Source: Smithella sp. PtaU1.Bin162
Lineage (GTDB): Bacteria; Desulfobacterota; Syntrophia; Syntrophales; Smithellaceae
Direction of reading: 5' to 3'
Length of the DNA stretch: 35,704 nucleotides
Assembly: GCA_002068015.1 (NCBI GenBank)
Contig: MVRV01000067.1
Coordinates: forward strand, 1 to 35,704
Part shown: in pieces, positions 1 through 35,704 of the stretch
Numbering within the stretch: position 1 is the stretch's first letter
How the letters are laid out: each line of letters begins with the position of its first letter
Translations under genes and position numbers: made by a program
The notes under the pieces: generated by a model
Told to the model about the DNA's origin: nothing
Database searches by the model: none
What the model saw: only the letters and a program-made list of their open reading frames with translations

Positions 1-66
1 GCTTATGAAAATCTTAAGGAAAATACATGGACCCCTTTCCTTACTGAACTGACACAAAACTCTTGA
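1..66 (+). CDS. Possible 3' end of an unidentified plus-strand gene
   Basis: Frame 1 is open from the first base of the window to a TGA at 64-66 and encodes 21 residues ending in TELTQNS. The peptide is too short for me to recognise a family. Support is indirect: a hairpin with a T-run follows at 80-111 on the same strand, as expected after a gene end. Frame 2 is also open over most of this stretch, so the reading frame is not certain. The gene body, if real, lies outside the window. Confidence 0.3.
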   Translation, partial: AYENLKENTWTPFLTELTQNS

Positions 67-79
67 CGTTACCTGATTC

Positions 80-111
80 AAGCTGTCGGTTTCCCGACTC
101 ATAAGCTTTTT
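80..111 (+). terminator. Putative Rho-independent terminator
   Basis: An inner stem GTCGG/CCGAC with a TTTC loop (85-98) is extended by an outer AAGCT/AGCTT pairing (80-84 with 104-108) and followed by five Ts (107-111). The T-run lies on the plus strand, so it fits termination of the open frame ending at 66 rather than of the minus-strand gene ending at 214. The inner stem is only five base pairs, so strength is uncertain. Confidence 0.4.
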
Positions 112-213
112 ATCTCCTTCCCGGAAAAACAGTGCAGGAAATATATTTCATTGTTAGACGGCCAACCGCTCAGCTCTTTTATTATCGAACTTCCTGTTAT
201 TCTTTTTTCTCCG

Positions 214-1023
214 CTAGTTGGAAGATATTTTGAAGGCTCTTTTAAGCGGTATCTGAGATTCCGGGCCGAACCATTTGTCGTAGATCTTTTTGGCCTCGCC
301 ACTTTTCTCCATCTCCAGGAGAGACTTATTTATAAACCGCAGAAATGGCTTTTGATCTTTACGAATACCAAGACCGTATGGCTCTTTGGAAATAGCAAGC
401 GGTGGAATTTCAAAAACGCCTTTATCCGCTTTGGACAAAATTGCTGCGAGCATAGCCTCGTCCGTGGTTACGGCAAAAATATCACCCTTCTGAAGAGCAA
501 GGAATGCCGGCACATAATCGTCAAAAATAATGATATGTGCCGCAGGCAGCGCTTTGCGAACATTTATCTCCGATGTTGTTTGAGCCACTGTTCCAACCTT
601 TTTATTTTCCAGATCGGTTAGCCTCTGTACCGTACCTTTACTAACAAGAAATTTCTGTTCCGTAACGAAATAAGTATGGCTGAAATCAATGAAACGCTCT
701 CTTTCTTTTGTTTTGGTCATGGTCGCCGCCACAATATCCACTTTACCTTCAGTCAGTGAAGAAATCCTCTCGTCCTCTTTAATGGGAACAATTTCCAGCC
801 GGGCATCAAGTTTGCGGGCAAGAGCCTTTACAATATCAACATCATAGCCTGAAATTTCTCCTGTTTTCACATCAGCCAGAGCAAATCCCGGAGTCAAATC
901 TTTTACTCCGGCACGCAGAACACCACGCTTTTTAACATTCTGCAGAGTGTCCGCTGCAAAAGAAACTCCGCAGATTACAAACAGAAAAAATAGCGCAGTG
1001 AAAAGTAATACTGTTTTTTTCAT
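214..1023 (-). CDS. Periplasmic amino-acid-type substrate-binding protein (SBP family 3)
   Basis: Predicted 269-residue exported solute-binding protein of the bacterial SBP family 3 (PF00497-like), which captures polar amino acids for ABC importers. The start is ATG 1023, because MKKTVLLF begins a clear signal peptide (Lys-Lys, a hydrophobic stretch, then a VSFAADT cleavage region) and GGAGG lies 7-8 nt upstream; an upstream in-frame extension to 1122 lacks these signals. Family features include a GYDVDIVKALARKL helix near residue 60, GKVDIVAATMTKTKER near 95, a FIDFSHTYF strand and a C-terminal YDKWFG. No ABC permease or ATPase gene is adjacent, so it is an orphan here and could serve a distant transporter or a sensor. 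A sigma70-like promoter lies at 1161-1189. The family call is firm; the ligand is unknown. Confidence 0.9.
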   Translation of the reverse strand: MKKTVLLFTALFFLFVICGVSFAADTLQNVKKRGVLRAGVKDLTPGFALADVKTGEISGYDVDIVKALARKLDARLEIVPIKEDERISSLTEGKVDIVAATMTKTKERERFIDFSHTYFVTEQKFLVSKGTVQRLTDLENKKVGTVAQTTSEINVRKALPAAHIIIFDDYVPAFLALQKGDIFAVTTDEAMLAAILSKADKGVFEIPPLAISKEPYGLGIRKDQKPFLRFINKSLLEMEKSGEAKKIYDKWFGPESQIPLKRAFKISSN

Positions 1024-1081
1024 GTTCAAGCCTCCGCCCGTTTGGATTATATAAAACCAGTTGCAGTTTTTCATGAAAGAT

Positions 1082-1111
1082 ATCCTGCTTGCTATTGCCA
1101 TACGGCAGGAT
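1082..1111 (-). promoter_or_regulatory. Hairpin in the 5' leader of the binding-protein gene
   Basis: ATCCTGC at 1082-1088 is the perfect reverse complement of GCAGGAT at 1105-1111, giving a seven-pair stem with a 16-nt loop. It lies in the predicted ~130-nt untranslated leader of the minus-strand binding-protein gene. I recognise no known riboswitch class. It could be a leader regulatory hairpin or chance. Confidence 0.2.
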
Positions 1112-1160
1112 AGAACAGTCATGCTCTTGAGGAATTATTCCAGATGTTCTTGGCATGCGT

Positions 1161-1189
1161 TTTTTACCAAATCCATACCCTGTTGTCAA
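1161..1189 (-). promoter_or_regulatory. Sigma70-type promoter of the binding-protein gene
   Basis: On the minus strand a perfect TTGACA -35 box (1189-1184) is followed by a 17-nt spacer and TAAAAA as -10 (1166-1161, four of six consensus positions). Transcription would start near 1154, leaving a leader of about 130 nt before ATG 1023. Confidence 0.45.
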
Positions 1190-1283
1190 TTAGATAGAAC
1201 TCTGTCTTTTATTCTGTAAACGGAAAATAACGATTTCCAGACGGTCAGATTTGCCGCATCAATCAATAATGCTTTTCAGGCAG

Positions 1284-2087
1284 TTATTTCTTTCCCACAG
1301 CCTTGAAAAAAGTATAACAAAATACTCCATCCGCTTCCGTAGTTCGATATAAATCCCTGATTCCTTTTTCAAAAATCTCTTTTGCAATCATGCCCGAATC
1401 TATTGCCGTCTCGCGCACACCTTCGATCATTGCGGTGAATGTCTTTTTTGTAAAACCCTCCACAAGTGACGGTTTACCGGAATCGACATAAACCATCCGG
1501 GGAGATACACAAATGGAACTATAACCCGCACGGCACAGGAGCGGATAAAGTTCTCTCCCAATCATGGCATTTCCACCGGCAAGCCTTTGAAGCTCGACCT
1601 GACATTGAATCGCCTGCTCGGCCTCTTTGCTTGCGGGATAAAAATACGCCGAGCCGTGGTCTCCTTCAATGACGGTGATTGTACCACCCGGCTGCAGATG
1701 GTTCGAAAGCACAGTAAGCGCCTCTACCGGCCGGGAAAGATGTTCCAGAACAAAGCAGACAAAGATATGGTCAAAATAGTTCTGCCCGAAAGGTAGATTA
1801 AAAATATCCGCCTGTCGGCATTGAACATTGGCGAGGCCTGCCGCTGCAACTTTCTTTCTGGTCTCATTTACGGATGCTTCGGATATGTCAACAGAAGTAA
1901 TCCGGGCAGCGGGACTGCTTCGGGCAAGCGTTATGGTCTGCGCGCCAACACCGCAACCGGCTTCCAGAACAAAGCTTCCCGCAGGGTATGAGGTGTCTGC
2001 ATGCAACAGATCAACCAAAGCCCCCGCCTGATCCTGCAGGCGGATACTTTCTCTTTGATCGTAACCGTGAACATAGGCTTTATTCAT
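1284..2087 (-). CDS. Class I SAM-dependent methyltransferase
   Basis: 267-residue soluble protein with a Rossmann-fold methyltransferase core. Motif I, VLEAGCGVGAQT, is near residue 40 and binds S-adenosylmethionine; an acidic residue after ITSVDIS closes the next strand, and FDHIFVCFVLEHL plus LQPGGTITVIEGDHG match later motifs. The substrate is unknown; the fold resembles the UbiE/Methyltransf_11/31 group that acts on small molecules. I chose ATG 2087 (MNKAYVHGYDQRE) over a TTG seven codons upstream, because AGCGGGG precedes it and the sequence from there looks like a family N-terminus. It is transcribed divergently from the MFS gene at 2298 with about 210 nt between them. Fold confidence is high; function is unassigned. 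Confidence 0.85.
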   Translation of the reverse strand: MNKAYVHGYDQRESIRLQDQAGALVDLLHADTSYPAGSFVLEAGCGVGAQTITLARSSPAARITSVDISEASVNETRKKVAAAGLANVQCRQADIFNLPFGQNYFDHIFVCFVLEHLSRPVEALTVLSNHLQPGGTITVIEGDHGSAYFYPASKEAEQAIQCQVELQRLAGGNAMIGRELYPLLCRAGYSSICVSPRMVYVDSGKPSLVEGFTKKTFTAMIEGVRETAIDSGMIAKEIFEKGIRDLYRTTEADGVFCYTFFKAVGKK

Positions 2088-2230
2088 ATATCCCCGCTCT
2101 ATTTCCAAGATACTCCGAGATAATTACAGTCACTGATTATTTCACTTTTGCGTTTTTACAGGATTTAGTCTCCTGTATCAATAGGCAATATTAAATTGAT
2201 TACATTATTTACCCGAAGGCCAGTATTTCA

Positions 2231-2259
2231 TTGACAGGTAAATCCGTTTTTTCTATACC
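2231..2259 (+). promoter_or_regulatory. Sigma70-type promoter of the MFS gene
   Basis: TTGACA at 2231-2236, a 17-nt spacer and TATACC at 2254-2259 form a good promoter. Predicted transcription starts near 2266, which is downstream of an in-frame ATG at 2262. This supports the later ATG 2298 (with GAGAG at 2288-2292) as the true start. Confidence 0.5.
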
Positions 2260-2297
2260 GGATGAAAGGTTTGTTCTTCACCACATTGAGAGATCTT

Positions 2298-3554
2298 ATG
2301 AAAAAATCGTTTTCTCCCCGCTATCGCTGGGGCATTTTTGCAACTTGCGCCGTCATGTATATCTTATCGCAATTCTGGCGCGTTTCCACTGCCGTGATCG
2401 CAGGCGATCTGAGCCACGATCTGGGCATCTCCCCCGAGATGCTGGGGTTTCTGGGTGGTGCATTTTTCTACAGTTTCGGCGCAATGCAATTACCAATGGG
2501 ACCAATGCTTGACCGTTTCGGGCCCCGCATCATCATCAGCGTGCTGGGTTGCATCGGGGCGGCAAGTGCTATTGTTTTCGCGCTTTCCCACAACGTCTCC
2601 ATGGCAATACTGGCCAGAGCCGGAATCGGTCTCGGCATGGCAGCCGTTCTCATGGGTTCCTATAAAATATTCACTACCTGGTTTTCACCCCACGAGTTTG
2701 CCACTCTCGCCGGGCTCATGATATCAATAGGAAATCTGGGGGCAATTTGTGCCACCGCTCCTCTGGCGCTGCTTAGTGAAACATTCGGCTGGCGCATGTC
2801 TTTCGTCTGCATGGCCGCGGCAACTTTGCTTATTACCGCCGTCATGTATCTGGTAGTACGCGATCATCCTCCGCAACAGCCGGGCACACCGCTACCCGAT
2901 ACGCCTTCCCTGGCCGGCATTTTGACCGGACTTCACAAGGTTTTCGGCAGCAGTCATTTCTGGCGCCTGGCGCCGCTGGCATTCACCTCTTACGGAACGC
3001 TGATAGTCGTTCAAGGCTTGTGGGGCGGCCCTTACCTGATGCACACCTACGGCATGAGCAAAACAGCCGCCGGCAGCATATTACTCGCCACTCCGGTCGG
3101 CGTCATTTGCGGCGCAACTCTCTGGGGACGCTGGTCCGACAAAATCGGGCGGCGTAAATTGCCGATCCTGTCGGTACAAATGGCCATGCTGCTGGTCTTT
3201 TCCAGTTTGGTACTGAACCTGCAGTTACCACGATGGGGTTTATTATTACAATTCTGGCTACTGGGGTTGACTTACTCCAGCAATACTATTCTATATGCCC
3301 AGGTGAAAGAGACCTTTTCTCTCTCCATCGCCGGGACCGCTCTTACCGCCCTGAATTTTTTTGTCATGCTGGGAGCGGCTGTAATCCAGCATGCCATAGG
3401 TTTGATTATGAGTTACTGGCAGCCGTCAACAACTGGAGCCCTGCCGGTTGCCGCCTATCAGTGGGGCTTCGGCTCCGCTGCCGCCCTGCTGGCGCTCGCA
3501 CTGATAATATACACCAGCAGCCGCGATATGAAACACGAGTCCGCTTCATCCTGA
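2298..3554 (+). CDS. MFS transporter (12-TM type)
   Basis: Major facilitator superfamily permease of 418 residues, an inner-membrane secondary transporter. Hydrophobic helices recur along the whole length. The loop between helices 2 and 3 carries the motif-A-like signature PMLDRFGPRI, and the symmetric loop in the second half reads GRWSDKIGRRKL, as in the hexuronate/phthalate-type and related MFS groups. The substrate cannot be read from the sequence. Start ATG 2298 is preferred over ATG 2262 because it has a GAGAG Shine-Dalgarno and lies downstream of the predicted transcription start. It converges with the CaCA exchanger gene, 21 nt away. Confidence 0.9.
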   Translation: MKKSFSPRYRWGIFATCAVMYILSQFWRVSTAVIAGDLSHDLGISPEMLGFLGGAFFYSFGAMQLPMGPMLDRFGPRIIISVLGCIGAASAIVFALSHNVSMAILARAGIGLGMAAVLMGSYKIFTTWFSPHEFATLAGLMISIGNLGAICATAPLALLSETFGWRMSFVCMAAATLLITAVMYLVVRDHPPQQPGTPLPDTPSLAGILTGLHKVFGSSHFWRLAPLAFTSYGTLIVVQGLWGGPYLMHTYGMSKTAAGSILLATPVGVICGATLWGRWSDKIGRRKLPILSVQMAMLLVFSSLVLNLQLPRWGLLLQFWLLGLTYSSNTILYAQVKETFSLSIAGTALTALNFFVMLGAAVIQHAIGLIMSYWQPSTTGALPVAAYQWGFGSAAALLALALIIYTSSRDMKHESASS

Positions 3555-3575
3555 CGTTTGTATTTTATATATTTT

Positions 3576-4511
3576 TCAAGCCAAGTTGAGCTGGAAAGCC
3601 GCGATAACATAAGCCAGATAAAGCGCCAAGAGCAATAGGCCGCGCCTTCTTCTAATGAAACCGCTGCGGGGAGGATAGACAAGAACGACAGCCACAAGAC
3701 CAAAGGCCAGAGTAATGGCGACACTCTGCCATTTTACCGTAATCGGGTGAATGACGGCTGCAACCGACACGATAAATCCGCCGTTGAAGATATTGCTTCC
3801 CAGTATCGTTCCCAGACCTACTTCATCATGACCACGAAACTTGGCAATCAGTGCTGTCGCCAATTCCGGTGCCGAGGTGCCAATGGCAACAATTGTTGCG
3901 CCGATAATGAATTCGTTAATGCCGAAGGAAACGGCGATTTGTCTGGCACCCGCAACTATCAGATTTCCGGCGGCGATAAGAAGCGCCAGACCGGCCATGC
4001 AGTAGATAATTACAAGCCATTTTTTATGTTCCCCGACAATTTCCTGTGTAAAACTGCGCTGTCTTCTTGCCTCAAGAGCTGCGGCAACAAGCCAGGCAAA
4101 GAAAAAGCACAGCATTATTATCCCTTCTGTTCTCGAGTAAACCCCATCAAGAAAAAGCACACCCATGATTACAGGAATCAGCAGTGCTACGGGCATATCC
4201 CTCTTGACGCTCCCGCGTGGACTTTGGATTCCGGAAATCAGCAAAGCAAGCCCGAGAATCAATCCGACATTAACAATGTTGCTGCCCAGAGCATCGCCCA
4301 GGGCGATTTGTGGTTTCCCGGCCAGGGCGGAATTGATGGAAACCGAAAGTTCGGGGCTTGATGTGGCAAAAGCCGCGACGGTTGCACCGATAATTCCCGG
4401 TGATATCCTCGCCAAACTCGCCAGGCCGACTGTCCCGCGAACGAAAAGCTCACCGCCGACACCGGCAAATATAATACCCAGAGCAAGAATAATGTATTCG
4501 TTCATTTCCAT
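3576..4511 (-). CDS. CaCA-family sodium/calcium exchanger-like antiporter
   Basis: 311-residue inner-membrane antiporter of the Ca2+:cation antiporter family (YrbG type). The two diagnostic alpha repeats are visible: GATVAAFATSSPELSVSI followed by ALGDALGSNIVNVG in the first half, and GATIVAIGTSAPELATAL followed by GLGTILGSNIFNGG in the second. The acidic PE residues in each coordinate cations in characterised members. About ten hydrophobic segments are present, with a basic RRRR patch before the last. A second ATG two codons downstream (4505) has better spacing from AAAGAG and may be the real start. Physiological ion (Ca2+, Na+, K+) is not determinable here. Confidence 0.93.
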   Translation of the reverse strand: MEMNEYIILALGIIFAGVGGELFVRGTVGLASLARISPGIIGATVAAFATSSPELSVSINSALAGKPQIALGDALGSNIVNVGLILGLALLISGIQSPRGSVKRDMPVALLIPVIMGVLFLDGVYSRTEGIIMLCFFFAWLVAAALEARRQRSFTQEIVGEHKKWLVIIYCMAGLALLIAAGNLIVAGARQIAVSFGINEFIIGATIVAIGTSAPELATALIAKFRGHDEVGLGTILGSNIFNGGFIVSVAAVIHPITVKWQSVAITLAFGLVAVVLVYPPRSGFIRRRRGLLLLALYLAYVIAAFQLNLA

Positions 4512-4662
4512 CTCTTTCTAAGAGCCACCTGACTAAAAATATCATGAGGTGGTGTCGTCATATCAAAATTGCTGATTATTATTTCGGACATTACGTTAAA
4601 GTTTAAAGAGGGCATCCTCGCCTGCTGATTTCGTAAGCAGCTTTGTTATCAATTTTAATATT

Positions 4663-5097
4663 TTATGTTTGTTCAGCCTGTTTTTTAAGAGCAATATTCA
4701 TTTCCATGAAACCGTTTTTTGTTCCCAAATCCAATTTGCCGGCAAATAGTGGAACAAGAAGTCCTTTAAATATTTCGCGTTGAATAAATTTTACTTGATT
4801 TGATTTCATTTGTTCGATTACGAAAATGTGTTCTCCATCAAAAAGTCCGGGAATTAACAGATGTCCTAACCAGCGTAATTCCCGTTTATCTTCCAATTTT
4901 ATAACAGTGGGACTAAAAGACATCTTGGCGGAACCAGGAGGTTGAAGGATAATCTGCAGTTTATCGCCAAGTTTAATGTTTCCAGCCGCTTTCCGAATAA
5001 AAGGATTCCACAGAGGATAACTTTTAAAATCTGTTAAGATACGCCAGACCTTGTCGTCCGATGCTTGGATCTCGATTTCCGTGTAAATTTCTTTCAT
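4663..5097 (-). CDS. SRPBCC (START-like) domain protein
   Basis: 144-residue soluble protein with the layout of SRPBCC ligand-binding folds: an N-terminal strand IYTEIEIQASDDKVWRIL, the typical FKSYPLWNPFI segment near residue 25, beta strands with ELRWLGHLLIPGLFDGEH, and a C-terminal long helix region ending FMEMNIALKKQAE. Members bind hydrophobic ligands or act as polyketide cyclase-like or coenzyme Q-binding proteins. No catalytic residue can be assigned, so the function is unknown. It follows OsmC on the same strand after about 50 nt and may be co-transcribed with the panE-osmC pair. Confidence 0.85.
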   Translation of the reverse strand: MKEIYTEIEIQASDDKVWRILTDFKSYPLWNPFIRKAAGNIKLGDKLQIILQPPGSAKMSFSPTVIKLEDKRELRWLGHLLIPGLFDGEHIFVIEQMKSNQVKFIQREIFKGLLVPLFAGKLDLGTKNGFMEMNIALKKQAEQT

Positions 5098-5149
5098 TAC
5101 CTGACCTTCATATGCAATCGTGAAATAAAATGAAAGTTAATACTGATCT

Positions 5150-5584
5150 TCAGGAAAGAATTTCGTATTCCGTTACAACTTCAACATTGTTCTTGATCAT
5201 TTGCCAGACCGGACAGGCTGCCTGCTCCGCCAGTTGAATCGCCCTTTGGATGTCCGTATCTTTTGTGTCTTTTGAATTCAGAATAAATTTTATAAAGATC
5301 TTTTCCAGTTTTATCGGCGGCTCTTCTCTCCTTATACCTTTCGCCTGCACCTCCAATCCGGATACCGTCTTTCTCATTTTTCTAAGCAGATAAACTATAG
5401 CTGTGGCGCTGCAACCGCTGAAACTCATCAGCAGCAACTCAAGCCCGTTATACCCCTGCCCGTCGCCAAGCGGCGGTTTATAATCGAAGGTGACAGGTTG
5501 ATCGGGATTCGCCCCGGACACTCCGGTAAATCGGACCTTATCATTTATCAGATGGACGGTTACTTCTTCCTGTAGTTCCGGCAT
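5150..5584 (-). CDS. OsmC/Ohr family protein
   Basis: 144-residue protein of the OsmC/Ohr superfamily, whose characterised members reduce organic hydroperoxides through two cysteines. Both are present in their usual settings: SGCSATA near residue 58, at the start of the central helix, and AACPVWQM near residue 122, followed by NNVEVVTEYE as in YhfA-type OsmC proteins. The ATG overlaps the stop codon of the upstream reductase by one base (TAATG), so the two are translationally coupled. A thiol-dependent peroxidase or redox role is inferred from the family only. Confidence 0.92.
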   Translation of the reverse strand: MPELQEEVTVHLINDKVRFTGVSGANPDQPVTFDYKPPLGDGQGYNGLELLLMSFSGCSATAIVYLLRKMRKTVSGLEVQAKGIRREEPPIKLEKIFIKFILNSKDTKDTDIQRAIQLAEQAACPVWQMIKNNVEVVTEYEILS

Positions 5585-6570
5585 TATTTATCTCCTAAAA
5601 TTTCATTAATTAATTTTTCAATCTGGTGTGATAATTCTCTATACGGTTTTCTCTTCTCCAGCATCTCCCACAATTCCTGTGTCGCCGGCGTTTTCATATC
5701 CAGGCGGCGGCCCAGACGAAGAATCGTTCCGCCGAACAGATCGCGTTCGTCCGGTTTATCCGGAGACTCAACATCACGTTGAAAAGAGGTTTTTGTTTCA
5801 TACGGAAAATTTTTGCCCGTTCGATAGGAATCATCAACGATCGTTTCCGGAAGAGCCACCCCTGATTTTTCAGCAAGTAAAGCAACCTCGCGCATGATCG
5901 AGAGAACATAATTACTCAACTTTTCCGATTCCATTATCTCTCCCAGCGTTTTGTCAAAAGTCGCAGTTACGAGTCCGAAGGCGGCAATGAAAATATATTT
6001 GCTCCAGATCGCCGGATAGGCATCGGTAAGCCATTCATACTTAATGTTGCTTTTTTGAAAAAGACTGAGCATCGGCTCGGGGGCAGAACCGGGCATTTGC
6101 GGATCGGGTCCCAGAAGAATTTTACAGGCGCCACCCATCTGCATTACTTGGCCGTAATCCGTAATTTGCGCTCCGATGTAAACGCAGGCGGGCAGTACCT
6201 GCGCGGTGTTCATGTTTTTTCTTATCCTCTCGTATATATCAATACCGTTGAGAAGAGGAATTACGAGCGTCGACTTCAATACTTTACCGTTTAGCCTGGC
6301 AACGGTCGTTTGAAGATCATACGATTTGACACACAGGAAGCAGATATCAAGCACAGGCAACTCTTCAATCCGGTCGGTAGCAAGAGTCGGCCGGCAGATC
6401 CATTCCCCTTCCGCCGACGTACCGACATAAAGGCCGTTTTCCCGGATCGCCTCCAGATGTTTACCCCTCGCTACAAAAAAAATGCTTGCCCCCAGTGCTG
6501 CAGCCTGCCTGCAGATTTTTCCTCCGAAATACCCCCCGACACCTCCCACGCCGATAATTCCGATATTCAT
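5584..6570 (-). CDS. panE: 2-dehydropantoate 2-reductase (ketopantoate reductase) family
   Basis: 328-residue NADPH-dependent reductase of the PanE/ApbA family, which reduces ketopantoate to pantoate on the way to coenzyme A. The N-terminus carries the Rossmann motif GVGGVGGYFG, LCVKSYD near residue 82 provides the conserved lysine, NGID follows, and the C-terminal domain contains the conserved DERDLFGG region. Start ATG 6570 has AGGT upstream. The family contains many paralogues of unknown substrate, and linkage to an OsmC gene rather than panB/panC makes the pantothenate role plausible but not certain. Confidence 0.85.
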   Translation of the reverse strand: MNIGIIGVGGVGGYFGGKICRQAAALGASIFFVARGKHLEAIRENGLYVGTSAEGEWICRPTLATDRIEELPVLDICFLCVKSYDLQTTVARLNGKVLKSTLVIPLLNGIDIYERIRKNMNTAQVLPACVYIGAQITDYGQVMQMGGACKILLGPDPQMPGSAPEPMLSLFQKSNIKYEWLTDAYPAIWSKYIFIAAFGLVTATFDKTLGEIMESEKLSNYVLSIMREVALLAEKSGVALPETIVDDSYRTGKNFPYETKTSFQRDVESPDKPDERDLFGGTILRLGRRLDMKTPATQELWEMLEKRKPYRELSHQIEKLINEILGDK

Positions 6571-6696
6571 ACCCGTTTACCTCGTGTTATTTCTTTTAGC
6601 AGCATACTTTGTTTACGAATCTTGTCCAGTGGCCTCTATTCTTTCCCTCCGTGCATACTATAAAGCAAGGGAGATTGAAAACATTAACAACGGTTG

Positions 6697-6731
6697 TATT
6701 TATTTTACTATTTATTTTACTATTTACTTTA
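6697..6731. repeat. 12-bp tandem repeat, about 2.8 copies
   Basis: The unit TATTTATTTTAC occurs at 6697-6708 and 6709-6720, followed by a partial third copy TATTTACTTT from 6721. It is AT-rich and lies in non-coding sequence between panE and the DUF2283 gene. Confidence 0.8.
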
Positions 6732-6816
6732 TATGAACAGTCATACGATACTGCGTAAGCTTTTTTCGCTTTGTGAGTTTAAAATCTGTTAATTTATTGG
6801 TTTTGAATTGGATCAT
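6724..6816 (-). CDS. Possible 30-residue small ORF or gene remnant
   Basis: An ATG at 6816-6814 opens a 30-codon frame on the minus strand ending TAA at 6726-6724. The peptide is very basic (KLTDFKLTKRKKLTQYR) with a moderate AAG upstream. I do not recognise it. It could be a tiny gene, a leftover N-terminus of a degraded gene, or chance; its 3' end lies within the AT-rich tandem repeat, which argues for a remnant. Confidence 0.2.
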   Translation of the reverse strand: MIQFKTNKLTDFKLTKRKKLTQYRMTVHIK

Positions 6817-7174
6817 CTTCAAGCCCCCCTATGCCACTTCGCTTTTTTTGGCTAACTTTGTTGGCACAGCCTGCCGGCGAAGGCCGGGGTCGGCCTCCTC
6901 TACGTATTTTCATATACGCCTTGTTGCCTCCTCCTTGCCGCCTCGTTATCCTGTGAAATCAAAACGGCATTAATAACTGCCTGTGAGCATAAACCTGAAC
7001 ATGAATACATTAAGAAGATCAAGGAGATAAAAGCATAACTTATTACAGTATGTCAATATTTTATTGATAATATTCTGAGAGGGAAAATATTTGGTTCGTT
7101 GATAATGCGATGATGTTTTCGGACAGCGCCCCAACTGATATTAAAGCACCGTTGAATAAAACTACAATTTATAT

Positions 7175-7399
7175 TTATGCAGATGCAATCTTATCAACCA
7201 GAACCTTATCAAAAGATTGAATTGTAAGTTCGCGAACATCAACTTTTTCCGATGCGGATAAGATTTCAATACCGATAACATTGCCCTTTTCATCATAGTC
7301 CATAATGATATCGGGAGTAACTTCATCAGTATTATGTATGCGATCTTCTTTTAAACGTATATAAATAGCATCAGCTGCCTGACTATAATGCATTCTCAT
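7175..7399 (-). CDS. DUF2283 family small protein
   Basis: 74-residue protein matching the DUF2283 family: MRMHYSQAADAIYIRLKE at the start, then DIIMDYDEKGNVIGIEIL and a C-terminal DVRELTIQSFD. Members are small, of unknown biochemical function, and very often encoded directly downstream of DUF4258 genes in toxin-antitoxin-like pairs. The same layout is seen here: the ATG follows immediately after the TAA of a DUF4258-like frame, and its strong AAAGGAGG Shine-Dalgarno lies inside the end of that frame. If the pair is a toxin-antitoxin module, this would be the antitoxin-like member; that is inference. Confidence 0.85.
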   Translation of the reverse strand: MRMHYSQAADAIYIRLKEDRIHNTDEVTPDIIMDYDEKGNVIGIEILSASEKVDVRELTIQSFDKVLVDKIASA

Positions 7400-7636
7400 T
7401 TATTTTACCTCCTTTGTGTATTTGCTGATCTTATCTGTTATATAAGCAGTTATCAATAAATCCCCTTCCGTAATTATTCGCAACAACTTACCCGATACCA
7501 TCTTATGATATATTATTCTGTTTCCGCTACCGGGCATTTTATAATCAGGAGATTTCAAAGCATCCGCAATAAGGCCTTTGGCAATATTTCTTTCTTTTAA
7601 TTGCAGTAAAATATGATCTGTCCATTGCTATTCCAT
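7400..7636 (-). pseudogene. DUF4258-like gene with an early in-frame TAG
   Basis: A frame ending TAA at 7402-7400 encodes about 74 residues beginning WTDHILLQLKERNI and continuing to GSGNRIIYHKMVSGKLLRII and LLITAYITDKISKY. This is the arrangement of DUF4258 proteins (a conserved His near the start, an Arg-Gly/Asn-Ile helix, then beta strands). The only suitable ATG, at 7636-7634, is followed by GAA and then TAG (7630-7628), so no normal start gives the full protein. Removing the six bases TAGCAA would restore a continuous ATG-GAA-TGG start. It may be a pseudogene, or translation may begin at an unusual codon after the stop. Partner: the adjacent DUF2283 gene. Confidence 0.55.
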
Positions 7637-7677
7637 GCAGTCTAATTATCCCGATTTAAAAGGGAATGTCAATGCTT

Positions 7678-7779
7678 TCATAAAGATGATACTTTTACCG
7701 GATACTTCTTTTTATATTCAGCAACCGCAAGACTTACTTTTTTCTCGCTGAATTTCAAAATCACCGATACAAGAAAATT
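7678..7779 (-). pseudogene. Remnant of the C-terminus of a DHA2 MFS transporter
   Basis: A minus-strand frame ending TGA at 7680-7678 encodes FLVSVILKFSEKKVSLAVAE followed by YKKKYPVKVSSL. It matches the extreme C-terminus of the intact transporter at 8433-10019 (LVSVILKFNEKKVRHAVSEY, then KKRQQVKFSS). Upstream of about codon 33 the similarity fades and nothing else of the gene remains. This is the tail of a second, related transporter gene left by duplication, deletion or mobile-element rearrangement, about 750 bp from the intact copy and in the same orientation. Confidence 0.7.
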
Positions 7780-7871
7780 AAAGGGAACGGTTAGGAAGAT
7801 CGGGGAGATAAAATCACACTAAACGTATGTCAACATCTATTATTAGCATCGAAGTTATACGTGGAATGTAT

Positions 7872-7930
7872 TTAGTAAGACAATATTTGGATAATATCTG
7901 GATTCCCCGGTCAAGCCGGGGAATGACAAA
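7872..7930. repeat. 59-bp palindromic repeat, copy A
   Basis: The 59-bp segment is repeated at 8328-8386 with two or so mismatches. Both contain TAGTAAGACAATATT, then TCTGGATT, a perfect stem CCCCGG-TCAAG-CCGGGG and GAATGACAAA. The form CTGGATTCC-stem-GGAATGAC is typical of dispersed REP-like intergenic repeats. The CCGG hairpin has no T-run, so a terminator role is unlikely. Confidence 0.85.
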
Positions 7931-8008
7931 ACGTGGATAATCACGAGAGCGTGTAAAGGCGGAAACAATCCCTTTCCCCTAAGCAGCCATAATCATGAGA
8001 TTACCACT

Positions 8009-8247
8009 ACGCCTGAAAGGCGTCTCGTAATGACGAGAAGTCATTGCCATATAGTCTGTCCACCGGTGTCGCATCGGGATTGAATGGGCATGCACTGAGC
8101 GAATATGCCCGAAATGTTACGGTTCTTGGCGAAATGGAGCATAAGGCAGCCGGACTGTCTGAGCCCGCGGCGAGTTTCCGGCTGTCGCGCAATGAGCCCT
8201 AGAGCCGTAGTTGCAGGGCATTCTGAGCGAAGAGATGCCCATTCAAT
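8009..8247. repeat. 239-bp REP/MITE-like repeat, left copy (DR1)
   Basis: Nearly identical, without gaps, to 10087-10325, in direct orientation. It begins ACGCCTGAAAGGCGTCTCG. Inside it, 8079-8091 (ATTGAATGGGCAT) and 8235-8247 (ATGCCCATTCAAT) are perfect 13-bp terminal inverted repeats around a 169-bp core. Each core end also forms a 25-nt REP-like hairpin, GGGCAT-N13-ATGCCC, at 8086-8110 and 8216-8240, both containing CTGAGCGAA in the loop. A central stem pairs (G)CAGCCGG with CCGGCTG(T). No transposase is encoded, so it is a non-autonomous element; short frames inside it are not genes. Confidence 0.85.
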
Positions 8248-8327
8248 TTCCACCACATTCATCAAAGCAAAAATCCGTATAATAGGGGCACCAGCGCCCT
8301 ATTTCCTCCTATTTCTTGTTTCCGAGC

Positions 8328-8386
8328 TTAGTAAGACAATATTCGCATAATATCTGGATTCCCCGGTCAAGCCGGGGAATGACAAA
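8328..8386. repeat. 59-bp palindromic repeat, copy B
   Basis: Second copy of the 7872-7930 repeat in direct orientation, with the same CCCCGG-TCAAG-CCGGGG stem. Together the two copies bracket the left 239-bp repeat. It ends about 45 nt before the stop codon side of the DHA2 transporter gene. Confidence 0.85.
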
Positions 8387-8432
8387 CCGGTGAACGGTAA
8401 TATTTATTTCCCGCACACGGCAATGCAGTTAT

Positions 8433-10019
8433 TTATGAGGAAAACTTTACCTGCTGCCTTTTCTTGTACTCACTCACCGCATGACGTACCTTTTTCTCGT
8501 TGAATTTCAGAATCACCGATACCAGGCCGATAAGGAGAATGACTCCGGCGACAATGAATATCATTTCAATGGAACCCGCAACTGATGAAAGACACGACGA
8601 GACAAAACGCTCAAAGTCGGCAATTAACGACTGCGGAATACTTTCGCGAATTGCCGCAACTTTTTCCGGATTGGTCAGGATTGCCGGATTCTTTACAAGA
8701 TCGGCTGTTGCCGCCGGAACATTTCCGTTAGGAACATCCTTCAGTTTCGAACTCATATGCAAAAACATTATTGTCCCGAACATTGCCGATCCGACGGTTC
8801 CTCCCAGGTTGCGGAAAAACTGTAGAAGAGATGTAACAATGCCCACCTGACGGTGAGGAAATACGCTTTGCGGCGCAACGGAAAATATGGGCAAGGTTAG
8901 ACCGATGCCGCCTCCTGCAAGCGATGAAAAAACAATCAGCCCCGCAATTGAGCAGTATTTGCCTAAGAAACCAAAAGAAAATATCCCCAGGCAGGTGATG
9001 ATAAAACCGGCAACCGCTACCGGTTTGAAGATCTTAAATCGGGAAACCAGAGTACCGGAAATATTTGTCGCCAGAATCATCGCCATCATCATCGGCATCA
9101 TGATAAGCCCCGACTTTGTGGCGCTCAGTCCGCGAGTGCTTTGCAGATAGAGCGGAAAAAAAATCGCCGTACCGAAAACCGCCATACTCCCCAGAGCTGA
9201 AGCTATCACCGAAGCGGAAAAGATATCCTCTTTAAAATAATGAAGGTTAAGAATAGGTTCTCTGGAGCGCTTCTCTACATATAGAAAGAGAATAAGCATC
9301 AAAAGAGAAAATAATGTGAGCGCGATCATGTCTAAGGACAGGAAGGGACGGTATGCAATCTGGCTCACCACAAAAAGAGCGGGTAGTGCCGTCAGGACGA
9401 AGGCCGCAACTCCGATAATGTCGATTTTCCTTTCCTCGTCATGATGAATAATGACCGGAAGAAATTTGAAAAGAAGAAGAAAAGCAACAACGTTCAGGGG
9501 AATATTCACGAAAAAGACCCAGCGCCAGGAGAAGTGATCCGTTATGATTCCACCGGCCACCGGCCCCATGATGCTCGCCAGGGCAAACATGGAAGTAACG
9601 AGACCGATATATTTGGCGCGCTGCCCCATCGGAAATATTTCCGAAACAATGATAAAGGCACTGGAAACACAGATGCCGCCCCCGATACCCTGAAAGCCGC
9701 GCAGGATGGAAAGCTCGATCATTGTGCGGGAAATGCCGCACAGCATGGAAGCTACGGCGAGAATAATTATGCCGAGAAGAGTTATTTTTTTCCGCCCGTA
9801 AATGTCTGCAAGTTTTCCCGATATCGGCAGAATAATCGTTGAAAAAAGCATGTAGGATGTAAAAGGCCAGGAATAATGCTCCATACCTTGAAGCTCCCGA
9901 ACAATCTTCGGCATGGCCGTCCCGACAATTGTATTATTAAGTGCCGCAATCAGCAGGGTAAGCATGGTTCCCAGCATGATAAAAATGATTTGCCGCTTTG
10001 TAATAGTTTGTTCCGGCAT
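8433..10019 (-). CDS. DHA2-family (EmrB/QacA-like) 14-TM MFS efflux transporter
   Basis: 528-residue drug:H+ antiporter-2 family permease. The N-terminus shows MLGTMLTLLIAALNNTIVGTAM, motif A GKLADIYGRKKI follows helix 2, helix 4 has LRGFQGIGGG, and motif C GPVAGGIITDHFSWRWVFFVNIP lies around residue 150. About 14 hydrophobic segments are present and the length is typical. The usual acidic residue of the helix-1 LDxTIV motif is replaced by Asn (LNNTIV), which may alter coupling. Substrates are probably hydrophobic toxic compounds, by family. The Shine-Dalgarno is weak. No membrane-fusion or TetR gene is adjacent. The gene sits alone between two 239-bp direct repeats, and the tail of a related gene lies at 7678-7779, suggesting mobilisation or duplication. 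Confidence 0.93.
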   Translation of the reverse strand: MPEQTITKRQIIFIMLGTMLTLLIAALNNTIVGTAMPKIVRELQGMEHYSWPFTSYMLFSTIILPISGKLADIYGRKKITLLGIIILAVASMLCGISRTMIELSILRGFQGIGGGICVSSAFIIVSEIFPMGQRAKYIGLVTSMFALASIMGPVAGGIITDHFSWRWVFFVNIPLNVVAFLLLFKFLPVIIHHDEERKIDIIGVAAFVLTALPALFVVSQIAYRPFLSLDMIALTLFSLLMLILFLYVEKRSREPILNLHYFKEDIFSASVIASALGSMAVFGTAIFFPLYLQSTRGLSATKSGLIMMPMMMAMILATNISGTLVSRFKIFKPVAVAGFIITCLGIFSFGFLGKYCSIAGLIVFSSLAGGGIGLTLPIFSVAPQSVFPHRQVGIVTSLLQFFRNLGGTVGSAMFGTIMFLHMSSKLKDVPNGNVPAATADLVKNPAILTNPEKVAAIRESIPQSLIADFERFVSSCLSSVAGSIEMIFIVAGVILLIGLVSVILKFNEKKVRHAVSEYKKRQQVKFSS

Positions 10020-10086
10020 AAAATTATTTCATGAATTTACCTGCAAGCTTGGACTGGCAGGCTGGAAATATGAAAGTGTTTATTCG

Positions 10087-10325
10087 ACGCCTGAAAGGCG
10101 TCTCGTAATGACGAGAAGTCATTGCCATATAGTCTGTCCACCGGTATCGCACCGGGATTGAATGGGCATGCACTGAGCGAATATGCCCGAAATGTTACGG
10201 TTCTTGGCGAAATGGAGCGTAAGACAGCCGGACTGTCTGAGCCCAAGGCGAGTTTCCGGCTGTCGCGCAATGAGCCCTAGAGCCGTAGTTGCAGGGCATT
10301 CTGAGCGAAGGGATGCCCATTTAAT
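10087..10325. repeat. 239-bp REP/MITE-like repeat, right copy (DR2)
   Basis: Direct copy of 8009-8247 with about a dozen substitutions and no gaps. The left inverted repeat ATTGAATGGGCAT is at 10157-10169; the right one, ATGCCCATTTAAT at 10313-10325, has one change. The central stem is perfect here (GACAGCCGG with CCGGCTGTC). The repeat ends 7 nt from the stop codon of tyrS, so the element lies exactly at the 3' border of the conserved rny-ymdB-tyrS block. Confidence 0.85.
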
Positions 10326-10332
10326 CCTCGGC

Positions 10333-11610
10333 TCAATCTTTTATCTGTACGATCAGATATTTTTTCTTGCCTTTTCGAATACGCAGTTCTTTGTTATCAG
10401 CAAAGTCCGCCATAGTGAGCTTTTCATCAGTCGATTTTACCTGGCGGTCGTTGATATAAATACCGCCCTGTTCAATAAGACGCCGGGCTTCGGACAAAGA
10501 CTGCGTTAATCCGGATTTAGCACAGACACCAGAAACTAAAGTATCCTCTGCCATATAAATCTGAAAGCGGGGAATGGCGGAAGTATCAATTGCGGGCGCC
10601 GTACGTGGAATAGTGCTTGACGGGAACATATCCGCATCCACGGGGCGCGAATGGAAGGCCTCCATCGAAGCCCGCCAGGCCGCCTCGGCATCGGCAGCTC
10701 CGTGCGTAACCTTTGTCGCTTCAAACGCGAGCACGGCTTTGGCCATATTGAGCCTGGCATCGGTCAGATTTTTCACGATGCTGATTTCATCGAGAGGCAA
10801 AAAGGTAAAGAGCTTCAGGAATCTCTCAAGATCGGCATCGTCGCTGTTTACCCAGTACTGATAATACTCGTAAGGTGAAGTCAAAGTCTTATCAAGCCAG
10901 ATGGTTCCCTTTTCCGTTTTACCCATCTTGTGCCCGAGCGACGTGGTAATCAGCGGGAAGGTTACGGCATGGGCGTCTTTGCCCGCCACCTTGCGGATCA
11001 GCTCCGTTCCCGCAAGCATATTGCCCCACTGGTCGTTTCCGCCCATCTGCAGGGCACAGCCCTGATGCTGAAACAGATAGAGAAAATCGTAAGCCTGGAG
11101 GAGCATGTAATTGAACTCGATGAAATTGAGACCCTTTTCCATCCTTATCTTGTAGCTTTCCGCCGCGAGCATCCGGTTCACACTGAAATGCCGTCCGATA
11201 TCACGCAGGAATTCAATGTAGTTGATTTTGGTGAGCCAGTCGGCATTGTTGAGCAGGAGCGCCTTGCCCTCGGAAAAATCGAGATACTGGGAAAGTTGTT
11301 TCCCCAGGCACTCAGCATTATAGTCAATCTTATCGCGGGTGAGGATCTGGCGCATTTCCGTCTTGCCGCTGGGATCGCCGATAAGACCTGTTCCTCCGCC
11401 TACAAGGGCAATCGGCTTGTTGCCGTTTCTCTGCATGTGCGCCAGTGACATGATGGGCACAAGGCTCCCGATATGGAGGCTTGTCGCCGTAGGATCAAAG
11501 CCGATATAACAGGTTACCTCCCCTGCTCCGAAAAGTTCCTTGATCAGAGCCTCATCGGTTACCTGTTCTACAAAACCTCTTTCCTTTAAAATGTCATACG
11601 CGCTTTTCAT
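10333..11610 (-). CDS. tyrS: Tyrosyl-tRNA synthetase
   Basis: 425-residue cytoplasmic class I aminoacyl-tRNA synthetase that charges tRNA-Tyr. The HIGH-type motif is HIGS at residue 46 after GFDPTATSL, the GGGTGLIGDPSGKTEMR segment follows, QMGGNDQWGN contacts the adenylate, and the KMSKS loop reads HKMGKT. A C-terminal S4-like RNA-binding domain (SLSEARRLIEQGGIYIND) is present. Length is normal for the TyrS family. Its ATG overlaps the ymdB stop by four bases (ATGA), indicating an operon with ymdB and rny. Confidence 0.98.
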   Translation of the reverse strand: MKSAYDILKERGFVEQVTDEALIKELFGAGEVTCYIGFDPTATSLHIGSLVPIMSLAHMQRNGNKPIALVGGGTGLIGDPSGKTEMRQILTRDKIDYNAECLGKQLSQYLDFSEGKALLLNNADWLTKINYIEFLRDIGRHFSVNRMLAAESYKIRMEKGLNFIEFNYMLLQAYDFLYLFQHQGCALQMGGNDQWGNMLAGTELIRKVAGKDAHAVTFPLITTSLGHKMGKTEKGTIWLDKTLTSPYEYYQYWVNSDDADLERFLKLFTFLPLDEISIVKNLTDARLNMAKAVLAFEATKVTHGAADAEAAWRASMEAFHSRPVDADMFPSSTIPRTAPAIDTSAIPRFQIYMAEDTLVSGVCAKSGLTQSLSEARRLIEQGGIYINDRQVKSTDEKLTMADFADNKELRIRKGKKKYLIVQIKD

Positions 11611-12413
11611 TCTTCACTTGCCTCCGCTTTTTCCTTCAACCTGACGCTGATCCGCTCAATGGAATTTGCTTTTCCCGTCTCCGGATCAATATCCAATAAA
11701 ACGCCCTGCAGGCGGACATCGCCTTTGGCCGTATCAAACTTGTTGGGCACACCGGTTAAAAACCGCTCGATTACGGCTTCTTTTTTAACACCGATCACCG
11801 AATCAAAAGCTCCGGTCATTCCGACATCGCTCATATAAGCCGTCCCTTTGGGCAGTATTTCATCATCCGCCGTCTGCACATGCGTATGCGTTCCCAGCAC
11901 CGCGCTTACCTCGCCGTCGAGATACCAGCCCAGCGCCTTTTTTTCGGAGGTTGCCTCGGCGTGGATATCCACGATGATCACTTTGGCTTTTTTGCGCAGT
12001 TCGGCGATTTCGCTTTTTGCCTTTGTAAACGGACAGTCAATCGGCAGCATGAAAATACGGCCGGCCAGATTGAGCACACCCACGTAATCGCCTGCCGCCG
12101 TCGGCATCACGACCGTGCCCGCCCCCGGAACTTTTGCCGGATAATTGGCGGGACGCAGCAGAGCCTCGTAATCTTCGATAAATTCCAGTATTTCCTTTTT
12201 ATCCCAGATGTGATTGCCGGAAGTCAGAATATCAATGTGGTTGCCGAAGAGTTCTTCCACGATATCTCTTGTTATACCAAAACCGGCTGCGGCATTTTCA
12301 CAATTGGCGATGACAAGATCAATGGCACGGTCTCCCACCAGTTTGGGCAGAAGCTCGCGCACCGCCCTGCGGCCCGGTTTTCCCACGATATCGCCGATAA
12401 ACAGTATTTTCAT
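11607..12413 (-). CDS. ymdB: YmdB-type metallophosphoesterase (TIGR00282 family)
   Basis: 268-residue dinuclear metal phosphodiesterase of the family of Bacillus YmdB, which hydrolyses 2',3'- and 3',5'-cyclic nucleotides and affects RNA turnover and biofilm behaviour. Metal and active-site motifs are all visible: GDIVGKPGRR at the N-terminus, NCENAAAGFG near residue 37, SGNHIWD near 65, DIHAEATSEK near 150 and GTHTHVQTAD near 177. I start at ATG 12413 (MKILFIGDIVG), the normal family N-terminus, with GAGG just upstream; a GTG nine codons earlier is possible. The stop overlaps the tyrS start, and rny lies directly upstream, the same rny-ymdB linkage as in Firmicutes. Confidence 0.95.
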   Translation of the reverse strand: MKILFIGDIVGKPGRRAVRELLPKLVGDRAIDLVIANCENAAAGFGITRDIVEELFGNHIDILTSGNHIWDKKEILEFIEDYEALLRPANYPAKVPGAGTVVMPTAAGDYVGVLNLAGRIFMLPIDCPFTKAKSEIAELRKKAKVIIVDIHAEATSEKKALGWYLDGEVSAVLGTHTHVQTADDEILPKGTAYMSDVGMTGAFDSVIGVKKEAVIERFLTGVPNKFDTAKGDVRLQGVLLDIDPETGKANSIERISVRLKEKAEASEE

Positions 12414-12440
12414 TTTCCTCAACTCAATTTCCAGCCGCAC

Positions 12441-14006
12441 TTATTTGGCAAAATTCGAAACCCGTGTTTCCCGGATTACGGTGACTTTGATCTGTCCCGG
12501 ATAGGTCAGTTCACTTTCGATTTTTTTGATAATATCGTTACACAACATTACCGTATCATTATCGGATATTTTCTCGTTTTCCACAAGAATCCTTATCTCG
12601 CGTCCGGCCTGAATGGCGTAACACTTATCGACACCGCTGAAGGAATGGGCGATCTTTTCCAGCTCCTCGAGCCTTTTTACGTAGGTTTCAAGCATTTCGC
12701 GCCTGGCCCCGGGTCGGGCTGCAGACAGTGTATCGGCTGCCTGCACCAGAACTCCCAAAAGCGTATTGTTGCGGCCGTCATCATGATGGGTCGCGATAGC
12801 CTGAACAATGCGCGCATTCTCACCAAAGCGTTTGGCAAAATCCGCGCCGATGGCGGCATGGGGTCCTTCGATCTTGTGGTCGATGGCCTTGCCGATATCG
12901 TGCAGCAGTCCCGCCCGTTTGGCTTCCTTGATATTCAGTCTTAATTCCGCAGCCATTATACCCGTGAGATAAGCAACATCAACGGAGTGCTGCAAAACAT
13001 TCTGCGAATAGCTGGTACGGTATTTCAAACTGCCCAGCAGATTGATTATTTCGGGATGAACATCATGGACGCCCACATCGAAAGATGCCTTCTCGCCGGT
13101 CTCCCGAATAACCTGTTCGACTTCCGACCGGACTTTTTTGACGATTTCTTCAATGCGCCCCGGATGAATCCGGCCGTCCTGAATCAATCTCTCGAGTGAT
13201 ATCCGAGCGACTTCTCTTCTTACCGGATCAAAGCTCGAAAGGACTACCGCTTCCGGTGTATCGTCGACAATCAAATCGATACCTGTCGCCGCTTCAATGG
13301 CACGGATGTTTCTGCCCTCCCGGCCGATGATCCGGCCTTTCATTTCTTCACTCGGCAGATTGACGACGGAAACGGTATGCTCCGCCACATAGTCGCCGGC
13401 ATAACGCTGAATGGAATAAGCGATAATTTCTCGCGCTTTCCTGTCAGCGGTAAGTTTGGCCTCCTCTTCGATTTTGCGGACGGTGGCCGCCGCGTCACGC
13501 TTGGCATCAGACTCCATAGATTGAATTAACAGAGTCTTGGCTTCTTCCGAAGATATTCCGGCAACCTTTTCCAATTTTTCCTTTTGTTCTTCTATAATCG
13601 CATCAAGTTTTCTATGTTTTTCGTCCATTGCCGCTTCTTTAGACGACAATGATTTTTCACGGTTTTCGATATTCGTTTCCTTTTGCGCCAGCGTATCGAT
13701 CCGTTTATCCAGATTTTCTTCCTTGGAGCGAATCCGGCGCTCCAGACCATCCAGTTCAGTTTTACGATCTTTGGTTTCCCGGTCGAAATCAGCCTTCATT
13801 TTCAGAAGGTTTTCCTTAGCCTGCAATACTGATTCTTTTTTTATTGTTTCCGATTCTTTTTTCGCTTCTTCGACAATCCGTGCTGCCAGACTCTCCGACG
13901 ACTTGATCTTTTTCGCCGAAGACACATGCTTTAAAATGAAACCAACTACCACACCTATGATTATCGCCACCAATATAACCAGGACAAATAAACTTCCATT
14001 TAACAT
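12441..14006 (-). CDS. rny: Ribonuclease Y
   Basis: 521-residue membrane-anchored endoribonuclease that initiates mRNA decay. Domains in order: a single N-terminal transmembrane helix (residues ~4-26), a long charged coiled coil (~30-190, rich in [10 protein letters not shown]-type heptads), a KH RNA-binding domain around 210-270 containing [15 protein letters not shown], and an HD phosphohydrolase domain with [11 protein letters not shown] near 370 and IATHHDDG. The start ATG is preceded by GGGAGGTG. Length matches the family. It is the first gene of the rny-ymdB-tyrS operon, preceded by a leader region of about 330 nt that ends at the 6S RNA candidate. Confidence 0.97.
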
Positions 14007-14087
14007 CTAACTTCACCTCCCGTGCTCTGCTTAAGAAAACCGCTGTCCAGACACATCTCCTTTTTCGCTCTTCCGGCTTTCATTTTC

Positions 14088-14106
14088 CTTAAGAAATTTT
14101 CTTAAG
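14088..14106. promoter_or_regulatory. Perfect 19-bp palindrome upstream of rny
   Basis: CTTAAGAAA-T-TTTCTTAAG is a perfect inverted repeat with a one-base centre, about 80 bp upstream of the rny start; half of it (CTTAAGAAA) recurs at 14030-14038. It could be an operator for a dimeric regulator or part of the promoter region. Its AT-rich arms make it a poor terminator. Nothing else is recognisable between 14007 and 14343. Confidence 0.3.
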
Positions 14107-14343
14107 CAACGCTATATTTAAACCTCCCGGCGGGATTTTATAATGCTTCCTGCCGGAGGATTCATTGCTGTTTTGTTCAATTAATTATCAAGTCGGATCC
14201 TATCGGAAAAAGAGATCAAAGCGGCAAGTCAAGAATAGAAAGCAGGCCGATTATTTCAGCCCGTAACTGCACCGCCTAAGCTAACCAATGGAATGACTTG
14301 TTTTTTCTAAAGACAAGATAATGTGTCGGGACCAGGCATGAAA

Positions 14344-14535
14344 ACCCCCGCTTATGCCGTGTTAATAACTTTTTTGAACCTTGTTCTTAAGTGGGTATCC
14401 GGTATTGTCTGCTTCAGGCTTTCTGCCTCCCGGCTAGCGGGAATAAGGCTGACATGCACACCGCATACAAGGAAGGACCCCAAGTTCAAAGTGTTGGCTC
14501 AAAAAACGAATGTTAATCACGCACATCGCAGGGGT
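14344..14535 (-). ncRNA. ssrS: 6S RNA (ssrS) candidate
   Basis: About 192 nt immediately downstream of zapA on the same strand, the position 6S RNA holds in many proteobacteria. 6S RNA binds the housekeeping RNA polymerase holoenzyme as a promoter mimic. The ends pair: ACCCCTGC (14535-14528) with GCGGGGGT (14351-14344), continued after an internal loop by CGTG-(A)-TTAA with TTAA-CACG. Inside, GAACTTGGGGTCC and GAACAAGGTTC lie on opposite sides of a large central region, as in known 6S RNAs. There is no open frame. The length is close to the typical ~185 nt. The identification rests on position and structure, not on a covariance search. Confidence 0.75.
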
Positions 14536-14550
14536 AAACAAAACTTACAG

Positions 14551-14829
14551 CTAACTTGCATTTTCAATTAGTTGAATCAATTCTTCCGATCTCGTTTCCA
14601 ACTGATCACAGAGTTCTTTATTAATACCTCTTAATTTCAATAATTCTTCTGCAACATTTAAAGCTGCCAGGATGGCAACATCTAAGGCCTTGAGATTATT
14701 TGCAGATTTCAATACCTCTTCTATATTATCAGTAAGTAATTTAATAACGTTCGCCACATGTTCATCATCTGCATCACTTAAAACCGTCAACTCCTGCCCT
14801 AAGATATTAATTTTATAGCTTTTTTTCAA
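14551..14829 (-). CDS. zapA: Cell division protein ZapA
   Basis: 92-residue FtsZ-associated protein that stabilises the Z ring at midcell. The N-terminal globular part reads YKINILGQELTVLSDADDEHV, as in the ZapA family, followed by a helix with the family segment ALDVAILAALNVAEELLKL and a C-terminal coiled coil. The start is TTG 14829; no in-frame ATG precedes the conserved region. It follows the ZapB-like gene by 18 nt and its stop is 15 nt from the 6S RNA candidate. Confidence 0.92.
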   Translation of the reverse strand: MKKSYKINILGQELTVLSDADDEHVANVIKLLTDNIEEVLKSANNLKALDVAILAALNVAEELLKLRGINKELCDQLETRSEELIQLIENAS

Positions 14830-14847
14830 AATACACGCCCTGGAAGC

Positions 14848-15078
14848 TTATTTAGCCTTTTCTATATCCGCAAGTAAACCAAGCAATGAATCTACCCTCG
14901 CGCGTACGCTGTCCCTTTCTCCATCTAATGTCTTTATTTTATTATTTAAAACATCTATCTCCGAATCTTTATTTTTTAGTGCTTCCTCCAATGTTGAAAT
15001 CTGTTTCTTTAAAAATACCTGCTCACTGACTATTCCTTTTATCTTATTTTCCAGCTCTTTAAATTTTTCCAATTCCAC
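14848..15078 (-). CDS. ZapB-like coiled-coil cell division protein
   Basis: 76-residue protein that is almost entirely a heptad-repeat coiled coil (LENKIKGIVSEQ, ISTLEEALKNKDSEIDVLNN, KIKTLDGERD) with a hydrophobic C-terminal LLGLLADIEKA. It sits directly upstream of zapA, where deltaproteobacteria usually carry a short zapB-like gene. ZapB links the Z ring to the nucleoid in E. coli; coiled-coil proteins this short cannot be assigned firmly, so the role rests on context. The start codon is GTG with AAGGA about 10 nt upstream. Confidence 0.7.
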   Translation of the reverse strand: MELEKFKELENKIKGIVSEQVFLKKQISTLEEALKNKDSEIDVLNNKIKTLDGERDSVRARVDSLLGLLADIEKAK

Positions 15079-15194
15079 TTTGATTTTATCCTTCCTCTCG
15101 CGCCGTAATCAACACAAAAAATTAAAAGTAGTGGTTATAAAAAATATATGATTTGTTTTTATTCATGCCAATTTATCTTTTTAAAGTCAAGGTA

Positions 15195-16181
15195 TTATTT
15201 TAAGCGGCCGGAGGCCAGAAACCGGAAATATTTATCAAGTTCATCGTGCATACTTTCAGCACTCGTTAGTGTTCCCACCAGAGCACGGAACCGGCTCGAT
15301 CCGCTGAGCCCTTTTGTGTACCATAACAGGTGCTTACGGAAATTTCTAACCGTGGCCACGGGCCCTTCCAGCCGGCTTTCCATTAACCAGTGTTTTTTTA
15401 TTATTTCATACCTTTGTGCCGGATCAGGAAAAAAATCACCCTGTTCTTTTGTTCCGGCCAGCAGATGATTTATCCCATCAAATATCCAGGGGTTACCCAA
15501 TGCTCCGCGGCCCACCATAACCGCATCGCAGGCTGTCTGCGCCATCATGGCAACTGCATTCTGAGGAATCCAGATATCACCATTGCCAACCACCGGAATA
15601 CGCACATTTTCTTTGACTCTCGCAATAATTTCCCAGTCTGCCTGCCCGCTGTATCCCTGATCGGCCGTACGGCCGTGGACGGTTATGGCATCGGCTCCGG
15701 AATCTTCGGCAATCCGGGCAATCTCAACGGCATTTACGGAACTGCGATTCCAGCCGGAACGAATTTTGACTGTTACGGGAATTGTCACCGCTTTTTTGAC
15801 TTCCGTAATAATACGGGCGACAAGTTCCGGATTTTTCATCAGAACCGCCCCGGCTCCGGCCTTAATGACCTTTTTCACCGGACAGCCCATATTGATATCG
15901 ACGATATCTGCGCCGCGTGCGGCAACGATCCGGGCCGCTTCGGCCAACAATTGCGGGTCGGCACCGAAAATCTGCATCCCCAGAGGCTTATCATCGGCAC
16001 AACTCTTCAGATATTCAAACGTTTTTTCCGTTTTACGGATAAGGCCGTTGGCGCTGATCATCTCCGTATAGGCAAGCGCGCAACCGAAAGACCGCGCAAT
16101 TAACCGGAAAGGCAAATTGGAAATACCCGCAAGAGGCGCTAAAATCGCCTTATTCTGAACGAGATTAATTATATCAGACAC
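15195..16181 (-). CDS. dusB: tRNA-dihydrouridine synthase (DusB-type)
   Basis: 328-residue FMN-dependent TIM-barrel enzyme that reduces uridines in the tRNA D-loop. The N-terminus ILAPLAGISNLPFR contacts FMN, the catalytic cysteine lies in DINMGCPVKKVIKAGAGAVLM near residue 100, VKIRSGW and ITVHGRTADQGYSG follow, then the phosphate-binding GNGDIW and a VMVGRGALGNPWIF segment. All family motifs are intact. The start is GTG 16181, three bases from the stop of the upstream nucleotidyltransferase gene, so they are probably co-transcribed. Confidence 0.95.
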   Translation of the reverse strand: MSDIINLVQNKAILAPLAGISNLPFRLIARSFGCALAYTEMISANGLIRKTEKTFEYLKSCADDKPLGMQIFGADPQLLAEAARIVAARGADIVDINMGCPVKKVIKAGAGAVLMKNPELVARIITEVKKAVTIPVTVKIRSGWNRSSVNAVEIARIAEDSGADAITVHGRTADQGYSGQADWEIIARVKENVRIPVVGNGDIWIPQNAVAMMAQTACDAVMVGRGALGNPWIFDGINHLLAGTKEQGDFFPDPAQRYEIIKKHWLMESRLEGPVATVRNFRKHLLWYTKGLSGSSRFRALVGTLTSAESMHDELDKYFRFLASGRLK

Positions 16182-16184
16182 TAC

Positions 16185-16931
16185 TTAATCCTGCCCAAAC
16201 CGGAGATACTCGCCCGCTTTTTCCAATTCCGCAAGCGTGTTGATGCCCATAACCTCAATATAATCCTTTGTTAAACAGGCTTGCACCTTGTGTCCTTCCC
16301 GGCAGGCAATTTCCACGATATCGGTCAGATAGTATTCCTTTTGCTGATTGTCATTCTTAACCTGGGTGAGCGCCGCAAACAAGAAAGACGTATTCACACA
16401 GTAGATGCCGGTATTGATTTCCTTAATTGCTCTTTCTGCATCGCCGGCATCACGGTGTTCAACAATTTTGATAATATCGCCCTGGTCATCTTTCACAATG
16501 CGGCCATAGGCATGGTCTCCGGGTGGTTCGGTCGTCAATACGGTTACGCAGGCCTGCGCCTTTTGATGATGACGAAGCAATGTCCGGATCGTCTCCGGCC
16601 GCAAAAGCGGCACATCGCCGCAAAGAATAACCGTGAGTCCCGGATAATTTTTCAAAACTCCCGCAGCTTGCATCACGGCATGCCCTGTCCCCAATTGCGG
16701 CATCTGCTCTACAAAAATCAAATCAGGGTCGGGAAACGCTCTCTTCACCTGGTCGGCCTGATGCCCGACAATGACAACAATTTTATCGGCGCCCGCGTTC
16801 CGCGCCGCTGCGAGCGAATAGTACAAAAGAGGCCTGTCCTCCAGGACATGCAGAACTTTGGCCATATCCGATTTCATCCTGGTGCCTTTGCCTGCCGCCA
16901 GGATCAGAGCACAAAATTTATCTTCTTTCAA
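16185..16931 (-). CDS. Stand-alone GlmU-type uridyltransferase domain (NTP transferase)
   Basis: 248-residue sugar-phosphate nucleotidyltransferase. The signature LILAAGKGTRMKSDMAKVLH at residues 10-29 and GTGHAVMQA, LCGDVPLL, and EINTGIYC match the N-terminal pyrophosphorylase domain of GlmU, which makes UDP-GlcNAc from GlcNAc-1-P and UTP. The C-terminal left-handed beta-helix acetyltransferase domain of GlmU (total ~455 residues) is absent; the protein ends normally with TAA two nt before dusB's stop-start junction. It may act as a monofunctional GlcNAc-1-P uridyltransferase or on another sugar. The start is TTG 16931 with GGAGG four nt upstream. Confidence 0.85.
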   Translation of the reverse strand: MKEDKFCALILAAGKGTRMKSDMAKVLHVLEDRPLLYYSLAAARNAGADKIVVIVGHQADQVKRAFPDPDLIFVEQMPQLGTGHAVMQAAGVLKNYPGLTVILCGDVPLLRPETIRTLLRHHQKAQACVTVLTTEPPGDHAYGRIVKDDQGDIIKIVEHRDAGDAERAIKEINTGIYCVNTSFLFAALTQVKNDNQQKEYYLTDIVEIACREGHKVQACLTKDYIEVMGINTLAELEKAGEYLRFGQD

Positions 16932-16942
16932 TTTTCCTCCGG

Positions 16943-18244
16943 CTACGCTTCCTTACTTTCCGCAAACTCCCGATCCGACTGATCGGGGAGAATCAGCAGC
17001 ACTTCTTTTACGGATTTCTGGTCGGCATTTTCAATAATAAAATTAATCCCGCCGTAATTAGTTTTTTCTTTCCGCCTGGGAACTCTTCCCAATTTATACA
17101 TCAGAAATCCACCTATGGTTTCATAATCACCCGCCGGCAATTTTATCAGCAACAACTGCTCCAGATCAGCAATCCCCATGCGTCCGCTGACCAGATATTT
17201 CCCGGCGGCGATTTTCTTGTATAATTTTTCGCCGGCAGTATATTCGTCATTGATGCTGCCCACGATCTCTTCCCGGATATCTTCACCGGTTACAATGCCT
17301 ATGGCCCCGCCGTACTCATCAACAACAACCGCCATGTGTTCGCGCTTTCTTTGCATATCAATCAAAAGCTCACCGGCTTTTTTTGTTTCCGGCACAAAAA
17401 ACACATTCGTCTGCAAGCAGGAGGCGATAGTTTCCTGATCGGACGGCAAAGATTCATCTTTACGCGTATGGAGAAACTCCATCAGATCGAAATAATGCAA
17501 GATACCTACTATATTGAAAACTTCACCCGAATAAACCGGTATCCGCAGATATTTTTTAGCGCTCACAATCCGGGCGGCATCGCTTAGGGAAGTAGTAACA
17601 GGCAGTGTAGTGAGCGCCGAGATAGGAACCATTATTTTACTCGCCGTAATTTCCGAAAAATCAAAAACCCGGCTGACCATTTCTCTTTCCGTTTTCAGAA
17701 TATCGCTGCCTTCAGTCTTTGCTCTGAGAATATATTTTAATCCCTCCTTGGTAATATAAGAAGACTTCTTTACTTTCCGGCCGGTTGAAAATCTTACCGT
17801 CCAGCGGGATACCGCCGCTATGGCTGAGGCTGCCGGATAAAAAATCACGGAGGACACACGAATAAAAAACGCCACTTTCATGGCCATTGTTTCGGCGTAC
17901 TCCTGAAAAACACTGCGGTAAATGATCATGGCGAGCAATGTCGGCAATATTATGAAAAAGGATATTTTTTCACCGTGCACCGGGCCGAATAAATCAATAA
18001 AAACACCGGTCGCCAGAGTGGAACCGGTGACAATGGCCAGGTTTGTGCCGATAATCGTCGTTGAAATAAACCACTCCGGACGTTCTAAAAGTTTCAGGGC
18101 CTGCCCGGCACTAAAAGAACCACGACGGGCAAAGAACCGAATCTTATTGATGTCGGAAGAGATTAGAGCAATCTCTCCGCCGGAATAAAGTGCTTCCAGA
18201 AGAAAACAGATTAAAATAACGGCTATTGTTAAATAGGTATTCAT
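16943..18244 (-). CDS. CNNM/CorC (HlyC) membrane protein with CBS pair, divergent paralogue
   Basis: 433-residue inner-membrane protein: an N-terminal CNNM domain with about four hydrophobic segments (1-150), two CBS domains (~200-330, with RIPVYSG and AVVVDEYGGAIGIVT) and a C-terminal CorC_HlyC domain (GDYETIGGFLMYKLGRVP). Family members are implicated in Mg2+/Co2+ or Na+ transport. The membrane-domain motif usually read as VGExxPKT is degenerate here (YRSVFQEYAET), unlike in the neighbouring paralogue, so ion transport may be altered. The ATG overlaps the stop of the upstream paralogue by four bases (ATGA), implying coupled translation and possibly a heteromeric complex. Confidence 0.9.
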   Translation of the reverse strand: MNTYLTIAVILICFLLEALYSGGEIALISSDINKIRFFARRGSFSAGQALKLLERPEWFISTTIIGTNLAIVTGSTLATGVFIDLFGPVHGEKISFFIILPTLLAMIIYRSVFQEYAETMAMKVAFFIRVSSVIFYPAASAIAAVSRWTVRFSTGRKVKKSSYITKEGLKYILRAKTEGSDILKTEREMVSRVFDFSEITASKIMVPISALTTLPVTTSLSDAARIVSAKKYLRIPVYSGEVFNIVGILHYFDLMEFLHTRKDESLPSDQETIASCLQTNVFFVPETKKAGELLIDMQRKREHMAVVVDEYGGAIGIVTGEDIREEIVGSINDEYTAGEKLYKKIAAGKYLVSGRMGIADLEQLLLIKLPAGDYETIGGFLMYKLGRVPRRKEKTNYGGINFIIENADQKSVKEVLLILPDQSDREFAESKEA

Positions 18245-19509
18245 GTATTTTTATCCGGATTGACATCCCAGTGTGCTTTGATTTTCAGGATTCTCGTCCT
18301 GCTTACATTTTCCACCCGGAAGATAAGCCCTTCATATTTATATTCATCGCCCGGAGACGGCAGATTACCGAATAAATGCAGAACAAAGCCGCCGATGGTA
18401 TCGAATTCCTCAATCGGCAATTGCGTCTGCATTAAAACATTAAACTGTTCCAGCGGCAATTTCCCGGGCACAATAATGGTATTTTCATCCATCCTTTCAC
18501 AACCATTCCGCAAATCGTTGCACTCCGCCAGCTCCTCTTCAAACAAATGTTCCAGAATATCTTCCAGTGTAACAAGCCCCGATACTCCGCCGTATTCATC
18601 AACTACGACCGCCAATTGTGTACGATTTTCCTGAAAATCATGCAAAAGCCCGTTGATGGTTTTGCCTTCCGGAACAAAATAAGGTTTTTTGAGCAGTTTT
18701 TCGATGCTGTCGGTTTTCTTTTCCTGCAGTGTGGCATTGAGCAAATCGCGGGCGTAAAGAATTCCGACTATATCATCGCGATCGCCGGCATAAACGGGTA
18801 TCCGTTCATAACGCACCTTGATTACCTCGGCGGCAACTTCTTCCACCGACATCGTGACAGGAAGGCAATACATGTCCACCCGGGGCGCCATAATATCAGT
18901 GACCGGCTTATCGCCCAATTCAAAAATTCTGTTGATCAATTCTTTTTGCGCCTCGTCAACAACTCCTTCCCGGCTTCCCGTATCTACGAGTGTTTTGAAC
19001 TCTCCCTCCATTACCGTATCATCAACATTCCCGGAATCATTCCGGCTGTAACGGCTGAGAATAAAATCTGAGATCTTTTCGAACCCCATAACAAAAGGGT
19101 ATTCCAGACGGGAAAAAGCTGTCAGCAGGGGGGATGCGGCGGAAGATATAGTCAGGGGATAGGTAACCCCGAATGTTTTGGGAATAGATTCACCGACTAT
19201 CAACAAGACAACGGTAGTAAAAGCTATGGCTATCCACTGACCGTCCGCCCCGAAAAGGCCGATAAAAAAAGATGCCGCCAGAATGGAGATACAGATATTA
19301 ACGGCTTCATTGCCGACTATAATGGTAATTAAAAGACGCCGCCGGTTTTCGAGGAGATTTTCAACAAAGCGCAAAAAAGGATAACCATCCAATTTCATCT
19401 TGTGGATATGCAATTCCGTAAGTGAAAATAAAGCGGCTTCGGCAGAAGAAAAAAAGCCGGAGAATAAAAAAAGCACTAAAATTATGGCTATTTGTAATGA
19501 CGGATCCAA
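18241..19509 (-). CDS. CNNM/CorC (HlyC) membrane protein with CBS pair
   Basis: About 422-residue protein with the same order of domains as its downstream neighbour: CNNM membrane domain (FLFSGFFSSAEAALFSLTELH at the start, VGESIPKTFGVTYPL conserved), two CBS domains (DIMAPRVDMYCLPV, ERIPVYAGDRDDIVGILYARDLL, AVVVDEYGGVSGLVTLEDI) and a CorC_HlyC domain (FDTIGGFVLHLFGNLPSPGD). There is no ATG near the N-terminus. I prefer TTG 19509, giving MDPSLQIAIILVLFLFSG; another TTG at 19626 would add 39 residues but would place the start within the putative purD promoter. The two genes are a tandem duplication. Confidence 0.88.
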   Translation of the reverse strand: MDPSLQIAIILVLFLFSGFFSSAEAALFSLTELHIHKMKLDGYPFLRFVENLLENRRRLLITIIVGNEAVNICISILAASFFIGLFGADGQWIAIAFTTVVLLIVGESIPKTFGVTYPLTISSAASPLLTAFSRLEYPFVMGFEKISDFILSRYSRNDSGNVDDTVMEGEFKTLVDTGSREGVVDEAQKELINRIFELGDKPVTDIMAPRVDMYCLPVTMSVEEVAAEVIKVRYERIPVYAGDRDDIVGILYARDLLNATLQEKKTDSIEKLLKKPYFVPEGKTINGLLHDFQENRTQLAVVVDEYGGVSGLVTLEDILEHLFEEELAECNDLRNGCERMDENTIIVPGKLPLEQFNVLMQTQLPIEEFDTIGGFVLHLFGNLPSPGDEYKYEGLIFRVENVSRTRILKIKAHWDVNPDKNT

Positions 19510-19611
19510 TATTGTAATAATCCCGGATAATATTTTTTTATAATTTAGCAGATTGGCGCTGAAAAAGACAAATATTTTATAGAAAAGAGCCAAAAGAGCA
19601 TTCCTAATTAA

Positions 19612-19640
19612 TTGACTTGTAATCAATTTTCCGTTATTTA
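19612..19640 (+). promoter_or_regulatory. Candidate promoter of purD
   Basis: TTGACT (19612-19617), a 17-nt spacer and TATTTA (19635-19640) could serve as -35 and -10 boxes, with transcription starting ~25 nt before ATG 19671. The -10 box matches only three of six positions, so this is weak. Confidence 0.3.
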
Positions 19641-19670
19641 CTCCGCAACAACATCTCGGGAGAATAAGGA

Positions 19671-20996
19671 ATGCCCAACATACTATTAATCGGCAACGGC
19701 GCCCGCGAGCACGCCATGGCGGAAGCCATTATGCGGTCCGGAAAAAAACCCTTTTTATTTTCTTACATGAAGGCAAACAACCCCGGCATCGCCGCGCTGT
19801 CGGTAAAAACAAAAATCGGCGGTTACTCCGATCTCGAGGCAATCGTCCTTTTTGCCCGGGAAAACAAAATTGAATTTGCCGTCATCGGCCCGGAAGATCC
19901 TCTAAATAACGGCGTCGTCGACGCGCTCACCCCGGCAGGAATTCCCGCAGTAGGTCCCACAAAGAGCCTGGCCCGGCTCGAAACCTCCAAATCTTTTACC
20001 CGCAATCTGGTTGCCAAATACAACATTCCGGGTAATCCGCAATTCAAAGTATTTACATCTCTGGAAGGCGTAGAAGAATTCCTGAATTCCCTGGACGGCA
20101 TCGTTCTCAAACCGGATGGATTGACCGGCGGTAAAGGCGTACTGGTGCAGGGAGATCATTTCACTTCCCGGCAGGAAGCGCTGGACTTGTGCCGTCAGAT
20201 ATTGACCGGAAGCGGATCTCTGATTGTGGAAGAAAAATTCGACGGCGAGGAATTTTCGCTGCAATGTCTGTGCGATGGCAAAACCGTTGCCGGCACACCG
20301 CTCGTGCAGGATCACAAAAGAAGATTTGACGGCGACCGCGGCCCCAACACCGGAGGCATGGGTTCTTATTCGTTTCCCGACCATTCTCTGCCGTTTTTAA
20401 AGCCGTCGGATATTGAAGAAGGTCTGGAAATCACCCGTCAGGTCACGGCGGCACTTTTAAAAGAAACAGGCAGCCCTTACAAGGGAGTCATGTACGGCGG
20501 CTTCATCGCCACGAAAAACGGTGTAAAGCTTCTGGAATACAACGCCCGCTTCGGCGACCCCGAAGCCATGAACATCCTGCCGCTTCTGAAAACGGATTTC
20601 GTGGAAATCTGCAAACATATCATCGCCGGCACGCTCGACCGGCTGAAAATTGAATTTGAGAAAAAAGCAACCGTTTGCAAATACGTTGTTCCCAAAGGCT
20701 ATGGTCTGCCTGCCGGTCATCCCGACGCCGCGTCATCCAAAGCGAAGATTGAAGTGGGCGATGTGGGAAAAGCAAGACTCTACTATTCCTCCGTGGATAA
20801 AAAAGAAGACGGTTTGTATCTGAGTTCGTCGCGCGCCATCGGTATTGTGGGCATTGCCGACACGCTCGATGCCGCGCGCAGAATAACCGCAAAGGGCGTG
20901 AAAGCAGTCAAAGGTCCCGTCGCCTACCGCGAAGACATCGGAACCGATGCGCTGATTCAAAAGAGAATCGAGCACATGAAGAAAATCCGCGGGTGA
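19671..20996 (+). CDS. purD: Phosphoribosylamine-glycine ligase (GAR synthetase)
   Basis: 441-residue ATP-grasp enzyme of de novo purine synthesis, converting phosphoribosylamine, glycine and ATP to GAR. The N-terminus LIGNGAREHA binds phosphoribosylamine, GPEDPLNNGVVDAL follows at about 75, LKPDGLTGGKGV near 145 is the ATP-grasp glycine-rich loop, and RFGDPEAMNILPLL near 285 holds the metal-binding residues. The start ATG has TAAGGA just upstream. It is transcribed alone, divergent from the CorC pair and convergent with the aldo/keto reductase. The other purine genes of the window are 3.5-8 kb downstream. Confidence 0.97.
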   Translation: MPNILLIGNGAREHAMAEAIMRSGKKPFLFSYMKANNPGIAALSVKTKIGGYSDLEAIVLFARENKIEFAVIGPEDPLNNGVVDALTPAGIPAVGPTKSLARLETSKSFTRNLVAKYNIPGNPQFKVFTSLEGVEEFLNSLDGIVLKPDGLTGGKGVLVQGDHFTSRQEALDLCRQILTGSGSLIVEEKFDGEEFSLQCLCDGKTVAGTPLVQDHKRRFDGDRGPNTGGMGSYSFPDHSLPFLKPSDIEEGLEITRQVTAALLKETGSPYKGVMYGGFIATKNGVKLLEYNARFGDPEAMNILPLLKTDFVEICKHIIAGTLDRLKIEFEKKATVCKYVVPKGYGLPAGHPDAASSKAKIEVGDVGKARLYYSSVDKKEDGLYLSSSRAIGIVGIADTLDAARRITAKGVKAVKGPVAYREDIGTDALIQKRIEHMKKIRG

Positions 20997-21003
20997 TGCT
21001 GTT

Positions 21004-21987
21004 TTACTCTTCAATGCCCACCATTCCGGCATCGCTGTATCTGTTCCCCCTGACCGCACCGGGATAAAAGATACTGCCAAGAGCGTCTATCTCGCTTTCA
21101 TCCAGTTCAACATCAACCGATCCGATATTTTCCATCAGATATTTCTCCCGTTTCGTCCCGGGAATAGGCACAATGTAATCGCCCCGGGAAATAACCCAGG
21201 CCAAAGCCATCTGTGCCGGCTTAATACCACGGGCAGAGGCAATATCCGCAAGCTTTTTAACCAGCCCCTGATTGTAATCATAATTCTCCCCCGATGTGCG
21301 CGGCAGCATTTTCCGGAAATCCCCATCGGTTATCGCTGCCTTGTTCAGACTGCCGGAAAGAAACCCCCTGCCGAGCGGACTGTAGGGAACAAATCCTATC
21401 CCCAGCCTCTCCAATACCGGGAGAATTTCTTTTTCCACTCCCCTGCTGAAAAGGGAATATTCGGTTTGCAAAGCTGTTACCGGGTGAACGGCATGAGCTC
21501 TTTCTATTGTCTTTGCGGAAATTTCCGAAAAGCCTATATATCTGACTTTTCCTTGCTTGACGAGCAAGGCAAGGGCCGCCGTCGTTTCTTCAACCGGTGT
21601 CTGGTCGTTCAGCCTGTGCACATAATAGAGATCCACATAATCTCTTTTCAATCTTCTTAAGCTGGCTTCGATTGCTTTGTTGATATACTCCGGACTGTTG
21701 TCGATAATGCGCTTGTACTCACCGGGCTTGCGCACAATCCCGAATTTCGTGGCAAGAAATACCTCCCCTTTCCACTTTTGTAAAACTCTGCCCAGGAGTT
21801 CTTCGTTATGCCCAAAACCATACATGTCGGCAGTATCCAGCATGGTAATTCCCTCTTCCAGGGCCTTAAGTATTACTTTTTCCGACTCGCGGTCGTCTGT
21901 TTTTCCGTAGAATTCGCTCATTCCCATGCAGCCCAGCCCTATTACCGATACTTCCGGACCGTTTTTACCAAGCTTTCTCTTTTTCAT
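21004..21987 (-). CDS. Aldo/keto reductase (AKR13-like)
   Basis: 327-residue NADPH-dependent oxidoreductase with a TIM barrel. The N-terminus VIGLGCMGMSEFYG is typical of the AKR13/YakC-like group. The catalytic tetrad is visible: Asp in LDTADMYG, Tyr in the same segment, Lys in FLATKFG and His in DLYYVHRLND. The cofactor-binding end reads PIPGTKREKYLMENI. The start ATG 21987 is preceded by AAGGAG eight nt upstream; an in-frame extension to 22026 lacks this. The physiological aldehyde or ketone substrate is unknown. The ATPase gene lies 16 nt upstream on the same strand. Confidence 0.93.
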   Translation of the reverse strand: MKKRKLGKNGPEVSVIGLGCMGMSEFYGKTDDRESEKVILKALEEGITMLDTADMYGFGHNEELLGRVLQKWKGEVFLATKFGIVRKPGEYKRIIDNSPEYINKAIEASLRRLKRDYVDLYYVHRLNDQTPVEETTAALALLVKQGKVRYIGFSEISAKTIERAHAVHPVTALQTEYSLFSRGVEKEILPVLERLGIGFVPYSPLGRGFLSGSLNKAAITDGDFRKMLPRTSGENYDYNQGLVKKLADIASARGIKPAQMALAWVISRGDYIVPIPGTKREKYLMENIGSVDVELDESEIDALGSIFYPGAVRGNRYSDAGMVGIEE

Positions 21988-22003
21988 AACAGTCTCTCCT
22001 TGC

Positions 22004-23152
22004 TTATAATGAGGAATATTTATCAAACCATTGCCGGGGATTGCAGAACATAACTTTCAGACTCCCTATGCTTTTTTGATAACCCTGTCCTACATCGGGA
22101 CAAATCAGATAATTATTCCCTTTCGGGTGCAATTCGCGAAACGCTTTAAGTGCAGTTGTTTCAAAGTAACGAGGATCCCATTTGCACTCGATGGCATCAA
22201 TCGTATTACGATTTCCGGATATTACAAAATCAATTTCTTTGCCGGACGTATCTCGCCAGTATTGAATTTCTTTATCGAAGGCATTGGCCTGAAGATATTC
22301 CAAAACGATGTGCTCCCACAAAGTTCCGTAATCATCAGGACGCAATGGAGCCCAACCTCTGCTGAATGAAACAAATCCAGTATCAAACGCATAAATTTTC
22401 GGCATTTTAGTAAGTTCTTTCTGTCCTCCGCCGAAGAAAGGCCTTACAATTGTTACGGCATGGGTTGCAGCAAGCGCCTGAAGGTGGCTGTCCAGTGTCG
22501 CTCTGCTGATACCTAAAGCACTTGCACCTTTTGCCGTTTCAAATAATCCACCGCTCTGCTTCAGCACATATTCAAAAGAAGCGGTAAACTTTTCAGGATA
22601 ACGGAAAGCAAACACCTTTTGAATATCCCGCACAAAAAAAGAATCCATCCACTCCCTATAAAACTCAGCGTCTTTCTGGTTTGCCAATAGCGGCTGCGGC
22701 AAACCACCATGAAAAAGCCGTTTTTCAATGGATATCTTATCAAAGGCCGGAAGTTCATCATACAAAACCGGTGTAAGATGGACATTGCGTTTGCGTCCCG
22801 TTAGAACATCCCGAAATTTACGAGTAGCTGCAAGCGTTGATGATCCCGTAGCAACTATTTTTAAACGAGGAAACAAATCCGCACCGATCTTGAGAATACG
22901 GCTGGGATCGCGCAACTGATGCACTTCATCAAAAACAATTATGGGTTTTTTGCAGCTTTTAAAGAACATCTCCGGCTGAGATACCATATCCTCCACAACC
23001 GGCAGGTCGCAATTCAAGTACAAGATTCGCTCTTCACCAAGACTTTTTACCAGTGTGGTTTTACCGACACGACGCACACCAGCTAACCAGACTATCGGCG
23101 CCGACCGCCATGCCGTTTCCAGCCGCTGTATCCAGAAAGGTCTTTCAATCAT
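22004..23152 (-). CDS. AAA-type ATPase with C-terminal DUF4143 domain
   Basis: 382-residue protein of the AAA_14/DUF4143 family. The Walker A motif AGVRRVGKTTL is at residues ~24-34 and Walker B IIVFDEVHQ near 72; a GSS sensor segment follows. The C-terminal DUF4143 part contains EIDFVISGNRNTIDAIECKW, the acidic-x-K pattern of PD-(D/E)XK nuclease-like folds. Members are widespread, frequently horizontally transferred, and of unknown function. It is in the same orientation as the aldo/keto reductase and EamA genes, between the purine genes. Confidence 0.92.
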   Translation of the reverse strand: MIERPFWIQRLETAWRSAPIVWLAGVRRVGKTTLVKSLGEERILYLNCDLPVVEDMVSQPEMFFKSCKKPIIVFDEVHQLRDPSRILKIGADLFPRLKIVATGSSTLAATRKFRDVLTGRKRNVHLTPVLYDELPAFDKISIEKRLFHGGLPQPLLANQKDAEFYREWMDSFFVRDIQKVFAFRYPEKFTASFEYVLKQSGGLFETAKGASALGISRATLDSHLQALAATHAVTIVRPFFGGGQKELTKMPKIYAFDTGFVSFSRGWAPLRPDDYGTLWEHIVLEYLQANAFDKEIQYWRDTSGKEIDFVISGNRNTIDAIECKWDPRYFETTALKAFRELHPKGNNYLICPDVGQGYQKSIGSLKVMFCNPRQWFDKYSSL

Positions 23153-23294
23153 GAAAGCATACTTAGCAAATAATCAGATAATATGTCAAGTATAATTACA
23201 ACACCATTCAGTACCATTTGGCGTATCAGATGCCGACTAACACTAAAATATATCCGTACCCATTTTTCTTAGAGTTCTGCATTTTTCCGCAGGG

Positions 23295-24191
23295 TCATTT
23301 GTCCTGCGCCGGAGCGGATTTGCGGACGATAAAATAGGTATCTGTTCCAAAGATAACGAGTGCCCCTGCCCAGCCCCAAAGTGTCAAGGCCGGGTCCGAC
23401 GTAACGAAAGGTCCCAGAATAGCCGCCAGAAAAATGATAAACGACGAGATAATCCCTCCTTCCGCCGCCGTCACGTAACGGTATCCCAGGGTCAGCAAGT
23501 ATTGCCCTGCCACTCCGAAGCCGGCAACCGAGAAAAGATAAAGAAACTCTCTGCCGTCCGGCAGATGAAATTTTTGATAAAAACCGAGAAAGAGAAATAT
23601 TGCGCCGACACCGAACATTACCAGTAAAACGGTTTCTGTATCGTTTTGCTCACGGGCAAATTTCAAGCAGATGATTGCAAAAGCAGCCGTGATCCCGGAA
23701 GCGAGCCCCCACAGCGAATTCCAGTCAAAACTCATTTCTCCGGGTGCCAGCACGAGAACAATGCCCGCAAAAGCCACAAAAGTCATCGCAACCTCCAGGA
23801 GGCTTCGCCCGGTCCGCCAGAGAAACCAGGAAAATATCGCAATAAAGACGGGATACGTCATATTGAGAATATTGCTCTGAGCAACCGTGGTCAGGGCAAT
23901 TGCCTTATACAGGCAAAAAACAGCCAGCGTATTACCGAGAGCGCGCCCGAGAAGGAAATGATACTGGCGCGGCCGGGGAAGTTCACGCTTCAGGAGAAAG
24001 ATCACGGCCATGATGAGAAACCCGAGCAGAAACCTGCCGAAGACGAGAAACTCACTCTCCAGAGCTAATCCTTCCGTTTTTACCCAACGCACAATAACGG
24101 TTGAAATGTAAAAGCAAAACGTCGAGCCGAAAATCGCTATTCTGCCGAGCAGTGCTTTCGAAAAATAACGCGTTAATAATTCCTTGCTCAT
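23295..24191 (-). CDS. EamA/DMT-superfamily permease
   Basis: 298-residue drug/metabolite transporter with ten hydrophobic segments arranged as two EamA repeats. GRALGNTLAVFCLYKAIALTTVAQSNILNMTYPVF in the first half and YLLTLGYRYVTAAEGGIISSF in the second are the symmetric repeat signatures. Members export amino acids, sugars or metabolites; nothing points to a substrate. The gene has its own ATG 24191 and is preceded by a structured region (24216-24305) that could be its leader or an independent small RNA. Confidence 0.9.
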   Translation of the reverse strand: MSKELLTRYFSKALLGRIAIFGSTFCFYISTVIVRWVKTEGLALESEFLVFGRFLLGFLIMAVIFLLKRELPRPRQYHFLLGRALGNTLAVFCLYKAIALTTVAQSNILNMTYPVFIAIFSWFLWRTGRSLLEVAMTFVAFAGIVLVLAPGEMSFDWNSLWGLASGITAAFAIICLKFAREQNDTETVLLVMFGVGAIFLFLGFYQKFHLPDGREFLYLFSVAGFGVAGQYLLTLGYRYVTAAEGGIISSFIIFLAAILGPFVTSDPALTLWGWAGALVIFGTDTYFIVRKSAPAQDK

Positions 24192-24215
24192 AAAAAACCA
24201 TCTGTCCCAACGGCG

Positions 24216-24305
24216 CTTGAGGAATTAGCAACTTGTTATAGTGTCCAATCCCGTTGCAATTCAGCTTAAGTAATTCGGGCGAGTCTTCCGGACTCGCCCG
24301 TTTTT
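24216..24305 (+). ncRNA. Candidate small RNA: long hairpin plus intrinsic terminator
   Basis: The gap between the EamA and AICAR transformylase genes holds two consecutive hairpins. The first pairs CTTGAGGAATTAGCAAC (24216-24232) with GTTGCAATTCAGCTTAAG (24253-24270), with small bulges and a 20-nt loop. Five bases later comes a perfect 10-bp stem with a T-run. No plus-strand gene lies within 3 kb upstream, so the terminator has no CDS to serve; a short plus-strand transcript of about 90-110 nt is the simplest explanation. No convincing promoter is seen. It could instead be a leader of the EamA gene read from the minus strand. Confidence 0.35.
24276..24305 (+). terminator. Strong orphan Rho-independent terminator
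   Basis: CGGGCGAGTC (24276-24285), loop TTCCG, GACTCGCCCG (24291-24300), then TTTTT (24301-24305). The stem is perfect over 10 bp and GC-rich. The minus strand has no T-run after the stem, so termination is on the plus strand. Confidence 0.75.
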
Positions 24306-24343
24306 ATTCCGTTCAATTTGTTTTTAGTCCTGCCCGTGTTTTA

Positions 24344-24403
24344 CTGGATTCCGGATCGCGCTTCGCCCCGCATGCGCCGGTCTGCGCTTGTCCGGAATGG
24401 CGA
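24344..24403. repeat. REP-like palindromic intergenic repeat
   Basis: The segment starts CTGGATTCCGGA and ends TCCGGAATGGCGA, with a perfect 8-bp inverted repeat ATTCCGGA/TCCGGAAT (24348-24355 and 24391-24398) around a GC-rich middle. Its ends match the CTGGATTCC...GGAATGAC pattern of the 59-bp repeats at 7872 and 8328, so it is probably a member of the same repeat class. The remainder of 24192-24491 holds no gene. Confidence 0.5.
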
Positions 24404-24491
24404 AAAATAAAATACGGCAAAATTGCGGCGCAGGATTCCGCCCCACTACGGCGGTGCTTCACCTTCAGTCTAAAACGCTTAGGCCTGATTT

Positions 24492-25670
24492 TTAATGGTG
24501 GAACAACCTCAGTCCGCAAAACGCCATGACAATGCCGTACTTGTTGCAGGTATCGATTACCTGCTGGTCGCGGATGGAGCCGCCGGCCTCGACAATGGCG
24601 GAAACCCCGCTGCGGTGCGCACGCTCAATATTGTCGCCGAAGGGAAAGAACGCGTCGCTGCCCAGGCAAACACCGCTGACCTTGGCCAGCCATTTTTTCT
24701 TTTGCATCTTGGTCAGGGGTTTGGGCTGCTTCGTAAAGGTCTCCGCCCAGACATTATCACCAATAACATCCTCCGGCGTATCGCCCAGGTAAACGTCAAT
24801 GGCATTGTCGCGGTTGGGTTTGGCAACATCTTCGCGGAACGGCAGGTTCAGAACTTTAGGCATGTGGCGCAGCTGCCAGTTGTCCGCCTTCTGTCCGGCC
24901 AGCCGCGTGCAATGGATGCGGCTCTGCTGGCCGGCGCCCACACCGATGACCTGACCGTCCTGCACGTAACAAACGCTGTTGGATTGCGTGTACTTCAGAG
25001 TGATGAGCGCCAGCACCAGGTCGCGCTTCTGCGCGTCGGTCAGTGTTTTGTTCCCTGTAACAATGTTTGTAAGCAAACTCTCGTCGATCTTCAGGCTGTT
25101 GCGGCCCTGCTCGAAAGTAATGCCGTATACCTGTTTGTGTTCGATTGCGGCAGGCACATAGTTGGAGTCGATGGTAACGACGTTGTAAGAGCCGCCCTTC
25201 TTGGATTTCAGAATTTCCAGTGCCTGGGGTTCATAGCCCGGAGCAATGATGCCGTCGGTGACTTCGTTCTTGATGATCTTTGCCGTGGGCACGTCGCATA
25301 CGTCGGAGAGTGCTATCCAGTCGCCGAAACTGCTCATGCGATCTGCGCCGCGGGCCCGCGCATAGGCACAAGCCAAAGGAGACAACTTCATTTTAGCATC
25401 AATGTGATACATCCGGCGCAGGACTTTATCCAGAGGAAAGCCCAGGGCGGCCCCGGCGGGAGAAACATGCTTAAAGGAGGCCGCGGCGGCCATGCCGGTA
25501 TTTTCTTTAAGTTCGGCCACGAGCTGCCAGCTGTTCAACGCATCCAAAAAATTGATGTAGCCGGGCTTGCCGTTTAATACTGTTACCGGCAGATTGCTGC
25601 CGTCCGCCATGAAGATCCGGGCCGGTTTTTGATTGGGATTGCAGCCGTATTTAAGCGCTATTTCGTTCAT
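24492..25670 (-). CDS. purH: Stand-alone AICAR transformylase (PurH C-terminal-type)
   Basis: 392-residue phosphoribosylaminoimidazolecarboxamide formyltransferase, which formylates AICAR using 10-formyl-tetrahydrofolate in purine synthesis step 9. It corresponds to the C-terminal AICARFT domain of bifunctional PurH: LKYGCNPNQKPARIF at the start, VLNGKPGYINFLDAL, the catalytic Lys-His in SFKHVSPAGAA near residue 67, and SDAFFPFGDNIERA near the C-terminus. The N-terminal IMP cyclohydrolase domain of PurH is absent; that step is supplied by the PurO-type gene whose stop lies three nt upstream. GGAGGG precedes the ATG and overlaps the purO stop region, indicating coupling. Confidence 0.93.
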   Translation of the reverse strand: MNEIALKYGCNPNQKPARIFMADGSNLPVTVLNGKPGYINFLDALNSWQLVAELKENTGMAAAASFKHVSPAGAALGFPLDKVLRRMYHIDAKMKLSPLACAYARARGADRMSSFGDWIALSDVCDVPTAKIIKNEVTDGIIAPGYEPQALEILKSKKGGSYNVVTIDSNYVPAAIEHKQVYGITFEQGRNSLKIDESLLTNIVTGNKTLTDAQKRDLVLALITLKYTQSNSVCYVQDGQVIGVGAGQQSRIHCTRLAGQKADNWQLRHMPKVLNLPFREDVAKPNRDNAIDVYLGDTPEDVIGDNVWAETFTKQPKPLTKMQKKKWLAKVSGVCLGSDAFFPFGDNIERAHRSGVSAIVEAGGSIRDQQVIDTCNKYGIVMAFCGLRLFHH

Positions 25671-25673
25671 TGA

Positions 25674-26405
25674 TCATCCCTCCACCGTTTTGTATTTATT
25701 GATGATGACATCTTCGTAACTTCCGGTTTTCAATTCAATGGCCCGCACAAACAGACTCACCTTATTGTCCTCGTTTAAGGCCTCCCACAGTTTTCCCGCA
25801 TATTCATTCGGATCTTTTTCATTCAGAATGACCCGCAAAGGCTCTCCGGCGAAACTGGGAATGGGTGTCCCGTTGCACCTGTAAGTGCTGATAAAGTGCC
25901 CCTCGCCGGGGAGTGGTTCCGGATAATCGAAAGTAAAACGCTGCACGCTTTTCTCATCGCCTTCATCGCTTTTCAAAATGTTCAATTTGTAAGCTCCGGT
26001 GCTCATATCCACCAGGCCGGAAATGCGGGGCGTCCAGTTGGGACGGTCATCCTCAAAGGTACGGGTTTTAAGCGCCGCTTCAAAGCAATAACCCGGGAAA
26101 CCGTTCTTCACCATAACATCGCGGATCGTATCGGTCTGATCGCCGTTCGTCACAATCGTAAACTCGCCGCAGGTCAGCACGGGATTGTAAATAATCAGGT
26201 GCGGGTCCGTCATTTTGGAAGGGTCGGCCGCCCGGGTACGGATACCACCGGGGATGGGGTCAAACACACGGTTACGGCTGTTTGCACTGCGGCCCATAAT
26301 GAAGTAAGCAATCATAGCTTTGCCGCCGCCCGGTTCCTTCCCGATGCAGATGCCGCGGCCGGGATAGTCATTTCCCGCCAGATATTCATATAAATTCTCT
26401 TTCAT
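25674..26405 (-). CDS. purO: PurO-type IMP cyclohydrolase
   Basis: 243-residue protein of the IMP cyclohydrolase family first known from archaea (PF07826-type), closing FAICAR to IMP, the last step of purine synthesis. The N-terminal YPGRGICIG and the following AYFIMGRSANSRNRVF are the family's characteristic segments; further conserved blocks include VTNGDQTDTI and PNWTPRISG. It is unrelated to the cyclohydrolase domain of bacterial PurH. ATG 26405 is preferred to a TTG 12 codons earlier; AAGGAG lies 12 nt before it, longer than usual. The adjacent stand-alone AICAR transformylase makes the functional pairing convincing. Confidence 0.88.
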   Translation of the reverse strand: MKENLYEYLAGNDYPGRGICIGKEPGGGKAMIAYFIMGRSANSRNRVFDPIPGGIRTRAADPSKMTDPHLIIYNPVLTCGEFTIVTNGDQTDTIRDVMVKNGFPGYCFEAALKTRTFEDDRPNWTPRISGLVDMSTGAYKLNILKSDEGDEKSVQRFTFDYPEPLPGEGHFISTYRCNGTPIPSFAGEPLRVILNEKDPNEYAGKLWEALNEDNKVSLFVRAIELKTGSYEDVIINKYKTVEG

Positions 26406-26444
26406 TTTTTTACTACTCTCCTTAAATTCTGTGTTGCACAATAC

Positions 26445-26984
26445 TTACTTCGGAACTTTCGGCAGCTGCGGAAATTTTACATCCAGAGCGGCATTCCATT
26501 TATCGACCTGAGTCTTGATGCTCTCCATCAGTTCGGAAATATCGCCTTCGATCAGGATGGAACGGATCACGTCTCCCTGAGCAATCTGGTTGACGACATC
26601 CTGGTCAACAGCGCTTACCACCTCGCCAAAGACAGTGTGTTTGCCGTCCAGCCAGGGTGTATCAACATGCGTGATAAAAAACTGGCTGCCGTTCGTCTGT
26701 GGTCCGGAGTTCGCCATGGAAAGCATACCCGGCTTGCTGTGGCGGAGTTCTTGCACAAATTCATCCTGAAATCTGTACCCGGGACCGCCGCGGCCATCAC
26801 CGTCGGGGCAGCCCCCCTGAATCATAAAATCGGCAATAACCCGGTGAAATTTCAGATTATTGTAATATCCGCGCCGGGCCAAATTCACAAAATTGCCTAC
26901 CGTAACGGGCACCTGATCGGCAAAAAGCCGCAAACGGATTGTCCCTTTGTCGGTCTTGATAACTGCTGTAAGTTTATTTTTCAT
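26445..26984 (-). CDS. Cyclophilin-type peptidyl-prolyl cis-trans isomerase
   Basis: 179-residue cytoplasmic cyclophilin that accelerates proline isomerisation during protein folding. Catalytic and binding motifs are present: [19 protein letters not shown] near residue 47, [20 protein letters not shown] near 86 and [12 protein letters not shown] near 110. There is no signal peptide, so it acts in the cytoplasm. The C-terminal ~40 residues extend beyond the core domain and are not assignable. It lies 39 nt upstream of purO on the same strand and diverges from purE. Confidence 0.95.
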
Positions 26985-27077
26985 CAGTTTCTCCCTTTCT
27001 TTGCTGGGGCGAGACTGTAGATATTTCGAGCCGATCTGTCAAGGCAAAAACCATCCGAGGAAAACCAAAACTGCCGC

Positions 27078-27106
27078 TTGCATTTAGCATATCAATGAGT
27101 TATTAG
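27078..27106 (+). promoter_or_regulatory. Candidate promoter of purE-tsaC
   Basis: TTGCAT (27078-27083), a 17-nt spacer and TATTAG (27101-27106) form a plausible sigma70 promoter in the intergenic region between the divergent cyclophilin and purE genes. It lies about 47 nt before ATG 27154, which itself has GGGAG upstream. No PurR-type operator is apparent. Confidence 0.35.
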
Positions 27107-27153
27107 GCGACAAGACAATATCTGAATTATATTCGGGAGAAAAGGGAGCCGAC

Positions 27154-27696
27154 ATGAAAGCAGAAAACTCCGGACGGAAAAACATTTTGGTCAGCGTGGT
27201 CATGGGCAGTGACTCCGATTTGCCTGTCATGACTGAAGCCGTAAAAATTCTGGAAGAATTCGGCGTTCCCCATGAATTATTTCTAACATCCGCTCACCGC
27301 ACACCGGAACGCACAACAAAATTTGCTAAAGAGGCGGCCAAACGCGGCGTAAAAATAATTATTGTCGGAGCGGGCGCAGCAGCACACCTGGCCGGCGTTA
27401 TCGCTGCACAGACTACATTACCGGTAATCGGTGTACCGATTGATGCCACCGCCATACACGGCCTTGATGCTTTACTTTCCACGGTCCAGATGCCCGGCGG
27501 CATTCCTGTTGCCACCATGGCCATAGGTAAAGCCGGCGCCAAAAACGCCGCCCTCTATGCCGTCCGCACCCTGGCGCTCGAAGATAAAAAAATCAGCGCC
27601 CGGCTTACCGCCTATATTAAAAAAATGGCGCGCGACGTGGAAAAAAAGCAAAAAAACCTGACTGTTCCGGAAAATACCGCATGCCGGAAATCCTGA
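27154..27696 (+). CDS. purE: N5-carboxyaminoimidazole ribonucleotide mutase (class I PurE)
   Basis: 180-residue enzyme of purine synthesis that rearranges N5-CAIR to CAIR. The signature VVMGSDSDLPVM near residue 16, TSAHRTPERT near 45 and GAGAAAHLAGVIAAQTTLPVIGVPI near 73 define class I PurE. The C-terminal tail (AYIKKMARDVEKKQ) is somewhat longer than usual. No purK gene is in the window. The 3' end overlaps the next gene by 16 nt in a different frame. Confidence 0.97.
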   Translation: MKAENSGRKNILVSVVMGSDSDLPVMTEAVKILEEFGVPHELFLTSAHRTPERTTKFAKEAAKRGVKIIIVGAGAAAHLAGVIAAQTTLPVIGVPIDATAIHGLDALLSTVQMPGGIPVATMAIGKAGAKNAALYAVRTLALEDKKISARLTAYIKKMARDVEKKQKNLTVPENTACRKS

Positions 27697-28319
27697 AAGC
27701 CGATAAAAATCTTTCCGCAGAAACCGTTTTATCCCGCGCCGCGGAAATTATAATTGCCGGCGGAGTCGTCGCCTATCCCACGGAAACATTTTATGGACTC
27801 GGCGCCGATGCCACAAACGAAAAAGCCATCCAAAAGATTTACGCCATCAAAGGAAGGAATTTCGCGAGCCCTATCTCCGTTATCATCGATTCCCGGGAAA
27901 ATCTTTACCCGCTCGTAGAAGAAGTGCCCGCCTGTGCCTTAAAACTGATCGAATCTTTCTGGCCGGGACCGCTCACCATCATTTTTAAAGCCTCTGCTCA
28001 CATACCGCAGATACTCACTGCCGGAAGCGGCAAAATCGGCATAAGAATTTCCAGTCACACGGGCGCAAGGACGCTTGCCCAAAAGATCAACCGGCCGCTT
28101 ACCGCCACGAGCGCCAACATATCCGCCTCTCCGGAGTGCTCCGCGGCGGAAGAAGTCGCCCGGCAACTCGGCAATAAAGTTGATGCCATCCTCGATCTGG
28201 GAAATACCAGGGGAGGCAAAGGTTCCACAATAATTGACGTCACCCCGAAGCCGCCCCAAATTCTGCGGGCCGGAGTTATTGACCGCCTTACACTCGGTAA
28301 ACTTATTGATTTTCAGTAA
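27681..28319 (+). CDS. tsaC: L-threonylcarbamoyladenylate synthase (TsaC/Sua5/YrdC family)
   Basis: 212-residue enzyme that forms threonylcarbamoyl-AMP from threonine, bicarbonate and ATP for the t6A37 modification of ANN-decoding tRNAs. The conserved segments are GGVVAYPTETFYGLGADA near residue 27, the KxR motif in IKGRNFASPISVII near 56, and TATSANISASPE near 140, which marks the substrate pocket. The protein is short (YrdC domain only, no Sua5 extension). It overlaps purE by 16 nt, indicating an operon by transcription if not by function. Confidence 0.95.
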   Translation: MPEILKADKNLSAETVLSRAAEIIIAGGVVAYPTETFYGLGADATNEKAIQKIYAIKGRNFASPISVIIDSRENLYPLVEEVPACALKLIESFWPGPLTIIFKASAHIPQILTAGSGKIGIRISSHTGARTLAQKINRPLTATSANISASPECSAAEEVARQLGNKVDAILDLGNTRGGKGSTIIDVTPKPPQILRAGVIDRLTLGKLIDFQ

Positions 28320-28393
28320 TTATTTATCCTCAGTCCGGCGCCAAGTCTTTCATTTCGTTGATTAAATACTCCCTTTAGCGGCCAATATTTTCA

Positions 28394-28422
28394 TTGACAT
28401 TCGCCGGAATTTGGCGCAATAA
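28394..28422 (+). promoter_or_regulatory. Possible promoter of the TPR/beta-barrel gene
   Basis: A perfect TTGACA at 28394-28399 is followed at 17 nt by a poor -10 (CAATAA). The preceding sequence GCCAATATTTTCATTGACA closely resembles GCCAGTATTTCATTGACA before the MFS gene at 2219. The ATG of the next gene is about 95 nt downstream. The rest of 28320-28517 shows nothing recognisable. Confidence 0.25.
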
Positions 28423-28517
28423 AGTTTACATAAATTAACGTTGCCTATCAGTAAATTTGTCGTTGCCGTGCGGGTAGATTTATCGGAATTATTTTCATCT
28501 TCTGTCGGAGGATTGCA

Positions 28518-30113
28518 ATGGTAAAAAGGGCTTTAATAATCGTTGTTTCTCTTATGTCCATAATTTTTAATGCTACGGTTTTCAGTCAAACGACCAATAA
28601 CCCGGTCATCAACGAAGGCATTAAACAATATCAGGCGGAAAATTACGAAGAAGCCATTGAAATATTGACCGCAGCAAGAAAAACCGACTCAACATCAGCA
28701 ATGGCGGCTTTTGTTTTGGGAATGGCCTATAAACAAATCAACGACTTGCCTAATGCCGAAAAAAATCTGCACGATGCCGTAGACTTAACCCCCCCAATCA
28801 AAGAGGCATATGTAGAGCTCATTGATGTCTTGTATAAACAGGATAAAATTACCGACGCCAAAAAATATCTGGTGACGGCGGAGCAGAAAGATATTATCCC
28901 GTCGAAAATAGCATTTCTTAAAGGGTTGATTTTACTTAAAGAAGATAATAATAAGGCCGCCATTGCCGCTTTTGAAAAGTCAAAGAAGCTCGACCCCAAA
29001 TTTTCACAGGCCGCCGATCTGCAAATTGCCATAGCCTACATGAAGGATGGACTACTCACCAAAGCCAAGGAAAGCCTCAACTTATCCATCACCCAAAATC
29101 CCCTGTCCGACATGGCCGGTTTTGCCAGGCAATATCAGGATGTCATCGACAGTGCCATACAATCACACCGGCCCTTGCGTTTAACCATCACTGCTTTGGG
29201 CGGTTACGATACAAATATAATTTCCAGGCCGAAAGATGACGCTGTTGCTGCAGGTCTTGACGACGAGAAAGGCACTGTGCTGCAATCGTCTGTCCGGCTG
29301 GACTTTACACCGCGCATTGAAGGTCCCTGGCTTTTTAACGCATCATATACGGCGGCTTCCGTGTTAAATTCAAAGCATACCCATTCTCATGATTCGCTGG
29401 CCAATTCCATTTCCATGTCGCCGGGCTATAATTTCGGCCGCGCCGCCCTCAATTTCAACATGAGTTATACGAATTATCTTCTGCGCACCGATCCGGATGT
29501 GAGCCCGGCTGTGGATTCTTCTCCTAATTACAGAAAATATATGGACTATTACACCTTTGGTCCGGCTCTGAGGTTTTTAGCCAATGGAACAAATGTCATT
29601 GAATTAGGAATCGGCATGGAAAAGAAAGATTATGACAGTCAAAAATTCACGGGACAAAATAATATAAGAAACGCCATAGGTCCAAAAGCATATCTGAGCT
29701 GGATCTGGTTATATATGCCAAACGGCTTTTTCAACCTGCGTGCCGAATATAATGAAGAGCATACCGACGGAATAAACTGGGAAAACAAGGGAAACCGCTT
29801 GACCGCCAACTTAAGCATCCCTCTTCTTTCCGAAGAAAAAGCAGCAACATTCGGCCTGCTCAGCCTCCAGTTGACGGGCGGTATTTATATTCAGAATTAT
29901 TTATACGATCAAACTTATCAGGAAACGGATGGCTCCTCTGTTACCGACAAGAGAAAAGATATTACTTACAGCGGATCCATAGGGTTAAACTGGGCATTTT
30001 GGAAACATGCAAGCCTCATCTGCCAATATAGCACAACCGGTGCATACTCCAACATTCCCGTTAACAAATACGGACGTGATTTATATATGGCCGGTCTGGA
30101 GTTCAGGTATTAA
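28518..30113 (+). CDS. Exported TPR plus outer-membrane beta-barrel protein
   Basis: 531-residue protein with a signal peptide (MVKRALIIVVSLMSIIFN..., cleavage near VFSQ), TPR-type helical repeats at ~33-200 (AENYEEAIEILTAARKTD, AFVLGMAYKQINDLPNAEKNL, KAAIAAFEKSKKLDPKFSQA), then from ~212 a region of alternating strands rich in Tyr/Asn/Gly ending in ...LYMAGLEFRY, with the terminal aromatic residue typical of Omp85-assembled barrels. The TPR-then-barrel layout resembles DUF560/Slam surface-lipoprotein modifiers, but I cannot confirm homology. GGAGG lies 8 nt before the ATG. The giant FecR-domain gene follows after 96 nt in the same orientation; export or display of that protein is a reasonable hypothesis. 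Confidence 0.8.
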   Translation: MVKRALIIVVSLMSIIFNATVFSQTTNNPVINEGIKQYQAENYEEAIEILTAARKTDSTSAMAAFVLGMAYKQINDLPNAEKNLHDAVDLTPPIKEAYVELIDVLYKQDKITDAKKYLVTAEQKDIIPSKIAFLKGLILLKEDNNKAAIAAFEKSKKLDPKFSQAADLQIAIAYMKDGLLTKAKESLNLSITQNPLSDMAGFARQYQDVIDSAIQSHRPLRLTITALGGYDTNIISRPKDDAVAAGLDDEKGTVLQSSVRLDFTPRIEGPWLFNASYTAASVLNSKHTHSHDSLANSISMSPGYNFGRAALNFNMSYTNYLLRTDPDVSPAVDSSPNYRKYMDYYTFGPALRFLANGTNVIELGIGMEKKDYDSQKFTGQNNIRNAIGPKAYLSWIWLYMPNGFFNLRAEYNEEHTDGINWENKGNRLTANLSIPLLSEEKAATFGLLSLQLTGGIYIQNYLYDQTYQETDGSSVTDKRKDITYSGSIGLNWAFWKHASLICQYSTTGAYSNIPVNKYGRDLYMAGLEFRY

Positions 30114-30209
30114 TCGACTTTTTAAGTCGGGCCGGAAATAAACCGATAATTATTGTAGATTTGAAATTTCCGTATTAACTGTTTTACAAGATCAATCAAG
30201 GAGTCCTTT

Positions 30210-33200
30210 ATGAAAACAAAACTCGCATCCCTTATGGCTGTCCTGGCATTTTTTCTGGTCTTTGCCGCCGGCGTTCAGGCGGCACCGGCAGGAAAAGCGA
30301 CAAATATCGACGGACGGGTGGATATTACCCCACCCGGTCAGTCCGCAAAGGCATTGGCCATCGGCGACACGGTGAATGTGGGTGATGTCGTTCGCACGAA
30401 AAGCGCCTCGAAATGCGAAATAACCTGGGCGGACGGCAGCATTGCCCGCCTGGCGGAAAACAGCCGCCTGAAAGTTACGGAATTCATGCTGACTAAGGAA
30501 AATCGATCCGTCAGTTTTAATCTCTTCCGGGGCAAGATGCACAACATCGTATCATCGATTACGTCACTTTTCGGCGCCAAAGGCTCATCAAAATACGAGG
30601 TACACACGCCCACCTCCGTCTGCGGCGTACGCGGCACCAAGTTTTTCGTCTATCACCACGAAGGTGTTTCCGGAGCTTTATTCACTGAAGGAAAAGGTTA
30701 TGGGTACAGCAAAGGCAGGCCCGATGCCGTTAAATCAATTACTCCCGGCCGGATGATGATCGTCACGAGCGCCAATAAACCTCCCCGGCTGCGCGATGCT
30801 TCCCAGGGCGAAGTGAATAAATTTTTAACGGATACGACTTTGTCGGAGAAAAAGAAAGATTCGAAAAAAGAAGGCGAAGACAAGGGTAAAAACGACGGAG
30901 GATCGTCAGGCTCCGGTTCGGGCGGCGGCGGTTCAACCTCCACATCAGGAAGTTCTTCCGGTTCGGAAAGCGGTGATTCGTCATCAGGCGGCACCAGCGG
31001 TTCCGGCTCCGGCTCGGGTGATTCATCCGGTGGAACAACAGGTGGTCCTGCGTCCGGCGATCCATCCGGCGGAACAACACCGGGTGGTTTCACCCTCGTC
31101 GAGGGCCCCACAGAGACAATACTAACCGGTACGACTACACCCAGCCCGACGCCAACTGTAATAGTCCCGGTGACGCCAACAGAAGAAGGCAGCACAACAA
31201 CAAGCACAACGTTTTCGCAAACGGTCGCCCTCGATGCCCTTTCGGGAACACTGGACGGCTCTATCGATGATACGACCAATACAGGCACTCTCAGTCTCTC
31301 CGGAACAGGCCAGGCTTCCACCTCCGCTTCATCGTTAACCGGAACCATGAGCGACGGCAGCACCTATGATGCCTACCTCACGGGAAACCCCGGTTCCTGG
31401 TCGGGGCTGTTTGCGGGGCTCACCTACAAGGACGGCAGCTCTTCGTTTTTGGAGGCCGGCCTCTCCGATGCGAATTATACGGACAGCGGAAGTTCCAGTT
31501 CTCTTTCCGCAAGCGGCAGTATTACCCGCGGCACGGCCTACACCGTCAGCGGATCACTTTTCGATATATATTACAACACATTACCCGTACCGTCATATTT
31601 AATCGCCCAGAACTACGGTGAAAGCACAACCTATGACGGCCAGGGCTATAACACAACCGCGGGTGGACTCATCGCCGTCTGGGCACTCACCAGAACGGAC
31701 GGAGTGTCGCCCTTTCCGGAAACAGCGGAAACGCTGCCTTTCCACTACTATGAATATTGCTCATACACCCCGTTTGCCTATCTTTATACAAATAATCTTG
31801 TCCGCACGGACGATGCCAACGGGCACTTCGAGGTTAAAGGCGATATCGAATTCATGAACGACCGGTATTATGGTCTCTTCAGCATGAACACCAAAGCGAC
31901 CCGCACCAGTGAATACGGTGAGGGATATTATTACTATAATGAGATCGGTGTCGGCAAATATGTTCTTGATCCGCTAAAATATCACGGCTATTGGGGAGTA
32001 AGTGGTCCCGGCAGTTTATATTACAACAACAGCGGCGTACTTAGTTTAGCCGGTCATGAAGAAGCCATATTCGGCGGTCTTACTCAGGCGCCCTGGGCGG
32101 GCAGTACCGATTTCAAGGCCATCGGCGAGTATTACTATAATTCGGACTTAGGTGATTATACTTATTACCTGTGGAACACCGCCGTTGACGGGTATGATCC
32201 ATCCTATACAGACCCTGCCTCGGGAGGCTATTTCGACGGCAACACCGCGGGCATCTGGAAAAGCAGTAAGAAGGGATCAATCCGGGCCATTTATGTCACC
32301 CCCGCCTCCGGAGGCGTCTCCACGGCCGGCATCCTGACGAGCGACGACATTACCGTAGTCAGATATTTAACTGACGAAGGAAGCGCTTCATATCCCGACA
32401 TGTGGAAAGCCACGGGTACTTTAGGCCCGGTGAGCGGCATCACCTATACGGGAGATCCGTCAGGCTGGAGTATTGATTCCGGAACATCCAAAACCATGAA
32501 GCTTAAGGGAACATTCACCGGCCCGACCGGCTCCATTACCGGAACCGGCTTCCTTTACACACAGTTTCTGATTGACAATTATACAAGCCCCGGGTGGGGA
32601 ATTTATAATCTGGGGCTCTCGGGCGCCAGCGGCGCCAATACCTTTTCCGGAAAACCGACAAGCGGGGAAGATGCCTGGTCGGCGCAACTGGGAGGAGAAG
32701 GTCAATTCGGTTATGGCGGAACCGCTGCAACCGGCTACTGGCTGGCCACCATTTCCGACGGCCTCTGGACGGGCGACGGACAGATTACCGGTAATATGAG
32801 CGGCACCTACCTCACACGAACCTACAAGGGAACTATTGTTCCCAGCCCCTTCTACGGCGTGAACATGAGCTCGGGCAACTGGATCGGCGAAAGCATTGGA
32901 ATTTATGAGGGCGCTCCGCTTAAGTTTGTAAGCTACATCTCCCCCTCCATCTGGTATTACAACGGCACATGGCATGATGAAACAAGTTATTCTCCTTATT
33001 ATGAGCTGTCCGGTTTTATGGGCGGCACAGACTCGCTCTGGAATTCAGCGTCAGTGAACACAACCCTCATGGGAAGCGCTGAAACAAGCGGGACGCTTTC
33101 CAGCACAAGACATATCTTCAATTACGAAACTTACAGTTACAATTATAAAAATTCCACCTATACCACTTACGACAGTTCCCCCGGATCATTCTTCGCCCTG

Positions 33201-35704
33201 TATGGCGGTATCATCAGTAACAGCGAAATAGAAGCCATTATGACCGGGCTTTACATCGATCCCAGCGGCAATGCCGGATTCCTGAAAGGCAACTTCGGCG
33301 GCACCAGTTATACGGATATCGCCATGTGGGAAGCTTCCGGATCGTTGTATAAAACCGATCAGATGCAGGCGGCAATCGGTATTTCCCCGGAAAATCTTTA
33401 CAGCAAGTTGCGCCAGTCTAACGATTTCGGAGGAAGAGTCTCCATCACCAACTATCTACAGGGTTGGATGGGGTCGTACCTTGACGACGACGTCAGTTTT
33501 TACAACAAAGTTTACTCGATTTATAATGGAACTACATCCTATCCCTGGGGTATCTGGCAGGCAACCGCAGCAGGCGATTATGAGACCGTTTCAGCATCAT
33601 GGACAGCCAAGGCGGGCGGCAGCGGCTCTTTCGGCGCATATAATTCAGGAGGCAGCTTATTAGATGACTCTGGTTACTGGATAGCCGATATCAACGGGTC
33701 GCAATGGAGCAGCAATAAACTTGCAGGTACTGTGAGCGGCAAGTTTATTACAAAAAACAAGATCGGTAATGCCACCTTCGCCTCCGGAACGGGGATGAAC
33801 GGCGATATCCTGGGCACTTATACCAGCGGCACCTGGCAGGCGGTGGCAATGGGCACGTGGAGCGGTACAGATCTTTCATTCAGCACCGCTACGGACTGGG
33901 GAAGCTCCGGTTACTTTGATACTAATTCACACACCATGGTTTACGATGTACCATGGGGAACCTCTCAGGAATACGTAAAAGGTATCATAGGCAGCACGGC
34001 ATCGTTTATCGGTGCCTCCGCTCCTCTTTACGGTATCGGAACATACGCAGTAAACACAAATCCGATGTTTGCAATGGATCTTTCCAAAAATCGTAATTCC
34101 GCTTTCGCTAATACCGACACAATCAGCCTCTGGTTTGGTGGAACAAAAACCTCCACTACTTTTAAAGGAAAGTTGATGGGGCTTTACGCCAACTGGAACG
34201 GTACCAACTATGACGTAGGCTATGTTACCAGCGGATCGGTCACCGATTCGCCGGTAACGGGAAACCTCTATTCCGGTATCGGCATGTGGGAAATAACGGC
34301 GGGAAGTCTGACATCTTCATCCAAAGGCACTCTCACTACAGGGGAAAACATCACACCGGCGATTACCGTTGAAACAACTAATCCACAAATTGGTTCCATC
34401 GCCGGCACTCAGGGCATCACCGGCACCTCCAACAGTTTCGATATGTATTTTTCCCAGACTAACAGCGACTGGGGTGTCTGGCGGGCGGAAAGCGGCGGAA
34501 CTTATACGGAAACACCTGCGTCCGGCTGGTACGGAGCAACGGGAGAAAAAGATGAGACAAACTACAACTACTCTATTTCCCATCTTACCGGCACTGCCTG
34601 GGCGGATGGAGAAATATCGGGAACGTCAAGCGGACGCTTCCTGACTATGGACGGATGGGGCAGATCAGCAGGCGATGTCCTGGGTGTTTATGACTCGTCT
34701 GCTAAGACATGGCAGACGCTGGCACTGGGCAAAAGAGAAAAAACCGAGACACTGGCTTTTTCGAGCGTCCTCACCGGCAATATCTATCAGGTTGTGGCAG
34801 GCACCGTCTACACCATGGAATACCAGCGGCCTTTCTGGGATACATATTCCTCCTCCAATAACTTTGATCCCCTGCGGTATGAAACGGTTTATTTTAAATA
34901 CGGTTCTCCCTACCAGACCTATAATCCCACTACCACAATCGGATTTGAGTGGACCGAGGAAGACGGCGGCAGCTACACCTATAAAGACGAATACCATTAC
35001 TATCCAACCGGCAAATGGCTCAAAATCGCAAAAGGTCAGGGTATTACCCGTACAGCCGGTTCGGGAACCACTCCCGAATCATTGAATTTGTCCGATCCTT
35101 CTACCGAAACGACACTCGGTTTTACGGGAACAGTTGTGGCCTATCCGGCAACTCCTTTTGCAAGTTACAACAATTATGCCGCCACCTACAGCACAGTATG
35201 GCACACCAATGCTCTCGTTCAAAACGGTGCCTTCACCGGCCTTCTGGGTGGCCTGAACAATCAGTCTCTATGGTCATCGAGTTCATCAGCCAAGACCAAT
35301 CTGATTCTGATGGGCAGCCACGCTGCTTATAGCGGTTCGCAGCTTTTCGGAACATCCATGTCTTACGACGGCAGCAGCACGAGCAACGGATCCTACTTCG
35401 GTGCTCTCACCGGCATTATTCTGGATACCGATCCCGATGCCACCTATCGCGAAAATCCGCTCACAGGCCTGATTGTCGGCCTCTATATTGATCCCACCGG
35501 AAAGGCCGGTGTTCTGAAGGGGAACTTCACCGGCACCTCCTACACGGGAATCAACATGTGGGAATCAACCGACACGGAAGGAGCTGCAACGCTTTATCGT
35601 GACGGTATTCTCAATAATAAATCAACCTCCGTTACAGCGGCAACTCTGGCCTCCAATATCTTTACCGGTGACATCGGCCCCGGAATTAATTCCGCTCTTT
35701 ACGG
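30210..35704 (+). CDS. Giant exported FecR-domain repetitive surface protein (3' end outside window)
   Basis: Open without a stop from ATG 30210 to the window end, at least 1831 residues. AAGGAG lies six nt before the ATG. Signal peptide MKTKLASLMAVLAFFLVFAAGVQA, cleavage after residue 24. Residues ~28-165 form a FecR domain (AIGDTVNVGDVVRTKSAS, ITWADGSIARLAENS, YEVHTPTSVCGVRGTKF). Then a Lys/Glu/Asp-rich segment (~213-230), a Gly/Ser-rich linker (~230-290), a Thr/Pro stretch (to ~335), and a very long Gly/Thr/Ser/Tyr/Trp-rich beta-type region built of degenerate ~300-residue modules. A 29-residue block, GLYIDPxGxAGxLKGNFxGT..., recurs at residues 1013 and 1757. FecR domains in such proteins resemble those of periplasmic or surface proteins; no ligand or secretion signal is identifiable in the part seen. 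Adhesin or S-layer-like role is speculation. Confidence 0.85.
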   Translation, partial: MKTKLASLMAVLAFFLVFAAGVQAAPAGKATNIDGRVDITPPGQSAKALAIGDTVNVGDVVRTKSASKCEITWADGSIARLAENSRLKVTEFMLTKENRSVSFNLFRGKMHNIVSSITSLFGAKGSSKYEVHTPTSVCGVRGTKFFVYHHEGVSGALFTEGKGYGYSKGRPDAVKSITPGRMMIVTSANKPPRLRDASQGEVNKFLTDTTLSEKKKDSKKEGEDKGKNDGGSSGSGSGGGGSTSTSGSSSGSESGDSSSGGTSGSGSGSGDSSGGTTGGPASGDPSGGTTPGGFTLVEGPTETILTGTTTPSPTPTVIVPVTPTEEGSTTTSTTFSQTVALDALSGTLDGSIDDTTNTGTLSLSGTGQASTSASSLTGTMSDGSTYDAYLTGNPGSWSGLFAGLTYKDGSSSFLEAGLSDANYTDSGSSSSLSASGSITRGTAYTVSGSLFDIYYNTLPVPSYLIAQNYGESTTYDGQGYNTTAGGLIAVWALTRTDGVSPFPETAETLPFHYYEYCSYTPFAYLYTNNLVRTDDANGHFEVKGDIEFMNDRYYGLFSMNTKATRTSEYGEGYYYYNEIGVGKYVLDPLKYHGYWGVSGPGSLYYNNSGVLSLAGHEEAIFGGLTQAPWAGSTDFKAIGEYYYNSDLGDYTYYLWNTAVDGYDPSYTDPASGGYFDGNTAGIWKSSKKGSIRAIYVTPASGGVSTAGILTSDDITVVRYLTDEGSASYPDMWKATGTLGPVSGITYTGDPSGWSIDSGTSKTMKLKGTFTGPTGSITGTGFLYTQFLIDNYTSPGWGIYNLGLSGASGANTFSGKPTSGEDAWSAQLGGEGQFGYGGTAATGYWLATISDGLWTGDGQITGNMSGTYLTRTYKGTIVPSPFYGVNMSSGNWIGESIGIYEGAPLKFVSYISPSIWYYNGTWHDETSYSPYYELSGFMGGTDSLWNSASVNTTLMGSAETSGTLSSTRHIFNYETYSYNYKNSTYTTYDSSPGSFFALYGGIISNSEIEAIMTGLYIDPSGNAGFLKGNFGGTSYTDIAMWEASGSLYKTDQMQAAIGISPENLYSKLRQSNDFGGRVSITNYLQGWMGSYLDDDVSFYNKVYSIYNGTTSYPWGIWQATAAGDYETVSASWTAKAGGSGSFGAYNSGGSLLDDSGYWIADINGSQWSSNKLAGTVSGKFITKNKIGNATFASGTGMNGDILGTYTSGTWQAVAMGTWSGTDLSFSTATDWGSSGYFDTNSHTMVYDVPWGTSQEYVKGIIGSTASFIGASAPLYGIGTYAVNTNPMFAMDLSKNRNSAFANTDTISLWFGGTKTSTTFKGKLMGLYANWNGTNYDVGYVTSGSVTDSPVTGNLYSGIGMWEITAGSLTSSSKGTLTTGENITPAITVETTNPQIGSIAGTQGITGTSNSFDMYFSQTNSDWGVWRAESGGTYTETPASGWYGATGEKDETNYNYSISHLTGTAWADGEISGTSSGRFLTMDGWGRSAGDVLGVYDSSAKTWQTLALGKREKTETLAFSSVLTGNIYQVVAGTVYTMEYQRPFWDTYSSSNNFDPLRYETVYFKYGSPYQTYNPTTTIGFEWTEEDGGSYTYKDEYHYYPTGKWLKIAKGQGITRTAGSGTTPESLNLSDPSTETTLGFTGTVVAYPATPFASYNNYAATYSTVWHTNALVQNGAFTGLLGGLNNQSLWSSSSSAKTNLILMGSHAAYSGSQLFGTSMSYDGSSTSNGSYFGALTGIILDTDPDATYRENPLTGLIVGLYIDPTGKAGVLKGNFTGTSYTGINMWESTDTEGAATLYRDGILNNKSTSVTAATLASNIFTGDIGPGINSALY
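33246..33332 (+). repeat. Internal protein-coding repeat, first copy
   Basis: Encodes a 29-residue block beginning GLYIDPSGNAGFLKGNF and ending IAMWE (residues 1013-1041 of the FecR-domain protein). Twenty-three of 29 residues match the copy at 35478-35564. Confidence 0.75.
35478..35564 (+). repeat. Internal protein-coding repeat, second copy
   Basis: Encodes GLYIDPTGKAGVLKGNF...INMWE (residues 1757-1785), 744 residues after the first copy. Preceding residues LTGLIVG here and IMTG in the first copy also correspond. Confidence 0.75.

Follow-up and report, generated by a model that had tools for sequence, protein, structure and literature searches.

A conserved pair of TPR-barrel and giant FecR-domain genes as a candidate type XI-like secretion module in Smithella

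The locus and its two genes

The question raised by this locus was why a gene for an outer-membrane barrel with tetratricopeptide repeats (TPRs) lies directly before a gene for a very large FecR-domain protein, and whether the pair serves surface display. The window, which is the whole stretch of DNA analysed (35,704 nucleotides), was the entire contig C67 of the draft genome of Smithella sp. PtaU1.Bin162. The initial annotation had placed an exported TPR-barrel gene 96 nt before a gene for a FecR protein of more than 1831 residues, and both open reading frames were found as claimed. Gene 1 occupied 28518-30113 on the plus strand, encoded 531 aa and was a real reading frame at the position first described. 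Gene 2 followed on the same strand after the gap of 96 nt (30210 to 35702) with 1831 aa, and was still open at the end of the window. Since the window was a whole contig, gene 2 had been truncated by the assembly. When its 3' part was used as a query against the same genome, the end of contig C39 was returned with 24 identical residues. The two contig ends shared an exact DNA overlap of 72 nt (35633-35704 of the window, C39 on its minus strand), and the open frame of C39 ran for 756 aa up to a stop codon (L057:7402-9672, minus strand). The initial annotation had left the gene without its stop codon, and the join supplied it and gave a protein of 2,563 aa.

The join was supported by a relative, G034, in which one uncut gene of 2,656 aa was present with the flanks of both contigs. 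Its upstream flank carried PurE/Sua5-like genes as in C67, and downstream, as in C39, came a gene for a zinc-ribbon protein and one resembling phosphoribosyltransferases. In the window the housekeeping genes that define this slot lay at 27154-28319 on the plus strand (PurE-like, 27154-27696; Sua5-like, 27681-28319; named by reading the sequence). They recurred around the barrel-FecR pair of G034 and around a different pair in G001 (L142), described below; the named relatives of the locus were MAGs of Smithellaceae/Syntrophales. Elsewhere in the window, a tandem pair of CNNM/CorC-type transporter genes was located at 16943-19626. A further FecR match was observed on contig C148 (L049), which is assigned to the same genome, among genes that resembled a different organism and were unlike Desulfobacterota; this contig is possible contamination (the contamination of the genome is stated as 2%), and it was set aside.

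In the product of gene 1, a signal peptide was followed by a TPR domain and then by a beta-barrel of 14 predicted strands. Pfam recognised only TPRs in it (TPR_2, TPR_16 and others). The AlphaFold2 model, made with 13 relatives, showed TPR helices at residues 29-216 (28602-29165, plus strand), a putative periplasmic solenoid, and 14 strands at residues 220-531 (29175-30110, plus strand), the predicted outer-membrane barrel, with a mean pLDDT of 83.4 and a pTM of 0.56. The best structural matches of the barrel were CymA (Z 21.5) and OmpG (Z 19.6), both of which are 14-stranded, and the TPR part resembled many TPR proteins. Solved Slam structures were absent among the structural matches listed for the barrel, which excludes nothing. 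The barrel on which the initial annotation depended was therefore present in the model, with the 14 strands reported for the DUF560 barrel (PMC8406197, PMC5449769).

The product of gene 2, of which the window holds 1831 of about 2,563 aa (30210-35702, plus strand), was read from its N-terminus; all features named here lie on the plus strand. A signal peptide (30210-30281) ended in ...GVQA-AP without a lipobox cysteine, and by its sequence was probably of the signal peptidase I type. A lipobox-like pattern was found in just 2 of 103 FecR partners, unlike lipidated Slam substrates. The FecR domain that the initial annotation had placed at the N-terminus was confirmed by Pfam (PF04773, residues 59-156, 30384-30677) with 45.3 bits against a cut-off of 24, and by an alignment of 20 partners. 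The FecR domain directly follows the signal peptide and leaves no space for a cytoplasmic domain, so a classical anti-sigma or transducer FecR, in which a cytoplasmic N-terminal domain and a transmembrane helix precede FecR, was rejected. The proposed Gly/Ser hinge also held, as a Gly/Ser/Thr/Pro-rich linker at residues 213-330 (30846-31199; 26% G, 22% S and 17% T). A search for the LapA retention module (NF033682) at the N-terminus gave E 4e-4 and 20.5 bits, below the NCBIfam cut-off of 50.

A whole-length self-BLAST of the giant detected no repeats. Modules were found by an iterated HMM, with reversed and shuffled sequences as controls, and this detected 152 domains (E<1e-3) across 36 family members and 0 in the control copies. 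Beta modules were located at residues 730-900 (32397-32909, i-E 5e-24), 1037-1221 (33318-33872, i-E 6e-37) and 1357-1514 (34278-34751, i-E 2.5e-34), with a weaker one at 1638-1787 (35121-35570, i-E 7e-5) and the start of a further one at 1781-1963 (35550-35704, running on into C39, i-E 1.2e-34). Read in order, the joined protein thus opened with the signal peptide and the FecR domain, continued through the Gly/Ser linker into about 8 diverged beta modules, and closed with a conserved C-terminal domain predicted to be a barrel. The module count rose with protein length (r = 0.92 among 36 partners), and the module chain ranged from about 600 to 2,900 aa by species. The modules bore out the repetitive beta-rich region of the initial annotation, although divergence between the repeats is high.

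The last 330 residues of 37 gene 2 partners could be aligned, and this C-terminal domain (CTD) was modelled. The final domain was 8-stranded (strands at 196-330 of the model; pLDDT 86, pTM 0.86), and a similar module preceded it. The C-terminus of gene 2 is therefore predicted to be an 8-stranded barrel, which is the design of known type XI cargo. However, TbpB_B_D (PF01298) gave no Pfam match in the CTD of the window family (first member), and HHalign of the CTD against TbpB barrels gave a probability of 1.5%, that is, no detectable sequence kinship, which was counted against the relationship. A PDB sequence search with the CTD profile found no match, and Foldseek of the CTD against the PDB found nothing at E<=0.001. 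VIA-align gave a best Z of 5.9 (OmpW), with 4.5 for the TbpB C-lobe and 4.4 for HphA, values too weak to claim a relationship. These results meant that the window CTD shared topology alone with type XI cargo. An autotransporter was also considered for gene 2 and rejected, because its C-terminus is not an autotransporter barrel.

Relation to the Slam superfamily and conservation of the pair

The window barrel showed no match to SlipAM (PF04575) at E<=0.1, and this was counted against a Slam reading. The relationship was visible through its homologues. TPR_Slam was matched by 8 of 13 family members (best E 9e-6), and barrel homologues exceeded the SlipAM cut-off of 22 bits (G277 with 45.1 bits, G207 with 44.5, G153 with 41.6, and others; window-family homologues scored 28-45 bits). 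In the phylum survey, these SlipAM-positive homologues matched the window family at E of about 1e-110 to 1e-134. HHalign of the window family to local SlipAM proteins gave E 1.3e-8, a value partly owed to the TPRs. In a FastTree of the barrel regions the SlipAM-positive homologues fell inside the window clade, with several nodes weakly supported, and the clade stood apart from all other SlipAM proteins but one. Judged by these intermediate homologues, gene 1 is a remote subfamily member of the SlipAM/DUF560 (Slam, T11SS OMP) superfamily. Slam proper was rejected as a name for it, and we call it a remote member, because the window protein itself has no PF04575 match.

Barrel homologues were gathered by an alignment query without reference to FecR; the single window protein as a query for related loci gave no match, so an alignment was required. 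Pairing was counted for the 54 homologues whose C-terminus was intact and whose contig ran on for at least 500 nt downstream. A FecR gene lay within 400 nt downstream on the same strand in 48 of them (median gap 46 nt) and within 1.6 kb in 4 more. The conserved adjacency that the initial annotation had proposed to check, as opposed to a barrel occurring without FecR, was thus observed for 52 of 54 barrels. The two remaining loci (L075 and L076) were both cut by contig ends; the contig of L075 stopped after a regulator of the type found between the barrel and FecR genes in its kin, and L076 had a gene with a CTD-type ending just upstream of the barrel. The loci came from MAGs of Desulfobacterota, Nitrospirota and Omnitrophota. 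Among 395 genomes sampled from the phylum, the barrel was present in 54 and the CTD in 22, and all 22 were among those 54 (hypergeometric P 1e-21, ignoring relatedness). CTD proteins were sometimes distant from the barrel gene (L166, L167).

The partner was not always a giant. In L070, L126, L108 and L113 the barrel stood beside a short FecR protein (about 250-350 aa) that had a proline-rich tail but lacked a CTD, so the C-terminal barrel is not required for pairing. Such short partners are unaccounted for if the barrel is a mere exporter of CTD cargo. In these short forms the FecR domain itself may be the bound partner of the barrel, or it may have a sensing role. Variation in the partner was also seen in other loci. 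One partner had two tandem FecR-like domains by HMM (L159:3683-5497), and the sequences of Omnitrophota partners (e.g. L116, L117) pointed to the same tandem arrangement. In L148:3670-8598, one barrel gene was followed by two FecR proteins in a row (619 and 881 aa) and then a CHASE2 cyclase.

A related arrangement was found in the same genomic slot of a congener. There, in G001 (same genus), a different pair filled the place bounded by the Sua5-like gene and the zinc-ribbon/phosphoribosyltransferase genes. Its OMP of 476 aa matched SlipAM with 30.8 bits (cut-off 22) and TPR_Slam with 40.6 (cut-off 35.2), and its partner was a 588-aa FecR protein with a TbpB-like end (GSFFGPNAENMGA; TbpB_B_D 18.8 bits, below the cut-off of 26). 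Across the phylum, a FecR gene was directly downstream at 25 of 30 SlipAM loci, one by a weak match, and upstream at at least 2 further ones. Seven SlipAM-linked FecR proteins were picked for a TbpB-like ending, and among these TbpB_B_D was above the cut-off at the C-terminus in 5 and just below it in 2. Type XI cargo has been defined by a C-terminal TbpB-type barrel beside the OMP (PMC12282271), and such FecR proteins qualify as type XI cargo by that definition. The same SlipAM-FecR arrangement is present, in more diverged form, in the window pair. At one SlipAM locus (L203:7117-8832), the adjacent FecR protein ended in a long Asp-Thr/Asp-Val repeat and not in a barrel domain.

Neighbouring genes were informative about function. 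In Desulfobacterales, a LuxR-family gene was located between the barrel and FecR genes (L074:3189-4502, L082:11562-12735, L085:5726-6373). In L074 and L082 it gave a VpsT-like receiver match below the cut-off, and a PilZ gene was present in the same two loci. VpsT and PilZ are parts of c-di-GMP and biofilm control, and these neighbours therefore favoured an adhesin or matrix role; gene 2 is probably an adhesin. In another genome of the genus (G003, L040:2-6224), a two-partner secretion pair lay directly upstream of the barrel-FecR pair. Its members were a ShlB/FhaC-type transporter and a TPS exoprotein of 1301 aa, and a separate FecR-like gene (254 aa) came after them, so that FecR adjoined another surface secretion system too.

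Proposed mechanism and alternatives

We consider it likely that the two genes form a secretion module of the type XI (Slam/DUF560) kind, with gene 2 as its dedicated non-lipidated cargo. The gene pairing, the domain order, the predicted folds and the remote homology to Slam-family proteins were direct results of the analysis. The Slam-type surface-display pair suggested in the initial annotation gained support from the FecR pairing, the 14-strand model, the overlap with the SlipAM family and the 8-stranded cargo C-terminus. By analogy with known systems we infer the export of gene 2 and its surface location. Gene 1 would be the outer-membrane translocon, with its TPRs in the periplasm and the 14-stranded barrel in the membrane. 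Judging from its signal peptide, gene 2 would cross the inner membrane by Sec, and by analogy with TbpB-type cargo the TPR/barrel protein would recognise its C-terminal 8-stranded domain. The beta modules would then be carried outside as a chain and fold there, and the chain may serve as an adhesin or matrix protein on the surface. In the weakest step, the N-terminal FecR domain would remain periplasmic and act as a stop or an anchor, and the Gly/Ser linker would span the membrane. Such a periplasmic anchor is plausible by analogy, since a biofilm operon encodes periplasmic proteins that combine FecR with LysM (PMC5192318).

The constant partner of the barrel is FecR and not the CTD, and this would also suit an envelope-sensing module, in which barrel and periplasmic FecR form a receptor pair reporting the outer membrane to an inner-membrane cyclase, and the giant extension is a later elaboration. 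Short FecR partners were often beside CHASE2-guanylate cyclase genes (L155, L108), as were the longer partners of L148, and the BiofilmReg operon provides a known case of FecR linked to CHASE2 (PMC5192318). However, no cyclase or sigma factor was seen near the window pair, and sensing leaves unexplained both the C-terminal 8-stranded barrel and the TbpB_B_D barrels on SlipAM-linked FecR proteins. We therefore regard sensing as unlikely.

The giant could also be a surface adhesin that travels by another route (type I or autotransporter-like), with the barrel merely assembling or anchoring it. Its size and modular build resemble LapA-type adhesins, in line with the sub-threshold retention module match at its N-terminus (20.5 bits, cut-off 50). 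Its signal peptide looks cleavable, and known type I substrates have no such peptide. The C-terminus, as noted, is not an autotransporter barrel, and the adjacent OMP belongs to the Slam superfamily across the family, which makes another route somewhat less probable still than sensing. Least probable, and by a wide measure improbable, is that gene 1 is a polysaccharide export porin of the BcsC, PgaA or PelB type with the FecR protein as an envelope accessory. The TPR plus barrel build fits such a porin, and the top Foldseek match of gene 1 was BcsC (9b8a, E 1.9e-11), but over the full length of the model this match was poor (TMq 0.36, rmsd 12.5). PgaA is described as 16-stranded (PMC8406197), against the 14 strands modelled here. 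No glycan synthase genes were noticed around the pair in the loci examined, and the constant neighbour of the barrel is an exported protein.

Comparison with known systems

Published work on type XI secretion centres on Proteobacteria and on cargo with a TbpB-like or lipoprotein-C barrel, and most DUF560 clusters are without known cargo (PMC8406197, PMC12282271). FecR was not mentioned in the T11SS papers searched, and a wider literature search, subscription papers and preprints excepted, found no paper that has DUF560 together with FecR. Cargo of the FecR-bearing giant kind was thus absent from the papers searched, and the pair is kept across several phyla. In Desulfobacterota, genes of the Slam superfamily usually had a FecR-domain protein as neighbour, and some of these proteins carried a TbpB barrel above the cut-off. 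This yields a prediction of cargo that can be tested for a large and uncharacterised share of the type XI system, and it hints at the role of giant beta proteins in syntrophic and sulfate-reducing bacteria. More tentatively, there may be a multi-phylum type XI class for giant adhesins, whose cargo would be non-lipidated chains of 8-stranded beta-barrels held to the cell by a periplasmic N-terminal FecR anchor. If true, this would be a third display mode for type XI cargo, besides lipid anchoring and release.

The initial annotation had called the fusion of FecR to a giant repeat region unusual. An exported FecR has precedents in periplasmic LysM-FecR proteins (PMC5192318) and is not odd in itself; the unusual feature is its place at the N-terminal end of Slam-type cargo. 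In the BiofilmReg operon, the LysM-FecR proteins (COG4254) share with gene 2 the exported FecR and the link to biofilm and CHASE2. They have LysM instead of beta modules, and no barrel partner or giant repeat region is described for them. LapA/RTX adhesins are likewise very large modular surface proteins with an N-terminal domain that is potentially periplasmic. They differ in a type I signal instead of a signal peptide and a TolC-like pore instead of a TPR-barrel partner, and the retention-module match of gene 2 is below the cut-off.

The T11SS OMPs (Slam/NilB/HrpB; DUF560, SlipAM PF04575) share with gene 1 the signal peptide, the periplasmic TPR domain, the 14-stranded barrel (predicted here), the position beside putative cargo and a remote homology through intermediate family members. 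In contrast to them, the window protein scores no SlipAM match, and its family is also present in MAGs of Desulfobacterota, Nitrospirota and Omnitrophota, whereas the T11SS literature searched discusses Proteobacteria. Type XI cargo (TbpB, LbpB, fHbp, hemophilins, NilC, Pls-like) differs from gene 2, which has an N-terminal FecR domain, many tandem beta modules (up to about 2,900 aa between species) and a CTD that is not detectably TbpB-like by sequence. Unlike TbpB, gene 2 is not lipidated, and neither are the hemophilins. Like gene 2, such cargo is encoded beside the OMP and has a C-terminal 8-stranded barrel (predicted here) after a variable N-terminal part.
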